From: Methylophilus medardicus
GTDB lineage: Bacteria > Pseudomonadota > Gammaproteobacteria > Burkholderiales > Methylophilaceae
Direction of reading: 5' to 3'
Length of the DNA stretch: 64,000 bases
Assembly (NCBI RefSeq): GCF_006363955.1
Contig: NZ_CP040948.1
Coordinates: forward strand, 1,860,001-1,924,000
Shown: positions 1 to 64,000 of the stretch, piece after piece
How the letters are laid out: the number at the start of each line of letters is the position of its first letter
Position numbering within the stretch: position 1 is the stretch's first letter
Made by a program: the position numbers and the translations under genes
The notes under the pieces: generated by a model
Databases searched by the model: none
What the model was told of the DNA's origin: nothing
The model's input: the letters and a program-made list of their open reading frames with translations, nothing else

Positions 1-230
1 ACATTGATCGGCTCACCAATGAAGAAAATGCTGCGGCAATCGCATCCGATCTTTCTTCTAAAGCTGGCCGTGTGAAGGAACAAGTGCAGCGCGAAGTCAG
101 CGATACTTATCATTCTATTAAAGATAAAACAGTGGATACTGTGCAAGAGCATCCGCTTGGCACCGTGCTGGTAGCCGCTGGCGTTGGTTTACTGATAGGA
201 TATCTGTTAGGCACCAAACGTGGTGAGTAA
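1..230 (+). CDS. DUF883 (ElaB/YqjD-like) membrane-anchored protein, 5' end missing
   Basis: The reading frame is open from the window edge (first full codon at 3) to TAA at 228-230, so only the C-terminal 75 residues are seen. They form a charged amphipathic helical stretch followed by EHPLGTVLVAAGVGLLIGYL and a basic end (GTKRGE). This is the signature of the ElaB/YqjD/DUF883 family, small proteins that sit in the inner membrane by a C-terminal helix and bind ribosomes in E. coli. The next gene is a YqjE-like protein, matching the yqjD-yqjE order of E. coli, and starts 12 bases later, so the two are probably cotranscribed. Confidence 0.85.
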   Translation, partial: IDRLTNEENAAAIASDLSSKAGRVKEQVQREVSDTYHSIKDKTVDTVQEHPLGTVLVAAGVGLLIGYLLGTKRGE

Positions 231-242
231 GCAAGGAAAGTT

Positions 243-743
243 ATGTGGTTAAACCTCTTGAAATTTGCCGCTGTTTTATTTTTAAATCGCAAAGTGAGCG
301 CTTTGAAAAGTAGTCTATTCAATTTGCGACATCATGTTGCCGATTACACAGAAGACCGTGCGCAGCAATTAAAACAGGACTTTCTGGAGGAAACCGAGCG
401 CTTGGCCACCAGCATGGTAGGCATGCTGGTGGTTTTTAGTATGTTCATTTTTACTGGGCTGCTTGGATTGATGTGGTTGTTCTCGCTGTTGTGGCAACAC
501 CCGCATCGCACACTGATTCTAGGATTGGCCATGCTGGTACCGACGATCATTGGTATACTCGCTTTTGTGGCAGTACGTGCCATCTGGCATAAAAAACCGC
601 TATTTGCGGATTCGCTGGCCATGATTAGTCAAGACTGGCAATTGTTTAGACAAGAGATGGCACCAGCCCCAGATGCAGCACCAGCACCCACTGGCGAGAC
701 AGAGGCTGCTAGTCCCGCCCCTGCACAAAAAACACCTGACTAA
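243..743 (+). CDS. YqjE-like phage-holin-superfamily membrane protein
   Basis: The 166-residue product has an N-terminal amphipathic segment and two long hydrophobic helices (about residues 55-80 and 90-112), followed by a hydrophilic tail rich in Pro and Ala. This matches the holin-superfamily 3_6 proteins (YqjE), inner-membrane proteins of unknown job that accompany DUF883/YqjD genes. It lies 12 bases after the DUF883 gene and 18 bases before a response regulator. Family assignment rests on topology and gene order; the Pro/Ala tail has no assigned role. Confidence 0.75.
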   Translation: MWLNLLKFAAVLFLNRKVSALKSSLFNLRHHVADYTEDRAQQLKQDFLEETERLATSMVGMLVVFSMFIFTGLLGLMWLFSLLWQHPHRTLILGLAMLVPTIIGILAFVAVRAIWHKKPLFADSLAMISQDWQLFRQEMAPAPDAAPAPTGETEAASPAPAQKTPD

Positions 744-761
744 CAAGTTTAAGAGAACCAC

Positions 762-1394
762 ATGAAAAGAATTCTTTTGGTAGATGATCACAGTATTGTG
801 CGTGATGGTTTACGTAACTTGATCGAACTTGAAAACGACCTGCAAGTCACCGGAGAGGCTGCTTCAGGCGCGGAAGCCATTCAATTGGTACGCAAAAATA
901 CATTTGATGCGATGGTGCTGGATATCTCCATGCCGGATAAAAACGGCGTCGATACCCTGCATGAGTTAAAGCATGTCGCACCTCAATTGCCAGTGCTGGT
1001 GCTCAGTGGTTATGCTGAAGACCAATATGCGCTTAACTTGATGCGCAATGGCTGCAAAGGCTACTTATCCAAAAATGCCGATTCAGACGAGATCATTTTA
1101 GCGATTCGCACAGTGGCGGCGGGTAAACGTTATATATCAGCCGAACTCGCGGAGTTAATGACCAACGAACTGAGCCACCCCTCTGAAAAACAGCTACATG
1201 AAACGCTGTCTGATCGGGAATTTCAGGTCTTTGTCAAACTGGCCACCGGCCAAACCCCGACCGCGATTGCAGATGAACTGTTTATTAGCATTAAAACCGT
1301 TAGCACTTACCGTAGCCGCATTTTAGAAAAGATGGCAATGAAATCAAACGCAGATTTAACCTACTATGCCATTAAATACGGTTTACTTAATTAA
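762..1394 (+). CDS. NarL/FixJ-type response regulator
   Basis: The 210-residue protein has an N-terminal receiver domain (acidic pair in LVDDHS, phospho-acceptor Asp in MVLDISMP, conserved Lys in GYLSKNA) and a C-terminal LuxR-type helix-turn-helix (LSDREFQVFVKLATG ... KTVSTYRSRI). It should be a DNA-binding transcriptional regulator activated by phosphorylation. No histidine kinase is adjacent; the next gene is a lone receiver domain. A GAGAACC purine stretch 7 bases before the ATG is a weak ribosome site. Its DNA-binding half resembles those of the two regulators at 37.5 and 54.8 kb, but the three are not near-identical. Confidence 0.9.
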   Translation: MKRILLVDDHSIVRDGLRNLIELENDLQVTGEAASGAEAIQLVRKNTFDAMVLDISMPDKNGVDTLHELKHVAPQLPVLVLSGYAEDQYALNLMRNGCKGYLSKNADSDEIILAIRTVAAGKRYISAELAELMTNELSHPSEKQLHETLSDREFQVFVKLATGQTPTAIADELFISIKTVSTYRSRILEKMAMKSNADLTYYAIKYGLLN

Positions 1395-1479
1395 GCGCAG
1401 CACATCTGCTAACCCTATGTTTGCCACCGTCTATTGTCTAGATTTGTCATTATTGACACCAGTCATGGGTTAATTTGTC

Positions 1480-1860
1480 ATGTATAGACTGCTCTTGGTT
1501 GAAGATTCTGCGCTGATCCGTGACGTGATCGTTGAGATGTTGCATGACTGTGATCAGCTCGATGTGAAGGACATCGCCACCACCAGTGACGAGGCGATTG
1601 CGCTGCTTAATAGCAAACAGTACGACATGATTGTGTTGGACATTGAACTCGCCAAGGGCACGGGCTTTGATGTGGTGCGGCATACGCGCCAGCAAAGTTA
1701 TGCATTCAAAGCCCCAGATATCGTCATGTTAACCAATCATGGCAACAGCTATTACCGTAACCTCGCGCACAACATGGGCGTGGAGTATTTTTTTGATAAA
1801 TCTCTGCAGTTTGACGAATGCATGGATGTCATTCAGCAACACGCCAGCGCAGTGAGCTAG
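1480..1860 (+). CDS. Stand-alone receiver-domain protein (CheY-like)
   Basis: The 126-residue protein is only a receiver domain: acidic residues in LVEDSA, phospho-acceptor Asp in MIVLDIEL, Thr in VMLTNHG and Lys in YFFDKSLQ. There is no output domain, so it would act by protein contact or as a phosphate relay. It follows the NarL-type regulator by 85 bases and precedes a membrane-anchored protein by 26 bases. The kinase that serves it is not in the window. Confidence 0.85.
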   Translation: MYRLLLVEDSALIRDVIVEMLHDCDQLDVKDIATTSDEAIALLNSKQYDMIVLDIELAKGTGFDVVRHTRQQSYAFKAPDIVMLTNHGNSYYRNLAHNMGVEYFFDKSLQFDECMDVIQQHASAVS

Positions 1861-1886
1861 TCACGCGCAGCTGGTCAAGGCCCCGC

Positions 1887-2369
1887 ATGAACCTCGCCAC
1901 TTGGGAACTGCTCAGTTACATCGTCACCGTCGTGGGCTTACCACTGGCCATCCTCACCTTTATGTTAGAGCAGCGTAAAGAACGCGAAAATGAAGATGAA
2001 GAGGTCTACCAACTATTGGCAGACAATTACACCGATTTTTTAAAACTGGTCATGGCCTATCCGGATCTGCAATTGCGGTCACAACGCGGCCCCATGCCGA
2101 TGACGCCAGAGCAAGAAGAGCGCAAGCTGGTGTTGTTTGAAATATTGATTTCGTTATTTGAACGTGCTTATTTGCTGACCTACGATCCGGATATGCGCGG
2201 GAAGCGCCTACGCCGCTGGATGTCGTGGGAGGACTACATGCGCGAGTGGTGCCAGCGAGAAGATTTTCGCGCATATTTGCCGCGACTGCTGGTGGGGGAG
2301 GATGCTGATTTCGTCGCACACATCACACGTATTGCACATGAAACGCACACCAACCCACATCCATCCTAG
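1887..2369 (+). CDS. Hypothetical protein with one N-terminal membrane helix
   Basis: The ATG at 1887 was chosen because the longer frame (from 1818) would overlap the receiver gene and adds a segment with no membrane character. The 160-residue product starts with one hydrophobic helix (about residues 8-25), then an acidic, highly charged cytoplasmic part with several Trp/Tyr and the piece RLRRWMSWEDYMREWCQRED. I do not recognise the family. It is converging with the TraB-like gene, with 14 bases between the stops. The position after two response regulators may hint at a signalling role, but nothing in the sequence proves it. Confidence 0.6.
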   Translation: MNLATWELLSYIVTVVGLPLAILTFMLEQRKERENEDEEVYQLLADNYTDFLKLVMAYPDLQLRSQRGPMPMTPEQEERKLVLFEILISLFERAYLLTYDPDMRGKRLRRWMSWEDYMREWCQREDFRAYLPRLLVGEDADFVAHITRIAHETHTNPHPS

Positions 2370-2383
2370 TCAACCAGCCCCGC

Positions 2384-3232
2384 TTATTTTTTAAGAGGAA
2401 TCAATTTAAAACCGGCTTGCTTAAATGCTTGCAACAAGCCTGTTGGACCCGCTAAATGGGCCGCACCCACCGCGATAAATACCGGATGCTGCTTGGCTTG
2501 ATCTATACTGCGTGCGGCCATCACTACATTTCGCTCATCGAGCAACTTTACGCGCATCCGCTGCCACAGGGCGGCGGGTAATACGCCACGCGTCATCGCA
2601 TCGTCCATGCTGGCCACCTGCTCGGCATCACCGCCCATATAAGCCTTAATCAATTTTTCAAAATCATTTTCTTTCTGCTTTTGACTGCGCTTGAGCACCG
2701 CACGTAGCATTTGTAACTGCTCGTCTTGACTCATGCTATCCATCACGCCAAAGTGTTCTTGTGCGCCTTCAAGACCAAGCACTTGTTTGTCCAGCTCTTC
2801 CGCTTTTGCTTTCAGTAAGAGGTCTTGTGCAAAGGGGGTTTGTGGCTTGGGTAAATCAAAAATCACCGCCAACAACCAGGGTTTCATTTTGAGCACTGCC
2901 TCACTGGGCATCACATGCATTTCAGCCAGACGCATGACTTTATCCAGTTCAGCGTCCGTTAAATACTGTTTTAAATCGCCCTGAGAAAGTTGCAGTAAGC
3001 CTGGCGGCGGCGCATCGGCCACTTCGAGCATGAAAACATCGGTATGCTTAAGCGCCTGCAACACCGCCGGTGAAAAATCTGTCACGCGGTTGTCGTCGGT
3101 ATGCATGGTGCCAAATAGATAACTCACTTGCCCGGTCGCGGATTCAAGTTGCCAAAACAGGCTTTTTTCAACCGCGAGTAGCGGCTGGCTCACTAATAAA
3201 AATATCGCGGCCAATAGCCATAACCTTCGCAT
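2384..3232 (-). CDS. TraB/GumN family protein
   Basis: The 282-residue protein has a signal peptide (LWLLAAIFLLVSQPLLA) and the family hallmarks: an N-terminal YLFGTMHTDD motif and a C-terminal VFIAVGAAHLAGPTGLL motif, both placed as in TraB/PrgY/GumN proteins, proposed metalloprotease-like enzymes of the periplasm or outer membrane. The internal ATG at 3232 is preferred to that at 3250 because GAGAGGG lies at a good distance before it. The substrate is unknown. The stop faces that of the gene on the other strand. Confidence 0.8.
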   Translation of the reverse strand: MRRLWLLAAIFLLVSQPLLAVEKSLFWQLESATGQVSYLFGTMHTDDNRVTDFSPAVLQALKHTDVFMLEVADAPPPGLLQLSQGDLKQYLTDAELDKVMRLAEMHVMPSEAVLKMKPWLLAVIFDLPKPQTPFAQDLLLKAKAEELDKQVLGLEGAQEHFGVMDSMSQDEQLQMLRAVLKRSQKQKENDFEKLIKAYMGGDAEQVASMDDAMTRGVLPAALWQRMRVKLLDERNVVMAARSIDQAKQHPVFIAVGAAHLAGPTGLLQAFKQAGFKLIPLKK

Positions 3233-3402
3233 TGCATCCCTCTCGCTCATTTTGAATGGTGGTCTGACATCGTCTCACAAATCCCGGTTCCACGCAGCGC
3301 TTTCATCCATCAGGCAGAAAGCGCAGCAAACAATCAATAGTTGTCACATATATGATACAGGTCTACCATAGAAGCCATTCTATCTAGCCTATGCTGAGGG
3401 AG

Positions 3403-3543
3403 ATGACCATGCACTCGACCGATCCAGCGGTGGACACCGACCCGCATAAAACGCATTTCTTGAGACGGTCATGGATGCAGAGAATCGGGCTGTGTGGCAT
3501 GCGCATGCTATCAAAGCATTTTCCCTTCGCTGACATACCTTAG
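3403..3543 (+). CDS. Possible small ORF (46 aa) ahead of the DUF2235 gene
   Basis: A 46-codon frame runs from ATG 3403 (a second ATG at 3409) to TAG 3541. GAGGGAG sits directly before it, a fair ribosome site for the second ATG. The frame ends 10 bases before the ATG of the DUF2235 gene, so it could act as a leader or coupled cistron. The peptide has no recognisable motif, and its composition (many His, Met and Arg) is not convincing on its own. The rest of the 3233-3553 interval shows nothing clear. Confidence 0.25.
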   Translation: MTMHSTDPAVDTDPHKTHFLRRSWMQRIGLCGMRMLSKHFPFADIP

Positions 3544-3553
3544 AGGCAGCATC

Positions 3554-4615
3554 ATGAGAAAAAAAGAACGGCTGATTGTATTGTTTGATGGCACATGGAA
3601 CGATCCCGAGGACCTGACCAATGTGTATCAACTCTCCACGCTCATTGAAGAAGATGACGGCGAAGTTCACCAGCGATTTTTTTATGAGCCTGGCGTTGGC
3701 ACGGCGACCGGCGATAAACTGCGCGGGGGATTATTCGGCTATGGGCTCAGTAAAAACCTATTACAAGGCTACGATTGGCTAGTAAAACATTATCAAGCGG
3801 GTGATGAAATTTGGGTATTCGGATTTAGTCGCGGCGCTTACACGGCGAGGAGCATGGTGGGCCTGATCCGCAAATGCGGCTTACTCAAAACCAGCACGCC
3901 CACCTTATTACAACGTGCAGAAACGCTATACCGTGATAAGTCAGCATCGCCCGATAGCGCCCCATGCATGGCATTCAGGCAACACTACAGCCACGATGTG
4001 CGCATCCATTTTCTCGGCGTATGGGATACCGTCGGCGCCTTAGGCATTCCCGGCACCATGATTTCAGAGCATGGGTTTTATGCCTGGCATGACACTGAAT
4101 TATCCAAAATCGTCTCTTATGCCTATCACGCCATGGCGATCGATGAACATCGTGAAGCCTATGAAGTAGCGATGTGGACTAATGAGGATGGCAAACAAAA
4201 GGCAGAAAATGTAGCCGTTGAGCAGCGCTGGTTTATCGGCGCCCATGCCAATGTCGGCGGTGGCTATGGCAAAGACCCATTAGCCGGGATCGCATTGGCC
4301 TGGATGCTGGCCAAAGCGCAAGCAGCCCAGTTAAAGCTCAAACCTTACACAGTCGCTGATCGCGCCTATTTAACCGCCCCGACCGATTCATTTAAAGCTT
4401 TTGCTTATGGTTTGTATGGTTGGTTCAAGGGCATCTTTAACCCGGGAGATGGCCGCTTTTATCGGCCGTATAGCGTCAAACAGGGGGCGCGTAAAGCGGT
4501 CAATGTGAGCGTAGATTCGTCAGTCATCGCCAAATGGCAAGCGCAATCGGACTACCGCCCGCCCACATTAATCAAAGCTGGCATCGACCCAAGCAATATG
4601 ACGAACCCACCTTGA
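3554..4615 (+). CDS. DUF2235 family alpha/beta-hydrolase-like protein
   Basis: The ATG at 3554 has an AGAGGC ribosome site; the longer frame from 3494 lacks one. The 353-residue protein begins RLIVLFDGTWN, the hallmark of DUF2235, and carries the nucleophile elbow GFSRGAYTAR (GxSxG) near residue 93, with LGVWDTVGALG and later the HANVGGGY block. DUF2235 includes type VI secretion phospholipase effectors (Tle1-like), but many members are housekeeping proteins of unknown substrate. No secretion genes are nearby, so a lipase/esterase-type hydrolase is the safe call. It converges on ygiQ with 11 bases between stops. Confidence 0.85.
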   Translation: MRKKERLIVLFDGTWNDPEDLTNVYQLSTLIEEDDGEVHQRFFYEPGVGTATGDKLRGGLFGYGLSKNLLQGYDWLVKHYQAGDEIWVFGFSRGAYTARSMVGLIRKCGLLKTSTPTLLQRAETLYRDKSASPDSAPCMAFRQHYSHDVRIHFLGVWDTVGALGIPGTMISEHGFYAWHDTELSKIVSYAYHAMAIDEHREAYEVAMWTNEDGKQKAENVAVEQRWFIGAHANVGGGYGKDPLAGIALAWMLAKAQAAQLKLKPYTVADRAYLTAPTDSFKAFAYGLYGWFKGIFNPGDGRFYRPYSVKQGARKAVNVSVDSSVIAKWQAQSDYRPPTLIKAGIDPSNMTNPP

Positions 4616-4626
4616 CTGCGGGCACG

Positions 4627-6834
4627 CTAATGTTTTTTGCGTGGTGCCGAGAGCTTTTTCGGGCTGGCAAAGCTTTTTGTCTGGTTAAAGCCTTTAGGCA
4701 TCGGTTTTGCCTGAAAACGACTACCGTCTGATTGCACAATTTGTGGCAACACTGCAGGCTGATACGCAGGCACCAAATGCTTTTTACCGTTTCCAATTAA
4801 ATCCGCACGCCCCATTTTCTTAAGTGCCTCGCGCAAGATCGGCCAGTTTTGCGGATCATGGTAGCGAATAAATGCTTTATGCAATTTACGAATGGTGCCA
4901 GTTTTAGCGACAGGCACCGTCTCAGAATCAGGGGTAACTTTGCGCAAAGGGTTCTTGCCACTGTGATACATGGCGGTCGCCATCGCCATGGGCGTTGGTG
5001 TAAAGGTTTGCACCTGATCCAAACGGAAGTCGTTGCGTTTCAACCACAGCGCCAGATTGACCATGTCTTCATCGGTCGTGCCCGGATGGGCTGCGATAAA
5101 GTAAGGAATCAAATACTGTTTTTTGCCTGCTTCGGCGCTAAACTTTTCAAACATGCGTTTGAATTCATCATACGCGCCCATGCCGGGCTTCATCATTTTG
5201 CTGAGCACATTTTCTTCAGAGTGCTCAGGGGCGATTTTTAAATAGCCACCCACGTGATGCTGTACCAATTCTTTGACATATTCAGGGGATTTCACGGCTA
5301 AGTCATAGCGCAGGCCAGAGCCAATCAAAATCTTTTTCACCCCCCGCAAATTGCGCGCTTTGCGATACAGCTGAATCAAAGACGAATGATCAGTATTTAA
5401 GTTTTCGCAGACGCCGGGGTAAACGCAAGATAACTTGCGGCAGTTTTTTTCAATCTGTTCCGATTTGCAGGACAAGCGGTACATATTAGCGGTTGGGCCA
5501 CCAAGATCCGAGATCACCCCAGTAAAACCGTCTACTTTATCGCGGATTTCTTCGATCTCACGCAAAATAGAATCTTCAGAGCGACTTTGGATAATGCGGC
5601 CTTCATGCTCGGTAATCGAGCAGAAGGTACAGCCGCCAAAGCAGCCACGCATGATATTGACCGAGAAACGAATCATGTCCCAGGCCGGTATTTTGGCATC
5701 GCCATAAGCCGGGTGTGGCTTGCGCGCATAAGGCAAATCGTACACGTAGTCCATTTCTTTGGTACTCAGCGGAATCGGCGGCGCATTCAGCCATACCTCA
5801 CGCTGTCCGTGTCTCTGCACCAACGCCCGTGCATTGCCGGGGTTTGCCTCTAAGTGCAATACGCGCGAGGCGTGGGCATACATGACTGGGTCATCCACTA
5901 CCTCTTCAAACGCAGGCATGCGAATCACCTGGCGTTCACGCGGCACCTTAGCCGCCTTGAGCGGCAACGGCAGGCTAATGGTGGGCGCGACTGCGGCAGG
6001 GTCAGTGCTGTTGCTTTCAGTCGCGCAACTGGCATCGGCCTTGCCCATTTTCATGGCGTAGGGATCTTCATGCTGTTCAACGACCCCGGGACGATCTAAC
6101 CGGGTAGAGGGAACCTCGACAAAATCAGCAGGGAGTGTTTTGCGAACAAACGCCGTGCCACGAATATCCTGGATATCTTGGATCGGCTCACCGCGAGCAA
6201 TGCGATGGCTGAGCTCCACAATGGCGCGCTCGGCATTGCCATAAAGCAGTAAATCGGCTTTAGAATCAATCAAGATAGACCGACGCACTTTGTCCGACCA
6301 GTAGTCATAATGCGCAATTCGTCGCAAGCTCGCTTCAATACTGCCAATCACTAACGGCACGTCTGAATAGGCTTCTTTACAACGCTGCGAGTAGACCAGC
6401 ACCGCGCGATCAGGGCGTCGATTGGCTTCGGCATTGGGGGTATACGCATCATCGGAGCGAATTTTACGATCAGCGGTGTAACGATTGACCATGCTGTCCA
6501 TGTTGCCTGCCGTCACCCCAAAATAAAGGTTGGGTTTACCCAACACCTTAAATGGGGAGGCAGATTGCCAATCGGGTTGCGCAATGATGCCCACCCGAAA
6601 GCCCTGCGCCTCGAGTAATCGGCCGATCAACGCTGCACCGAAACTAGGGTGATCAATGTAGGCATCGCCGCTCACCAGGATAATGTCGCAACTATCCCAT
6701 CCAAGCGCATCCATTTCAGCCCGGCTCATCGGCAGCATGGGCGCCGTGCCGAAGCGCTTGGCCCAATAAGGACGATAGCTGTTAACAGGTTTGGCAGTAA
6801 GGGAGGTGTAAATTTCCACGCGAATGACCAGCAA
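4627..6834 (-). CDS. ygiQ: YgiQ family radical SAM protein
   Basis: At 735 residues it is very close to E. coli YgiQ in length. The N-terminal domain has the family block [20 protein letters not shown], and the radical SAM core carries the cluster motif CFGGCTFC (CxxxCxxC), where Cys ligates the 4Fe-4S cluster. The C-terminal third includes [15 protein letters not shown] and a basic tail. The biochemical reaction of YgiQ is not established. The first ATG is accepted because the start aligns with the family N-terminus. It is transcribed alone, with a 285-base gap to the divergent GGDEF-EAL gene. Confidence 0.92.
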
Positions 6835-7043
6835 TGCTTAAGAGTTGGGCATTTTACGCGTTAATCGATTGATTTGAAATCATTTTTCTATATAAATCTG
6901 AGTAGCTGACGGCATCCTACAGCCGCGTCGCCACCGCTTACAAAGTTGCTTAAAAAGAATATCAGGGCTCGCACAAATACGACCTAGGCCCAGAAGACCA
7001 TAGCATCGCGCAAAGTATGCATGCGCGACCGATTGTTTTTTGA

Positions 7044-7072
7044 TTGCGGACCGCTTAAAAGCGATGTATAAC
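7044..7072 (+). promoter_or_regulatory. Sigma-70-type promoter of the GGDEF/EAL gene
   Basis: TTGCGG (7044-7049) and TATAAC (7067-7072) are separated by exactly 17 bases, a good housekeeping promoter 48 bases before the start codon of the downstream gene. The spacer contains CCGCTTAAAAGCG, a short inverted repeat that could hold an operator. The rest of the 6835-7119 interval is AT-rich at its ygiQ end (TATATAA), likely the ygiQ promoter on the other strand. Confidence 0.6.
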
Positions 7073-7119
7073 CGTGTTATGCATGGGGTGTCTTGTCTCT
7101 AATAATTATTAAATCGACT

Positions 7120-9906
7120 ATGAAGAATTACACGCTTTTCAGGAAAATTCTACTGCCTTTGGCAGCCTTTGGCCTGCTAGTTGGATTCATTTCATTTGGT
7201 TTTATCTTCAACCAACACCTCAATAACATCGAAGCAAAAGCCAACGAAGAAACGCAAAAACTGGCCAACCTGCTGGTGACAGCCAGAACGCTAGTCAGCG
7301 AGCATGTGCTGTCGAGCATGGCGCTACTCAAACAGTACGCCGCTGCCGAAGGGCCGCCGAATATTGATGGCATCACGGATATGCTGGGCACGCAAGTGCC
7401 TAATTTGCGTTTTGGTGATACCTCGCAAACCGGCAGAACGCTACTGGTAGATTCTGTCACCCGGATTGGCAGCGGCACCGCCACCATTTTCGTCAAACGT
7501 GGGCAGCAGTTTCTCCGCATCGCGACCAATGTAAAAAAAGCAGATGGCACAAATGCCTTTGGCACGGAGTTAAATCCTTATGGCAAGGCGATTGAGCACC
7601 TACAAAAAAACGAGACTTACTATGGCGTGGTGGATATTTTGGGCGAAGCTTATTTGTCGCGCTACGAGCCCATGCTTGATCAAAACAAACGCCTCATCGG
7701 TGCTTGGTATGTGGGCTATAAACTGGATTTCAATGCGATTGATCAGGCGATTCGACAATGGGGCTTTTTAGAACAAGGCTTTGTCGCGATCACTGATGGC
7801 GGCGGCAAAATTCGCTTTTTAACGGCGGGCGTGAGCCAACAAAAAGCGTTAGATGCTTTAGAAGACAAAACACACCGTTGGAAAAAAGTCACTAAATACG
7901 TCCCAGAATGGGACTTTGAAATCAATATCTTGTACCCAGTCAATGAGGCGTATTGGGCAGCACTGGGTGCACTTTCCCCGGTGATGATGATTACATTGAT
8001 TTTAACGCTAGTGGTGTTGCTGGCGATTATCAGTGGATTGCAACGCTTTGTGTTAAACCCTCTGGGCGGGGAGCCAGAAACCGCAAAATTAATGCTCATG
8101 CGCATCGAAAGTGGCGATTTTGCTGAAGATCAGACGTCGGCAGCGCCGGATACACTGATTGCCAACATGATTAAAATGCGGCGGCGCTTGCGTGAAATGG
8201 TGAACCAAATTCATGCCAACGCAAATCGCTTGAAAGTGTCGGCCAGTGTATTTGATCACGCCCATGACGCTATTTTCATTACCGACGAACACGGGCTGAT
8301 TGTGCAGTGCAACCCTTCTTTTAGCGTCATTACTGGCTACAGCCAAGCAGAGGCCATCGGGCAATCACCCACAGCATTAGGCATTGCCGCGCAACAGCCA
8401 GACTTTTTTTCGTCACTCTACCAAGGTGCGCTGGCTTTTCAGGAGTGGCAAGGCGAAGTCTGGAATCGCCATCGCGACGGGCACGAATACTTGATCGCAC
8501 TGGAATTGTCCCCGGTGATGAATGCGACAAATCACTTTCAGCATTATGTCGGATTATTTTCTGACATCACCCGGGCCAAAGAGCAGCAAAACATGCTGGA
8601 ACACTTGGCTTATCATGACGTGTTAACGCAAGTGCCCAATCGAGTCTTGTTTTCTAGCCGCTTGCAACAAGCCTTGCTGGAAGCGGAGCGTCAACAGTCC
8701 CTGCTGGCGGTTTGTTACATTGATCTGGATGATTTTAAAATTGTGAATGATCAATATGGCCATGAGTTTGGCGATAAACTTTTGATGCAACTGGCCAGCC
8801 GATTAACCAACCTGCTCAAGCCCGAGGATACCCTCGCCCGGCTGGGTGGAGATGAGTTTGCGATGCTATTGTGTGGTGGACGCACACAAGTTGAATATAC
8901 ACGCTTGCTAAAAAAACTATTGGCAGCGATTGAAAAGCCCTTCTCGATAGATAAGTTCAAGTTTTCGATCTCAGCCAGTATTGGCTACACCCTTTACCCG
9001 CTGGACCATAATCCACCAGACACCCTACTCAGGCATGCTGACCATGCCATGTATCATGCGAAAACCCATGGCGGACATCAATTTCACTTATTTGATCTCG
9101 CCTCTGCGCAACAATCACAGCAACAACAACTGCTGTTAAGGGATTTATTGCGTGGGATTCAGAACAGTGACATCAAACTGGTGTATCAGCCGCAAGTGTG
9201 CATGCAGTCAGGCAAACTCTTTTGTTTCGAGGCGCTATTACGCTGGCAACATCCTGCGCGCGGTCTGCTCTACCCCAATGACTTTCTCAATGTCGTCGAA
9301 CACACGAGTCTTATCATTGACATCGGTCATTGGGTGATGGAGGAGAGCCTCCGCCAACTCACAGAATGGCAAACGCAAGGGCTACACACACAAGTGTCCG
9401 TCAACATTGCAGCGCAACATTTGATGGATAAACAGTTTGTTGATCAATTGGCCAAGTTATTTGAAAAGTACCCTGCCATTCAACCCACACAACTGCACAT
9501 TGAAATCACTGAAAGTGCGGCCATCAGCGACTTTGCGATCGTTAACCGCGTCATTCAACAATGCCAGTCGCTCGGGGTTTCATTCTCCATTGATGACTTT
9601 GGCTCGGGCTATTCTTCATTGATTTATTTGCGTCGACTACCCGTGGACATCATCAAAATCGACCAGTCCTTTATTCATAATATGCTGAGCAATCAGGAAG
9701 ATCTCGCCGTGATCAGAGGCGTAGTGACCCTGTGCCGTGATTTTGGTCGTAAAGTCGTTGCTGAAGGGGTAGAAAATGCAGAACAAGCAGGCATTCTGGC
9801 GCAACTCGGTTGTGATTACGCACAGGGATTTGGCATTGCCCGTGGCATGCCCGGCAACAAGGTTATAGAATGGGTAGGCAAGCACGATCCCTTTCAATTT
9901 AATTAA
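7120..9906 (+). CDS. Membrane Cache-PAS-GGDEF-EAL cyclic-di-GMP enzyme
   Basis: The 928-residue protein has a first membrane helix (about 8-28), a periplasmic Cache sensor (about 30-285), a second helix (about 290-315), a HAMP-like linker, a PAS domain (about 380-490), a GGDEF domain with an intact GGDEF motif at 576-580, and an EAL domain with EALLR at 704-708 plus the metal-binding ESA, DDFGSGYSS and KIDQSF motifs. It should make and/or break cyclic di-GMP in response to a periplasmic small molecule. ATG 7120 is preferred over the TTG at 7093 because it gives a normal signal anchor. The stop is only 5 bases before aat. Confidence 0.93.
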   Translation: MKNYTLFRKILLPLAAFGLLVGFISFGFIFNQHLNNIEAKANEETQKLANLLVTARTLVSEHVLSSMALLKQYAAAEGPPNIDGITDMLGTQVPNLRFGDTSQTGRTLLVDSVTRIGSGTATIFVKRGQQFLRIATNVKKADGTNAFGTELNPYGKAIEHLQKNETYYGVVDILGEAYLSRYEPMLDQNKRLIGAWYVGYKLDFNAIDQAIRQWGFLEQGFVAITDGGGKIRFLTAGVSQQKALDALEDKTHRWKKVTKYVPEWDFEINILYPVNEAYWAALGALSPVMMITLILTLVVLLAIISGLQRFVLNPLGGEPETAKLMLMRIESGDFAEDQTSAAPDTLIANMIKMRRRLREMVNQIHANANRLKVSASVFDHAHDAIFITDEHGLIVQCNPSFSVITGYSQAEAIGQSPTALGIAAQQPDFFSSLYQGALAFQEWQGEVWNRHRDGHEYLIALELSPVMNATNHFQHYVGLFSDITRAKEQQNMLEHLAYHDVLTQVPNRVLFSSRLQQALLEAERQQSLLAVCYIDLDDFKIVNDQYGHEFGDKLLMQLASRLTNLLKPEDTLARLGGDEFAMLLCGGRTQVEYTRLLKKLLAAIEKPFSIDKFKFSISASIGYTLYPLDHNPPDTLLRHADHAMYHAKTHGGHQFHLFDLASAQQSQQQQLLLRDLLRGIQNSDIKLVYQPQVCMQSGKLFCFEALLRWQHPARGLLYPNDFLNVVEHTSLIIDIGHWVMEESLRQLTEWQTQGLHTQVSVNIAAQHLMDKQFVDQLAKLFEKYPAIQPTQLHIEITESAAISDFAIVNRVIQQCQSLGVSFSIDDFGSGYSSLIYLRRLPVDIIKIDQSFIHNMLSNQEDLAVIRGVVTLCRDFGRKVVAEGVENAEQAGILAQLGCDYAQGFGIARGMPGNKVIEWVGKHDPFQFN

Positions 9907-9911
9907 GCAGT

Positions 9912-10610
9912 ATGGCTGAATCCTTTTACCGGTTGCCAGGCGGGCCAGTGCGTATTCTGAGGACCGAGACGGCTTTCCCTCCTTTATCACAGGCTTTGAC
10001 TGAGCCCAATGGACTCATCGCGATTGGCGGTGACTTATCGGCCAACCGACTCATGGCTGCCTACCGGCAAGGCATATTCCCCTGGTTTAGTCCCGGAGAA
10101 CCGATCCTCTGGTGGAGCCCTGACCCGCGTATGGTGTTGTTTCCAGAACAGCTCACCATTCAGCGCTCGTTACGTAAAGTGATCCAGCAGCAAATTTTTG
10201 AGATTCGTATTAACACCGATTTTAAGAGGGTGATGCAAGCCTGCGCAGAAACCCCACGTCCGGGACAGCCAGGGACTTGGATCAGTGAAGAGATGATTGA
10301 TGCCTACCACCAATTGCATCGCATGGGCTACGCACATAGTGTTGAAGCTTGGCAGCATGGACAATTAGTGGGTGGATGTTATGGGGTAAAGATGGGTCGC
10401 ATGTTTTATGGCGAGAGTATGTTTCACCATGTGAGTAACGCCTCCAAAGTGGCCTTTGTTCACATGGTGCAATGGTTGCAAATGCAACAAGTCGGTATGA
10501 TTGATTGTCAGATGCATACACCGCTGCTTGCAAGCTTTGGTGCTGATGAAATTCCAAGAGACCGATTTATCGCGCAATTGAACGCGCTGGTGCAATATGA
10601 CATTACCTAA
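9912..10610 (+). CDS. aat: Leucyl/phenylalanyl-tRNA--protein transferase
   Basis: The 232-residue protein contains the family block GLIAIGGDLSANRLMAAYRQG, then IFPWFSPGEPILWWSPDPRMV, and the C-terminal DCQMHTPLLASFGA. It transfers Leu or Phe from aminoacyl-tRNA to N-terminal Lys/Arg of proteins, marking them for ClpAPS degradation. It overlaps bpt by 14 bases, so the two N-degron transferases are translationally linked. Confidence 0.96.
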   Translation: MAESFYRLPGGPVRILRTETAFPPLSQALTEPNGLIAIGGDLSANRLMAAYRQGIFPWFSPGEPILWWSPDPRMVLFPEQLTIQRSLRKVIQQQIFEIRINTDFKRVMQACAETPRPGQPGTWISEEMIDAYHQLHRMGYAHSVEAWQHGQLVGGCYGVKMGRMFYGESMFHHVSNASKVAFVHMVQWLQMQQVGMIDCQMHTPLLASFGADEIPRDRFIAQLNALVQYDIT

Positions 10611-11352
10611 TGATGCCCCGCTACAAAAAATGCAGTTTTATGTCACCACGGCTTATGCCTGTGGTTACCTGCCAAAGAAACTGGCGCAAAGCCTGATCGC
10701 CACGCCACAAAATCTGGTCACCGGTCCAGTCTACAGTGGCTTGATCCAGCAAGGCTTCAGACGCAGCGGCAAGTTCGCCTATCGCCCGCACTGCGAACAT
10801 TGCAATGCCTGCGTGTCGGTGCGCATCCCCGTAAACGACTTTCAACCGACCAGAAGTCAGCGCCGCGCCTTCAAACAGCACAGTGACTTGCAGGTCACCA
10901 TCCTAGAGGCCGGCTACTACGAAGAACACTTTGCCCTGTATCAAACCTATCAGCAACAGCGACACCAAGGCACTGAGCGCCTAAACGACCTGGAGGATGA
11001 AGCTAACCAGTATCAGCAGTTTTTATGTCAAAGCAATGTTGACAGCCTGATGGTGGAGTTTCGTGATGCGCAAGGTACGCTGAAGATGGTCAGTGTGATC
11101 GACATGGTGATGGATGGCTTATCTGCGGTCTATACGTTTTACGATACCAGCGAAAAAGCCAGTTACGGCACCCACAGCATCCTGTGGCAAATCGAGTGGG
11201 CCAAGCAGTTAGAGTTGCCTTATGTCTACCTAGGCTATTGGATCGCCGACAGCCAGAAAATGGCCTACAAACAACAGTTCCAACCACAAGAAAAACTGAT
11301 CGAGGGCGAGTGGACCCGTAACCCACCGCCTGCAACCTCCCCCGCGCCGTGA
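10597..11352 (+). CDS. bpt: Bacterial aspartate/glutamate leucyl-transferase (Bpt; ATE family)
   Basis: The 251-residue protein shows the N-terminal cysteine motif HCEHCNACVSVRIPVNDFQP, QRRAFK, and the C-terminal YLGYWIADSQKMAYK block of the ATE/Bpt family. Bacterial members transfer Leu to N-terminal Asp or Glu, adding these residues to the N-degron pathway. The usual gene pair aat-bpt is kept. The TGA overlaps the GTG of the next frame (GTGA), so a third product is coupled to it. Confidence 0.95.
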   Translation: MTLPNDAPLQKMQFYVTTAYACGYLPKKLAQSLIATPQNLVTGPVYSGLIQQGFRRSGKFAYRPHCEHCNACVSVRIPVNDFQPTRSQRRAFKQHSDLQVTILEAGYYEEHFALYQTYQQQRHQGTERLNDLEDEANQYQQFLCQSNVDSLMVEFRDAQGTLKMVSVIDMVMDGLSAVYTFYDTSEKASYGTHSILWQIEWAKQLELPYVYLGYWIADSQKMAYKQQFQPQEKLIEGEWTRNPPPATSPAP

Positions 11353-11843
11353 AGCACAGCCCGCAATCTCTAGCCAAACAGTTTTGTTTGGGTGCCTATG
11401 TTAACGCAGTCGATGCCCAACTGTGGCGAGCTACCTTTGAATATCTCACCCGCATTACAGACGATACGGTTTTTCAAAAAACACAGATTGCCTCCCTGTG
11501 GACGCAATATGGGGGCGATTTGCGCGCAAAAGTCAAAGACGATGACTTGGTATTAAAGCTGCTTAAAAAGGCTTTGCCAAACGATGTGGCGCAAGGTGCG
11601 ACCTTGTATCGCGGCGAAAGCTGGTTTTTATTTGATCAACATCAGATTGGTTTTTGCTGGACGCCAGATGAGGCACTCGCCACGCGCTATGCCAAAGGCC
11701 TCAACGCCGTCGAATCCGGCGGGGTACTGCTTAAATGTCATGCCCCAGCACAGGCGATACTTGCCATCACCGGGGATGTTTACCTCTGCGACCCTAGGCA
11801 ATTACTCAGACTCACCACGCTGGCCCTGTTCCCCAAATTGTGA
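11349..11843 (+). CDS. Hypothetical protein coupled to aat-bpt; weak ADP-ribosyltransferase-like pattern
   Basis: The frame starts at GTG 11349 inside the bpt stop and gives 164 residues. The N-terminal half is a helical region; the C-terminal half has TLYRGESWF, then GFCWTPDEALATRYAKG and GGVLLKCHAPAQAILAI. The order Arg-strand, Trp/Thr segment, later acidic residue is like small ADP-ribosyltransferase-fold proteins, but no catalytic set can be proved by eye. Its last 42 bases overlap the 3' end of the aldolase gene on the other strand. Coding is supported by the coupling and continuous codon use; the function is unknown. Confidence 0.65.
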   Translation: MKHSPQSLAKQFCLGAYVNAVDAQLWRATFEYLTRITDDTVFQKTQIASLWTQYGGDLRAKVKDDDLVLKLLKKALPNDVAQGATLYRGESWFLFDQHQIGFCWTPDEALATRYAKGLNAVESGGVLLKCHAPAQAILAITGDVYLCDPRQLLRLTTLALFPKL

Positions 11844-12488
11844 CTCTGACTGGGCCCACTGGCCATAGCCACGAAACTGTGCCTGCACTTCACGCATCTG
11901 TGCAGCAGTCAACAGGGTCGGCTCACCGAATTGCAACAGTCGCCAATATTGCTCACACAAATTTTCCACCTCTACCGCAATCGCCAGTGCTTGCGCTAGA
12001 TTGCGGCCAAGTGCAATCATGCCATGGTGGACCAACAAGCAGGCAAGACGATCTTGCAGCGCGGTCACTGCCACCTCTGAGAGCGCCTGCGTGCCGAATA
12101 AGGCATACGGTGCGCAGCGAATGTTGTCGCCCCCCGCCGTGGCAATCATGTAATGAAACGGCGGGACGTCACGGCCCATGCAAGCAATCGTGGTCGCAAA
12201 CATGCTATGACAATGCACCACTGCATGCATATCCGATCTGGCTTGCAAAATATCCCGATGAAAGCGCCATTCGCTGGAGGGTTTTTTCCCAGCTTCAGCC
12301 ACGCCCTGCCAATCCATAAACACCATGCTTTGCGCCGTTAACTGCTCAGCAGGGATGCCAGAGGGCGTAATCAGCAGCCCATCCGCCAGCCGCAGGCTGG
12401 CATTGCCAGAGGTGCCTTTATTCAGGCCTAATTGCGCCATCTTTTGCGCTGCTTGCAGCAATTGCGCTGCGGGGTCTGGTGTGGTCAT
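11802..12488 (-). CDS. Class II aldolase, probable 5-methylthioribulose/5-deoxyribulose-1-phosphate aldolase
   Basis: The 228-residue protein has the class II aldolase/adducin signature: GLNKGTSGNASLRL (phosphate site), the zinc-binding VHCHSMFAT and LLVHHGMIALG. Its ATG (12488) lies 1 base past the stop of mtnA, so both are one operon. An aldolase paired with mtnA is typical of the DHAP shunt, where the ribulose phosphate made by MtnA is split to DHAP and an aldehyde. The alternative is MtnB dehydratase, which belongs to the same superfamily; I could not exclude that by eye, but no mtnC/mtnD is adjacent. Confidence 0.8.
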   Translation of the reverse strand: MTTPDPAAQLLQAAQKMAQLGLNKGTSGNASLRLADGLLITPSGIPAEQLTAQSMVFMDWQGVAEAGKKPSSEWRFHRDILQARSDMHAVVHCHSMFATTIACMGRDVPPFHYMIATAGGDNIRCAPYALFGTQALSEVAVTALQDRLACLLVHHGMIALGRNLAQALAIAVEVENLCEQYWRLLQFGEPTLLTAAQMREVQAQFRGYGQWAQSESQFGEQGQRGESE

Positions 12489-12489
12489 G

Positions 12490-13557
12490 TTACTGCCCCA
12501 GTGTATGCAATTGTGCCGGCGCAAAGATCCCACACTCGGTAATAATGCCGGTCACCAGTCGGGCGGGGGTCACGTCAAATGCCGGGTTTAGTGCGGTACT
12601 CTCATGCGGGATGATACGAACCCGTTGCCATCGGCCATCCGGCGCTTGACCAGAAATATACGCCACTTCGTCAGCATCACGCATTTCAATGTCGATATCG
12701 GCCCCGCGCGCCACTTGCCAGTCGATGGTGGGTGTCGGCACCGCCGCATAAAATGGCACCCCTTGATCATAGGCGGCCAGCGCTTTTAAATAGGTCCCGA
12801 TTTTATTGCACACGTCGCCCTCGCGCGTGACGCGGTCTGCCCCCACAATAACCATATCCACTTGCCCGTGCTGCATTAAATGGCCCCCGGCGTTATCGGC
12901 AATCACCGTATGCGGAACCCCGTGTTGTGCAAGCTCCCAAGCGGTCAAACTCGCCCCTTGGTTGCGCGGGCGCGTTTCATCCACCCACACATGCACCTTG
13001 AGGCCCGCATCATGCGCCGCATAAATCGGCGCCAATGCCGTGCCGCCATCCACCGTCGCCAGCCAACCAGCATTGCAATGGGTGAGGATATTAATGGTCT
13101 GTTGTGCATCCACACTGGCTTTGGCGGCGATCAAGGCCTTGCCGTGCTGGCCGATGGCCAGATTTTGCGCCACATCCTCATCGGCAATCGCCTGTGCAAA
13201 TAGCCAAGCGGCTGAAGCGCGTGCGGCCTCGGGCACCGCCAATAATTGTTGTTGCATGCGATGAGCCGCCCAAGCCAGATTCACCGCCGTGGGGCGGGTC
13301 GCAATCAATTGCTGCACCACCGCCGCCAAAGCCGTCTCCGTCGCGCTGGATTGAATACCCAGGGCGACCCCATACGCGGCTGCGGCACCGATCAATGGCG
13401 CGCCACGCACTTGCATGTGGCGAATCGCATGGCAAACCTCTGCTAATGTCGTCACGCTGACGATGACAAACTCAAACGGCAAACGTGTCTGATCAATTAG
13501 AGAGACTGCATTTTGCGTGGGCCAAATCGTACGGAAATGTTGATCATGAATACGCAT
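12490..13557 (-). CDS. mtnA: S-methyl-5-thioribose-1-phosphate isomerase
   Basis: The ATG at 13557 (MRIHDQHFRTI) gives 355 residues, the family length; the longer frame to 13581 adds nothing typical. Conserved blocks are VRGAPLIGAAAAYG, the catalytic-Cys region ILTHCNAGWLATVDGGTALA and the catalytic-Asp region VIVGADRVTREGDVCNKIGT. The enzyme isomerises methylthioribose-1-phosphate (or 5-deoxyribose-1-phosphate) to the ribulose form. No mtnK or mtnP is in the window, so the kinase or phosphorylase step must be encoded elsewhere. Confidence 0.94.
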   Translation of the reverse strand: MRIHDQHFRTIWPTQNAVSLIDQTRLPFEFVIVSVTTLAEVCHAIRHMQVRGAPLIGAAAAYGVALGIQSSATETALAAVVQQLIATRPTAVNLAWAAHRMQQQLLAVPEAARASAAWLFAQAIADEDVAQNLAIGQHGKALIAAKASVDAQQTINILTHCNAGWLATVDGGTALAPIYAAHDAGLKVHVWVDETRPRNQGASLTAWELAQHGVPHTVIADNAGGHLMQHGQVDMVIVGADRVTREGDVCNKIGTYLKALAAYDQGVPFYAAVPTPTIDWQVARGADIDIEMRDADEVAYISGQAPDGRWQRVRIIPHESTALNPAFDVTPARLVTGIITECGIFAPAQLHTLGQ

Positions 13558-13828
13558 AAAAAGTAGCCTGAACGTGCACAATCAATAATTGTAAAGTTTG
13601 TAAAAGCACTTGATTTTCCTGTAGGACAAACACTGTATTTTTCCATCCACAAAATCTGTGGATAACTTTGTGGATTGCTGTGTCTTAATTCCGTAACTTA
13701 CCAATTTATAAGGACTTTTTCCGAAAGTTCATTTTTTAATCTATTTTTTTATTCAATTAAATCAATGACTTATAAAGCACTACTATAATTGAAACACTTT
13801 CGACACATTCTTAATGTGTCACTTTAAG
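13558..13828. other. AT-rich intergenic region with DnaA-box-like repeats and a tatD-side hairpin
   Basis: This 271-base gap holds a perfect DnaA-box sequence TGTGGATAA (13657-13665) and two near matches, CCATCCACA (13643-13651) and TGTGGATTG (13669-13677), followed by about 100 bases of very AT-rich sequence. At 13802-13820 an inverted repeat GACACATTCTTAATGTGTC lies just after the tatD stop and may end that transcript. The mtnA promoter must also be here. No reading frame is convincing. Confidence 0.4.
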
Positions 13829-14629
13829 TCATGTGCATAAATGGCCTAAATTTGGTAAAACTTGCTTAGAATTTTTGCCTATCATTTCAATGAGTTGCGA
13901 AGTTTCTAAGCCACGAATTAGGCATAGTTCTTCCGCTATTCTTTTTAAATGCACTGGACTATTTCGACCCTGATGACCGAGCCAAACAGGGGGAATGTCT
14001 GGCGCATCCGTCTCTAAAACCAACTGCTCCAATGGCAATTCTGCCGCAAGTTGACGGATTTTGAGTGCGCGTGGCCAAGTCATTGCGCCGCCGAATCCCA
14101 ATTTAAACCCTAACTGCGCAAAAATGTTGGCTTGCTGCATGCTGCCATTAAATGCGTGGGCAATGCCGCCTTGCACACGATGTTTACGCAGAGATTTAAG
14201 CACGCTATCAATCGCCCCCCGCACATGCAGAATCACCGGCAACTCAAATTGTTTAGCGATTTGTAGTTGCCCCTCAAACAAAGCAATTTGTTTGGCCGCA
14301 TTGTCTTGTGTGATGAAAAAATCTAGGCCGATTTCGCCAATCGCCACTAACTGATGCGCTTGTGGCCCGGACAATACCTGCGCCACAGTGTCTGACAGTT
14401 GTTGCAACGCCTGCTCGGGGGCTTGATCGATATACATCGGGTGCCAGCCTAGCGCAAAGCCCGCTTGCGGCTGCTGCGCGCACCACTGCATGATGGGCTG
14501 AAAAGTCGCTTGTGTGACGGCCGGAATGACGACGGCCCGCACGCCTTCGTGTTGCGCTTGCAGCCAAACTTGGTCACGATCTGCATCGAACTCGCTGGCA
14601 TCAAGATGGCAATGGGTATCAATTAACAT
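13829..14629 (-). CDS. TatD family metal-dependent hydrolase (DNase-like)
   Basis: The 266-residue protein carries the TIM-barrel metal ligands of the TatD family in order: IDTHCHLD, GEIGLDFF, VILHVRGA, HAFNGS and LETDAPD. Such enzymes are 3'-5' exonucleases or related deoxyribonucleases. It lies 6 bases downstream of ribD on the same strand and is probably cotranscribed. The particular subfamily (TatD, YcfH or YjjV) was not resolved. Confidence 0.9.
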   Translation of the reverse strand: MLIDTHCHLDASEFDADRDQVWLQAQHEGVRAVVIPAVTQATFQPIMQWCAQQPQAGFALGWHPMYIDQAPEQALQQLSDTVAQVLSGPQAHQLVAIGEIGLDFFITQDNAAKQIALFEGQLQIAKQFELPVILHVRGAIDSVLKSLRKHRVQGGIAHAFNGSMQQANIFAQLGFKLGFGGAMTWPRALKIRQLAAELPLEQLVLETDAPDIPPVWLGHQGRNSPVHLKRIAEELCLIRGLETSQLIEMIGKNSKQVLPNLGHLCT

Positions 14630-14635
14630 AGCTCA

Positions 14636-15727
14636 TCAATCGCGCAAACGGGCTTGTATCCGAATATCCTGCCCAAACTGTCGTAGTTCCAACACGGTTA
14701 AATCGTGCACACCCGACATCTGTTGCAGCGAGGGCAGCGCGAACATGCCTCTCGCCTGGTCTCCCATCAACTTGGGCGCGTAATACATCAGCAATTCATC
14801 GACCAGCCCGCTTTGTAAAAAAGCACCATTCAGGGTAGCGCCGGCTTCAATCATCACCTCATTACACGGCAATGCCGTCAATGTCTGCATTAATAAGCCA
14901 AGATCCACTTGCCCATGCCCATTCGGGGCGTGCAAGGTGCGCACCCCCATCACGTTCAAGACCTCCAGTTTTGCTGCATCGCCTTGCGCATAAGCCACCA
15001 GCGCGTTGCCATCCTGCAAGGCCTTAGCGCTCAGTGGGATACGCAGCTGGCTGTCAACGATCACTCTGAGTGGTTGCCGTTGCGTCGCTACCGCTCTCAC
15101 CGTCAGCGCAGCGTCATCTTTTAAAATACTGGCGATTCCAGTGATGATGGCACAGCTTTGCGCGCGCCAGTGGTGCACGTCTTGACGCGCCTCAGCCGAG
15201 GTAATCCATTGGCTCTCGCCGTTGGCCAAGGCCGTTCGCCCGTCTAAAGACGCGGCCAGCTTGAGCCGCACATACGGGCGCTGCGTGGTCATGCGCTGCA
15301 CAAAGCCCGGATTCAAGGCGCGTGCCTGATCCTCACATACCCCTAAGGTGACAGCGATGCCCTGCGCTTGCAAACGCGCGATCCCATTGCCAGACACTAG
15401 CGGATTGGGATCTTGCATGGCCACTACCACCCGACGCACCCCCGCCTGCACCAGCGCATCAGCACACGGTGGGGTGCGACCGAAGTGACTACAGGGTTCG
15501 AGCGTCACGTATGCGGTGCTGCCTTTGGCCTGCTCGCCAGCCGCACGCAAAGCATGCACTTCCGCATGCGGCTCGCCAGCTCTGAGATGTGCGCCTTCAC
15601 CAATTACCTGACCATGCTTAACAAGGACACAGCCCACCCGCGGATTGGGCGTAGTGGTATATAAGCCGCGCGCAGCTTGCCGCAAGGCGCGCGTCATCCA
15701 TTCAATATCTTGTACACTTTCTAGCAT
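14636..15727 (-). CDS. ribD: Bifunctional diaminohydroxyphosphoribosylaminopyrimidine deaminase / reductase
   Basis: The 363-residue protein joins a cytidine-deaminase-like domain (zinc ligands in HAEVHAL and in EPCSHFGRTPPC, about residues 55-95) to a reductase domain (about 150-363, with VRLKLAASLDGRTA). It performs the second and third steps of riboflavin synthesis. In related bacteria it follows nrdR and glyA; here a 3.7-kb block lies between. Its leader contains a terminator-shaped hairpin at 15743-15770. Confidence 0.95.
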   Translation of the reverse strand: MLESVQDIEWMTRALRQAARGLYTTTPNPRVGCVLVKHGQVIGEGAHLRAGEPHAEVHALRAAGEQAKGSTAYVTLEPCSHFGRTPPCADALVQAGVRRVVVAMQDPNPLVSGNGIARLQAQGIAVTLGVCEDQARALNPGFVQRMTTQRPYVRLKLAASLDGRTALANGESQWITSAEARQDVHHWRAQSCAIITGIASILKDDAALTVRAVATQRQPLRVIVDSQLRIPLSAKALQDGNALVAYAQGDAAKLEVLNVMGVRTLHAPNGHGQVDLGLLMQTLTALPCNEVMIEAGATLNGAFLQSGLVDELLMYYAPKLMGDQARGMFALPSLQQMSGVHDLTVLELRQFGQDIRIQARLRD

Positions 15728-15742
15728 AGATTGCCATCATAC

Positions 15743-15770
15743 AAAAAAACCCGTGCTTGCGGGTTTTTTG
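15743..15770 (-). terminator. Rho-independent-type hairpin between divergent genes
   Basis: AAAAAACCCG, a short loop TGCTTG, and CGGGTTTTTT form a strong hairpin with U-tracts on both strands. No gene ends here: ribD starts 16 bases to the left and the accessory gene starts 117 bases to the right. It may be a leader attenuator of ribD, or the relic of a terminator from the former upstream neighbour. No FMN riboswitch consensus is visible beside it. Confidence 0.6.
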
Positions 15771-15886
15771 TGCACATTGCACGCTGCCATCGCGCGGCGC
15801 ATGCGGGGTTGTGAAGTGCCGAATACCGTGGTGTTTGCCAGTTTTTTTATCATTAGCCCGCGCGCGAAGGGGCGATACACTAAGGC

Positions 15887-18028
15887 ATGATTTATATCGC
15901 CGACCCCACGCCCTGGTTGGGCTTATACGCAAGCCCATTGCATCACCGCACCGTGCCGCCTAGCGCAGACTTGCAACATTTCTTGACGGAATATGCCCAG
16001 TCGCAAGCGATGCAAACCCCTATTCCACTAGTCACAGATCCCCACTGGCAAGCCGATCTCGCACAAGCGCTTTCAGCGTTACCAGAGAACCTATTAAGTA
16101 TGCTGCACAAGTCGGTGCTGGGAATTTTTTTGGCGCGCGGCATTGGCGCCTCCGGATTCACCGACATGGTGGCCTTGGGTGATGGCAGTAGCAATATTGG
16201 TTTTGTCATTGTGATCGACTGTGATGCGCTGCAGCAACCCTCGGCGAATGATTGGGCCAGTTGGAAAGAGCGCTCTGTGTTTACCAAAGACGCCAGTGTG
16301 CAGATCGCCGTCAAGATTGCCCAAGCAGATCAGGATCACCGTCTGCAAGCCTTGCGCTTTTTACTCCTACATGAATTTGGCCATGTCGTCGCTACCATGA
16401 CAGATCTGTGTCCGGCGGGTTGGTCATTACCCTTACCTACCGTTGCGGGTCAATTTACTAGTCTGTGCTGGCAAACTGATGGACAACCACGACCCGAACA
16501 GCAGTTACCGCAACGTGAAAACATTACATTTTATGGCAAGCCCGCGATGGCTGCAACGGAGGCACACAGTCTCTATCGCGACTTGGCGCGCACGGCGTTT
16601 CCGACCCTATACGCTAGCCTGAATGTGCAGGAAGACTTTGCGGAGTCTTTTGCCAGTTTTATCCATACACAAGTCCTTGGGCAACCTTATCAGGTGATGG
16701 TAACGGTGAATGGTGAACAGGTATTCACTAGCGATGATTTCTGGTCCTCGACGCGGGCGGCAGAAAAGTATCGTTATCTACAAGAGTTACTAAATACCTT
16801 GACCCAAGCGGATACTAGTCAAACTTTTCAGGGACTTGCGCCTTTTTTACGCATGAGCTTAAGTGGCGGAGACTTACAAGCACGCACGCAAGCCTTACTG
16901 GTGCAGGCAAACCAGGATCAAGACAACGCGGTATTGTGGATGAACTTAGCCACTGGTTTCTTGTGCTTGAAAATGCGGGAGATGGGCTTAGCGATTCAGG
17001 AACAAGCGCTGTCATTACAACGACTGTATCGTCGGCCAGCCAACTGTCAGCCTGCGCGAGCCCGATTGCTGTTGATCATGACCGCAGGCGACTTGTCTGA
17101 AAACACGCCCATCGACTGTTTGTTAGAAAACAGTCCCATCGAATTGCTGTATTACTATGCCACGGTGGCGCAGCCGTTACCGTCGCCCCTCCCAGCGCAC
17201 GATGCCGTGATGGTGACCTTGTCAGATAGCCAAGCAAACCATGCACTCCTAGAAGCCGTTCAAGCGCGCTTGGTCGACCATCCGCAGCCAGTGATCAACC
17301 AACCGCATTTACTGCCACTGGTGAACCGTGATCAGTTGAGTGCGCTTCTGCAAGGCATCACAGGCTTGGACATCCCTCGCACGCACCAACTCACGCGTAG
17401 CCAAGTGGTTACTCGTTTGCGCATGCAATCCGATGCCAATGCGGATCAAGCGGATGGCTTACCCGCTCTGCCGCTGATTATTCGGCCAGTCGGCTCGCAA
17501 GCCGGCAACGATCTGGCCAAAATCACCCAAGCCAGCGAACTAGCAGACTATTTAAGGCAGGTGCAAAGTACGACATTTTTTGTGTCACGCTTTGTGGATT
17601 ACAGTAGCCAAGATGGTCAGTTCCGCAAATATCGCATCGCTATGCTGCGTGGGCAACCGTTTATCTGCCATATGGCCATTTCGAGCGACTGGATGGTGCA
17701 TTACGTCAATGCCGGCATGTATGACGCCGCCGAAAAACGTGCTGAAGAAGGTTTGTTTATGCAAAACTTCTCTCAATTTGTTGCCCGACATCAATCCGCG
17801 TTAGCGGCTATTTACCAGCGCTTGCCGCTCGACTATTTATGTATCGACTGTGCAGAGACCAAACAAGGCCAACTGTTGATCTTCGAGATTGACCACATCA
17901 TGGCAGTGCATGCCATGGACTCTGCCAGTTTATTCCCGTTCAAAGCCGCACAAATCGCCAAACTGCAGCAGGCCTTTGAGCAATATGTATATGCATTACA
18001 GCCGCAACCTTTACTGGAGAGCGCATGA
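15887..18028 (+). CDS. Fusion of HExxH metalloprotease-like and ATP-grasp-like domains
   Basis: The 713-residue soluble protein has no signal peptide. The N-terminal third has LLLHEFGHVVATM (HExxH at 162-166) and, about 85 residues later, VQEDFAESFASF (249-258), spaced like the zinc ligands of a gluzincin. A helical TPR-like middle follows (about 320-390). The C-terminal part (about 525-680) looks like an ATP-grasp ligase: PLIIRPVGSQAGNDL, FVSRFVDYSSQDGQFRKYR, HMAIS, DYLCIDCAE and LLIFEID; the usual final Asn is Asp (669). It likely couples an amino or carboxyl substrate in an ATP-dependent way. Its stop overlaps the start of the SerC-like gene (ATGA). The substrate is unknown, and whether the protease part is catalytic is inferred. 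Confidence 0.7.
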   Translation: MIYIADPTPWLGLYASPLHHRTVPPSADLQHFLTEYAQSQAMQTPIPLVTDPHWQADLAQALSALPENLLSMLHKSVLGIFLARGIGASGFTDMVALGDGSSNIGFVIVIDCDALQQPSANDWASWKERSVFTKDASVQIAVKIAQADQDHRLQALRFLLLHEFGHVVATMTDLCPAGWSLPLPTVAGQFTSLCWQTDGQPRPEQQLPQRENITFYGKPAMAATEAHSLYRDLARTAFPTLYASLNVQEDFAESFASFIHTQVLGQPYQVMVTVNGEQVFTSDDFWSSTRAAEKYRYLQELLNTLTQADTSQTFQGLAPFLRMSLSGGDLQARTQALLVQANQDQDNAVLWMNLATGFLCLKMREMGLAIQEQALSLQRLYRRPANCQPARARLLLIMTAGDLSENTPIDCLLENSPIELLYYYATVAQPLPSPLPAHDAVMVTLSDSQANHALLEAVQARLVDHPQPVINQPHLLPLVNRDQLSALLQGITGLDIPRTHQLTRSQVVTRLRMQSDANADQADGLPALPLIIRPVGSQAGNDLAKITQASELADYLRQVQSTTFFVSRFVDYSSQDGQFRKYRIAMLRGQPFICHMAISSDWMVHYVNAGMYDAAEKRAEEGLFMQNFSQFVARHQSALAAIYQRLPLDYLCIDCAETKQGQLLIFEIDHIMAVHAMDSASLFPFKAAQIAKLQQAFEQYVYALQPQPLLESA

Positions 18029-19167
18029 TGAAACTCAATGCCAATCAACTCAATTTTTCTGGTGGCCCCGGCGCATTGCCTGAAAGCGTCTTGCAACAGC
18101 TACACACCGCCATGCTGTGCGTACCAGAAGTAGGACTGTCTATTTTAGGCATCAGCCACCGCTCTGAGTGGTTCGCGCAAGTGGTGCATGAACTAGAAGA
18201 CAATATTCGGCATTTAATGGGCTTACCTGCCTCCACGCGGGTATTGATGATGCAAGGCGGCGCCACGCAGCAGTTTTCGATGTTGCCAATGAATCTGCTA
18301 CGCAATGGCCAGTCGGCTGACTATATCCATAGCGGTTACTGGAGCGGGAAAGCCATTCATGAGGCAGAAAAATCCGGGAAACTGCAATTGGCTTGGAGCG
18401 GCAAATCCGATCAATTTGCTAGGCTACCCACCGACGCCGAATTGCAATTGTCTGCGCAGGCCGCTTACTTTCATTACATCTCAAACGAGACCGTAGAAGG
18501 CCTGCAGTTTCATCGCGTGCCCGGCCGCGAAGATGTGCCACGAATCTGTGATATGTCTTCTGACTTGTTGTCCGCGCCCGGTGCGTTCAACCGCTATGCC
18601 ATGATTTATGCGCATGCGCAGAAAAACATCGGACCTGCAGGCGTGACACTGGTCATTCTGCGCGATGACTTTCTCAGCTGCTTGCCTAGCGATTTACCTG
18701 GCTTTATCAACTACCATGCCCAAGCGGACGCGCACTCTATCTATAACACCCCGCCCGTATTCGCTATTTATAGTGTGCTACTGGTGACCCGTTGGTTACG
18801 CGATGAGATTGGCGGCTTACACAATATTGCTAAACGCAACCAACAAAAAGCAGATTGTTTATATCAGGCAATCGATAACCATGCCGACTTTTACCGTGGT
18901 CGGGCGGCGGTAGCAGACCGCTCAAACATGAATGTGGTGTTTAATTTGCCTAATGCAGAGATTGAACAGGCCTTTTTGCAAGCTGCACATCAAGCCGGGT
19001 TCTCAGGCTTGAATGGACACCGCAGCATCGGCGGCATCCGCGCTTCTATTTATAACGGACTCGAAGTTGCCGCGGCCGAACAACTGGCTGATTTTATGCA
19101 AACCTTTAGCAAGCGTTACAAACCTTCAAGATCACACACAGTGGGATTGTTGCCCGCATTCGCCTAA
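18025..19167 (+). CDS. SerC-like phosphoserine aminotransferase paralogue
   Basis: The 380-residue protein shows the SerC fold markers: NFSGGPGALPESVL at the start, GISHRSEWF (phosphate-binding His-Arg), MMQGGATQQFSMLPMNLL, the PLP lysine in AHAQKNIGPAGVTLVI, and GHRSIGGIRASIYN. It overlaps the ATP-grasp gene by 4 bases. It could be the main SerC, but the coupling to an unusual ligase suggests a specialised aminotransferase that supplies or consumes a phospho-amino/keto acid. Compared with E. coli SerC the N-terminal loop is distinct and the tail is about 20 residues longer. Confidence 0.85.
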   Translation: MMKLNANQLNFSGGPGALPESVLQQLHTAMLCVPEVGLSILGISHRSEWFAQVVHELEDNIRHLMGLPASTRVLMMQGGATQQFSMLPMNLLRNGQSADYIHSGYWSGKAIHEAEKSGKLQLAWSGKSDQFARLPTDAELQLSAQAAYFHYISNETVEGLQFHRVPGREDVPRICDMSSDLLSAPGAFNRYAMIYAHAQKNIGPAGVTLVILRDDFLSCLPSDLPGFINYHAQADAHSIYNTPPVFAIYSVLLVTRWLRDEIGGLHNIAKRNQQKADCLYQAIDNHADFYRGRAAVADRSNMNVVFNLPNAEIEQAFLQAAHQAGFSGLNGHRSIGGIRASIYNGLEVAAAEQLADFMQTFSKRYKPSRSHTVGLLPAFA

Positions 19168-19180
19168 CTCGCGATGGGGG

Positions 19181-19558
19181 TTAGTGAGAGGAAATCTGGC
19201 TATGGGTTAAGCGCCCATTCTGATCGAAATAGATGCGCAGGGCATGATACACATGCATACACTTGCCGATATCATATTCTAGCGCGTTTGCATCCTCGAG
19301 GCTGGGGCGCCCCAGCAAAGCCATCACGGCCTCTTTTTGCGCGCCACGAATTAGAATATGATTTTTGAGATCATAGGCCATGTCGCCCCGGCGACACTCG
19401 GCTTGCACCGTGTTTGCCAATGACATCCAGCGGGTCTGGTCGAACTTTTCACTGCCAAAAACCGCTTCGTCCTTAAACGCCCACCAAGTAAAAAACACAA
19501 TGGTGAGGATGACCGTAAATACCGCTAATGCGACCGCAGACAGCTTGATCAGTTTCAT
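19181..19558 (-). CDS. Hypothetical membrane-anchored protein
   Basis: With the ATG at 19558 the product has 125 residues: a basic N-terminus, one hydrophobic helix (about 5-28), then a soluble part containing EAVMALLGRPSLED and DIGKCMHVYHALRIYFDQNGRL. The middle has the shape of SmpA/OmlA-like small domains, where an LG+P turn is followed by strands, but I am not certain. Its stop faces that of the SerC-like gene (13 bases apart), so it is not part of that operon. It may be cotranscribed with nrdR. Confidence 0.6.
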   Translation of the reverse strand: MKLIKLSAVALAVFTVILTIVFFTWWAFKDEAVFGSEKFDQTRWMSLANTVQAECRRGDMAYDLKNHILIRGAQKEAVMALLGRPSLEDANALEYDIGKCMHVYHALRIYFDQNGRLTHSQISSH

Positions 19559-19652
19559 ACGCCCACCCTTATTAAATCCGCCCGTTCGCGGCATCGCTTA
19601 CCATTTTTGGCAGGCCATTTAGCCGACGATGCTGATGATGTTTGGTTGATAC

Positions 19653-20102
19653 TTAGTTATCCAGATCCCGAATTGCATTGTGAAAATCATCCACATCCGA
19701 AAAGCTTCTGTAGACAGAGGCAAAGCGGATATACGCCACCTGATCCATTTGTTTCAACTCTTGCATCACGGTTTCGCCTAATAGGCGGGCTGGCACTTCG
19801 CGCACGCCCAAACCGAGCACTTTTTGCACAATACGATCCAGTGCTTTATCCACATACTCGGTTGGCACCGGGCGCTTGTGGAGGGCGCGCGTGAAAGACA
19901 AACGTAACTTTTCTCGCTTGAACTCTTCGCGATTGCCGTTTTGCTTAACGACTTGCGGCAGATGGAGTTCTGCCGTCTCATAAGTCGTAAAGCGTTTATC
20001 ACACACCTGACAGCGACGACGACGCCGGATTGAATTTCCCTCCTCATTGAGGCGGGAATCCACTACCTGCGTGTCGTCAGCACCGCAAAAAGGACATTTC
20101 AT
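19653..20102 (-). CDS. nrdR: Transcriptional repressor NrdR
   Basis: The 149-residue protein starts [17 protein letters not shown], with the four Cys of the zinc ribbon (CPFC and CQVC), then the ATP-cone domain ([16 protein letters not shown]). NrdR senses ATP/dATP and represses ribonucleotide reductase genes. It lies 21 bases downstream of glyA on the same strand, the usual arrangement; ribD, its normal downstream neighbour, is displaced by the accessory block. Confidence 0.97.
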
Positions 20103-20123
20103 GGCGGTTAAAAGCCAGCGTGC

Positions 20124-21371
20124 TTATTTGCCGTATACCGGAAACTGATCGGCCAAGGCATGTACTTTGGCTTTTACCGCCGCAATCACTTCGGCATTTT
20201 CAGGTTGCTCTAACACATCGGCGATCAGATTGGCCACTTGCTCAGCTTCGGCTTCTTTAAAACCGCGGGTGGTAATCGCAGGCGTACCGATACGAATGCC
20301 GGAGGTCACAAATGGGCTCTCGGGATCGTTAGGGATCGAGTTTTTATTGACGGTAATGTGCGCTTGGCCCAAATAAGCATCTGCCGCTTTACCGGTCAGC
20401 CCTTTAGGACGCAGATCTACCAAGAATACGTGGGACTCAGTACGGCCTGAAATAATGCGCAAACCACGTGCAGCCAGGGTAGTCGCCATGGTGCTGGCGT
20501 TTTTCACCACTTGTGCCTGATACGCTTTAAATTCCGGTTGGGCCGCCTCAAGGAACGCAGTCGCTTTACCCGCAATCACGTGCATCAACGGCCCCCCTTG
20601 CAAGCTAGGGAATACGTTTGAGTTGAGTGATTTTTCGAACTCTGCCTTGGCCATAATAATGCCGCCACGAGGACCGCGCAGCGTTTTGTGCGTAGTAGAA
20701 GTGACGAAATCGGCGTGTGGCACTGGGTTAGGATACACCCCACCCGCAATCAGACCAGAATAATGCGCCATGTCGACCATGAAATATGCGCCGACTTTTT
20801 TGGCGATTTCTGCCATACGTGCCCAATCAAAGCGCAAGGCGTAGGCTGACGCCCCGCCAATCAGCAGCTTCGGCTTGCACTCAATCGCAAGGCGCTCCAT
20901 TTCGTCGTAATCAATTTCTTCTTTTTCGTTTAAACCATAGGGCACGATATTAAACAGCTTACCGGAGAGGTTAGCCGGGGAGCCGTGCGTCAGATGCCCC
21001 CCGTGACCCAGGTTCATCCCCATGATGGTGTCACCTGGTTTTAGAATAGAAAAATAAACGGCTTGGTTGGCTTGTGAACCAGAATGTGGCTGCACATTGG
21101 CATATTCCGCGCCATACAAAGCTTTCAGGCGATCAATCGCCAATTGTTCCACTTGGTCAACAAATTCACAACCACCATAAAAACGCTTGCCTGGATAACC
21201 CTCTGCATACTTGTTCGTCAGTTGTGAGCCTTGGGTTTCCATCACCGCAGGGCTGGTGTAGTTTTCTGAGGCAATCAACTCAATATGTTGATGTTGACGC
21301 TCTACCTCAGAAGAAATCATTTCGGCCAACGCCGGGTCTGCAACGCTTAAATTTCTTGAAAAGCTAAACAT
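20124..21371 (-). CDS. glyA: Serine hydroxymethyltransferase
   Basis: The 415-residue protein has the SHMT blocks [36 protein letters not shown] and the PLP lysine in [14 protein letters not shown]. It interconverts serine and glycine with tetrahydrofolate, feeding one-carbon units. ATG 21371 is used rather than the TTG at 21380. The 368-base gap upstream contains a nitrogen-type enhancer, a sigma-54 promoter and a small transcript on the other strand. Confidence 0.97.
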
Positions 21372-21511
21372 GACGATCAAGTTTCCGTATCAATAACAAT
21401 GAGGCGAGATTTTACCATGAGGCGACCCTGGTATGCACCTGTCGTATGCGTCTCGCCAGCAGCTGTTTTTTAAGGCGCGCACCGTTGCACGCGCAGTAGA
21501 CACTGCATTGA

Positions 21512-21548
21512 TGCGCCAGCATGGCACGACTTGCACCATGCTGGTGCA
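21512..21548 (+). promoter_or_regulatory. Tandem NtrC-type binding sites
   Basis: TGCACCATGCTGGTGCA at 21532-21548 is a perfect dyad (TGCACCA-N3-TGGTGCA) equal to the classical NtrC consensus. TGCGCCAGCATGGCACG at 21512-21528 is a weaker copy. Their centres are 20 bases apart, about two helical turns, as in glnA-type enhancers. They lie roughly 120 and 140 bases before the start site predicted for the sigma-54 promoter at 21633. Confidence 0.75.
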
Positions 21549-21632
21549 AGGAATCAAACCATCCGCAATCGGAAAAGAATCAAATCCGGTCGTAAACTAT
21601 CTATGTATCTGATTTCAAAGTAAATTAAAATC

Positions 21633-21648
21633 TGGCACAGCTTATGCT
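21633..21648 (+). promoter_or_regulatory. Sigma-54 (RpoN) promoter
   Basis: TGGCAC, five bases, then ATGCT give the -24/-12 pattern: GG at 21634-21635 and GC at 21646-21647, with exactly 10 bases between. TGGCACAG is identical to the start of the well-known glnA promoter element. Transcription should start near 21659 going right, away from glyA. Confidence 0.8.
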
Positions 21649-21658
21649 TATTGTTATC

Positions 21659-21716
21659 CGTAAGCGTTATCTCCAAAATCGCTCCCTAAACCCAACTTCG
21701 GTTGGGTTCTTTTTTG
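21659..21716 (+). ncRNA. Predicted sigma-54/NtrC-dependent small RNA
   Basis: From the predicted start (about 21659) to the end of the U-tract the transcript would be about 57 nt. It has no ATG-led frame of note. It carries two pyrimidine-rich pieces, ATCTCC and GCTCCC, which could pair with ribosome-binding sites (GGAG/GGGAG), followed by a strong terminator hairpin. It lies wholly between glyA and the AsmA gene, both on the other strand, so no mRNA is downstream. Exact ends and targets are inferred. Confidence 0.6.
21688..21715 (+). terminator. Rho-independent terminator of the small RNA
   Basis: AACCCAAC-TTCG-GTTGGGTT forms an 8-bp stem closed by a stable UUCG tetraloop and is followed by CTTTTTT. 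The T-tract is on the + strand only, so it ends rightward transcription; no protein gene on this strand precedes it. Confidence 0.85.
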
Positions 21717-21739
21717 CCTGTCTCCCCCTCATGCCTGAT

Positions 21740-23773
21740 TCACCTTTGCTTACGGGTTTTTAACTGTTGCAAGGTATGTTGACAGCCATCATCGTGGACA
21801 GCGGAAGCACTGCCAGGATCAAGAAATGGCAAGATGGCGGCAAATGGATTGATCAATGCCAGCAAAACCCCGCCTGCAACCCGCGCGGCAATCGGGCCGG
21901 GACTCACCGTCACTTGCGGATCGACAAAGGGACCGGTCACCAAAATTGGCGCACGCACGGTAAACGGCGAAAAGTTTTTCGGACTGGCCTGCACATTCAG
22001 ATTGAGTTGCTCCTGACCCAAATTCACCTCGCCCTGCATCGTCACCGTGGTCACCGGTGTATCAATCAGGGCGGCATCAGGCGTCAATACCCCTTGTTTC
22101 GCGTGCCATCCCATCACGGCGCATTGCATCGGCAAAGGCTGATCGCCCTTGATCAGCACGCCCACCGCTTGGGCGATATCCAAGCCTGCCGCCTCAACGA
22201 CTAAATGTGAAATTTCACCTTTTGCCACCATGAACGCCAATTCGCCATCGAGCGATTTGAGCAATGCAGCAGTCGAGCGTCCCCGCCCTTGCAGTTTGGC
22301 TTTGCCACTCAACTGCCCCTGAATGTAAGGCGGTGGCGTTGGGGGATGGGCTTGCTGGTCGGTTTTTTTGCTGGCGGCAGGCGCCACATTTAACCATTGC
22401 TCCAAGCGCACATCGCGCACGGCTAACTGAATATCCCACGCAGGCGCCGGGGGCGGTGACAAATCCTCATTGGTGGAATCATGTGCGTCGATGCTGAGCG
22501 CGCCTGACAGCGTGCCTTGCGCTGTGCTGGCTTGCAACTCCGCAAGACTCAATTTGTGTTTTATCAGCGTCAGCCGTAATTTAAGTGGGGCAATCCGCTG
22601 CTTAAATGCTTTGCCTAGATCTACAGCGTCAAGGTGCACATCAATATCCGCGTTCATGCGGCCATAGGTGGTAAAGTCCAAAGATTCATCAGGAAAAAGC
22701 TTACCCGGATGCGCAACGGTCGTTGCACTGCCTTGATCTGCACCGAAAGCCGGCGCCAAATCGGACAACATCAATAAAGCGCCTTGCAATTTACCGCTGA
22801 GCATGGGGGTTTCGGGCGCAAAGTCATACACAAACTGCCCAGATAATCGACTGCGGCCAATCTGCGCAGTGGGAATATCCACTTGCCATTGATCAACGCC
22901 TTTTTCAATCATGGCATTGACCTTAAAAGCTGCTGTGCGCGGAAAAGTCAGGTTCAACAAATCCCCCACATCTGCCAGTGAATTCCCCTTCACTTCTACC
23001 TTGCCCTTGACACGTTGTGTGCCAAACAGGTCATAAACCATGCCGCGAAATTGTGCTTGGACGGCACCATAATTCAACCAGCCTTGCGCGTTCATCGGCG
23101 GCGAGTCCTTTGTTTGGGTGGCGACTGGTAAAAAACCTTGCGTGACCAGTTCCCCTTGAATGGGCAATCGGCGAAACTTACCGGTTAATTTGACGCGTGA
23201 TTCAGGTGTGGCTAAATGCGTCCCTTCTTCGGTAAAAAAATCGACCGTGAGTTGGGCGTCAGTGACGGCATCTGATACATTGGCGCGCCCTTGCGTGACT
23301 GCAAGCTGCTCAATGCGCGGAAACGGCCGCGGAGGACTAGTCTCCTCTAGGGCAAACTCCCAACTGGCATGCCGATCCGCCCGCCGGAGGAGTTCAGCAT
23401 TGAGCTGATCGGCACGAATCGACTCGACCCGGTAGGGATCGCCCGCTTTGAGTGTCAATAGATCACGATAGCGCAGCTGCAAGTCCAAGCCGTGCGCATC
23501 CACAAAATAAGGCGCTTCAAACCCCTCTGGCGCAGAAATTTTTAAGCCGCCCGCTTGCAAACGAAGCCCGCCCAATAATTGCAGCCGAAACGGGCGTTCG
23601 ATCTCCACCTTTCGATGCAATTGTGCCTGCAGCCACTGTTGCATCGGTTGCCGTAAAAATGGCCAGCTCGCTATTTCGCAGAGGATCACAGCCAATATCA
23701 GGGCGACCACCCCCCCGGCAAACCACCAGCGCTTGGAGAGATATTTTTTGCTTGTTATTTGGGTATCATTCAT
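21740..23773 (-). CDS. AsmA family protein
   Basis: The 677-residue protein has one N-terminal membrane anchor (about 15-37), then FLRQPMQQWLQAQLHRKVEI and a long periplasmic beta-rich region. The C-terminal part has the family block DGELAFMVAKGEISHLVVEAAGLDIAQAV, FSPFTVRAPILVTGPFVDPQV and NPFAAILPFLDPG. AsmA-like proteins are bridge-like lipid-transfer candidates between the two membranes. It is transcribed leftward on its own. Confidence 0.88.
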   Translation of the reverse strand: MNDTQITSKKYLSKRWWFAGGVVALILAVILCEIASWPFLRQPMQQWLQAQLHRKVEIERPFRLQLLGGLRLQAGGLKISAPEGFEAPYFVDAHGLDLQLRYRDLLTLKAGDPYRVESIRADQLNAELLRRADRHASWEFALEETSPPRPFPRIEQLAVTQGRANVSDAVTDAQLTVDFFTEEGTHLATPESRVKLTGKFRRLPIQGELVTQGFLPVATQTKDSPPMNAQGWLNYGAVQAQFRGMVYDLFGTQRVKGKVEVKGNSLADVGDLLNLTFPRTAAFKVNAMIEKGVDQWQVDIPTAQIGRSRLSGQFVYDFAPETPMLSGKLQGALLMLSDLAPAFGADQGSATTVAHPGKLFPDESLDFTTYGRMNADIDVHLDAVDLGKAFKQRIAPLKLRLTLIKHKLSLAELQASTAQGTLSGALSIDAHDSTNEDLSPPPAPAWDIQLAVRDVRLEQWLNVAPAASKKTDQQAHPPTPPPYIQGQLSGKAKLQGRGRSTAALLKSLDGELAFMVAKGEISHLVVEAAGLDIAQAVGVLIKGDQPLPMQCAVMGWHAKQGVLTPDAALIDTPVTTVTMQGEVNLGQEQLNLNVQASPKNFSPFTVRAPILVTGPFVDPQVTVSPGPIAARVAGGVLLALINPFAAILPFLDPGSASAVHDDGCQHTLQQLKTRKQR

Positions 23774-23860
23774 TAGTGGGGATGATGCCGTTGATCAGCG
23801 CGCTTGACCAGTCCGGTCTGTCCGACAGCGATGTAGGTGGATTCCGGCAAACCAGCAGCA

Positions 23861-23911
23861 TGCAGTCAGTTATAACTTGCAGTCAGTTATAACTTGCAGT
23901 CAGTTATAATG
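23861..23911 (+). repeat. Three tandem copies of a 17-bp unit in the iscX promoter region
   Basis: TGCAGTCAGTTATAACT occurs at 23861-23877 and 23878-23894, and a third copy at 23895-23911 ends ATG instead of ACT. The change makes TATAAT at 23905-23910, a perfect -10 box, 37 bases before the iscX start codon. The earlier copies have TATAAC. The number of units may vary and tune iscX expression. Confidence 0.8.
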
Positions 23912-23946
23912 GGATCATTGATATTTGAACACTGGAGCTGATTGAC

Positions 23947-24141
23947 ATGAAATGGACCGATAGCCAACGTATCGCCGAAGAACTCTACGACAAGCACCCC
24001 GAAATTGACCCTAAAACCATTCGCTTTACCGATCTGATGCAATGGGTGATGGCACTGGATGACTTTGACGATGAGGCCTCGCATTGCGGCGAAAAAATTC
24101 TGGAAGCGATTCAGTTAGCCTGGATTGAAGAAGCCGAATAA
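23947..24141 (+). CDS. iscX: Iron-sulfur assembly protein IscX
   Basis: The 64-residue acidic protein (MKWTDSQRIAEELYDKHPEI ... FTDLMQWVMALDDFDD) is a clear IscX/YfhJ. It binds IscS and iron and modulates Fe-S cluster assembly. A GGAG ribosome site precedes the ATG. It stands apart from an isc operon here, and its TAA directly abuts the ATG of the phosphohexomutase gene, so the two are translated from one mRNA. Confidence 0.95.
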   Translation: MKWTDSQRIAEELYDKHPEIDPKTIRFTDLMQWVMALDDFDDEASHCGEKILEAIQLAWIEEAE

Positions 24142-25548
24142 ATGACAACCGCCCTGCCAGCGTCCATTTTTAAAGCCTATGATATCCGGGGCATCGTCGG
24201 TGACACCCTGACCGAACAAGGGGTGCGCGAAATTGGTCGAGGCTTAGGCACCCTGGCAAAAGGCCAGGGGCAACAAAGCGTGTGTGTCGGCTATGATGGT
24301 CGCCTTTCCAGCCCCATCCTAGCGGCGGCATTGACAGAAGGCATCGTCGAAACCGGTATTGATGTGGTTGCCTTGGGCATGGTCACGACTCCCATGCTGT
24401 ATTTTGCCACCCACTACTTGGCGCACACCAACAGCGGCATCATGATCACTGGCAGTCATAATCCGCCTGCCTACAATGGCTTAAAAATCGTGATCGCAGG
24501 CGAAACACTCAGCACAGACGCGATTCAGGCGCTGAGAGAAATCATTGCGCAACAACAATTCAGCCAGTCGACCCAGCCGGGCAAAACCTCCTTTTACGAT
24601 ATTCTGCCGGCCTATCGCGAAGCGATTCTGTCTGATGTCCAATTGGCAAGACCACTGCGTGTGGTGATTGATGCAGGCAATGGCGTTGCAGGGGCGTTTG
24701 CGCCAGCAATATTCGAAGCGCTCGGTTGTGCAGTTGACCCAATGTTTTGTGAGGTGGATGGGCACTTTCCCAATCATCATCCTGATCCGGTCGATGCGCA
24801 CAATCTACAAGCGCTCATCGCCAGACTTCACACCAGTGACGCAGATATCGGTATCGCCTTTGATGGGGATGGCGACCGCTTGGGCGTCGTCACCTCCTCT
24901 GGCCAGATCATTCGTAGCGATCGCCAACTCATGTTGTTTGTTGAAGACGTCCTGCGCGAACAACCAGGCAGCACCGTGGTGTTTGACGTGAAATCGAGCC
25001 GTCATTTAACCGCTTGGATACAGCAACACGGCGGCAAGCCGGTGATTTGGAAAACCGGACACTCGCTGATGAAAGCCAAAATCAGAGAAACCGGGGCAGC
25101 CCTGGGTGGCGAACTCTCAGGCCACTTGTTTTTTAATGACAGCAAGCAAGGAAAACCACGCTGGTTTGGTTTTGATGACGGGCTATACAGTGCCGCCCGC
25201 TTACTGGAGATTATTAGTCGCAGCCCCAATGCGAGCGCCGTGCTTGAAGCCATCCCTGACAGTGTGAATACCCCGGAGCTGCAGATTGCCATGCCAGAAG
25301 GGGAATCGCATGCTCTGATTGCTCAGTTACAAGACACCGCGCAATTCGCAGATGCGATTGAAATCATCACCATTGATGGCCTGCGCGTAGAATATGCCGA
25401 CGGTTTTGGGCTGATTCGCGCCTCTAACACCACGCCCGTATTGACCCTGCGCTTTGAAGCGGATGACATGCCAGCGCTCACCCGTATTCAACAGGCATTC
25501 AGGCAAATACTAGCCGAGCGCAGACCAGACTTGAAAATTCCTTTTTAA
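24142..25548 (+). CDS. Phosphomannomutase/phosphoglucomutase (AlgC/ManB type)
   Basis: The 468-residue protein has FKAYDIRGIVGDTL at the start, the phosphoserine loop MITGSHNPPAYNGLKI, the metal loop IAFDGDGDRLG and the sugar loop GELSGHLFFND. It interconverts mannose or glucose 6- and 1-phosphates, giving precursors for exopolysaccharide and LPS. A second, glucose-specific enzyme (pgm) is encoded at 28.3 kb. The start codon directly follows the iscX stop. Confidence 0.93.
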   Translation: MTTALPASIFKAYDIRGIVGDTLTEQGVREIGRGLGTLAKGQGQQSVCVGYDGRLSSPILAAALTEGIVETGIDVVALGMVTTPMLYFATHYLAHTNSGIMITGSHNPPAYNGLKIVIAGETLSTDAIQALREIIAQQQFSQSTQPGKTSFYDILPAYREAILSDVQLARPLRVVIDAGNGVAGAFAPAIFEALGCAVDPMFCEVDGHFPNHHPDPVDAHNLQALIARLHTSDADIGIAFDGDGDRLGVVTSSGQIIRSDRQLMLFVEDVLREQPGSTVVFDVKSSRHLTAWIQQHGGKPVIWKTGHSLMKAKIRETGAALGGELSGHLFFNDSKQGKPRWFGFDDGLYSAARLLEIISRSPNASAVLEAIPDSVNTPELQIAMPEGESHALIAQLQDTAQFADAIEIITIDGLRVEYADGFGLIRASNTTPVLTLRFEADDMPALTRIQQAFRQILAERRPDLKIPF

Positions 25549-25559
25549 ACCTCCATTGA

Positions 25560-26072
25560 ATGAGCATGCGATATGCCACTCAACAACACCAATCTCGCGG
25601 ACGCGGTCTGCTCTATACCATTGCTTGGCTTGGCCTAGCCGCCCTCGTGTGGGTGCTGGTAGAGCGCGTTCAACATCCCAACACCCTCGAGCAAATGGGC
25701 CAAGACGAAGTTGCCAGCCTCAAGCGCAGTCCAGACGGTCATTACAGTGCCGAAGCGCTCATCAACGGCGAACGCGTGCGGGTGCTGGTCGATACGGGTG
25801 CCACCGGCGTTGCCATTTCACAAAGCGTGGCTGACCGCCTCGGTTTGTCCAGTCAAGATGCCATTAATACCCACACGGCCAACGGCAATGCTGTGTCTTA
25901 TTTGGTCAGACTCAAAACCGTGCAACTAGGTGGGGTGATTGCGCATGACGTTGCCGCCACCATCTCCCCCGGCCTCGAGGGAGATGCTTTACTTGGCATG
26001 AGCTTTTTAGGCAGGATGGATGTGCGGTTGTATCGCGGCGTGATGACCATACGGGATGCAAAAGCGGAATAA
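25560..26072 (+). CDS. Clan AA (retropepsin-like) aspartic protease, membrane-anchored
   Basis: The 170-residue protein has one N-terminal helix (about 17-35) and a periplasmic retropepsin-like domain with the catalytic motif VLVDTGATGVAIS and the later ALLGMSFLGRMDV. This matches the bacterial TIGR02281-type single-domain aspartic proteases. A second in-frame ATG at 25566 could be the real start. It follows the phosphohexomutase gene by 11 bases, probably in one operon with iscX. Confidence 0.88.
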   Translation: MSMRYATQQHQSRGRGLLYTIAWLGLAALVWVLVERVQHPNTLEQMGQDEVASLKRSPDGHYSAEALINGERVRVLVDTGATGVAISQSVADRLGLSSQDAINTHTANGNAVSYLVRLKTVQLGGVIAHDVAATISPGLEGDALLGMSFLGRMDVRLYRGVMTIRDAKAE

Positions 26073-26158
26073 AATTCCCGCTTGGCAAATCCCGATGCCA
26101 CCCAGAGGTAACCAATTGGAAAGATGCGTGCGCAAATACCTTGCCCACGCAGGAAAAA

Positions 26159-26602
26159 CTAAGGTGCTTCAGCAGGCAACGGTTTACCCTGCTTAATGAT
26201 ATTGACTGCTTGCGCAAATCGTTTATGAAAAGTCGTTTCGGTTAATGTGGTGGCCACATTCACTGTCACGCGGCGTTTCGTCACCACGGTCACTTTGGTA
26301 TCGTCATTTTCAAGCGGTTCTACCCATGCGCCCATGACTGCGCCCCAAGACACTAAATTCACCCCACTGCTGGTGAGCATATAGTGCTGGTCACGATGCT
26401 CTTCAATCGCATCAGCGCCTTCCCATCTAAACACCGTTTTTGCGATTTCCCATGCTTGAGCTTCGCTCACCGCATACTGCTTGGTGGTGCCTTCTGCGCC
26501 ACTTTGTTTCACTTTAACAACATCTTGCATGGTGGAACACGCAGACACCGAAAGCGCCAGCGCAGTGAGCATGGCACTGGCTATTCTTTTTGAGACATTC
26601 AT
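26159..26602 (-). CDS. Hypothetical lipoprotein
   Basis: With ATG 26602 the product has 147 residues: a signal peptide ending in a lipobox-like LSVSAC (Cys about 22), then a small soluble domain with WEIAKTVFRWEGADAIEEH, a Gly/Trp turn (SWGAVMGAWVEP) and basic strands. I do not recognise a named family beyond a lipoprotein of the cell envelope. It stands alone on its strand, downstream of a 121-base gap after the M48 protease gene's stop. Confidence 0.7.
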   Translation of the reverse strand: MNVSKRIASAMLTALALSVSACSTMQDVVKVKQSGAEGTTKQYAVSEAQAWEIAKTVFRWEGADAIEEHRDQHYMLTSSGVNLVSWGAVMGAWVEPLENDDTKVTVVTKRRVTVNVATTLTETTFHKRFAQAVNIIKQGKPLPAEAP

Positions 26603-26723
26603 TATTTTTATTCTTTCCAATGGTGGGTTCAATACAGATTGGTTAATTTAACCGAACGAGACATTAGCAGATTTTAAAAAACAACGCTATTTAGCCAACG
26701 GCCTAAGCCACTATACCAAAACT

Positions 26724-28277
26724 TTAATTCGCCAGTTCGGCGCCTTCTACCACCACCCGGAAAAACTGTAAGGCCGCTTGGTCTTGAATACGAATACCCG
26801 TTGCCACTGAGCCGCGCTTACCTGGCGCAATCCCGCCAGTAATCAGCATCGAACGCGTCTGGTCAAGCAAGCGGCCACGGCTATCGTATTGCAGCATGCG
26901 CACCTGCACCCTGCCAACTGGCACACTGCTGTTATTTTGTACTGCGGCATACACCATACCGGTATTGTCAGCCAGGGGCCCTGAGGGAAGATAACGGGCA
27001 GGGTTACGCGGTAAATCGATACGCATGGCGCGGCCCGCGGCTTCTTTACCAATCTCAGAATCTGAGCTGGCCGCCAATTGGTAATGTTGCAACGCTAGCG
27101 ACGTTTCGCCACGGCCTTCGGCAATTTGCCCGAGCAACGCGTAGCCGGGGGCGGTGGGCAGCAGCGTATTGGCTTTCTTCAAAAATGGTTCGGCCTGCTC
27201 TTTTTTGCCGGCATTAAACAGCGCAATCCCGCTTTGCACATAAGGCTTGAAGTAATCAGGCTGCATCTGAATGGCTTTGTCATAAAACGCCAGTGCTTCT
27301 GTGGTGTTTTTCTTGGTCAGCGCGATATCGCCCAACAGCTCCTGAAAGCGTGCCTCGTTTGGCTCTATGCCAATGGCTTTTTTGGCCAATGCCTGCGCCT
27401 TGTCAGTATCGCCTTTTTGCAACGCCTGCTTGCCCTCATCATAGGCTTGATAGGCCGGACGCGTCGCCATCAGTTTGGCCACTTTTTGTGCATACACGGC
27501 CTGCCCCATTTCACCCCCAGCGCCCAATTCAACCAGTGTTTTCTTGTTATCATCCACCCGCGCTTGTGAAGGTGGATGGCTGGCAAACAAGCCACTGATA
27601 AAGTCTTGCCGCTTGCCCTCACTTAAACGAACAAAGGTTTCTTGCAGGGTGACCGCCGCGGCTGGGTCATAGCCGGCCAATTTCATATACTTCATGCCGT
27701 AGAGATCTGATTCAGATTCGGCATCACGCCCATACTTGCTGGTGATTAATTGCCCGCCTAGCTGCGCACCGCCGACCACCAAGTTCGCATAATTAGAATC
27801 GCGTGTCGCCAAGCCCACTGCCAACATGGCGCCTTGCATAAACATCCCGCGCTCCATGCCTTTCGCCCCATGACGGGCGGCAGCATGGACAATCTCATGG
27901 CCTAGCACGGCAGCCAGCTCGGCCTCGCTGTGCAGTTCATAGAGCAACCCGCGATTAAACGCGATTTTGCCCCCGGGCATCGCCCAGGCATTGGGCACCG
28001 AATCATTCAGCACCACAAACTCATAAGGTAAATCTGGCCGGTCTGATACCAGTGCCAGCTTTTGGCCCACTTGTTGCACATAGCGCGTGAGTTCAGCATC
28101 CAGTGTGTAATCGCCGCCTTGTGATTGGCGGGCGGGGCTGTAATTTTGTTGACCGAGCTGAATCTCTTTGTCTTGCGACACAAATTGAAACTCACGCTCT
28201 TTGGTGACAGGATTGACCCCGCAAGCCAGCAAGCTGGCCGAAAGCAGCATCGGACAAAGCAAGGTTTTTTTCATCAT
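26724..28277 (-). CDS. M48 family metalloprotease lipoprotein with TPR repeats (BepA-like)
   Basis: The 517-residue protein begins with a lipoprotein signal (LLSASLLAC, Cys 19), then an M48 protease domain with LGHEIVHAAARH (zinc ligands His127 and His131, Glu128 catalytic) and later SESDLYGMKYM. From about 280 to 400 it has TPR repeats (KAQALAKKAIGIEPNEARFQ; ALAFYDKAIQMQPDYFKPYV). BepA-type proteins check outer-membrane protein folding in the periplasm. A C-terminal beta-rich extension (about 420-517) is longer than in E. coli BepA. It lies 29 bases downstream of pgm. Confidence 0.88.
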   Translation of the reverse strand: MMKKTLLCPMLLSASLLACGVNPVTKEREFQFVSQDKEIQLGQQNYSPARQSQGGDYTLDAELTRYVQQVGQKLALVSDRPDLPYEFVVLNDSVPNAWAMPGGKIAFNRGLLYELHSEAELAAVLGHEIVHAAARHGAKGMERGMFMQGAMLAVGLATRDSNYANLVVGGAQLGGQLITSKYGRDAESESDLYGMKYMKLAGYDPAAAVTLQETFVRLSEGKRQDFISGLFASHPPSQARVDDNKKTLVELGAGGEMGQAVYAQKVAKLMATRPAYQAYDEGKQALQKGDTDKAQALAKKAIGIEPNEARFQELLGDIALTKKNTTEALAFYDKAIQMQPDYFKPYVQSGIALFNAGKKEQAEPFLKKANTLLPTAPGYALLGQIAEGRGETSLALQHYQLAASSDSEIGKEAAGRAMRIDLPRNPARYLPSGPLADNTGMVYAAVQNNSSVPVGRVQVRMLQYDSRGRLLDQTRSMLITGGIAPGKRGSVATGIRIQDQAALQFFRVVVEGAELAN

Positions 28278-28306
28278 GGTCGAGCCCTATGCGTCAGCTT
28301 TCAGCA

Positions 28307-30001
<1,695 letters not shown>

Positions 30002-30029
30002 TTATGTGATTTGCCGAACAATCCATGCC

Positions 30030-30689
30030 TTATTGGACATGGTGTCTGAGGCTAAAATACAACACAGACAACCCAATAAGATGACACACCGCCAGCCACA
30101 AAGCATTAAAAGACCAGTGAACAAAACTATAGGCGCCCAACACGCCGCCAGTGACAAAGCCGCTAATCAATAACAGATAAAGCAACAGTCGCCGTTGATC
30201 CACTGGCTGTCCGCGCAAACTTAAGCCGAGTGCGATCCCAATATCGGTAAACAAGCCAGACACATGGGTTGTCCGCACGACGGCACCACTATAGGTGCTA
30301 GTCATCGCATTTTGCAATCCACAGGCGGCAGAGGCCAGCCACTGGCCGCTCTGCAAGCCTTGATTGAGCAGCAAAATGGCCGTGATCAACAATCCGGCTT
30401 CAAGCCACAAGGCAAGATGATATTGACGGCCGAGCTTGAGGGCTTCGTGACCAATCACCAGACCACTGAGCATCGCACCCGCGACAAAAAATACGATCAC
30501 ACATAACAAATGCAACACCTGCAACGCGTCGCCATGCATGATTTCTATTGAGAAAAAAGTCGAAATGCCGGTGAGATGCGACACCGCCTGATGGCGAAAA
30601 CCCAACACGCCTACCGCATTCACAAAACCAGCATTCAAGGCCAATAAAAAGCCGCCCCACTCTACCCACCGTGGCAATCGCTGCATCAT
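30030..30689 (-). CDS. YoaK/DUF1275 family membrane protein
   Basis: The 219-residue protein has about six membrane helices and the family blocks NAGFVNAVGVLGFRHQAVSHLTG near the N-terminus and AAACGLQNAMTSTYSGAVVRTTHVSG-like centre. DUF1275 proteins are widespread and of unknown function. It is a single gene transcribed toward pgm, divergent from the first pqqA. Confidence 0.88.
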   Translation of the reverse strand: MMQRLPRWVEWGGFLLALNAGFVNAVGVLGFRHQAVSHLTGISTFFSIEIMHGDALQVLHLLCVIVFFVAGAMLSGLVIGHEALKLGRQYHLALWLEAGLLITAILLLNQGLQSGQWLASAACGLQNAMTSTYSGAVVRTTHVSGLFTDIGIALGLSLRGQPVDQRRLLLYLLLISGFVTGGVLGAYSFVHWSFNALWLAVCHLIGLSVLYFSLRHHVQ

Positions 30690-30831
30690 TTAACTCACTC
30701 CTTTGCGTGGCTGGCTTTATTCTACGCCGCCAAGGCACATTCAGTTTGGCAAACTACGTAAAATCATGAGGTGACTTTAAGGATTCACTTCAGGGGCTTT
30801 TTGCAACGCAAGGGTATGATTCGAGTCATAC

Positions 30832-30855
30832 AAACGCATCAACATTGATGCGTTT
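30832..30855 (+). promoter_or_regulatory. Stem-loop in the leader of the first pqqA
   Basis: AAACGCATCAA and TTGATGCGTTT form an 11-bp perfect inverted repeat with only two bases between, ending 25 bases before pqqA. It is followed by a single extra T, so it is a weak terminator at best. It could be an attenuator or a 5' stabilising hairpin. Upstream, GTATGATTCGAGTCATAC (30814-30831) is another dyad. Confidence 0.5.
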
Positions 30856-30880
30856 TAGTAAACAACCCAAGGAGATGATT

Positions 30881-30952
30881 ATGTGGACTAAACCAGCTGC
30901 TACTGAAATGCGTTTTGGCTTTGAAGTGACAATGTACGTCATGAACAAATAA
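30881..30952 (+). CDS. pqqA: Coenzyme PQQ precursor peptide, first copy
   Basis: A 23-codon frame starts [10 protein letters not shown] and contains FEVTMY, the Glu-xxx-Tyr pair (Glu15, Tyr19) that PqqE cross-links to build PQQ. Length and motif match known 23-residue PqqA peptides. CAAGGAG lies 7 bases before the ATG, and a strong terminator follows at 30971, so it is transcribed alone. No pqqBCDE genes are adjacent. The encoded peptide is identical to that of the copy at 32615; the seven base differences are all synonymous. PQQ is the cofactor of the methanol dehydrogenase encoded at 51 kb. Confidence 0.95.
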   Translation: MWTKPAATEMRFGFEVTMYVMNK

Positions 30953-30970
30953 TCAGCTTACGCTGAAAAA

Positions 30971-30995
30971 AACCCGCTTTAAAGCGGGTTTTTTA
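30971..30995 (+). terminator. Rho-independent terminator of the first pqqA
   Basis: AACCCGCTTTAAAGCGGGTT is a perfect 20-base palindrome followed by TTTT and preceded by AAAAA. It ends the pqqA transcript 18 bases after its stop and may work in both directions, also ending the leftward TSUP gene transcript. Confidence 0.9.
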
Positions 30996-31015
30996 TTGCC
31001 TGTCAGCATCGAAAA

Positions 31016-31831
31016 TCAAGCCAGTTGCGACCACAACAAGTTGAGACTGACACCCATTAAAAAACAAGCAAATATGCGCTTTAATATCTTCACAGGCAAT
31101 CGCTTAGTCAATGCCACGCCTAGCGGTGCAAACAATACACTGAGTGGCGTGATCAACATAATCGCTGGCAGATACAACAGACCAAACGCCATAGGCGCAT
31201 GCACTGACTGTACTAGTGCATCTTGCACATAGCTCACTGTGCTGGCGAGTGCAATCGGAAAGCCTAGCACGGCCGAAGTGCCAATCGCTTGTTTGACAGA
31301 GACCTGGCGCATGGTTAGATAGGGCACGGTCAGCGTACCGCCGCCGATCGACACCAGCGCAGAGATCACGCCAATGAGCATGGATACCAAGCCAATTTCA
31401 ATCTTTCCGGGCAATTTTTGCGGACTTGGCTTGCGGTCAATCAATAATTGTATTGCAGCAAACAGAGTAAAACTGGCAAAAAACACGGTTAGATAGCGTG
31501 CATCCAGCCGGATCGCCACCAGTGTCGCCAGTAAAGCCCCCAAAAAGGCCATCGGCACCATTGACCACACATAAGGCCAGACAATATTCTGGTTTTTATG
31601 ATGCGCGATAATGCTAGAAAGCGAAGTAAACACGATACATGCCATAGAAGTCGCCAATGCCATGTGAAAAGCCACATCACTCGCAAACCCTTTGGCGACT
31701 AATATGCCATGTAACAACGGTACCAACACAATACCGCCGCCAATACCCAATAGGCCAGACAACACACCAACCACCATGCCGATCAGACAAAATAAGGCGT
31801 ATTGCTGAAAAAAAACAGTGATCCAATCCAT
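31016..31831 (-). CDS. TSUP family (TauE/SafE) membrane permease
   Basis: The 271-residue protein has about eight membrane helices and the two TSUP repeats: VVGVLSGLLGIGGGIVLVPLL near the N-terminus and LIGVISALVSIGGGTLTVPYL in the middle. The family moves sulfite, sulfoacetate or other organic anions across the inner membrane; the substrate here is unknown. It lies between the two pqqA copies and is divergent from the UmuD-like gene. Confidence 0.9.
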   Translation of the reverse strand: MDWITVFFQQYALFCLIGMVVGVLSGLLGIGGGIVLVPLLHGILVAKGFASDVAFHMALATSMACIVFTSLSSIIAHHKNQNIVWPYVWSMVPMAFLGALLATLVAIRLDARYLTVFFASFTLFAAIQLLIDRKPSPQKLPGKIEIGLVSMLIGVISALVSIGGGTLTVPYLTMRQVSVKQAIGTSAVLGFPIALASTVSYVQDALVQSVHAPMAFGLLYLPAIMLITPLSVLFAPLGVALTKRLPVKILKRIFACFLMGVSLNLLWSQLA

Positions 31832-31908
31832 GCAATATTCATTCGTTTAAACCGCGATAGTATACCTGTAGCCTGCGCATATTTTGTTTGCCTGCGGATT
31901 GAAAAATG

Positions 31909-31921
31909 TTGTTACAATAAT
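31909..31921 (+). promoter_or_regulatory. TTGTTACAATAAT operator with embedded -10 box
   Basis: TTGTTACAATAAT sits 3 bases before the ATG of the UmuD-like gene. It includes TACAAT (31913-31918), a good -10 box whose expected start point is the A of the ATG at 31925; there is no ribosome site between. The mRNA is therefore likely leaderless. The same TTGTTACAA core occurs twice in front of umuDC (34675-34708), so a shared repressor probably covers all three. Confidence 0.6.
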
Positions 31922-31924
31922 CAA

Positions 31925-32551
31925 ATGAGCGAACAACTTGAAAAAAAAGTCGGTGGTAAACGGCCCGGTGCTGGGCGAAAGCCAGGCTCCGGTCTTTACC
32001 AAGAATCCACCACCGTCATGCGGGTGCCTGTCAGCCAAAAAGCGGTTGTCAGCGACTTGTTGGCCGCCTATGCTAAAAAACAACAACGCCAGCAATACCG
32101 TTATGATCTAGATAGCCCGCAGGGATTCGAGCAGCCCGGCCTGCATGTTCAAGCTTTGGCTTTACCCCTTTACCAATCTAAGGTGCCTGCGGGCATTCCT
32201 TCTCCGGCAGATGATCACGTTGACCGTCGTCTCGATCCCAACACCTATCTTATTGATAAAGCCGATTCAACTTTTTTTGTGACGATACAAGGCGAGTCAA
32301 TGATAGAGGCAGGGCTGATGCCCGGTGACAAAGCCGTGGTCGATAAAGCGAAAGTCGCCGTTGTGGGCGATATCGTGCTGGCGATGATTGATGGCGAGTT
32401 CACCATTAAAACACTGGCCAAACAACCTAATGGCCACCCAAAGCTGCTACCCGCCAACGCCTCGGGAAAATACCAGCCGATCCTGATTCAGGGTCAGATG
32501 CAGTTTGAAATATGGGGCGTTGTCACCGGTTCATTCCGTCGCTTTCGCTAA
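31925..32551 (+). CDS. UmuD-like S24 self-cleaving protein with basic N-terminal extension
   Basis: The 208-residue protein has an S24 peptidase domain with a cleavage bond Ala89-Gly90 (VPAGIPSPADDH), catalytic Ser125 in GESMIEAG and Lys162 in EFTIKTL. It is about 70 residues longer than UmuD. The extra N-terminus has GGKRPGAGRKPGSG and VMRVPVSQKAVVSDLLAAY, a basic hook plus helical piece like a small DNA-binding module. The ATG at 31925 is used; a longer frame to 31802 would read through the promoter. It may be an SOS-type regulator inactivated by RecA-driven cleavage, or a UmuD variant for polymerase V. Confidence 0.85.
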   Translation: MSEQLEKKVGGKRPGAGRKPGSGLYQESTTVMRVPVSQKAVVSDLLAAYAKKQQRQQYRYDLDSPQGFEQPGLHVQALALPLYQSKVPAGIPSPADDHVDRRLDPNTYLIDKADSTFFVTIQGESMIEAGLMPGDKAVVDKAKVAVVGDIVLAMIDGEFTIKTLAKQPNGHPKLLPANASGKYQPILIQGQMQFEIWGVVTGSFRRFR

Positions 32552-32564
32552 ACGACATTGCACA

Positions 32565-32597
32565 ATAAAAAAACCCGGCCTAGGCAGCCGGGTTTTC
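32565..32597. terminator. Bidirectional terminator between the UmuD-like gene and second pqqA
   Basis: AAAAAACCCGGC, loop CTAGGCA, GCCGGGTTTT forms a strong GC stem with A- and T-tracts on its two sides. The UmuD-like gene ends 13 bases to the left and pqqA ends 18 bases to the right on the other strand, so it can serve both converging transcripts. Confidence 0.85.
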
Positions 32598-32614
32598 TCA
32601 ACACTAAAGTACGA

Positions 32615-32686
32615 TTACTTGTTCATCACGTACATAGTGACTTCAAAACCGAAACGCATTTCGGTAGCAGCTGGTTTAGTCCACAT
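32615..32686 (-). CDS. pqqA: Coenzyme PQQ precursor peptide, second copy
   Basis: This 23-codon frame encodes exactly the same peptide as the copy at 30881 ([10 protein letters not shown] ... FEVTMY ... MNK), with Glu15 and Tyr19 for PQQ formation. AAAGGAG lies 7 bases before the ATG. Seven codons differ in the third base and none changes an amino acid, so both copies are under selection. The upstream sequence differs from that of copy one; a possible promoter (TTGAGC, 16 bases, TACATT on the minus strand) lies near 32740-32765. It is monocistronic and points toward the UmuD-like gene. Confidence 0.94.
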
Positions 32687-32813
32687 AATGATCTCCTTTG
32701 TTGTTTTCCCGAACCGACCCTATGTCTGGTCCGTGTGAATGTATTATCGACGCATACATGCTCAAACCTGTTATTGCCGATCATGAACCGCGATTAAGGA
32801 ATTTCATGAAACA

Positions 32814-32832
32814 GGGCTCATGCCGTGAGCCC
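32814..32832 (-). terminator. Hairpin after umuC
   Basis: GGGCTCA-TGCCG-TGAGCCC gives a 7-bp GC-rich stem 8 bases beyond the umuC stop. On the minus strand it is followed by TGTTTC, a poor U-tract, so it may be a weak terminator or a 3' stabilising structure. Confidence 0.5.
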
Positions 32833-32840
32833 ACCAATCC

Positions 32841-34133
32841 TTATCGGACGGTGAGCAATTCACGCCAGCTCCCAGTGTAATTTTGACTCAGATAATGACG
32901 TTGCATGCGCCATGTCTGGACGCCCGCTTCGGCGGCCACCTTGATGGTCCCCTTGGCATACTTCATGTTGATCTTATCCATGACCTCCATTAAGGCTTGG
33001 GATTTAGGATCGTCATGGCTAAACCCAAACAGATCGCTCTGCAGTGCTTTGTTGGACACCGTGTCCAGCATCATGACGCCGCACTTTTGATAATACACAC
33101 CAGGACGGTAGATTTTTTTGAGCAACCACAAAGCGGCACGGATGATTTTAGGCGTCGAATTGGTGGGGGATGGAAAGCCCATCGACAAACTATTGGCATA
33201 GTATTGCGCTTGGTCATGCGGGCTATTCATGATAAAAACAAAAACACCATTGGCATATAGCGCTTTGGTGCGCATTCTTTCAGCCGCCACGCCGGCATGA
33301 AAAGCAATCGCCTGACTAAGTGCCTCCAATGTAGACGCCCGTTGACCAAAAGAACGCGAGCTCATAACCTGCTTGGCCTCAGGCAAGGTGTACTCCATCT
33401 CAATCAACACCTCACCGTTCAACTCTTTAACTGTCCGCTCAAGTACTACGCCAAAGGCATCCCGGATGCGTTTTGGATCTGCATTTTTTAACCGCAATAC
33501 GGTATGCACGCCCAGCTTATTCAGTTTTGCTTCTAATCGATGACCAACCCCCCATACCTTAGACACCGGAAGCGCAGCCAGCATCTGGTCGAGCTCGGTC
33601 TGACTCAGTTGTGTGAGATCACACACGCCCTGCCAGTGCGCCTGTTTTTTTGCACAATGGTTGGCCAATTTGGCTAATGTTTTGCTATAGCCGATGCCAA
33701 CACAAATAGGTAACCCGATAGAATCCTTTACATCCTGTTTGATGGCCTGACCATAGTCCGTCAAATTGCCAGGCATACCGGTCATCTCTAAAAACACCTC
33801 GTCAATCGAGTACTTTTCCATCTTTGGTGAGTACCTAGACACAATGGTCGCAAATCGGTTACTCATGTTTGCATAGAGCTCATAATTGGATGAAAAAACG
33901 ACGGCACCCAATTTTGTTGCGGCGTCTTTGATCTCGAACCAGGGGCGAGCCATATAGATGTCCAGATGTTCTTTCGCCAACCGATTTTGCGCAATGACAC
34001 AGCCGTCGTTATTGGATAACACGACGACAGGTTTACCACGAAGATCAGGACGGAACACCTCCTCGCAGGAGGCATACATCGAATTCACATCCGCCAGAGC
34101 GAACACCCGCCTAGTCGAAGGAGTGAATGACAT
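32841..34133 (-). CDS. umuC: DNA polymerase V catalytic subunit UmuC (Y-family)
   Basis: The 430-residue protein has the Y-family palm motifs FALADVNSMYASCEEVFRP and YSIDEVFLEM, the KPVVVLSNNDGCVIA block and the helix-hairpin-helix VWGVGHRLEAKLNKLGVHT. A clamp-binding motif (QSDLFGF) lies near residue 384. It overlaps umuD by 23 bases. Together with cleaved UmuD it performs error-prone lesion bypass. Confidence 0.96.
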   Translation of the reverse strand: MSFTPSTRRVFALADVNSMYASCEEVFRPDLRGKPVVVLSNNDGCVIAQNRLAKEHLDIYMARPWFEIKDAATKLGAVVFSSNYELYANMSNRFATIVSRYSPKMEKYSIDEVFLEMTGMPGNLTDYGQAIKQDVKDSIGLPICVGIGYSKTLAKLANHCAKKQAHWQGVCDLTQLSQTELDQMLAALPVSKVWGVGHRLEAKLNKLGVHTVLRLKNADPKRIRDAFGVVLERTVKELNGEVLIEMEYTLPEAKQVMSSRSFGQRASTLEALSQAIAFHAGVAAERMRTKALYANGVFVFIMNSPHDQAQYYANSLSMGFPSPTNSTPKIIRAALWLLKKIYRPGVYYQKCGVMMLDTVSNKALQSDLFGFSHDDPKSQALMEVMDKINMKYAKGTIKVAAEAGVQTWRMQRHYLSQNYTGSWRELLTVR

Positions 34134-34578
34134 GCTGCACCACCCCCCAAATCACCAGCTCCTGCCCCTCAGAAAATTCAATGGGTGGATAGGCTTTGGC
34201 TTTGTTCTCTGACAACAGACGAACGACTTTTAATCGCTTATACAAGCGCTTCACGACGAACTCGCCATCGACAATGGCAATCACGATATTAGAAGACTTG
34301 GCCTTGGGACCTAAGGCTTTATTCACAATCAGTTTTGAGCCGGGAAAAATGCCGGCGTCGATCATCGAATCAGCCTCTTTTGCCACCTGCACAATAAAAG
34401 TTGCCGGTGGATCGGTAATCAGCAATTCATTGAGATCCAGCGCTTTCATCTCGTAATCTTGCGCCGCAGAGGCAAAACGTGACTGCCCAGCGCGGACCTT
34501 GCCTTCAAAAAAAGGAATCAGAACGACTGAAGGCTGCTGGCAAATGGGGATAACGTGCTGCATAGACGAATCATCCAA
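34111..34578 (-). CDS. umuD: UmuD, SOS self-cleaving subunit of polymerase V
   Basis: The 155-residue protein has the cleavage bond Ala30-Gly31 (VRAGQSRF), Ser71 in ADSMIDAG and Lys110 in GEFVVKRL. The family usually has Gly before the Asp-Ser; here it is Ala. An internal start (Met6, 34563) is also possible. It is 8 bases after the stop of a 26-codon frame that begins at the promoter, and overlaps umuC. Confidence 0.93.
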   Translation of the reverse strand: MDDSSMQHVIPICQQPSVVLIPFFEGKVRAGQSRFASAAQDYEMKALDLNELLITDPPATFIVQVAKEADSMIDAGIFPGSKLIVNKALGPKAKSSNIVIAIVDGEFVVKRLYKRLKVVRLLSENKAKAYPPIEFSEGQELVIWGVVQHVIHSFD

Positions 34579-34586
34579 GGTACGTC

Positions 34587-34667
34587 TTAAAGGGTCATCG
34601 CAAAGGCACCAATCCGTCGTAGTGGACTGGGCCGATGATCAAATGTGTAATCTTCTTCATGGTTCAT
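34587..34667 (-). CDS. Possible 26-aa leader peptide of umuDC
   Basis: A 26-codon frame starts with ATG at 34667, 8 bases after the TACAAT box of the promoter, and stops 8 bases before the umuD ATG. The peptide begins MNHEEDYTFDHRPSP and has a basic middle (LRRIG). Placement after the promoter is the same as for the leaderless UmuD-like gene at 31925. It may be a true leader that couples translation to umuD. I recognise no homologue. Confidence 0.45.
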   Translation of the reverse strand: MNHEEDYTFDHRPSPLRRIGAFAMTL

Positions 34668-34674
34668 AATGAAT

Positions 34675-34708
34675 ATTGTAACAACAATCACAATATTATT
34701 GTAACAAT
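34675..34708 (-). promoter_or_regulatory. Double TTGTTACAA operator/promoter of umuDC
   Basis: Read on the minus strand, ATTGTTACAAT at 34708-34698 and TTGTTACAAT at 34684-34675 are two copies of one dyad, centres 23-24 bases apart. A degenerate copy (ATTGTTTGAAT) precedes them. The second copy contains TACAAT, a -10 box. The same core lies in front of the UmuD-like gene, so this is likely the SOS-type operator of this organism, distinct from the E. coli CTGT-N8-ACAG box. Confidence 0.65.
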
Positions 34709-34805
34709 ATTCAAACAATATTTTATGTGCACATGCGCGCATGACAAACGCTGCCAGCTTGGCAGCCCACCAAACGCGATGCACCCTCTTTAGTCGCGGG
34801 GTCGG

Positions 34806-35672
34806 TTAAGCTTTTTTAGATAGGGATACCGAACTGAAGGTGACCGCACTGATGACGAGGATAGCCCCTATCCACTGCGCATGACTGGGTGGGGTGTGCT
34901 GTATCGCGGCGATCAGCATGGTGGTGACGGGCACTAAGTTCATGAAGATCGCGGCTTTCGATGGCCCCAGATGCGCAATGCTGGCGTTCCAGAACAAATA
35001 AGCCAATACCCCACCGCCGAGTGACATGGTCAGCAGGGCAGCGCCCGCATGGAACGTGGGTATCACCACAGGATCCCCATGCCACAAGGCGGCGGTACTC
35101 AAAGCCATCGCGCCAAAGGTCATGATGCCAGTGGTATTTGCAATCCCGCTCACCTGCTTAGGCATCATTTTTTTCACTAACACGTTATACAGTGCCCAAT
35201 TCACTGCGGCCGTCAAAATATAGATATCGCCGACGGCGATCTGCAATTGTGCCCCGGCACCCAAGACAACAATCGCCACGCCGGCAATCCCCACCGGGAA
35301 AGCAATCCACTGCTGCGTGCTAGGCCGGTCTCCGAGCATCCAATAACCGAGTATGGCGGTCAACAAAGGATTCAAGGCCATGATCAGCGCCCCGTTGATC
35401 GCAGAAGAAGTTTCCATGCCCAAAAAGAAAAACAGGTTGAAGCCAAATACGCCTACCACCCCTAGTGTTAAATACGCTTTCCAATGTGTTAGAGACAACG
35501 CAGTGTGTCTCAGCCAGACAATCAACATCATCGCCAGTGCGGCCAATACATAGCGACTGGCCCCTGCTACGTAAGGGCCCATTTCAGCTATCACTGGACG
35601 CGCCAGATTAAAGTTCGCGCCCCAGAAAATGGCCGCAATGGTGGCCATCAAATACGTTTTCAGCAGATGCAT
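34806..35672 (-). CDS. DMT superfamily (EamA) transporter
   Basis: The 288-residue protein has ten predicted membrane helices in two EamA repeats: FWGANFNLARPVIAEMGPYV at the start, with EMETSSAINGALIMALNPLLT-type mid motif and LGPSKAAIFMNLVPVTTMLIA near the end. Such proteins export amino acids or other metabolites; the substrate is unknown. It is a single gene. Confidence 0.88.
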   Translation of the reverse strand: MHLLKTYLMATIAAIFWGANFNLARPVIAEMGPYVAGASRYVLAALAMMLIVWLRHTALSLTHWKAYLTLGVVGVFGFNLFFFLGMETSSAINGALIMALNPLLTAILGYWMLGDRPSTQQWIAFPVGIAGVAIVVLGAGAQLQIAVGDIYILTAAVNWALYNVLVKKMMPKQVSGIANTTGIMTFGAMALSTAALWHGDPVVIPTFHAGAALLTMSLGGGVLAYLFWNASIAHLGPSKAAIFMNLVPVTTMLIAAIQHTPPSHAQWIGAILVISAVTFSSVSLSKKA

Positions 35673-35806
35673 TGGATTTCTTTATAAAAGTGAAACAGGG
35701 GTGACAAGGATACAGGCCAACACTCAGTTATAGCCTGCGCCTCCCTTGGACGTCAATCCCTTCAACGATCAACACACGGTATTGCGCCGCCTCACAACAT
35801 CAGTGC

Positions 35807-36499
35807 TCATGATGGACGGTTAGCCTGTAGCCAGTGCACGAGTGCCTCGGCAGCCATGGCAGACGAGGCTGGGTTTTGACCGGTCATCAGCAATCCATCC
35901 GTCACAACATAGGGCTGCCAATCCGCGCCTTTTGTGAACAGTCCGCCTTGGCTATTCAGCATGTCTTCCACCAGAAAAGGCACTATGTTGGTCAGGCCAA
36001 CTGCCGCCTCTTCGGTGTTACTGAAGCCAGTGACCTGTTTACCTGCAACCAATGGACGGCCATCGGCTTGCTTCACCTGACGGAGCACGCCTGGTGCGTG
36101 GCAGACCAGCGCAACCGGTTTCCCTGCATGCAAGGTAGATTCGATCAAGCGCACAGAGTCAGGGTCTTCAGCCAGATCCCACAGTGGGCCATGTCCTCCC
36201 GGGTAAAACACTGCATCGTAAGTGTCTTGCGACACGCTATGTAATGGCACAGACTGCGCTAAGGCTGTCATCGCCTCGGCATCGGCTTCAAAACGTCGTG
36301 TGTCTTCGGTTTGAAAGTCAGGTTCATTGCTTTTGGGATCAAGTGGGGGCTGACCGCCTTTAGGCGACGCGAGCGTCAATTGTGCGCCTGCTGCCTTAAA
36401 CGCATAATAAGGCGCGGCGAGCTCTTCCAGCCAAAAGCCGGTTTTGCGTCCAGTATCGCCAAGCGTGTCATGAGAAGTGAGTACGATGAGTATGTGCAT
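35807..36499 (-). CDS. DJ-1/PfpI family protein (Hsp31-like)
   Basis: The 230-residue protein has the class I glutamine-amidotransferase-like fold with a nucleophile elbow ALVCHAPGVL, Glu in WLEELAAPYYAF and the loop DAVFYPGGHGPLWDL, as in the Hsp31/glyoxalase III branch of DJ-1. It may detoxify glyoxals, which fits a formaldehyde-handling methylotroph, but this is inferred. It is divergent from a LysR gene that probably controls it. Confidence 0.87.
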   Translation of the reverse strand: MHILIVLTSHDTLGDTGRKTGFWLEELAAPYYAFKAAGAQLTLASPKGGQPPLDPKSNEPDFQTEDTRRFEADAEAMTALAQSVPLHSVSQDTYDAVFYPGGHGPLWDLAEDPDSVRLIESTLHAGKPVALVCHAPGVLRQVKQADGRPLVAGKQVTGFSNTEEAAVGLTNIVPFLVEDMLNSQGGLFTKGADWQPYVVTDGLLMTGQNPASSAMAAEALVHWLQANRPS

Positions 36500-36553
36500 A
36501 AATAAAATACCTTTAATGTGAGTGATGGGGTTGAGGAATCATGCGCCTTTTGA

Positions 36554-36567
36554 TTTCATTTATGAAA
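36554..36567. promoter_or_regulatory. Palindrome between the DJ-1 gene and its divergent LysR gene
   Basis: TTTCATTTATGAAA is a perfect 6-2-6 dyad in the 110-base AT-rich gap. It is a plausible LysR-type operator for both divergent genes; it lies 43 bases before the LysR start codon. Confidence 0.45.
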
Positions 36568-36609
36568 TTTATTATGTATATTCTAGATATTTATTAAGTG
36601 AATATTTAA

Positions 36610-37506
36610 ATGCGCTACGACCTCAACCTGTTACGCGTATTCATTGCATTAATGGAAGAACGCAGCGTGACACGCGCAGCGGATCGCCTCGGTATTACAC
36701 AGCCCGCTTTGTCTAACGCATTGAACCGGCTGCGTGACATGCTGCAAGACCCGTTATTTATTCGTGAGCGTTATGGCATGCAACCGACGCAAAAAGCGGA
36801 GACCTTGGCGCCAGGCATCATAGAGGCAATCGGTCAACTGGACGGGCTGGTGCTAGAGCAGCAGTCCTTTGACCCGATGCGTGCCCAAATGATGTTTACC
36901 TTGGCGCCTAACAGCTATGTCGAATATGTGCTGATTCCAGCAGTGGTGGCTAAATTGCGCGTGCTCGCACCGGGTATCAAACTGCGCATTACGCCTTTTG
37001 GTAATGACCTGGCTGAAACCGGGGTGATTTCAGGCAGTACGGCGCTGGTGCTGGGACGTATCGTCGATCCGCCAGACAACTTGATTGTGCAGCATCTCAT
37101 GGATGACAGTCTCGCTTGTGTGGTGCGGGCGGATCATCCGACCGTGGGCAACACCCTCAACAAGGCCGAGTATGAGCAGCTCAAACATGTCAATGTAATG
37201 CCGCCGGGGCGCATGCGTGCCGGGCTGTTTCAAGCCTTGGACCGACACGGCTTGAAACGGGAGGTCGCGGTGTCGGTCACGCACTTTCTTTCGGTCCCCG
37301 AAGTGATTGCGGTCACCGATTATTGCACCACCTTACCGCATCAGATCTGCCGGCGCCTAGCCAATGATCCGCGCTTAAAAATCTTACCCACCCCGGTAGA
37401 CTTGGGCACCTTTCCGGTGGAGATTGCTTGGCATGTCAGATATCGACACGACCCTGCGCATCGTTGGCTACGTGCATTGATTGAAGACGTGGCCCGTGCA
37501 CTTTAG
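36610..37506 (+). CDS. LysR family transcriptional regulator
   Basis: The 298-residue protein starts MRYDLNLLRVFIALMEERSV, followed by the helix-turn-helix TRAADRLGITQPALSNALNRLR and a periplasmic-binding-like effector domain. The N-terminus is of the NodD/LeuO/PnbR-like branch. It likely controls the divergent DJ-1/PfpI gene. It converges on the response regulator with a 6-base gap. Confidence 0.93.
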   Translation: MRYDLNLLRVFIALMEERSVTRAADRLGITQPALSNALNRLRDMLQDPLFIRERYGMQPTQKAETLAPGIIEAIGQLDGLVLEQQSFDPMRAQMMFTLAPNSYVEYVLIPAVVAKLRVLAPGIKLRITPFGNDLAETGVISGSTALVLGRIVDPPDNLIVQHLMDDSLACVVRADHPTVGNTLNKAEYEQLKHVNVMPPGRMRAGLFQALDRHGLKREVAVSVTHFLSVPEVIAVTDYCTTLPHQICRRLANDPRLKILPTPVDLGTFPVEIAWHVRYRHDPAHRWLRALIEDVARAL

Positions 37507-37512
37507 TAACTG

Positions 37513-38151
37513 TTAAGTAGCGTCAATCAGCCCATGCTTCATCGCCAGCCTTACCATTTCCACCGGGCTATTCACCGACAGTTTCTGCTTAATCAGGGTA
37601 TAGTAATTGGCCACGGTTTTCTGGCTGATTTTCAGCATATCGGCGACCTCTTCTACCCGCTTGCCCTCTGCCAACAACCGGAACACCTCAAACTCGCGCG
37701 AAGTGAGTTGTTGTAGCGGATTGCTTTCGCCTATCAGTGTTTGCAGGGCGACTTTTTGCGCCACATCTTGACTTAAAAAAGTGCGGCCTTTGGCCACATC
37801 TAACACCGCCTGCACTAAATCCTCAGCGACACCGGTCTTGGTCACATAACCTTTCACGCCAGTTTTAAGCGCTTGTGAGGCAAAAGAGACCGCTTCATGC
37901 ATCGAAAAAATCACAATTTTTGCTTGTGGATAACGCTGCAAAATACGCTTGGCCGCCTCCAGCCCGCCCATCCCCGGCATAGAAATATCCATCAACATGA
38001 CGTCGGGTACTATTTCACCATAGACCTGATAGGCCGCTTCACCCGTCTCCGCCTCCGCCACGATTTCAATGCCTTTGTGCGACTCTAACAAGCGCCGCAG
38101 ACCAGAGCGCACGACACTGTGATCATCCACCAACACCACTTTAACTGTCAT
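37513..38151 (-). CDS. NarL-type response regulator near the methanol oxidation locus
   Basis: The 212-residue protein has a receiver (VDDHSVVRSG, Asp in VMLMDISMPG, Lys in GYVTKTG) and a LuxR-type helix-turn-helix (LTSREFEVFRLLAEG, KTVANYYTLIKQKL). It overlaps its kinase gene by 4 bases. It is paralogous to the regulator at 54.8 kb (shared REFEVFR and KTVAN). Such pairs control methanol oxidation in methylotrophs (mxaB, mxaX), but which named gene this is cannot be told. Confidence 0.92.
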   Translation of the reverse strand: MTVKVVLVDDHSVVRSGLRRLLESHKGIEIVAEAETGEAAYQVYGEIVPDVMLMDISMPGMGGLEAAKRILQRYPQAKIVIFSMHEAVSFASQALKTGVKGYVTKTGVAEDLVQAVLDVAKGRTFLSQDVAQKVALQTLIGESNPLQQLTSREFEVFRLLAEGKRVEEVADMLKISQKTVANYYTLIKQKLSVNSPVEMVRLAMKHGLIDAT

Positions 38152-39524
38152 TTTGCTGCTTCCTGAAACCCTTGAATTGTTTGAAAACGCACTTCTATGC
38201 GTGTGCCTTGCCCAGGGACGCTACTAATCTGCATAGCGCCCATCAGCCCCTCTACCCGCTCCTGCATGCCTGCCAGCCCATAACCGCGACTTTGCACACG
38301 GGGATCAAACCCACGCCCATCATCGGCAATCATCAAGTAAAGGCCTTGCGGGGTTTCATTCACCTCTATCGTCACTCGCGTCGCTGCTGCATGCTTACTG
38401 ATGTTGGTCAGGCACTCTTGCAAGATGCGGTACACCGTCACCGCGATGGCTTCGTCGGGGGGCGACAAATGGTTAGAAATCGCATTCACCACCATGATGC
38501 CGCGATTGCGATCGCGCCAATGATGTATGAGTTCGGCCAAGGCCAAGCTCAGGCCGAGTTCATCCAGCACCCTTGGCCGCAATCGCGCCAGAATGTCTTG
38601 AATCGTAACCATCATTTGTCGGGTGATTTGCGCAATGGCCTGCGCACTCTCACGTGCAATGCTGAGTTTTTTTGCCGCCACCAGCGCACTGGCATCGACG
38701 TGCACAGCGGTAAGATATTGGCCGATTTCATCGTGCAAATCGCGCGCCAGCTTCTTACGCTCTTCTTCCTGTAGGTGAATAATTTGCTGTGTCAGTCTGT
38801 GGTTGTTGCGGATGCTTTGCTCAAGCGTGCTGGCCATGCTGTTAAATTTATCGCTGATTTCACTCAGTTCAATCTGCTCAAAACCGGGCAAGCGGCTTTG
38901 GTACTCGCCCCGTTCAATCTGGTTTAGGCCATGAATAATCTGCTTGACCGGCTTGAAGGTGGCGCGCACTGTCCAATACACAAAGAGCAGTACACTGAGC
39001 CCGAACAAGCCCACAATCGCTAGCAAGCCAGAGGTATCATCCCAGATTTCACGCAGCTCAAAACTGGGGTCAGGGGTGATCACTAACTCACCGATGGCGC
39101 GCCCATTCAATGCAATATGCTTGCGTTTAGGCTCATTGAGTACACTGGAGATATCTAACAGGCTGACAAACCACTTCGGCGGATCTTCACCAGTATGGAC
39201 GATACGCGTCGAGCGGTTGGATTCACGCAATTGCCCGCGCATGTCAAAAAAGTCGACTTTCAAATGACGGATATTGGTCAACTCTTCTAGCCTGAAGATA
39301 TTAATTTGGCCATCTTGTTTATGTGCCAGCCAAGCAAAATCAGTCATGTAATGCGCGATTTCTGCGTCGAGCAAATGCATCACCAGGTTGGTGGTGGACT
39401 CGACCTCCGCCAGCACATCTTCCCGCGCATTTTTAATCACGGACACCGCCCAAGTCAGCAACAACCCCAGCAAAAGCAGGGTAATAATCAGATTGAGTTT
39501 GAACTGTAGGCTAAACGATTTCAT
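38148..39524 (-). CDS. NarX-like sensor histidine kinase
   Basis: The 458-residue protein has two membrane helices (about 10-30 and 165-185) around a periplasmic sensor of about 130 residues, a HAMP region, a HisKA_3 dimer domain with the phospho-His in RDLHDEIGQYLTAVHVDA, and an ATPase domain (DDGRGFD, GYGLAGMQERV). A dyad with the GGGAAT motif lies 40 bases before its ATG. The kinase at 53.1 kb has the same EIGQYLTA-type core, so the two systems are paralogues. Confidence 0.93.
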   Translation of the reverse strand: MKSFSLQFKLNLIITLLLLGLLLTWAVSVIKNAREDVLAEVESTTNLVMHLLDAEIAHYMTDFAWLAHKQDGQINIFRLEELTNIRHLKVDFFDMRGQLRESNRSTRIVHTGEDPPKWFVSLLDISSVLNEPKRKHIALNGRAIGELVITPDPSFELREIWDDTSGLLAIVGLFGLSVLLFVYWTVRATFKPVKQIIHGLNQIERGEYQSRLPGFEQIELSEISDKFNSMASTLEQSIRNNHRLTQQIIHLQEEERKKLARDLHDEIGQYLTAVHVDASALVAAKKLSIARESAQAIAQITRQMMVTIQDILARLRPRVLDELGLSLALAELIHHWRDRNRGIMVVNAISNHLSPPDEAIAVTVYRILQECLTNISKHAAATRVTIEVNETPQGLYLMIADDGRGFDPRVQSRGYGLAGMQERVEGLMGAMQISSVPGQGTRIEVRFQTIQGFQEAAK

Positions 39525-39563
39525 AACACCGGGAAGATTCTAAAGACTATTCAGTAAAAAAAA

Positions 39564-39580
39564 TCGGGAATTTTTCCCGA
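39564..39580. promoter_or_regulatory. GGGAAT dyad upstream of the sensor kinase
   Basis: TCGGGAA-TTT-TTCCCGA is a perfect 7-3-7 dyad. Its half CGGGAATTTTTCCCG matches CGGGAATCTTTCACG at 52986-53000, in the mxaF region, in 13 of 15 positions. It lies at a promoter distance from the kinase gene and is a likely binding site of one of the two response regulators. Confidence 0.5.
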
Positions 39581-39693
39581 CCGATGTAGCAACGGCCTCT
39601 ATTATAGAAGCAGTCTACTGAAACAAGAACCGACGTCGACCGTGCCAACCAGTGTTCGCGCGCGTAAAAGAAATGCAATTGACCGCCGGCAAA

Positions 39694-40656
39694 CTAACGG
39701 ATCACCACCCCCCAGGGCAGCGTTCCCACCGGGATATCTTTCAACTTAACTTGCGCCTCGGTATCAATCACCGAAACGCTATTACTGCGCCCATTCGCCA
39801 CATAGAGTTTTTTGCCATCCGGCGTGAGCGCCATATTCCAAGGGCGTTGCCCGACCGCGACAGTCGCGATCACTTGGCGGCTAGCAGTGTCAATGATACT
39901 CACCGTGTGATCGCCGCCATTACTCACATAAATGCGGCTACCCTCTGCATTCACTTTCACCCCATTGGCTCGCAAGCCCACCTGAATATTGGCTTGCACT
40001 TTCCAGTCTGCGGTGGAGACAATTTCGAGCAGATTTGCCGCCTCATTTGCCACATAAACCCACTTCGCATCTGGACTGAAGCCAATGCCGCGCGGATGCT
40101 TGGTGGCCGCAATCAGATGCACAGACTGGCGCAACTTGAGATCAATCACATCGACATTATTGCTTTTTTCATTACTGGCCAATAACCACTGCTGGTCCGG
40201 TGAAAACAAGCAGTGTTCTGGGTTGGTGCCCTGCGTGGGAATGGTATGCACCCGTTGATGCGTCTGCAAGTCGACCAGTGCCACGGCGTTTTCTTCTTCT
40301 AGGCAAGCAGCCAGCCAACGCCCATCTGCGGAGATATCGATGCCCTCAGGCTCATCGCCCACCTTGATCAACGCCGTCTGCTTGCCTTGCGAGGTGTCGA
40401 TCACAGCGACGGCATTTTTGTCGCGGACCACCACATACAACTGTTGACTGCTAGGATGGATCGCCGCCGCTTGCACTTTTTTACCCAGGCGCCCTTTGAC
40501 TGGCAAGCGGTTAACCACCGCATCGGTCTGGGTATCGATGACTGAAACCGTCCCATCTTTTTCATTGGGCACGTAGGCAAATGGTTGAGCAAAAACAGGC
40601 GAAGAGAGGCTGACCAAACTGGCCGCAAGCATGATAGTTGGCAGGATTTTTTGCAT
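39694..40656 (-). CDS. YVTN beta-propeller protein (PQQ-dependent-catabolism associated type)
   Basis: With ATG 40656 the 320-residue protein has a clean signal peptide (LAASLVSLSSPVFA) and about seven YVTN repeats (AYVPNEKDGTVSVIDTQT; VYVANEAANLLEIV; LYVANGRSNSVSVIDTEA). It is a periplasmic propeller of the type found beside PQQ-dependent dehydrogenases. The role is unproven; binding or sorting of a cofactor or electron carrier has been suggested for relatives. It lies downstream of the mxa operon on the same strand. Confidence 0.85.
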   Translation of the reverse strand: MQKILPTIMLAASLVSLSSPVFAQPFAYVPNEKDGTVSVIDTQTDAVVNRLPVKGRLGKKVQAAAIHPSSQQLYVVVRDKNAVAVIDTSQGKQTALIKVGDEPEGIDISADGRWLAACLEEENAVALVDLQTHQRVHTIPTQGTNPEHCLFSPDQQWLLASNEKSNNVDVIDLKLRQSVHLIAATKHPRGIGFSPDAKWVYVANEAANLLEIVSTADWKVQANIQVGLRANGVKVNAEGSRIYVSNGGDHTVSIIDTASRQVIATVAVGQRPWNMALTPDGKKLYVANGRSNSVSVIDTEAQVKLKDIPVGTLPWGVVIR

Positions 40657-40839
40657 AGAGCGTCCTAAAAAAATCGACCAGTTGCTGCAACAACTGGCCT
40701 TGAACATGGAGATATACTTTATGCAAATCAATTAAATTCATCATTTAAATGATGATTGCATCTTAATGCGACTTCGCAGCCGTCAATAGTGGCAGGATTC
40801 CTGATTTCACTAGGATAACTTCCCATCCTCCACAGCCGT
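40657..40839. promoter_or_regulatory. Spacer with two dyads between the beta-propeller genes
   Basis: CCAGTTG-CTGCAA-CAACTGG (40678-40697) and the perfect palindrome CATCATTTAAATGATG (40739-40754) lie in this 183-base gap. The second is bracketed by ATGCAAATCA and TGATTGCAT, another inverted pair. The first may cap the leader; the second is a likely operator of the downstream propeller gene. Confidence 0.45.
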
Positions 40840-41826
40840 TTAATGGACATGACCAACGAATTGGCCGAATGCCCGTGGTTGTGCGCCTACGCGGATCGGC
40901 GCCTGCAGGGACAAGTGATCGGCGTCAATCACCGTCAACACGTTATCCATCCAACTTGCCACCAGCAGTTGCTGATGCGCAGCATCATAAGCGATGCCTT
41001 CCGGCGTGCCTGCCACGCGCATCGTGCGCAACAATTGGTGCTTATTCAGATCAATCACGCTCACGGTATCCTCCCCCGTATTCGTCACAAACAAACGCTG
41101 GCCCAGCGCATCCGGCGTCGCACAATAAGGACGACGACCCACGGCGATTGTGGCAACGACCTCATCACGTTGGGTATCGATCACGCTGATGGTGTCTGAA
41201 TAGACATTCACAACGAATAATTGCTTGCCATCCGGTCGGAGACTAAGGCCAAACGGGTGTTGCCCAACTTTGATTCGGGCACGCCGCTGGTGCGTCTGCG
41301 TATCAATCACATGCACTTCATTGCTATCGCGACTGGCCACATATAACGTGGCTTCATCGTGACTTAATTGCAGGCCACCAGGGGCTGGCCCCACCTCGAC
41401 TTGCGCGATCACGTCACCGTGTTTGGGGTCGACGACCAACAAGCGATCGTGATACCAATCAGCCACATAGACACGATCACCAGCCTGATTGACGGTGATG
41501 CCTACCGGCGCGATGGGCAATGGGATGGTATGCGTGACTTGCTGACGCCGCATGTCAATCACCGTCAATGAGTGACCTTCCACATTGCTCACGTACACTT
41601 TTTGCTGACGGCGATCAATAGCCACCCCAACCGGTGCCTGACCCACCACTATCGTATTCACCACCTGGCGTTGCTGCAAATCCACCACCGACACGGTGTT
41701 ATCCCCTTGGTTGGTGATATAGGCATAGTCGGCGGCCGGCGCAGTCAGCACCCAGCCAAGGGCCAGCCAAACACCGATTGATCGCATCATCGAATACATC
41801 TGCCGATTGGTCTTAATAGGGGACAT
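40840..41826 (-). CDS. Second YncE-like YVTN beta-propeller protein
   Basis: The frame has several possible starts (41826, 41799, 41790, 41787); each leaves the signal peptide IGVWLALGWVLTAPA intact. No clear ribosome site decides. The 320-odd residues carry YVTN repeats such as AYITNQGDNTVSVVDLQQRQ and VYVSNVEGHSLTVIDMRR. It is paralogous to the propeller at 39694 and lies at the end of the mxa operon after the thioredoxin gene, suggesting a periplasmic role in methanol oxidation. Confidence 0.82.
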   Translation of the reverse strand: MSPIKTNRQMYSMMRSIGVWLALGWVLTAPAADYAYITNQGDNTVSVVDLQQRQVVNTIVVGQAPVGVAIDRRQQKVYVSNVEGHSLTVIDMRRQQVTHTIPLPIAPVGITVNQAGDRVYVADWYHDRLLVVDPKHGDVIAQVEVGPAPGGLQLSHDEATLYVASRDSNEVHVIDTQTHQRRARIKVGQHPFGLSLRPDGKQLFVVNVYSDTISVIDTQRDEVVATIAVGRRPYCATPDALGQRLFVTNTGEDTVSVIDLNKHQLLRTMRVAGTPEGIAYDAAHQQLLVASWMDNVLTVIDADHLSLQAPIRVGAQPRAFGQFVGHVH

Positions 41827-41845
41827 CGCAATGGGATGCCCTACC

Positions 41846-41870
41846 GCATCAGCACTATAGGCGCTGATGC
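41846..41870 (-). promoter_or_regulatory. Stem-loop between thioredoxin and beta-propeller genes
   Basis: GCATCAGC ... GCTGATGC gives an 8-bp stem with a 9-base loop in the 84-base spacer. There is no T-run, so it is more likely an RNA stability or processing element than a terminator. Confidence 0.4.
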
Positions 41871-41910
41871 CTGCCACGGATTGAGCATCTCTCCCGCAAG
41901 CCACCGGGAT

Positions 41911-42330
41911 TTATTCACGGGGGCTGGCGGGGGCGGCACTCAGCGAGCGTGCATGTAGGGGCGCTTTTTGCGCAAAATGGCGATTAATTGCTGTCATTTC
42001 CAGCGCTTGCCACATCTGCACATGCTGTCGCAGCGCGTGCGTATGCATGGCGCCGACCACACGGTCGATCACTACCCGATCGCGAATCGCCATGAGTGCA
42101 GGCACTTGCGTGACCTGAAAGTTGGCCGTGAGGTCTGTGGCCGTATCGATATCAGCGACGGCAAACAATGCCTGCGGCGATTGTGAGGCAAGCTCGGCAA
42201 AAACTGGCGCAAATTGCTGGCATGGTGCGCACCACTTGGCGGTAAATAAAACAATCACAAACGGATGTGCGGCAACCAGGCCATTAAATTGGGATTGGCC
42301 GTCTAACGATTGAGGCAGGTTGGATTTCAT
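41911..42330 (-). CDS. Thioredoxin-like protein in the mxa operon
   Basis: The 139-residue protein has a thioredoxin fold with active site TAKWCAPCQQFAP and cis-Pro VTQVPALMAI. It has no signal peptide, so it would be cytoplasmic. Its start overlaps the previous gene by 4 bases, so it belongs to the mxa transcript. A C-terminal extension (about 110-139) ends in Ala/Ser. Its role in methanol oxidation is unknown. Confidence 0.88.
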   Translation of the reverse strand: MKSNLPQSLDGQSQFNGLVAAHPFVIVLFTAKWCAPCQQFAPVFAELASQSPQALFAVADIDTATDLTANFQVTQVPALMAIRDRVVIDRVVGAMHTHALRQHVQMWQALEMTAINRHFAQKAPLHARSLSAAPASPRE

Positions 42331-42701
42331 GGAGACTCCTGAGAAGGTAAGCCCGCTGCTGGCAGACGCTTGATCGTGCTAAGGGTCCAATGCTGCGGGC
42401 CGGCAATACTTTGCGAACAGCCCAGCGCCACTTCAGGCTGCTGCGCGGTCAGCAGATGCCGAGTATGGTCAGCGGTTTGCACTTGCATAAACCAACGGTC
42501 TACCCAGACTTCTGTCGGGGCGTCAGCCGTTGCTAGTACTAAATCGGTGAGCCTGACTGAAATCAACTGGCCGCCATGCGCGAGACAAAGTGAATCATCG
42601 GATTCAACCAATTGGACCCTTGCCTCGCCCTCAGCCGCTAACGCCGGCTGGCCTAACAGCATGACCAGCAGGCCGAGGGCGTAGCCGCATAAAGTAGTCA
42701 T
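42327..42701 (-). CDS. mxaE: Probable MxaE-like exported protein
   Basis: With the ATG at 42701 (MTTLCGYALGLL) the product has 124 residues and a signal peptide ending at QPALA. The mature part is small and has two Cys (DSLCLAHGG and VALGCSQS) that could form a disulfide. I name it mxaE because of its position after mxaD, as in the conserved mxa order; the sequence itself is too divergent to prove this. It overlaps the thioredoxin gene by 4 bases. Confidence 0.5.
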   Translation of the reverse strand: MTTLCGYALGLLVMLLGQPALAAEGEARVQLVESDDSLCLAHGGQLISVRLTDLVLATADAPTEVWVDRWFMQVQTADHTRHLLTAQQPEVALGCSQSIAGPQHWTLSTIKRLPAAGLPSQESP

Positions 42702-42712
42702 TGATGGCGCAC

Positions 42713-43306
42713 TTAAGCACACACCGACATCCCTAGGCTTTTCAATAGTGGCCGCAGGCTCACGCAAATTTTACTGCGCCAGCCAATACTACTAGTGGCT
42801 GCATTGATGCGACCTTCTTTCAGCCCTTGCAAGCCGTCTTTAACAAAGCGATCCACGGCATTTTTCGCGGCTTCGTCATCTTGCCCGGCCGGCGGTTCAT
42901 TGCCGGTAAACGCACGGTAATACCGGGCGGTCCAAGTCACTTTGGCATGGGCACCCTCGGCGGCGACTTTGATTTTGCCATTGAGTGAACTCACAGGCAG
43001 CGCGTCAAGATCCACATCCCCCGACAAGCGGTAAGAGACTGTCATGTCTGTCGCTGACACCTCATCAATCTCTTGCAACAACTGCTTGCCATTATTGAGG
43101 GTGATTTTTTGTTGCTTGTCATTTACGGTTTCGCAGGCTTTCACTTGCGGATGCCATTGCGCCAGACCACACGGGGCACTCACACGTTGCCACAAGGCGT
43201 CTGCTGCTGCATTTACCTGAATGGATTCATCGGTTTTCTGCGGGGTTGGGCCATGTGCCCACACTTGTGCACTCATGAGTCCAATCAGTAATAAAGACCA
43301 CTTCAT
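42713..43306 (-). CDS. mxaD: MxaD, periplasmic SRPBCC protein of methanol oxidation
   Basis: The 197-residue protein has a signal peptide (LLIGLMSAQVWA) and a START-like (SRPBCC) domain beginning IQVNAAADALWQRVSAPCGLAQWHPQV. MxaD promotes electron transfer between methanol dehydrogenase and cytochrome cL in Methylobacterium. It overlaps mxaL by 4 bases and precedes mxaE by 11. Confidence 0.85.
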   Translation of the reverse strand: MKWSLLLIGLMSAQVWAHGPTPQKTDESIQVNAAADALWQRVSAPCGLAQWHPQVKACETVNDKQQKITLNNGKQLLQEIDEVSATDMTVSYRLSGDVDLDALPVSSLNGKIKVAAEGAHAKVTWTARYYRAFTGNEPPAGQDDEAAKNAVDRFVKDGLQGLKEGRINAATSSIGWRSKICVSLRPLLKSLGMSVCA

Positions 43307-44409
43307 TGTTGCTCCTTCTGTAAAAAAATTGATTTGCGTGACTGATGCAACGACTTACGTATCGCCTGCCAAATGCCTAAAACCCCTGTTGTGTCGGTAA
43401 ACGTCAGTAACAAATACAGCAGCCAACAGACGATGACTGGGATCGCCAACCAAGGTCTGAGATCAGTATCGGCCCAGCGCCAAGCGGTCATACCCAAGCC
43501 GGTGGCCCAGTGGCTGGCCTGCGCAGACTGATCTAAACGCACAAACTGCAAGCCACTGCTATCCGCCAACCGCTGCAAATTCTGCGCATCTAACGCCGAC
43601 AGATGTGCATTGTTCAGCAGATCATTGCCGGGACCATGACCGGCATTGCGGTCATGCTGACCTTGTTCCATTGCCAATACCGATAAGGTCTCCGCCATCC
43701 CGAAATTGCCAAATTGCTGCACCTCTTCCTGCGCCCAATAACCGGAAATTGCATTCTTTTCATCTAGCTTAGGGATTTTGCTGGGCGTAGGTTGGCCCAT
43801 CCCGACCAGATAGCCCTGAACATCCCCTGCTTTGCCGGCATAAGCAGGCATATATTTTGGATTGGCGGGTGGGGCTTGTTGGCCATCAGTGAAAAACATC
43901 AAGCGCATCTGTTTACCAAGCGCCGGCGTCTGTTCGAGCGCGTGAAACACCCCATGGGTAATAAAGGAATCTGCCGCCCAAGCCATGCGCCAATCCATGC
44001 TAGCAACGGTTTGGTCCAGGGCGGCGAAATGCGCACAGACCTCTACGGGCTCCACCAGCTTGACCACATTGCGCTCGGTAAACATGCCCAGCGCCACCTG
44101 CGAGCCGCAAGGCAAGGCCGATATGGTGCTGCGGATGCTCTCTTTCGCAACTTGCAGACGGCTGACACTTTTACCCGCCCTCTGATAATCGGCCACATTC
44201 ATGCTCTGGGTGATGTCCACCACGAAATACCAGGCATAGACGCGATTCGGTAATCGCGCGTGGGGATGCAACAAAATGAGCGTCAGCAAACCAAAAGTCA
44301 CCAGCAGCGCCCGCATGCGCCAGACATCTCGCTTCGAACCGTCACCACGCAAGGGATCGATGCGCCTGCGCAACGCGGCGCGCCCTGCTTCAATCCACTG
44401 AAAACGCAT
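43303..44409 (-). CDS. mxaL: MxaL, von Willebrand-type protein for MDH maturation
   Basis: The 368-residue protein has an N-terminal membrane helix (about 32-50), a periplasmic vWA domain with the MIDAS-like DITQSMN, and two helices near the C-terminus (about 325-350). With mxaA, C, K, S and R it is needed to insert calcium in methanol dehydrogenase in Methylobacterium. Its ATG overlaps the mxaK stop by one base (TAATG). Confidence 0.85.
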   Translation of the reverse strand: MRFQWIEAGRAALRRRIDPLRGDGSKRDVWRMRALLVTFGLLTLILLHPHARLPNRVYAWYFVVDITQSMNVADYQRAGKSVSRLQVAKESIRSTISALPCGSQVALGMFTERNVVKLVEPVEVCAHFAALDQTVASMDWRMAWAADSFITHGVFHALEQTPALGKQMRLMFFTDGQQAPPANPKYMPAYAGKAGDVQGYLVGMGQPTPSKIPKLDEKNAISGYWAQEEVQQFGNFGMAETLSVLAMEQGQHDRNAGHGPGNDLLNNAHLSALDAQNLQRLADSSGLQFVRLDQSAQASHWATGLGMTAWRWADTDLRPWLAIPVIVCWLLYLLLTFTDTTGVLGIWQAIRKSLHQSRKSIFLQKEQQ

Positions 44410-45011
44410 TAAGGCATGCCTCTCGGGTTGCCCGGCATGGCAGGCCAGCCACTGGGCTCCTCTTCTGCTTTGATCTGCTCATCTTCATATTGCTGCGGCC
44501 CGGACATGCCGTGTGTGGTCGGCGCCAAGCGCAATGCCAGATGATAGTTATATTTTGCTTCTGACCAATCGGGGGCTAGCCTCAACGCTTTTTGATAACT
44601 TTCTTTCGCCAGCGCCACCAAGGGACCGGCCTCATCCCACGCAGGTAATCCGCGCTGTTCCAACAAGCCAATCGCCGTGCGCAGGTAGACATTGCCAGAA
44701 TTAAAGTAGGCTTGTTGCCGCAATGAATCGCCTTCTGGCACTTTGCGCATCAGGGCGGCGTAAGCGGTTAATGCTTGCTCAACCTGGTGCTGGTTGTCAT
44801 AAAATACCGCGTTGGCAAACAAGGCTTGCGGTGTTTGGTGCGCGTCCAGCCATGTATTTTCAATCAGCCGGTGGGGTTGTACACTGCGGCGATACACCTC
44901 CGCCTGGTAGATCTGCATCAGTTGCTTGATCAGCATCACGCACGCAATCAGGATGATCACACCTGCCCAAAATACACCACGCCGCGCAACAACGCGCAGT
45001 CTTCCAGTCAT
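44409..45011 (-). CDS. mxaK: MxaK, TPR-type protein for MDH maturation
   Basis: ATG 45011 is chosen because it overlaps the mxaC stop (ATGA), in line with the rest of the operon. The 200-residue protein has a membrane helix (about 13-33) and a TPR-like region (SYQKALRLAPDWSEAKYNYHLAL), then an acidic tail. It is part of the mxaACKLS calcium-insertion group. Confidence 0.82.
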   Translation of the reverse strand: MTGRLRVVARRGVFWAGVIILIACVMLIKQLMQIYQAEVYRRSVQPHRLIENTWLDAHQTPQALFANAVFYDNQHQVEQALTAYAALMRKVPEGDSLRQQAYFNSGNVYLRTAIGLLEQRGLPAWDEAGPLVALAKESYQKALRLAPDWSEAKYNYHLALRLAPTTHGMSGPQQYEDEQIKAEEEPSGWPAMPGNPRGMP

Positions 45012-46045
45012 GCCTGCCATCGTTTCAGTTCCAATGCATACAAACAAATCAAACAGATAGACGCGAGCCAAGCCAATGCATAGGCGTATTGGCTCAGGTC
45101 CTGCCGGGAGACCGGCTCAAGATAACGCGTCGGTTTATTTTTGAGTTTAGAAATATCGTTCACCGCAGCTTTCACCGCTTCGGGGTTTTCAGCCTCATAC
45201 ACGCGGTAAGGCACATGCAGTGTTTGAAAATATTCGTGCAGGGCATATTCAGGATAGGCATCAATATTTTCGCCCTCTGCCAAACGTTGCTTGAGGCTGA
45301 CACCACTTTCAGAGCGCAGATAAATCCAATATAGCGATGCTTTTTGCCGCATAAACATGGCGCGCAGCATGTCCTGCGTTTTGCCATCTAGATGCGCGCC
45401 ACCGTCAGACACTAACACCATGGCGCGCGCGCCAGTGACTGGCTGGTCAGCAAAGTAATCGAGCGCCATGCCCAAGCCCCGCGCCACCGCAGTAAATCCC
45501 ATGCCGCCTGCCTCGGTGGCATCCAGTGCGGCCTGCACAAAGCCCCGGTCATTGCCCAGTGGCGCCGCTAAAATCGGTGAGGTACTAAACGTCACCATGC
45601 CCATTAAGTCATCATGCCCTTGCGCTACCAGTGTTTTTAGCACGTTGCGAGCGACCGCCATCTTAGGGACGCGCGCTTGCTGATCACCTGTGTTTGCAAA
45701 GGCTTCATTCATGCTGGCACTGCGATCCAGCACAATCATGACATGGGCGCCCCGCCCGACTTTCTCCACATACTGTGCTTTGAGGTATGGGCCACTCAGC
45801 GCCAGGCTCAATGCCAGCACCAACAGGCTGAGGGCGATTTTCCACAACCGATCCAGCCAAGCGGATAGCGGATCTTGGGGCAGGCCTTGCAAGGCAGGAT
45901 GCGGGAAATTCATTTGCCCGCGTAACACCCATGGCAATAGCGATAGTGGTAACAAAAGAAATGGCCAGACACTCGTTAGCCCCCAATGCTCGCTATCGCC
46001 TGCCGCCAGCCACACTGTTTGCGCGCCCGCCGCCCACATGCTCAA
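45008..46045 (-). CDS. mxaC: MxaC, von Willebrand-type membrane protein for MDH maturation
   Basis: The 345-residue protein has helices at both ends and a vWA domain with a proper MIDAS (VLDRSASMNE, later VSDGGAH). It resembles BatA/BatB-type proteins. The ATG overlaps mxaA by 4 bases and its stop overlaps mxaK, so translation is coupled along the operon. Confidence 0.87.
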   Translation of the reverse strand: MSMWAAGAQTVWLAAGDSEHWGLTSVWPFLLLPLSLLPWVLRGQMNFPHPALQGLPQDPLSAWLDRLWKIALSLLVLALSLALSGPYLKAQYVEKVGRGAHVMIVLDRSASMNEAFANTGDQQARVPKMAVARNVLKTLVAQGHDDLMGMVTFSTSPILAAPLGNDRGFVQAALDATEAGGMGFTAVARGLGMALDYFADQPVTGARAMVLVSDGGAHLDGKTQDMLRAMFMRQKASLYWIYLRSESGVSLKQRLAEGENIDAYPEYALHEYFQTLHVPYRVYEAENPEAVKAAVNDISKLKNKPTRYLEPVSRQDLSQYAYALAWLASICLICLYALELKRWQA

Positions 46046-46968
46046 GAAATCTCCAGATGGCTCAGATTTTTAGCCAGTTGTTGTAATGCATTCAAAGAGA
46101 AAGACACCGGTTTGCCCGCAAAAAACGTTTGTTGCACATCCTGATAAAAATGTTGCAAGTTATCGCGATATGGCGCCATGGCTGCATGCGAGGCCAGTAA
46201 CCGAGGCAAGTTCTCTGTCGTGACGGCGTAACCGGCACATAGATCTACCGCGCGGCTGATCAGACGCATCGCTTGCATACGCGTCGCCTGTTGATCCGAT
46301 TTGAGGCGGCGGATGGCACGCCATGCCTGCCTGAATGGCATGCGTTTTTCTTGCGGGAACTGCAGCCAGCCCAGATACCAAGCAACATAACCGATGCCTA
46401 GCATGAGTAAGCTTCCCCAGCCAGCCAGTGCCCACAGCTGGGCAGCACGCGGCCATGCTGGCAGCGGCGCATCCGGGTAGAGTTTGACGTGCTCGGCATC
46501 AATGCGAGCCGGCAATAGGCTTGACACAATGACTTTGTCAGCGGGTAGATCGATCGCTAGCCGTTGCTGGTCGCGCTTGAATTGCAAATGCAGCGGCTTC
46601 AGCGGCAGGGTTTTTACCGTATCGCCTGCGACAAAAATTTGCCAATCGATCTCCAGTTGAATCACGCGTTCGCTTTTATCGTCGCGCGTTGTCCAGTGCG
46701 CTGTTCTGAGTTCTATCGCCTCATTTTGTGCGGGCAGCGGTAAACTGTCTGGATCTAGTTCAAAACCGGCAGGGACATGCAGCGTGATGTGTTGTCGCGC
46801 AATACTGCCCAAGGTGTAATCTGCTTCGCGGGTGTAGCTTTCGGCACGGGGTTGAAGATTCGTGGCGGCATATGCCACCTGCATCCCAGCCAGCCCAATG
46901 AGGCTCGCAATCAAATGAAATATCCAATGTGGCATTTGCCTATGCGTTGCATACAAGCCCAGCTTCAT
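46042..46968 (-). CDS. mxaA: MxaA, membrane protein for MDH maturation
   Basis: ATG 46968 overlaps the mxaS stop (ATGA) and gives 308 residues; the longer frame is rejected. The N-terminal helix acts as signal anchor, followed by a periplasmic beta-rich domain, a helix (about 190-215) and a cytoplasmic tail. MxaA is required for active, calcium-loaded methanol dehydrogenase in Methylobacterium. Confidence 0.83.
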   Translation of the reverse strand: MKLGLYATHRQMPHWIFHLIASLIGLAGMQVAYAATNLQPRAESYTREADYTLGSIARQHITLHVPAGFELDPDSLPLPAQNEAIELRTAHWTTRDDKSERVIQLEIDWQIFVAGDTVKTLPLKPLHLQFKRDQQRLAIDLPADKVIVSSLLPARIDAEHVKLYPDAPLPAWPRAAQLWALAGWGSLLMLGIGYVAWYLGWLQFPQEKRMPFRQAWRAIRRLKSDQQATRMQAMRLISRAVDLCAGYAVTTENLPRLLASHAAMAPYRDNLQHFYQDVQQTFFAGKPVSFSLNALQQLAKNLSHLEIS

Positions 46969-47915
46969 GCCATGGTCTCCATTAAATGACGACTGACGTC
47001 TTCGGCGCGCCAACCCGGGTTGAGCCACAAGGGTGAGCGCGTACCCGCTTTTAATAAGCTGGCATTGAGCACATCGGTTTGCTGGGCAGCATGGTCAGCA
47101 ATCTGCTGATGCAATCGCCGTCTAAGCATCCAGCTTCGCACTTCACCGGTTTCCATATCGCGCAGGCGCGCCCAGCCAAAAGCAGGCAAGCCAGTCGTGG
47201 CTGTGCGGTCGCGGAGGACAACTGGGACCACATCGTGCTGCTGCGCCGCGGTTAGGGTTTGTTGCAGCAAGGCATCCGGCCAGTAAAAATCAGATACCAA
47301 AAACACCAGCGCCCGTTGCGGACCGAGCGACATTATTGTTTGCGGGAGTCCGCTGGCCGTGCGCCCTGCTGCATGAGGCTGTGACGCCGCTTGTTGCCAA
47401 TATTGTGTGACTTGCTGTGCCAGCGCCTGCGCTGTCCCCGGCTGAAAACTAGGCAACACTTGCCATGCCGCTTGTTCAGCGGTATCTGCGCCGCACATGC
47501 CGAACGCATCGCCTTGCCGATTGGCAGACCACGCGAGCGAGCAAACAAATTCAGTTACTTGCTGGCGCATATGGGCCTCACCCTCAAACCACATTGAGCT
47601 TGAGAGATCAACAATGGCGTATACCCTGACAGCGGCGCGTTCGAGATAGGTTCTGACTAACCACTGCTTGGGCACCGTGCGCACACTGGCACGGATGTCG
47701 ATGCGTTTCGGGTCAGGGCATGCCAGTAACGAGGCAAAACCAGCAAAGTCACTGCCATTGCCAGCATGGTTGGTCAAGTTAGCCCCGACATGATAGGACT
47801 GAGCGCGCCAGTGCACATTGTAGAAAAACTGGCGCGGCTCAAAGTCAGCATGTACCAACGCGGTAGGATGACGCATGTCAACAGCGGGTCCGGGAGATGC
47901 AGAAAGAATCGCCAT
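46965..47915 (-). CDS. mxaS: MxaS, DUF58 family protein
   Basis: The 316-residue protein has the DUF58 pattern (FEPRQFFYNVHWRAQ; DPKRIDIRASVRT) and a vWA-like core with DLSSSMWFEGEAHM. DUF58 proteins work with MoxR-type ATPases, here mxaR 6 bases upstream. It is a cytoplasmic member of the methanol dehydrogenase maturation group. Confidence 0.86.
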   Translation of the reverse strand: MAILSASPGPAVDMRHPTALVHADFEPRQFFYNVHWRAQSYHVGANLTNHAGNGSDFAGFASLLACPDPKRIDIRASVRTVPKQWLVRTYLERAAVRVYAIVDLSSSMWFEGEAHMRQQVTEFVCSLAWSANRQGDAFGMCGADTAEQAAWQVLPSFQPGTAQALAQQVTQYWQQAASQPHAAGRTASGLPQTIMSLGPQRALVFLVSDFYWPDALLQQTLTAAQQHDVVPVVLRDRTATTGLPAFGWARLRDMETGEVRSWMLRRRLHQQIADHAAQQTDVLNASLLKAGTRSPLWLNPGWRAEDVSRHLMETMA

Positions 47916-47921
47916 ATCAAC

Positions 47922-48941
47922 CTAAGGCGCAGATACTTTGTCGAGAACCGCGCGCAGCAGCAGGGGCGCCAGTCGAGCGTGTTGCAAGGCATAAGTGCCA
48001 TTGAAAAAGACACGATGGGTCATCACAAACGGCCACACGGCACGGATATCATCCGGCGTTAAATAATCACGGCCTTCGATCCAGGCACGCGTGCGCGCAC
48101 TGCGCATCAACATGGCGGTGCCACGCGGGCTGGCACCGCCAGCCAACAAGCGTGACATATCCACATCTGGCAGCTGGATACCTGCGGCCAACGGGTCTTT
48201 TAACACGCGCCAAAGGTCAACGGCATATTCCTGCAATGGCAACTCTGCCCGCACCGACGCCTGTATGGTTTCTGCCACCGCATTCAGTTGATCGTAAGGC
48301 GTTAACCCTGCCGGCAGGCTGCTGATCAATGCGTCGACATCATAAAAACGGGTATCGAACATCAACGCCCGTTGCAGGTCACGCGCATCGGGGGCCTGCA
48401 CCGAAATCTCCATTAAAAAGCGATCACGGGCAGCAGCTGGGATTTCAAAGGTTTCTTCACGTTCTAGGCGATTCCTGTCGGCAAATACGGTGAGGTGCGG
48501 AAAACGATACTCGCGGTTAAAGGCATTGACCGAACGCTCAGCCATCAGCCGCAAAAACAAGGCATGTGCCTGCGGCCGGGCACGATTGATTTCATTAAAG
48601 AAAAATACAGCCAGTGCATCATCATGCTGCAATAGCGGGCCGGGCTGCACCGCGGCTTGTCCGTGCTCATCGATATAGGCATGATAAAGAAAATCGCTGG
48701 GCATCAAATCAATCGCCCCTTCAATGCGCTGGTAGCCGCCCCCTAACAATTGCGCAGCGGCGCGAAGTAAAGTGGTTTTACCTACGCCGACATCGCCTTC
48801 CAGCAACACATGCCCGCGTGAAAAAATCGCAATCGTCAATGCGCGTACCTGCGCGGACATCCCCAGCACAACACTGTTCAAGGCCTGCTCAAACGCACAT
48901 GCGCGCTCACGCCATTCAGATAACGCTATTTGTTTTTCCAT
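47922..48941 (-). CDS. mxaR: MxaR (MoxR) AAA+ ATPase
   Basis: The 339-residue protein is a MoxR-type AAA+ ATPase: Walker A GDVGVGKTT (about 49-57), sensor block RFPHLTVFADRN, and a winged tail. The Walker B reads FFFNEINRA, with Asn where the family has Asp. It should chaperone methanol dehydrogenase maturation together with the vWA/DUF58 proteins. A strong hairpin lies between it and mxaI, so it is expressed at a lower level than mxaFJGI. Confidence 0.9.
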   Translation of the reverse strand: MEKQIALSEWRERACAFEQALNSVVLGMSAQVRALTIAIFSRGHVLLEGDVGVGKTTLLRAAAQLLGGGYQRIEGAIDLMPSDFLYHAYIDEHGQAAVQPGPLLQHDDALAVFFFNEINRARPQAHALFLRLMAERSVNAFNREYRFPHLTVFADRNRLEREETFEIPAAARDRFLMEISVQAPDARDLQRALMFDTRFYDVDALISSLPAGLTPYDQLNAVAETIQASVRAELPLQEYAVDLWRVLKDPLAAGIQLPDVDMSRLLAGGASPRGTAMLMRSARTRAWIEGRDYLTPDDIRAVWPFVMTHRVFFNGTYALQHARLAPLLLRAVLDKVSAP

Positions 48942-49023
48942 ACTTTATCCATGGTTCAGATTGAAACAAGCCACTACCCACTGCTGACAGAGGGAACCGG
49001 ATTGCCACATTCATACGGGAAAC

Positions 49024-49053
49024 GAAGCTGACATCAGAAGCGATGCCAGCTTC
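49024..49053 (-). promoter_or_regulatory. Stem-loop between mxaI and mxaR
   Basis: On the minus strand GAAGCTGGCATC and GATGTCAGCTTC pair over 12 bases (one G:U) around a 6-base loop, 18 bases after the mxaI stop. It is followed by GTTTCCC, not a full U-tract. It may stabilise the mxaFJGI part of the mRNA or partly end it. Confidence 0.65.
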
Positions 49054-49070
49054 TTGGGGGGAAATTCAGA

Positions 49071-49349
49071 TTACTTCACGTCAAACACGAAATTACCGCT
49101 GGATTTAGCATTGGCAATACGTTTTGCATTGCGTGCATCCATGGCTTTGATGGCTTCCTCTTGCTTGTTGAGTTCTACCGGATCATGTTTTGGGTCATAT
49201 TTCGAACCCGCAATTTTTTCCGGGTAGCCGGGCTTGGCTTCCCAGCAATTGCCTGGCTCTTTACAGTTTTGACCGTCATAAGCCAGTGCCTGATTGGACA
49301 GTGCAAACACACCGGCCATTGCCAGTAATGTCAGTACGTGTTTCATCAC
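49071..49349 (-). CDS. mxaI: MxaI, small (beta) subunit of methanol dehydrogenase
   Basis: The 92-residue precursor has a signal peptide ending at ALA (residue 23) and a short mature chain YDGQNCKEPGNCWEAKPGYP with the two Cys of the known intrachain disulfide, ending in a charged helix (NKQEEAIKAMDARNAKRI). It is found only with Ca-type MxaF. AAAGGAG precedes the ATG. A second ATG at 49346 is equivalent. Confidence 0.95.
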   Translation of the reverse strand: MMKHVLTLLAMAGVFALSNQALAYDGQNCKEPGNCWEAKPGYPEKIAGSKYDPKHDPVELNKQEEAIKAMDARNAKRIANAKSSGNFVFDVK

Positions 49350-49403
49350 TTTCTCCTTTATTACAAATTAGCTGGTGTATTGTGTTGATCTATTGTTTTG
49401 ATC

Positions 49404-49436
49404 TAACGAATGGCCCACCAGCCTCACCATCCGCTA
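49404..49436 (-). promoter_or_regulatory. Stem-loop between mxaG and mxaI
   Basis: On the minus strand TAGCGGATGG pairs with CCATTCGTTA over 10 bases (two G:U) around a 13-base loop, in the 100-base gap after mxaG. It has no T-run. Like the other mxa hairpins it may adjust mRNA stability. Confidence 0.45.
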
Positions 49437-49449
49437 ATTCTTTATGTGC

Positions 49450-50067
49450 TTAGGCGTGCGGGGCTGCACCGTCGGTTTTCAGGTTTTCTTCCGCCTGATG
49501 ACGAATCCAAGCAATCACATGCAGAATTTCGTCGACCGACAAGCGTCCTTGTTGCGGACCCATCATGCCCGCCGCACCGCCATAAATGGTTTCAAAAATA
49601 CCCTTATCCGTTTCGTTTTTTGGATAGGTCCAGTAGGCATCCGCCAACGCAGGGCCTAGCTTGCCCTCGGCCAAATGACCGTGACAACCAGAACAGGCAG
49701 TTGAAAAAATGGTGTAGCCTTTTTTCACCGCTTCTGCATCGCCTTTATAGGGGTTCTCCCCCGTTGCCATAAAGTGCTTGGCCTCTGGCGTAAAGGTCTC
49801 GCCTTCCATCGGGGATAATTCCAGCACGTCGCCTGATAAGGTGCCGCGAAACTCCATGGCGGGGCCGTCTTTCAATGCTAAGTGTGTAGGCGCAGCCTGC
49901 TTAGGCGCCGTATACGTAGCGGTTTGCGCACTGGCGGCATCCTCCCGCGCACACGCCACGGTGAGAAAAGTCGCCATCACTAAGGCAGAGAGCCCCAAAC
50001 TCAAGGCGAGCGGGTGTTTCAGGGGGCGCGATTGCGGTTGTTGAAAATCTTTCACTTCAAACTCCAA
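49450..50067 (-). CDS. mxaG: MxaG, cytochrome cL electron acceptor of MDH
   Basis: The 205-residue precursor has an N-terminal hydrophobic export segment (about 20-41) and one haem motif CSGCH (125-129), with axial Met in the GGAAGMMGPQQG loop. It accepts electrons from methanol dehydrogenase. The precise signal cleavage is unclear because the N-terminus has an extra 15-residue charged piece. It follows mxaJ by 27 bases. Confidence 0.93.
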   Translation of the reverse strand: MEFEVKDFQQPQSRPLKHPLALSLGLSALVMATFLTVACAREDAASAQTATYTAPKQAAPTHLALKDGPAMEFRGTLSGDVLELSPMEGETFTPEAKHFMATGENPYKGDAEAVKKGYTIFSTACSGCHGHLAEGKLGPALADAYWTYPKNETDKGIFETIYGGAAGMMGPQQGRLSVDEILHVIAWIRHQAEENLKTDGAAPHA

Positions 50068-50094
50068 AACTGAATAAATGGAAATTACGACGAT

Positions 50095-50934
50095 TTACTG
50101 ACTCAAGAGCGGAATACCTTCGTCTTTGAGAATGCTGGTGATTTCTGCGCCATGAGCATCAATCACGCGATTCAACACATCGACTAACTCAGGGTGCTGT
50201 TTGCTGACCCCCATCACCACGCTGTAATGCATGGGGATTTTTTCGCCATTGGTTTTTTGCGCGTTGTCATCTACCAGCACCATTTTTAATGGCACCTCAG
50301 ACGACCGCACATAACGCGCAGCTTCTGGCGCCCACAGCATGGCCATGTGCAGATGCATATTGGAGACATCATTGACCAAGCGAGATGGCTCGACGTGAAT
50401 ATAGCGATTACGTGTCGATTGGAAGTTCTGAATCTCGGTGAAGTAATCAAACATGTCATCAAAGCGATTAATTTGCAGCAACATGTTTTTACCTGGGCTG
50501 TCAGGCATGACACCAATACGAAAATTCTTTTGTTTTAAATAAGGATGATCCCAGCTAGTCACCTCAATTTCGCGGTCTTGCCGCGTGATAAAGACATAGC
50601 CAGAACGGTAATAAGGTTTGGTCACCAGCACACGCGGATCTTGAGGATCGGTGCCGATCAACACATCGCATTTGCCCGCTTCCATGTCTTTTTGCAAGAC
50701 CAGCGGGTTGGTCCACCAGAAATAATTGACCGGCATATTCAATGCCTTGCCAATCACGTTTGCAATTTTGTTTTCAAAGCCTTCTTTCTTGTCATTAGAA
50801 AAAGGCAACTCGGTTTTACCGGCACAAATATTCAGGGTATTGGCCGCCAAACTAGGCAAGGCACACACGCCCAGTGCCACAGACAAGCAAATGCTCAACC
50901 ATGCACGACGACTTTTTTTCACTTCAGGCAACAT
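50095..50934 (-). CDS. mxaJ: MxaJ, periplasmic solute-binding-like protein of MDH
   Basis: ATG 50934 with GGAGAAGAG upstream gives 279 residues; the frame to 51012 would cover the mxaF-mxaJ hairpin. A signal peptide (LSICLSVALGVCALPSLA) precedes a type III solute-binding fold (NTLNICAGKTELPFSND). MxaJ is thought to help assemble methanol dehydrogenase rather than to transport a solute. Confidence 0.92.
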   Translation of the reverse strand: MLPEVKKSRRAWLSICLSVALGVCALPSLAANTLNICAGKTELPFSNDKKEGFENKIANVIGKALNMPVNYFWWTNPLVLQKDMEAGKCDVLIGTDPQDPRVLVTKPYYRSGYVFITRQDREIEVTSWDHPYLKQKNFRIGVMPDSPGKNMLLQINRFDDMFDYFTEIQNFQSTRNRYIHVEPSRLVNDVSNMHLHMAMLWAPEAARYVRSSEVPLKMVLVDDNAQKTNGEKIPMHYSVVMGVSKQHPELVDVLNRVIDAHGAEITSILKDEGIPLLSQ

Positions 50935-50958
50935 TTGTTCTCTTCTCCATTGAGAGAA

Positions 50959-50997
50959 CAGGATGACCGGCCCGCCATAAGGCTGGCGGCCATCCTG
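50959..50997 (-). promoter_or_regulatory. Stem-loop between mxaF and mxaJ
   Basis: CAGGATG ... CATCCTG pair at the base and CCGCC ... GGCGG within, forming a long GC-rich hairpin 29 bases after the mxaF stop. With no U-tract it is likely a 3' stabiliser for mxaF mRNA and/or partial terminator. Confidence 0.65.
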
Positions 50998-51025
50998 GTC
51001 ACGACTTGACAAGGTTATGGTTGAA

Positions 51026-52822
51026 TTACAGGCTGAACACCATCAAACCGCCACCCATTTGTGTGTGGTTTTGCAGCTCTTTGAACGCACCCACCGCACC
51101 CAAACCAGCACTTGGATCGGTCAGGTCAAACACCAAACCAACGCCTGGCCAGCCACCTACGCCATACATACTGCCGACGTACTGTTTGCCCTTAAAGGAG
51201 TAAGTCATTGGAGAACCGATACCACCGGATGGCATCTTGAAGTTCCACAACTCTTTACCGTCTTTGTTATCCAAAGCCTTCAGGTAACCGTCCAGCGTGG
51301 CGTACCAAACCAAACCGCCTTTGGTGTACAAAGTACCGCCCCAAGCCGCGAATTTCTCCCACTTGGTCCATTTTGCTTTACCAGTGGTCAAGTCAAATGC
51401 ACGGATCTGACCCATTTCTTTCTTGGTCGGGCCGTTGGGACCTGGGTACATCGCCAGTGTGGCACCGACGAAGAACTGACCTGCACGGTATGGCAGCATG
51501 AACGGCTCCCAATCCATACAAATATGGTTCAGGCCTGCATACAGCGTCCGGCTTTCAGGATCGTAAGAATCCACCCCTTGGTTATGGAAACCCATCGCGG
51601 ATGGGCAAATGTTGGTGCCTTTGTGATCCATACGTGTGGCGAACTCAGGATCGCGTACTGGCGTGCCTGTTTTCAAGTCCACTTTTTTGAACACATTGAC
51701 GGCTGGGTCCACTTTTTCAGCCACCACTAAGTTGCCGTTTTCACGGTTCAAGGTGTACAAGATACCGTTACGGTCAATGTGGCTCAGCAGCGGCGTCATT
51801 TTGCCGTTCACAGGCTGATCAGTCAGCACCATCTGGTTCACCCCAGCAAAGTCCCACTCATCGTGTGGCGTTTTTTGGTAACCCCATTTGGCCATACCAG
51901 TGTCCAAATCACGACCCCAGATAGTCATGGTCCACTTGTTATCGCCGGGACGCATGGTTTCGTTCCATGGTGCTGGGTTACCTGAACCGTAGTAGAACAG
52001 GTTCAATTTTGGATCATAGGCATACCAACCCCAGTTCGTACCGCCGCCAATTTTCCAAGCGTCGCCTTCCCAGGTTTTTAAGCCCAGACCAAACTGACCA
52101 TAATGTGGATTGTCTTTGTTGAAGTCTTTTGACAAGCGGATAGACTCGTCTGAACCGGTGGCAAATGCACGCCACTTCAATTCACCTGTTTTGAGATCAT
52201 AGGCATTGACTGCGCCACGCACACCCAGCTCAGCACCCGAGCAACCCATTAACACAGTGTCTTTCGCCACAAACGGCGCTTGTGTCAGTGTCTGACCCAC
52301 TTTCGGATCACAGACTTCAACTTCCCAATTGATTTTGCCGCTTTTCGCATCCAAGGCCAGCAAATGACCATTGGCTTGTTTTTTCACGATTTGGCCGGCA
52401 CCGTAAGCGAGACCACGGTCAACCACGTCACAACACATGACGGCTTTGGTAGAAGCATCTTGCTTAGGTTTGTGCTGCCAAACGATCTTGCCCGGGTCAT
52501 TCAAATTTAAGGCATAAGTGTTGTTTGGAAACGCAGAGTGGATGTACATCATGTCGCCAATGACCAATGGCGCACCTTCGTGACCATTGAGCACACCGGT
52601 CGAAAATGACCATGCCGCTTTGACATTTTTAACGTTAGATTTATTAATTTGCGCCAAAGGACTGTTGTGCTGACTATAGTAGCCACCCGTGGCGATCGGC
52701 CAGGCACCGGCAGTATTCACTGCTTTGTCCAAGTCTGCATCTGCCCAGGCAACGCTGGAAACACTTGCAAACAAGCCTCCCAACAACGCGCCTAGCAAGA
52801 CGCGAGATGATGATTTTTTCAT
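51026..52822 (-). CDS. mxaF: MxaF, large (alpha) subunit of calcium methanol dehydrogenase
   Basis: The 598-residue precursor has a signal peptide to about residue 27 (SSVAWA) and an eight-bladed PQQ propeller. Seen are the vicinal Cys pair 130-131 (VMCCDVV), the Ca/PQQ ligand Glu in [15 protein letters not shown] and the catalytic Asp324 in EWDFAGVN. The residue two after the catalytic Asp is Ala, as in calcium MxaF; lanthanide XoxF has Asp there. It oxidises methanol to formaldehyde in the periplasm. TTAGGAG precedes the ATG. It heads the mxa operon. Confidence 0.98.
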
Positions 52823-52931
52823 AAGATCTCCTAATCTCTGAAGAATTAAGTTTTACGTGGTGTCGCAGACATCCCCCCGAATGCCAAACTTCACGACCGA
52901 ATTGTTAATAATTTGTAACATTGGTCATAGA

Positions 52932-53000
52932 TGAAAGATTCCCTATCATCCATTCAAGAATTCATCTGCTTAAACTGGTCAACAACGGGAATCTTTCACG
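52932..53000. promoter_or_regulatory. Inverted GGGAATCTTTCA sites in the mxaF / kinase divergent region
   Basis: TGAAAGATTCCC (52932-52943) and GGGAATCTTTCA (52987-52998) are perfect 12-base inverted copies with 43 bases between. The right copy extends to CGGGAATCTTTCACG, close to the dyad at 39564. They lie in the 279-base gap between mxaF and the divergent sensor kinase gene, 110-176 bases before mxaF and 102-170 before the kinase, so a regulator bound here could act on both. Confidence 0.6.
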
Positions 53001-53101
53001 GGGTCATGCATGGCGATGTGTTCTATAGTGCGCAAGGTTGCACATAGCGGGAGCGCAATCCCTTCTGCTATGCAGCATTCAAAACGTTCGGTCATTTAGT
53101 C

Positions 53102-54490
53102 ATGCATTCTTATCAACGATCTATGCCAGTCATTACTGCCCTACACAAACTGGGAAAACTCAGCCGAGCCAGTCAAGACACGCTCATTGTGGTGACGGGC
53201 GTGCTGATGACGTTTATTGCAGCGTCGGCATTTGATCTGGCCGAGCGGGTTAATGCATGGTTACTGACGTATGAATATGCGCAACTGGATGAGGTCCCGC
53301 TGACATTATTTGTGCTGGTATTGCTCAGCGTGTGGTTCAGCCAGCGTCGCATGCGGGAGATTCATGCGGAAATTTTGCACCGCAAGCGCACCGAAGCCGA
53401 GTTGAGCAACAGTCAGCAACTCTACAAAACGCTATTTGATGGCGATCTCACGGGCAATGTGGTGCTTGATATGGATGGGAATATTGGCATGCATAACCGC
53501 GCTTTTGATCGCATTTGTCGGCCACTCAGCCACGACAGAAATGCCTGCGGCCTGTTTGCCTTCGACTGGGCAGACTTTGTGATGCAATTGCAAGCGCAGC
53601 ATGAAATCAACTTTAACAAACTGCAAATCCGCCGGCCAGATGGCCTGCCTTGTTATGTCGGCGCCCGCTTTGTGTATGTGCCGTCAGCGGCGCGTAAACC
53701 AGCGCAAATTCATGGTTATCTGATCGACATGACGGAGCAATGTCTGGTCGAACTGGATTTAGAGCGCACACTCAATGAAAACCGCGTATTGGCACGCCAT
53801 GCCATGCAGATGCAAGAGCAAGAACGTAAATACATTGCGAGTGAAATCCATGATGAAACCGGGCAATATTTGACGGCCATTCGCATGGATGCGCTCACTT
53901 TACAAAAAAGTGACCCCGATCAAGCCCATGTCATTGCGGTGAGAATTGCCTCCAACACCCAGCATGTGCAGCAGTCTATCCGCGCCCTGATTAAGCACTT
54001 GAGACCACCCGCGTTAGATACGCTCGGCTTAATTGGGGCGGTTGAACGGCTCATCAATGATTGGAAAAAATTAAATCCGCTGGTCGAATGCCATCTCGCT
54101 TTAGACACCGGTGAACAAGCGTTACATGAAGACACCAATATTGTCGCTTTTCGTGTGGTGCAAGAGGCGCTCACCAACATCGCGCGGCATGCAGATGCCA
54201 GTGAAGTTTGGGTCACCATACAGATCATCAAGCGCCAAGACAAAAGCCTGCTGCAAATTGAAATTCGCGATAACGGTAAAGGCATGGATACCACACAGGC
54301 CAGCGAAGGCGTGGGTTTGGTGGGTATGCGTGAACGTATCGAGTCCTTGCAAGGCAGTTTCAAGCTGATGAGCGGCTTGCAAGCCGGCACCCTGATTACC
54401 GGTCAACTGCCCTTAAACACCAGCAAAGCGACACCCAAAGCCGCTTCTTTATTATCAGACCCAGGAGTCAACGACTATGCAACCTCTTAA
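53102..54490 (+). CDS. Sensor histidine kinase divergent from mxaF (MxaY-like)
   Basis: The 462-residue protein has two membrane helices (about 27-47 and 66-82) with a very short periplasmic loop, a PAS-like domain (about 105-220), a HisKA_3 domain with phospho-His in ASEIHDETGQYLTAIRMDA and an ATPase domain (IRDNGKGMD, GVGLVGMRERI). By position it may be the MxaY of the MxaYX system that turns on methanol dehydrogenase. Its leader has a CATAGC...GCTATG hairpin near 53043-53072. It overlaps the next gene by 14 bases. Confidence 0.9.
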   Translation: MHSYQRSMPVITALHKLGKLSRASQDTLIVVTGVLMTFIAASAFDLAERVNAWLLTYEYAQLDEVPLTLFVLVLLSVWFSQRRMREIHAEILHRKRTEAELSNSQQLYKTLFDGDLTGNVVLDMDGNIGMHNRAFDRICRPLSHDRNACGLFAFDWADFVMQLQAQHEINFNKLQIRRPDGLPCYVGARFVYVPSAARKPAQIHGYLIDMTEQCLVELDLERTLNENRVLARHAMQMQEQERKYIASEIHDETGQYLTAIRMDALTLQKSDPDQAHVIAVRIASNTQHVQQSIRALIKHLRPPALDTLGLIGAVERLINDWKKLNPLVECHLALDTGEQALHEDTNIVAFRVVQEALTNIARHADASEVWVTIQIIKRQDKSLLQIEIRDNGKGMDTTQASEGVGLVGMRERIESLQGSFKLMSGLQAGTLITGQLPLNTSKATPKAASLLSDPGVNDYATS

Positions 54491-54830
54491 ATGGTTAGCC
54501 CTCAGCGCGCTCATCTTGCCGCTCACCCTGTCAGCAAAAGACTTGCAGACCTTAGAACAACCGTTTTTGCAGGCCTACAGCGGCAAGTCGCGCCAGTTTG
54601 TCGAAGAGCAACTGGGCAAACCAGTGAAAAAAGAAGTCGCTGTCAAACCGCACAATGCGGACCAGATTTTACAGGCGCAATCGCAAGCCGCTCCGGGGGC
54701 AGGGGAGCAAATCGAGATGTGGTATTACCAGGGCAAAATTCAATATGCGCCTAACAAGTTCTTTAACACCGCCGAACTGACGTTTGCCGATGACAAATGT
54801 GTGAACATCACGTTTGCGAATAAAAAATAA
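54477..54830 (+). CDS. Hypothetical exported protein between kinase and regulator
   Basis: The 117-residue protein has a signal peptide (LALSALILPLTLSA) and a small mature domain (QFVEEQLGKPVKKEVAVKP; EMWYYQGKIQYAPNKFF), like an SmpA/OmlA-type fold. The LGKP turn and the Tyr-rich strand fit that fold, but I do not recognise the family. It is coupled to the kinase gene on the left and lies 12 bases before the regulator. It may sense or modify the periplasmic signal for the kinase. Confidence 0.72.
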   Translation: MQPLKWLALSALILPLTLSAKDLQTLEQPFLQAYSGKSRQFVEEQLGKPVKKEVAVKPHNADQILQAQSQAAPGAGEQIEMWYYQGKIQYAPNKFFNTAELTFADDKCVNITFANKK

Positions 54831-54842
54831 GCAGTGGCAGCC

Positions 54843-55475
54843 ATGGCAAAAGTGATGATCGCCGACGACCACGCCATGCTCCGGCAAGGCTTGCGTACCA
54901 TGTTAGAACAAGCGCAGCATGAGGTCGCGCCCGACGCCTTAAGTGGCGAAGAGGCCTGCATGCTGGTAGAAAAAAACCATCCTGACTTGTTGATACTGGA
55001 CCTAGACATGCCCGGTATCGGCGGCCTAGAAACGCTCAAGCGGATTTTGCACCGCAAACCACAGATGCGCGTGCTGATTTTTAGCATGCACGATGATTGC
55101 ATCTATGCCACGCGTGCGATTCAGGCAGGTGCCCGCGGCTATGTGACCAAAACAGAACCGCCCGAAGTGGTATTAGAAGCGGTACAGAAGATTCTCAAGG
55201 GAGGGCGTTATATCAATAACGAATTAGCGCAAAGCTTGTCGATGTACCACCTCGAGAGTCAGGAAAATCCAATCCAGAAACTATCGCCACGCGAATTTGA
55301 GGTGTTTCGCCGTATCGCGCAAGGCGAAGCCTTGGCGGCCATTGCCAAAGCGATGCACATTGGCTACAAAACGGTGGCGAATATTCAGACCAATGTCAGG
55401 CAAAAGCTTGGTGTTGAAACCACCGGGCAAGTCGTGCATATTGCGGTGCGTTTTGGCATCATCAAAGGGTTGTAG
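54843..55475 (+). CDS. NarL-type response regulator (MxaX-like)
   Basis: ATG 54843 (MAKVMIADDHAM) is preferred over GTG 54834. The 210-residue protein has a receiver (Asp in LLILDLDMPG, Lys in GYVTKTEPP) and a LuxR-type helix-turn-helix (LSPREFEVFRRIAQG; KTVANIQTNVRQKL). It is paralogous to the regulator at 37.5 kb. It is the likely direct regulator of mxaF, perhaps through the GGGAATCTTTC sites. Confidence 0.92.
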   Translation: MAKVMIADDHAMLRQGLRTMLEQAQHEVAPDALSGEEACMLVEKNHPDLLILDLDMPGIGGLETLKRILHRKPQMRVLIFSMHDDCIYATRAIQAGARGYVTKTEPPEVVLEAVQKILKGGRYINNELAQSLSMYHLESQENPIQKLSPREFEVFRRIAQGEALAAIAKAMHIGYKTVANIQTNVRQKLGVETTGQVVHIAVRFGIIKGL

Positions 55476-55489
55476 TCACCGTGCTTGCC

Positions 55490-56236
55490 ATGATGCTGAT
55501 CATTGCGCGCAAAGAATTGCGCAGCCTGTTTGCCACGCCGATGGGCTGGCTAATATTGGGCATATTTCAGGCCATTGTCGGCACCTACTACAGCCTGAGT
55601 TTTAACCAATATTTTGAAATCATGCACAGTGCGCAATGGCAGGTGCAGCGCATCGGTATGACACAGTTTATGGCAGAGGGCGTGTTTGGGGTGGCGGCCA
55701 TATTGATGCTATTGGTGGTGCCGCTCGTCTCGATGAAACTGGTCAGTGAAGAACGCAAAAACCAGACCTTGGTGTTACTCATGAGCGCTCCTTTGAGCAT
55801 CAGCGAACTCATTCTAGGCAAGTTGCTGGGGATGGTACTTTTTCTCAGCCTGTTAATCATCAGCATGGTGGGAATGATTGCAATGCTATTGCCATGGACA
55901 GAAATAGACCTACCCTATCTGCTCACCCACGCCTTCGGTTTATGGTTGTTGATGGTCGCCAGCAGTGCCTTGGGGCTTTATATCTCTTGCCTGACTGCAC
56001 AACCGCTCTTGGCTGCGTTTGGCAGCATGAGCGCGCTCTCAGTGTGCATGCTGCTAGACAAATTTTTTAGTGATGACCATCAGGCACTATTTCATGCGTT
56101 GTCACTAATGCAGCATTACCGCCAACTCTCATTAGGCATGCTCAATAGCCGCGACATCCTGTTTTTCATGCTGTTTGCGCTATTTTTTGTTTTGCTTGCG
56201 ATTCACCGATTAGAGGCTGATCGACGCCATGGCTAA
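55490..56236 (+). CDS. ABC-2-type permease, GldF-like
   Basis: The 248-residue protein has six membrane helices and the GldF-type start IIARKELRSLFATPMGWLILG, with SEERKNQTLVLLMSAPLS in the middle. A GTG at 55481 is another possible start. It should form a membrane channel with an ATPase, but none lies next to it. It overlaps the GldG-like gene by 8 bases. Confidence 0.85.
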   Translation: MMLIIARKELRSLFATPMGWLILGIFQAIVGTYYSLSFNQYFEIMHSAQWQVQRIGMTQFMAEGVFGVAAILMLLVVPLVSMKLVSEERKNQTLVLLMSAPLSISELILGKLLGMVLFLSLLIISMVGMIAMLLPWTEIDLPYLLTHAFGLWLLMVASSALGLYISCLTAQPLLAAFGSMSALSVCMLLDKFFSDDHQALFHALSLMQHYRQLSLGMLNSRDILFFMLFALFFVLLAIHRLEADRRHG

Positions 56237-57638
56237 ACACAGATTTTTTTCAGCCATCAAGCGCTGGCTGGCTAGCAACGGCCTTGGCTGGCCACACCCG
56301 CTGGTAGTGCCTGCCATGGTGTTATTCATTTTGCTATTGGGTAGCCTAGCCTGGCAGTTTCGCATCATGGTGGATACCACGCACAATCAGCGCAATACCT
56401 TGTCATCCGCCAGCTTAGCGGCGTTACAGCAGTTGTCAGGGCCAGTCGAAGTGACCGCTTTTTGCAGCAATAGCCCTTATAAAGGGCGCTATTTCAGAAA
56501 ATCGATCAGCGCATTGCTGCAACGCTATGAAACCGTATATGCGGATTTGCATATGCAATTTATTGATCCCGCCACCGCCCCTACCTTGGCCCGCACGCAG
56601 CAAATCAAAAAAGAAGGTGAAATGATCATCCGCTATCGTGGCCAAGAAAAGCGCATGTATTTACCGTATACCGAGCAAGCCTTTACCAACGTGCTGCTGC
56701 AATTGCAGCACGGCGAACGCGCGCCGCTATGGTTTATGGCGGGGCATGGTGAAACTGTGCTAGAAGATACAACGACGCATGGCGGCAGCGTGCTGGCCCA
56801 AGCGATGCACAACGCTGGTTTACGTTTCAACTCGGCACACACCCTGCCCGCGCTGGCCCAGCAAGATCACATGCGCCCGACGCTGGTGCTAGCCGGGGCC
56901 AGCAGCGCTTATCCCGCCGACCAAGTCACAGAAATCACCCACCATGTTGCGCTAGGCGGCAATCTCATCTGGCTGGTCGACACCGCACAAACACAAGGCC
57001 TACAGACGCTAACAGACACCCTAGGCATCGAGATTAGCGCAGGCATGGTCATCGACCCGGGCAACCGAGCATTCGACATTCCGCTCCACAGCTTAAGCAC
57101 GCAACACTATGCGGCACAGGGCCCAACCGAAGACTTTGCCCTGCGCACCTTTTTTGAGCAAGCCCACGCCATTCAACGCAATCGCCAACCGAATGACGCT
57201 TGGCACACCCTGCCACTGGTCGCCGCCGCAACACAAGGCTGGACCAGCAAACATTATCGCCCGGGAGCCTCCGCAACGCAGATTCAGTTTGATGCTAACC
57301 AAGATGTACAAGGACCGGCGACTATCATGCTGGCCTTAGAAAAAACGCTTAAAACAGGTGAGCGACAACGAATTTTAGTCATCGGCAGTCGGCAGTTTTT
57401 TAGCAACCAACAAATTCAGCGCGGCGGCAATTTGGCACTCACTCTGCAAAGTCTAAAATGGGTAGTCAATAACCAACCCAGCATCCATGTTCCAGTGACC
57501 CCGCTGAGAGACAGTGTAGTCGCCCTACCCACCAATCAAACAGGGTTGATTCTGTTATTTAATAGTTTTCAATTTGGTCTGCCAGCCCTTTTAATATGGG
57601 CAGGCTGGTTGCGGTGGCGCCGTAAACAGCGTGCTTAA
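56229..57638 (+). CDS. GldG-like ABC transporter auxiliary protein
   Basis: The 469-residue protein has membrane helices near both ends (about 30-47 and 440-460) and a periplasmic domain of the ABC-auxiliary/GldG type: LQQLSGPVEVTAFCS, SALLQRYETVYADLHMQFIDP and FMAGHGETVLED. GldG works with GldF and the ATPase GldA. Here the set stops after this gene, at the border of the integron cassettes, so a partner may have been lost or lies elsewhere. Confidence 0.85.
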   Translation: MAKHRFFSAIKRWLASNGLGWPHPLVVPAMVLFILLLGSLAWQFRIMVDTTHNQRNTLSSASLAALQQLSGPVEVTAFCSNSPYKGRYFRKSISALLQRYETVYADLHMQFIDPATAPTLARTQQIKKEGEMIIRYRGQEKRMYLPYTEQAFTNVLLQLQHGERAPLWFMAGHGETVLEDTTTHGGSVLAQAMHNAGLRFNSAHTLPALAQQDHMRPTLVLAGASSAYPADQVTEITHHVALGGNLIWLVDTAQTQGLQTLTDTLGIEISAGMVIDPGNRAFDIPLHSLSTQHYAAQGPTEDFALRTFFEQAHAIQRNRQPNDAWHTLPLVAAATQGWTSKHYRPGASATQIQFDANQDVQGPATIMLALEKTLKTGERQRILVIGSRQFFSNQQIQRGGNLALTLQSLKWVVNNQPSIHVPVTPLRDSVVALPTNQTGLILLFNSFQFGLPALLIWAGWLRWRRKQRA

Positions 57639-57667
57639 CTGAACAAGCACTGCGTACTGATGTTGTT

Positions 57668-57726
57668 ACATAACGTTTGAATAAGAGGCACGCTTGAGTG
57701 TGTCACGCTTGAATGATGGGTTAGGT
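57668..57726 (-). repeat. Integron attC site 1 (59 bp)
   Basis: Read on the minus strand it begins ACCTAAC (57726-57720, a full RYYYAAC) and ends GTTATGT (57674-57668, one mismatch to GTTRRRY). Between are CCATCATTCAAGCGTGAC and GCGTGCCTCTTATTCAAAC, which pair in the pattern of attC hairpins. It lies directly after the HEPN-like frame, whose TAA is inside ACCTAAC. The length is 59 bp. Confidence 0.8.
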
Positions 57727-58134
57727 ACCATTAGGCGTATCCCAGAAATGCAGAATTCCCTCTGGTAGCTTGCCTGTGAGGCTTGTGTAATTTGAAACAG
57801 CTCTCTCAAGCATCTCCTCTGCGTCTGCTTTGATGTCGAACTCCAGCGACTCGTCACCGGCATAGTGTTTTAGCTCATTACGAGTTAAGTTCATTAAATC
57901 AGCAATTGTCTTATCGATGTTAGGTTCGTGTTCTCCAAGGTGTCGGGCAAACTTAACTATCGTTTCCTTGATGTTGTCGAATGAGGGCTCAAGGCCAAGC
58001 TTGCGCATGCGCTTCCCTAATATCTCTTCAGCAGCACCAGCAAGAGTGATGCAACTGATGAAGTCTCCATCGCGCCACATTTGCAATGCAGTTATTAGCT
58101 GACGCTCGGCAATCTCAAGTGCGGTAAGTTTCAT
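57721..58134 (-). CDS. Cassette-borne HEPN-like protein
   Basis: ATG 58134 is used because the longer frame would run into attC 2. The 137-residue helical protein has ALQMWRDGDFISCITLAGAAEE near the start and TRNELKHYAG near residue 84, where Arg85 and His90 form an RxxxxH motif as in HEPN ribonuclease/toxin domains. It starts 18 bases after the recombination end of attC 2 and stops inside attC 1, as expected for an integron gene cassette. HEPN membership is inferred from helices and motif; no partner nucleotidyltransferase is present. Confidence 0.65.
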   Translation of the reverse strand: MKLTALEIAERQLITALQMWRDGDFISCITLAGAAEEILGKRMRKLGLEPSFDNIKETIVKFARHLGEHEPNIDKTIADLMNLTRNELKHYAGDESLEFDIKADAEEMLERAVSNYTSLTGKLPEGILHFWDTPNGT

Positions 58135-58151
58135 GGGATTAGTTATTGGGC

Positions 58152-58211
58152 GCCTGACGTTTGACATAAGGGGCGCGCTTTAGCGCGTCCCACTTGAAGG
58201 ATGGGTTGGGA
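58152..58211 (-). repeat. Integron attC site 2 (60 bp)
   Basis: On the minus strand it runs from TCCCAAC (58211-58205) through CCATCCTTCAAGTGGGACGC and GCGCCCCTTATGTCAAAC-like arms to GTCAGGC (58158-58152). A GC-rich inner stem GGGCGCGC/GCGCGTCCC is evident. It is alike to attC 1 along its length (TTCAAG, CTTAT, CAAACGT). It separates the two cassette genes. Confidence 0.82.
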
Positions 58212-58214
58212 ATA

Positions 58215-58733
58215 TTAGGCTTGTCCATAATGAAACTTTGCTTCTATATGTGTGACCGTTAGCTTTTTCTCTTTTTCAATGTTCCAAGAGTATGTTGCAT
58301 TGCTTGATTGCGCGGATTGCAGCCCATCAATAGTTAGGAACAATGTAGATAAAAGATGTGCCGACGTGACTGCTGCAATAATTGAATGAAATGCCTCATC
58401 GTCAACAACAAGGGTGCCTCCAACAAAATTATTCAGTGCATCTTCGTGAAAAATAAGTGCGCCAGCCGTATTTTTTAACTTGTACTTCTCTACCCAGTCA
58501 GCATTTTTTGCTGCAGCAATTAACCATAACGATATTTCAAGGTCGGTCGCATTCTGCCCGTTTGAAAGCTCGATGGCGTTGGGGTCTTGGAAGCGAGCAA
58601 GCACATCCCAAGTTTCTCGTGGTGGCGCCTTAAAAGGCTCACTGACTTTGGATTCGGTGTATGGAGAGTGGATTGAATGCCGCCAATTTAGAACATCAAG
58701 TTGAATGGTTGCCGAGGGATTGCTAATAGTCAT
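58215..58733 (-). CDS. Cassette-borne hypothetical protein
   Basis: The 172-residue protein (MTISNPSATIQLDVLNWRHS...) has no membrane segment or signal peptide. It contains WLIAAAKNADWVEKYKLKN and a Ser/Thr-rich end. I do not recognise the family. It starts 9 bases after a GTTGGGC core site and stops 4 bases before attC 2, a typical cassette layout. Its base composition is AT-richer than the neighbours, in line with transfer. Confidence 0.7.
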   Translation of the reverse strand: MTISNPSATIQLDVLNWRHSIHSPYTESKVSEPFKAPPRETWDVLARFQDPNAIELSNGQNATDLEISLWLIAAAKNADWVEKYKLKNTAGALIFHEDALNNFVGGTLVVDDEAFHSIIAAVTSAHLLSTLFLTIDGLQSAQSSNATYSWNIEKEKKLTVTHIEAKFHYGQA

Positions 58734-59031
58734 TCAAGTATGCCCAACAGTAATTATAGAGACCCATGGGCCTCCATATGATGAATCGGATTTTTGATAT
58801 GCATAACTAGAACCCCTTGCCTCTCATTAGTTTTATTGTTCAAGCGTCGCTTTATTGAATTATTTATAGAGACAGCGCGTTCAGTTTTATTGATTTTAGA
58901 CGAAAGGGCCAAATTTTCAACGGATGCAGTGTGATGAAGGCAGCATGGTGAGGTTTTTGTGGTTATTTCATGCCGTTTAATCCTGCATTAAATGCCGTAC
59001 GCCAAGCGAGCTGTAAAGGGCAATAGGCAAT
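58734..59031. other. AT-rich gap with cassette border core site
   Basis: GCCCAAC at 58742-58748 (GTTGGGC on the minus strand, a perfect GTTRRRY core) marks the outer border of the cassette array. No attC hairpin, no intI frame and no clear attI were found in the remaining 280 bases, which are AT-rich and without a convincing gene. A TATAAT next to the core could start transcription of the cassettes. Confidence 0.5.
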
Positions 59032-59059
59032 AAAAAACCCCGGACAGGCCGGGGTTTTT
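59032..59059 (-). terminator. Rho-independent terminator of the EpsD-like gene
   Basis: AAAAAACCCCGG-ACAG-GCCGGGGTTTTT is a strong GC stem with A/T-tracts on both sides, 18 bases after the stop of the isomerase gene. It may work in both directions. Confidence 0.9.
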
Positions 59060-59077
59060 GGGAATCACTATGGCTGG

Positions 59078-60058
59078 TTATAGGCCAGAGAGTCCTTTTT
59101 CAATGGCTTGATTTTGCTGTGCAGGTTGTGCGGTGGTTTCTGACACAGGCGCTGCAACAGCGGCCTCTGGTTTGCTCTCGGCGGGTGCCGTTGGGGCGGC
59201 CGGGGCCGCGTTCGCGCCAGAATCCAGCGTCAGCTTGGCAAAGTCACCGTAGAACTCAACTTTGGCGGCTTTGCGAAGGCTAGATACCTCATTTTTAATG
59301 ACGGTTTGCTGACCGGCGTTAACCAAAAATTGTTGAATTACTGGTTTGGCTTTTTCTTGGTCCACTGGTTGACGATCTACTTTCGCCAAAAACAGTAACA
59401 CCAATGCTTGCGGGCTTTTTACAACCAATGTGTCGCCGGCTTTCAAGGTATTGAGTTTTTTCAGCAACTCTAATGGCAATTGCTCAGCCGCTTTGCGGCT
59501 GGCATTTGCGCTAAACACATAGTTGTTATCTTTCAACCATTTAGCAACTTCATCAGCTGATTTCGCAGTGTTAATGCCGGCTTCAATCTCGCTGGCATGT
59601 TGGTTGCCATCTTTCACCGCAAACTCTTGAATCACATAGACGTTACGCTCGCTGAATAACTCAGGGTGTGTATCGTAAAACTTTTTGATTTCTTCCGGGC
59701 CCGGAGCCGCTTGTTTTGCAGCTACTTTTTGCATATAGGCTTGCGCAAGCACCTGCTGCTTGGTGGCTTCTAGCACTTGTAATACGTTTGGATCGCGGTC
59801 AAGTTTTTCCTCGATAGATTTTTGCTTGAGCAGTTCCATATCGACCATTTGCTGCAATACTTTTTCAGACGCTGCTTTAACTTGCGTTTGATCGAGCTTA
59901 CCCACTTTGGATAAAGCAAAGTTCAATTGATGCACGGTAATTTCACTGCCGTTTACCTTAGCCACTACTTGTGAGCCCGCTTTCGCAGCGTCATCATGTT
60001 TACTGCACCCTGCCATGACTAACATCAGCGCCGGTACAATTAATGCGATTTTTTTCAT
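59078..60058 (-). CDS. EpsD family peptidyl-prolyl cis-trans isomerase lipoprotein
   Basis: The 326-residue protein (first of three Met codons at 60064) has a lipoprotein signal with MLVMAGC (Cys about 17 from 60058), a SurA-N-like helical region (VVAKVNGSEITVHQLNFAL), and a PpiC-like domain with NVYVIQEFAVKDGN. The end is Ala/Pro-rich and disordered. EpsD-type isomerases belong to exopolysaccharide/methanolan export clusters of methylotrophs. The rest of such a cluster is not in the window. Confidence 0.85.
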   Translation of the reverse strand: MKKIALIVPALMLVMAGCSKHDDAAKAGSQVVAKVNGSEITVHQLNFALSKVGKLDQTQVKAASEKVLQQMVDMELLKQKSIEEKLDRDPNVLQVLEATKQQVLAQAYMQKVAAKQAAPGPEEIKKFYDTHPELFSERNVYVIQEFAVKDGNQHASEIEAGINTAKSADEVAKWLKDNNYVFSANASRKAAEQLPLELLKKLNTLKAGDTLVVKSPQALVLLFLAKVDRQPVDQEKAKPVIQQFLVNAGQQTVIKNEVSSLRKAAKVEFYGDFAKLTLDSGANAAPAAPTAPAESKPEAAVAAPVSETTAQPAQQNQAIEKGLSGL

Positions 60059-60189
60059 CATCACCCTTTAATATTTTGGTATTTTTTGTGTTTTGTTGCG
60101 ACGAGTCGCCAACTGCTTAACGGTTGACTGCTGGCGCGTCTTGAGTCTGCATGACCACATTCTTCAAAACACATGTTATCACACTCTTT

Positions 60190-60879
60190 TTACCAATATT
60201 GCCAGTGACCACCACACACCACCCATGCACCCAGCACGGCGTTTGTGGTCACGTGAGCGAGTATCGATACCCAGAGCACCTGAAAATGACGGTATAACCA
60301 GGCATATACCAGTCCTGCCAACAGCCCGGCTAACCAAAGCTGATGTTCTATTGCAAATAATATACTACTTACTATGATTGCATAAGCGCTCACCATGGCG
60401 GGCGACACCGACATAAAATCGGCGTGATCGAGTCTGCGCATTAAATAAGAACGCCAAAACAGTTCTTCGATCACCGGCACTACCAAGGCCGAACCACTCC
60501 AGCGACATATTAACCAGAATATATCCGCCGTGGTGTTGGTCGGCATCGCCGCGACCGGCCCTGCGACATGGCCACCCAGCCAAGCAGGATAAGGGGCTAC
60601 CCACACTAAAAAAACCAGCCCGCCCGCCAATACCGCTGTCAGCAGTTGCCAGACACTGGGCCGCGTGCGGAGTTCGAGGTAATCTCTACGAAAGTAGAGC
60701 AGCAGGCATAATGCAGAGACACTGCGTATCAAATAGGTGGGTTCAGCGCCTAGGCCAAGCGCCAGCAATCCTTTAGCTAGCAAGGGTTCTAGCGCCAACA
60801 ATACGATGAACCCGATGAAAGGGTAAATGCGGGCACGTTCATGCCGGTTAAACCAAGTGTGCAGTAGTGCAGTCATCAT
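60190..60879 (-). CDS. CAAX-protease-like (CPBP) membrane protein of the exosortase-associated type
   Basis: The 229-residue protein has about seven membrane helices and the abortive-infection/CAAX motifs: VIEELFWRSYLMRRL (double Glu), FAIEHQLWLAGLLAGL (His) and ILAHVTTNAVLGAW. It corresponds to the CAAX-protease-related proteins seen beside exosortase/EPS genes. It lies 125 bases from the EpsD-like gene on the same strand, which supports an EPS context. Confidence 0.82.
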   Translation of the reverse strand: MMTALLHTWFNRHERARIYPFIGFIVLLALEPLLAKGLLALGLGAEPTYLIRSVSALCLLLYFRRDYLELRTRPSVWQLLTAVLAGGLVFLVWVAPYPAWLGGHVAGPVAAMPTNTTADIFWLICRWSGSALVVPVIEELFWRSYLMRRLDHADFMSVSPAMVSAYAIIVSSILFAIEHQLWLAGLLAGLVYAWLYRHFQVLWVSILAHVTTNAVLGAWVVCGGHWQYW

Positions 60880-60923
60880 GCCAGCCGATCGTCAAAAAAC
60901 CGAGTCGCCAGACCTGTCGCAGG

Positions 60924-61598
60924 TCATGGCTTGGCTATTGTATCAACTTTATTTTCTAGCAGCTGCGTCTGTTTGCCTTGTAATATGTTTTCTAACTCTA
61001 CCCGTTTGAGTTGAAAAAATGGTTCGGCACGCAAAATGCGCTGATAAGCGCTCGCGTCAGCATACAAGCCAACCAAATCATGACCATAGGCATATAAACG
61101 GCTGTTTTTCTCTTCGCATGACAATAACTGCTGATGCTCGCTGCTCACTTTGGACACTAAATTTTTGCGCTGTTGGTCGTTGGTGTCGAGATCCGCTTTA
61201 GCCAGCTTGAGTTGTTGCTCAGTAGCTTCAAGCCGTTGCGACTGTTCGGCCAATTGCGCCTGCAATTGCTGCACCTGTGCGGCCAAGGCTTCTTTTTCAC
61301 GACCCAGCTGTTGTTTCTCAGACGCCAACTGCTGATTCGCTTTGACCTGGCCTTGCAATCTGGCTGAATGCGATTGCTGTGCACGCTGCGCCTGATCCAG
61401 TGCTTGCGTTAAGCCTTTTTTATCCTGCTCAAATTGGGTCTGCAACGCTGATTTTTCGGCTTCGAGGTCCTGCTTCATTTTTTGCATCAACATGGTGGCG
61501 CGTCTGGCCGCTTTGTCCTGTTTTTCAGCAGCCACGCTCTGAGTGGGATACCCTCCAACCAACCAGATACTCACCAATAAAAACAATGTGATTTTCAT
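60924..61598 (-). CDS. Exported coiled-coil protein beside the porin gene
   Basis: The 224-residue protein has a signal peptide (LFLLVSIWLVGGYPTQSVA), a long coiled coil (about 30-160, rich in Gln, Ala, Leu, Glu) and a short C-terminal domain with one Cys (LSCEEKNSRLYAYGHDLVGLY). It begins 9 bases after the porin gene ends. The family is unknown to me by name; relatives occur with TonB and putative porin genes. It may link the porin or TonB to the cell wall. Confidence 0.7.
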   Translation of the reverse strand: MKITLFLLVSIWLVGGYPTQSVAAEKQDKAARRATMLMQKMKQDLEAEKSALQTQFEQDKKGLTQALDQAQRAQQSHSARLQGQVKANQQLASEKQQLGREKEALAAQVQQLQAQLAEQSQRLEATEQQLKLAKADLDTNDQQRKNLVSKVSSEHQQLLSCEEKNSRLYAYGHDLVGLYADASAYQRILRAEPFFQLKRVELENILQGKQTQLLENKVDTIAKP

Positions 61599-61607
61599 GC
61601 TGTTCCC

Positions 61608-63230
61608 TTAGAATCTTCCATTAAAGTCGACAAAGAACGTATCGATAGAAAATGGCAAACCAGAGATTTCATCCGCACTGACATATCTTGATGATAGCCA
61701 TGCATTTTTGCCCACACCATATTGAGCGCCCACATAAAAGCCTTTTGCATCCGTGCCACCAAGACGGAAGTTCGAATCAGTAAACCCATCCAGCATGGCA
61801 TCGGCCTCTAGACGACGGTATCCGCCAAAGACTTGCCAGTCATGCAATTTTTTAATTATTGGCTGACCCACCATCATAGAAAGCTCATAACCCTCGTTTT
61901 CTTTTTTATAGATGTTGCCAGTACGCCGAGAAATTTCATTCTGATCAAAGCCAATATTTTGCACATAAGCACCATGTAAAATCACATGCACCGGGTCAAA
62001 AACTGCTAAATCGACCTCACCGGTGAAGTTGATCAGTTGAAACTGAGAGGCCAGTCCACACAAACCGTTAGAACCGCACAAATTACCATTGGTAGTGCCG
62101 TCATTGATACTGAATGTCTGGTTACCTTTTTGTCGCCATAACGCCACGGTCCCTGCGTACTTCAGACTATCGTTAACCGGATTCCGCTCACCTTCTACAT
62201 TTTTAAAATCGTAGTATGCAACGCCAAGTTTGACTTTGCTTTCGTTACTCGACGTCCACTCAATCCCTCCCTGTGCCGCATATAACCATTTGTCCCGAGC
62301 CTTATTCGTATTAGAACTCTCCACCTCTTCAATTGGAAAAGCACCTACTGTTGAAAATAGCTTCCAAGACTTGTTTATGTTTGGGTTAGCCTGTGCCGAA
62401 AAACCATCAAACGCAAGATCAGGATCCCAGATTAGGTCCGTGCCAAAGGTCTGGTTACCCGTAAAAAATGGATTTGCAAATCGACCACCGGTCAGAGTGA
62501 GCCAATCATAAGGCTTCGCTTCAAGAAAAGCCCTGTCCAAACCAAACACAAACTTACCTTGAGAAAATCCCTCAGTTTGGTTCGGGGTCACGGGCGTTTG
62601 TAACATCCCGGTAGTGAATCGAATACCGCCATTTAACCATTCATTGATATGGATGTTTGCACCAAACAATGCACGCACACGCTGACGTTGACGATCCTCG
62701 GTTGAATTGTTGACAACCATATTTTGCACTTCGTTGTTCAGTGTTCCAGGAATCGCGTTTGTATCGCTAAACATGTCTTGCTGATAACGCAAGCGCAGTG
62801 CGCCCGTCCATTCGATACGATCAATCCACTCTGGCAAGCCTAAGCGTTCTTCGGTTTTGTAATTAAGCTTTTTCATCACATCTTGCTCAATTTCAGCACG
62901 CATTTCGTTTTTGACATGCTCAGGAATATATTGCACGCGTATCGACTTTGGTTGCCCAACCGCTTTTTCTGGGAGCTGCGTATTGTCGGCCGCCAATGCG
63001 TCAGCTTCATTTTTTGCTTTAAGCTTGGCTTGTTGCGCCTGTTGCAATAGGATCTGCGCCTTTTCTTTGGACAAGACACCCTCTTGCACCAGCAATTCGA
63101 TCAAACTCATGGTCGTTGCTCTCACTTCCTCAAGCGATTCACGCTCCCCTGCAGCTACGACCTCTGATTGCAGACCAAACAAGGTGGTCACTATCAAAGG
63201 AATCATCCAATTTTTTGCTTTAATATTCAT
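61608..63230 (-). CDS. Putative outer-membrane porin with periplasmic helical N-terminus
   Basis: The 540-residue protein has a signal peptide (PLIVTTLFGLQSEVVA), a helical/coiled N-terminal part (about 35-120; LIELLVQEGVLSKEKAQILL), and a beta-barrel of about 400 residues with strands such as GALRLRYQQDMF and ending in FFVDFNGRF, where the last Phe fits the barrel insertion signal. It belongs to the putative-porin type. It follows the TonB gene by 49 bases. Confidence 0.84.
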   Translation of the reverse strand: MNIKAKNWMIPLIVTTLFGLQSEVVAAGERESLEEVRATTMSLIELLVQEGVLSKEKAQILLQQAQQAKLKAKNEADALAADNTQLPEKAVGQPKSIRVQYIPEHVKNEMRAEIEQDVMKKLNYKTEERLGLPEWIDRIEWTGALRLRYQQDMFSDTNAIPGTLNNEVQNMVVNNSTEDRQRQRVRALFGANIHINEWLNGGIRFTTGMLQTPVTPNQTEGFSQGKFVFGLDRAFLEAKPYDWLTLTGGRFANPFFTGNQTFGTDLIWDPDLAFDGFSAQANPNINKSWKLFSTVGAFPIEEVESSNTNKARDKWLYAAQGGIEWTSSNESKVKLGVAYYDFKNVEGERNPVNDSLKYAGTVALWRQKGNQTFSINDGTTNGNLCGSNGLCGLASQFQLINFTGEVDLAVFDPVHVILHGAYVQNIGFDQNEISRRTGNIYKKENEGYELSMMVGQPIIKKLHDWQVFGGYRRLEADAMLDGFTDSNFRLGGTDAKGFYVGAQYGVGKNAWLSSRYVSADEISGLPFSIDTFFVDFNGRF

Positions 63231-63279
63231 TATCTTTCCCTAATTTCTAAGCGCTTTTAATGCATTGTCTATATCGTTT

Positions 63280-63996
63280 TTAAGACATATTTTTGGAAGC
63301 CATACGGACGACAACTTTTCTAGGCATATCCTCTGGCGCTGATTCTTTCAAGGGCGGAATTCTGTTTAACACCTTGCGAATCAATGCATCTGTTTCGGTA
63401 TCCCCAGTGGAATCAATTAATTCGGCATGATCAATATCACCCTGAGCATTCAAAAACACTCTGACGTCAACTTGGTACTTGATCTTATTTAAACCATCCT
63501 CGGCATCGAGCGCTTTTTTGATCTGCGCATCAACCTTATTGGTGAACCAAGCAAATGCCGCCATATTTTTTCTCCCACCGATTTTGGGTCCGGTAGTCAC
63601 ATCGCCGCCTTTATATTCATTGTTCACCGCACCAGACTGAAACGGGCTAGGTCCATCGCCAGCAGCCCCTTCCATCTTCAAGTTTTCGGCAGGCGGGGTT
63701 TCCGCAGGCTTGGCCACCGGCTCCTTAGGTGCCTCTTTCGGTTGCTCTTTAGGCGTCTCTTTGGGCGGCTCTTTGGGCGGTGGCGGGGGTGGCGGAGGCG
63801 GCGTATCTGGCAACAACTTCACCGTAGTGATTTGCTTTTTATGCGTGGCGCCGCCAGAAAACATTTTTTTAATGCCATAGCCGATGCCTACCAAGAGCGC
63901 CAATAGCAGCAATGCAATGAGGATTCTTGTTGTCCACAAACGCGTTGCAGACACTTGCCCTTCGTCTGCAAACGCGTCAATCTCAGGTGCAGCCAT
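63280..63996 (-). CDS. TonB family energy-transducing protein
   Basis: The 238-residue protein has one helix (about 24-45), a proline-rich spacer (a run of nine Pro, then repeated KEPPKE units) and a C-terminal TonB domain (VDVRVFLNAQGDIDHAELI; LIRKVLNRIPPLKE). It starts close to the window edge, so ExbB/ExbD genes may lie beyond. A partner TonB-dependent receptor is not in view; the following gene is a porin-like barrel. Confidence 0.87.
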   Translation of the reverse strand: MAAPEIDAFADEGQVSATRLWTTRILIALLLLALLVGIGYGIKKMFSGGATHKKQITTVKLLPDTPPPPPPPPPKEPPKETPKEQPKEAPKEPVAKPAETPPAENLKMEGAAGDGPSPFQSGAVNNEYKGGDVTTGPKIGGRKNMAAFAWFTNKVDAQIKKALDAEDGLNKIKYQVDVRVFLNAQGDIDHAELIDSTGDTETDALIRKVLNRIPPLKESAPEDMPRKVVVRMASKNMS

Positions 63997-64000
63997 GACT

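Follow-up and report, generated by a model that had tools for sequence, protein, structure and literature searches.

The intergenic region between glyA and an AsmA-family gene of Methylophilus medardicus carries an NtrC-type dyad, a sigma-54 promoter and an intrinsic terminator, which raises the question of whether it encodes a nitrogen-controlled small RNA and, if so, which genes this RNA would regulate. To our knowledge, it is unsettled how methylotrophs slow methanol oxidation when amino acids cannot be built, and unspent formaldehyde is toxic. On balance, we favor the reading that the locus encodes a stand-alone, trans-acting Methylophilaceae RNA of about 57 nt that would be driven by NtrC and sigma-54 under nitrogen shortage and would lower XoxF, the lanthanide methanol dehydrogenase. 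If this is true, a nitrogen-controlled RNA aimed at xoxF would constitute a direct link between carbon and nitrogen, and nitrogen supply would set the rate at which these bacteria burn methanol.

The predicted RNA gene and its distribution

The features of the locus are collected in Table 1, where positions refer to the window, i.e., the whole stretch of 64,000 nucleotides that was analysed. Both the sigma-54 promoter and the UUCG-capped terminator of the original prediction were found in place, the promoter being the sole exact match in the window to the search pattern used. The predicted RNA starts 12 nt past the promoter GC and ends with a terminator whose stem (21689-21708) is directly followed by a C and six T residues. 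A weak hairpin, its loop (AUCUCCAAAA) strongly conserved, is followed by a stretch rich in C and by the covarying terminator; the 57 nt fold with -14.3 kcal/mol (z -3.85), and 1 of 200 shuffles was equally good. Two NtrC dyads had been proposed, and one of them is indeed perfect, whereas the other agrees with the consensus at just 8 of 12 positions and is kept in several relatives mainly in its TGCGCC half (read by eye). The placement of the RNA behind glyA was wrong: glyA lies on the minus strand, and the RNA is therefore divergent from it and upstream. In the Rfam scan of the window, every family stayed below its cut-off. A peptide encoded in the 57-nt RNA was rejected, as visual inspection showed no start codon followed by an open frame.

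Table 1. Features of the small RNA locus and its flanks (window positions)
Feature	Position	Strand	Remarks
Possible weak second NtrC site (TGCGCCAGCATGGCACG)	21512..21528	.	8/12 consensus positions (manual count)
Perfect NtrC-type dyad TGCACC-N5-GGTGCA	21532..21548	.	Sole 0-mismatch site of the window
Sigma-54 promoter, GG-N10-GC, TGGCAC-N5-ATGCTT	21633..21649	+	Present at 59/60 loci
Predicted small RNA, 57 nt	21659..21715	+	Start inferred from the promoter
5' hairpin AGCG/CGCU	21663..21683	+	Fold and alignment
Seed AUCUCCAAA in the hairpin loop	21669..21677	+	Near-invariant in alignment A1; complements the xoxF Shine-Dalgarno region
Intrinsic terminator, UUCG loop and U tail	21689..21715	+	
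glyA, divergent neighbor outside the RNA gene	20124..21371	-	Serine hydroxymethyltransferase, NF000586, 646.9 bits
AsmA-family gene, other flank of the RNA	21740-23773	-	Pfam 80.7 bits

Of the 22 genomes of the same genus (g1), the own genome included, 20 gave a partial match to the region in a DNA search of 61 genomes. By a covariance-model search of 187 Methylophilaceae genomes combined with locus-by-locus reading, the RNA gene was identified in 60 genomes of four genera, namely g1, the Methylotenera-like genus g7, g46 and g10. These 60 loci comprise 20 from alignment A1, 10 from a second reading and 30 of 40 further fetched regions, weak covariance-model matches without locus reading being left out of the count. 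The other ten fetched regions (L128, L142-L149, L151), among them a second match in the own genome (C1:2289040), were dropped as terminators of other genes or as otherwise lacking the core, and L019 and L022 were judged chance matches. All promoters counted at the 60 loci have the GG and GC demanded by the search pattern, and the T before GC, though outside its requirement, is present at 59 of 59. The proposed NtrC/sigma-54 small RNA, whose transcript is predicted, is strongly supported by a promoter-RNA-terminator unit kept in 60 genomes, with glyA inside the fetched stretch at 51 of the 60 loci (more than 1 kb off at one of them; some misses are contig ends). At locus L095 (G147, about 1516), the core and terminator occur with no preceding sigma-54 promoter, and glyA is more than 1 kb distant; the copy has been rearranged, or two sequences were joined in the assembly.

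The 20 sequences of alignment A1 share the almost invariant core AGCG-YAUAUCUCCAAAAU-CGCUCCC. In the terminator stem, four pairs have changed on both sides in a compensated manner, and 99% of the cells are paired versus 24-48% with slid partners. The 5' hairpin is without covariation support, as three of its four pairs are constant throughout A1; UCUCC, the better conserved of the two anti-Shine-Dalgarno pieces noted originally, is unpaired within the hairpin loop in 43 of 59 predicted folds. Beyond the family, no covariance-model match in a sample of 300 genomes of the order scored above 35.1 bits, nine non-family loci (L103-L111) checked for the core gave no core-terminator unit and one chance line in L110, and core-pattern matches in 42 stretches outside Methylophilaceae were judged chance from their expected number. 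Taken together, these results make a real RNA gene nearly certain.

In five loci (L016, L017, L018, L020 and L021), the place of the asmA-family gene is taken by a gene whose beginning resembles iscX and which lies after the RNA in the same orientation; for the L017 product, Pfam gives Fe-S_assembly with 114.5 bits. An antisense role toward the AsmA-family gene was rejected, since the RNA persists in several genomes where the IscX-family gene substitutes for it.

NtrC sites and sigma-54

We searched for the best match to TGCACC-N5-GGTGCA within 300 nt upstream and compared it with shuffles. The best upstream dyads of 57 loci average 9.1 of 12 positions versus 7.5 in shuffled sequences. In the own genus, 19 of 20 testable loci have their best dyad centered 91-104 nt ahead of the -24 GG, and this constant distance bears out the NtrC side of the original prediction. 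Conservation of the dyads in relatives is clear in this genus and partial in two others: dyads lie at 91-93 nt in five of the ten g46 loci and at 79-93 nt in all four g10 loci, two of the latter with shuffle P of 0.07-0.08. Among the 23 loci of g7, the NtrC dyad is mostly absent, just two weak ones being found at 89-103 nt. The own genome possesses rpoN, hfq and, far from the RNA at C1:2504143, ntrC (716 bits), which is above the cut-off in 152 of the 187 family genomes. NtrC control of the RNA in the own genus is very likely. The RNA may also be bound by Hfq.

Candidate targets and rival explanations

The loop of the RNA complements the Shine-Dalgarno region of xoxF, mostly by 9 bases (range 7-12). 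We searched eight hand-picked genomes for start codons preceded by the complement of the loop that the RNA shares with a sibling (see below), using TTTGGAGA-N2..9-ATG. The own genome has 13 matches, eight of them ahead of plausible genes: xoxF, hps, rpmB and genes for a secreted protein, an ankyrin-type protein and PsiF-, PA2169- and PA2171-like proteins. The complement UUUGGAGA precedes the xoxF start in all eight genomes, representing three genera, and hps in five of the eight, with three of these five hps confirmed by profile. Mainly recurrent pattern matches were fetched, so other targets are under-sampled. The suggested link to one-carbon metabolism would run through xoxF and perhaps hps, and not through glyA, which was rejected as a target because its leader is without visible seed complement. 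Also rejected was umuC (window 32841-34133), which gives the strongest duplex (-28.4) but via G-rich sequence and G-U pairs. In two g7 genomes, UUUGGAGA is found before the start of pqqC, a gene for the methanol dehydrogenase cofactor (L266 in G137 and L268 in G136). Profile searches matched no family for the secreted protein L241 or for the L276 protein, and an assignment of the latter as MxaK was dropped.

XoxF enzymes are recognized by a lanthanide-binding Asp located two positions past the catalytic Asp. The WDYDG motif of the target enzyme aligns with WDYDG of XoxF 6dam and WDFDG of 6oc5, the corresponding motif of MxaF 1g72 being WDFAG; judged by this motif, the target enzyme is of the XoxF type. 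In the four RNA-bearing genera, UUU precedes GGAG in 61 of 62 xoxF leaders (G027 counted twice), 19 of the 62 coming from genomes without a verified RNA copy; in other genera UUU is found in 4 of 48 leaders, and the remaining 44 carry UAU or UAC. The UUU state may go back to one ancestral event.

Co-variation between RNAs and leaders was assessed in 43 pairs, where cognate contiguous pairing averages 9.21 bases versus 8.92 with permuted leaders, a difference reached in 0 of 5000 permutations. In g7 alone (19 pairs), the values are 9.00 and 8.58 (0 of 5000 permutations; 1 of 5000 with G-U pairs), and the 17 pairs of the own genus give no permutation signal (9.06 cognate, 9.12 permuted). When the partner columns were moved by 1-3 positions, z was 4.1 at 0 and -1.4 to 1.6 elsewhere, the highest off-register value, at +3, corresponding to 34 of 400 permutations (12 of 400 without g1). 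The cognate excess also survives permutation within genus (z 2.7, 4 of 400). The xoxF leaders thus appear to fit the RNA of their own genome better than those of other genomes, with an excess that is clear only in the true register and to which shared ancestry may partly contribute. Among individual changes, UUCUCC is matched by GGAGAA in G096 and G097 of g10 and likewise in G027 at its two xoxF copies, relatives having AUCUCC with GGAGAU; AUCUCCAAAUAA is matched by UUAUUUGGAGAU on an unrelated leader in G160, and AUCUCCAAU by AUUGGAGAU in G162. Pairing is kept on unrelated xoxF leaders in G027, G144 and G160, and the exceptions with uncompensated changes are G015, G144, G198, G143 and G155. 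We regard xoxF, with moderate confidence, as a direct target of the RNA.

The proposed mechanism would operate as follows. Under nitrogen shortage, phosphorylated NtrC occupying the perfect dyad (21532-21548) would activate sigma-54 RNA polymerase at the promoter (21633-21649), and transcription of the RNA would stop at the intrinsic terminator. The loop (AUCUCCAAA) would then pair with the xoxF mRNA, and possibly that of hps (3-hexulose-6-phosphate synthase), at the Shine-Dalgarno region, covering the ribosome-binding site and blocking translation; repression is the predicted outcome because the seed overlaps the Shine-Dalgarno sequence. Less XoxF, and perhaps less HPS, would be made, and methanol oxidation and formaldehyde fixation would be lowered to match the nitrogen supply.

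Several rival explanations were weighed against this mechanism. A chance cluster of motifs without a transcript would agree with the frequency of loose matches in the window, which is not above expectation for dyads at up to 2 mismatches (4 versus 5.7 expected) or promoters at up to 1 mismatch (2 versus 3.3). The elements were therefore judged real not from such counts but because they are conserved, and the near-invariant core over many genomes, together with the compensated terminator changes, already contradicts a chance origin, which is extremely improbable. It is also improbable, albeit less so, that a sigma-54 activator other than NtrC serves the promoter in part or all of the family in response to a signal other than nitrogen; the scarcity of dyads in g7 and a sibling RNA that lacks an NtrC site at the usual distance (see below) would be explained in this way, but the own genus, with its perfect or almost perfect NtrC dyads at a constant distance, speaks against it.

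Alternatively, a real NtrC/sigma-54 RNA may have other main targets, e.g., rpmB, pqqC, nitrogen genes or many GGAG mRNAs, the fit to xoxF reflecting a strong Shine-Dalgarno sequence and shared ancestry. The seed is indeed a general anti-Shine-Dalgarno sequence, further genes carry its complement, and neither xoxF (z -0.5) nor hps (z -0.3) stands out by duplex energy when 48 genes of the window are compared. Against this stand the cognate excess, which is clear in the true register alone and present also within genus, and the pairing retained on the unrelated leaders of G027, G144 and G160, and we consider other main targets rather unlikely, with regulation of xoxF preferred.

Known nitrogen-controlled RNAs and a sibling RNA

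Small RNAs under NtrC control are known from other proteobacteria. According to PMC8395346, NrsZ of Pseudomonas aeruginosa is a stand-alone small RNA of about 226 nt whose synthesis under nitrogen limitation depends on NtrB/NtrC and RpoN; encoded between ntrC and PA5126, it undergoes processing and acts as an activator of rhlA. In contrast, the Methylophilaceae RNA is about 57 nt long and divergent from glyA, with the ntrC of its genome far away, and xoxF repression is predicted for it. In Sinorhizobium meliloti, NfeR1 (alpha-r14) has anti-Shine-Dalgarno motifs in unpaired hairpin regions, with CCUCCUCCC in each of its three hairpins, and NtrC acts at its promoter as a repressor, the available part of the report giving no sigma-54 signature (PMC10746234). 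The RNA described here has instead one 5' hairpin plus a terminator, the loop AUCUCCAAAA and a sigma-54 promoter. Positive regulation by NtrC is reported for MmgR/suhB (RF00519), as judged from a title in the reference list of PMC9170634; no match to RF00519 (cut-off 41 bits) was obtained for the glyA-side RNA in the loci scanned. The homologous CcsR1-4 of Rhodobacter sphaeroides modulate C1 metabolism, but they differ in having an RpoHI/RpoHII promoter and forming one transcript with ccaF1, according to the available text of PMC10253847. By the features tested, the RNA falls outside the NrsZ, alpha-r14 and suhB/mmgR families and probably works like them; it represents a new RNA family within the known kind of NtrC/sigma-54 small RNAs, with an unexpected predicted target. 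Among the open-access matches listed, no title or abstract concerned a Methylophilaceae small RNA or one acting on methanol dehydrogenase, and no small RNA was found in the available parts of PMC3728764 and PMC8399692.

A sibling sigma-54 RNA (L184) was identified in the own genome outside the window, between glgA and orn (C1:1072181-1072265, minus strand). Its design is like that of the glyA-side RNA: a hairpin AGCUU-CUCC-AAAGCU with the loop UCUCCAAAGCU is followed by UUCUCCUCCC and a terminator. By a strict pattern, the sibling occurs in 66 of the 187 family genomes and 11 of 24 genera; in an order sample of 300 genomes, it was found in only four, all of them Methylophilaceae. Its best score against RF00519 is 23.2 bits, in 3 of 10 loci, far under the 41-bit cut-off. 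At 19 sibling loci no NtrC dyad was seen at the usual spacing, nor was a common upstream dyad found, and its activator is therefore probably another than NtrC. About 3 kb from the sibling, the own genome also has a second xoxF-like gene (C1:1067091-1068953, 90% identical), whose leader CCGGAGAUAU (in L360) is without UUUGGAGA. A tentative and rather doubtful extension is that the two RNAs form a Methylophilaceae pair with the same loop (UCUCCAAA), one answering to NtrC and nitrogen and the glgA/orn one, near the second xoxF, to a different activator; both would act on the translation starts of xoxF and hps, so that nitrogen and a second signal would gate lanthanide-dependent methanol oxidation post-transcriptionally. 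Finally, a longer candidate RNA that contains UCUCCA and CUCCUCC and has a sigma-54 promoter was observed in genus g44 (L195 in G103, about 1488-1630, minus strand) between the ammonium-transporter gene amt and gshA, and is possibly a third member of the group, located at a nitrogen gene.
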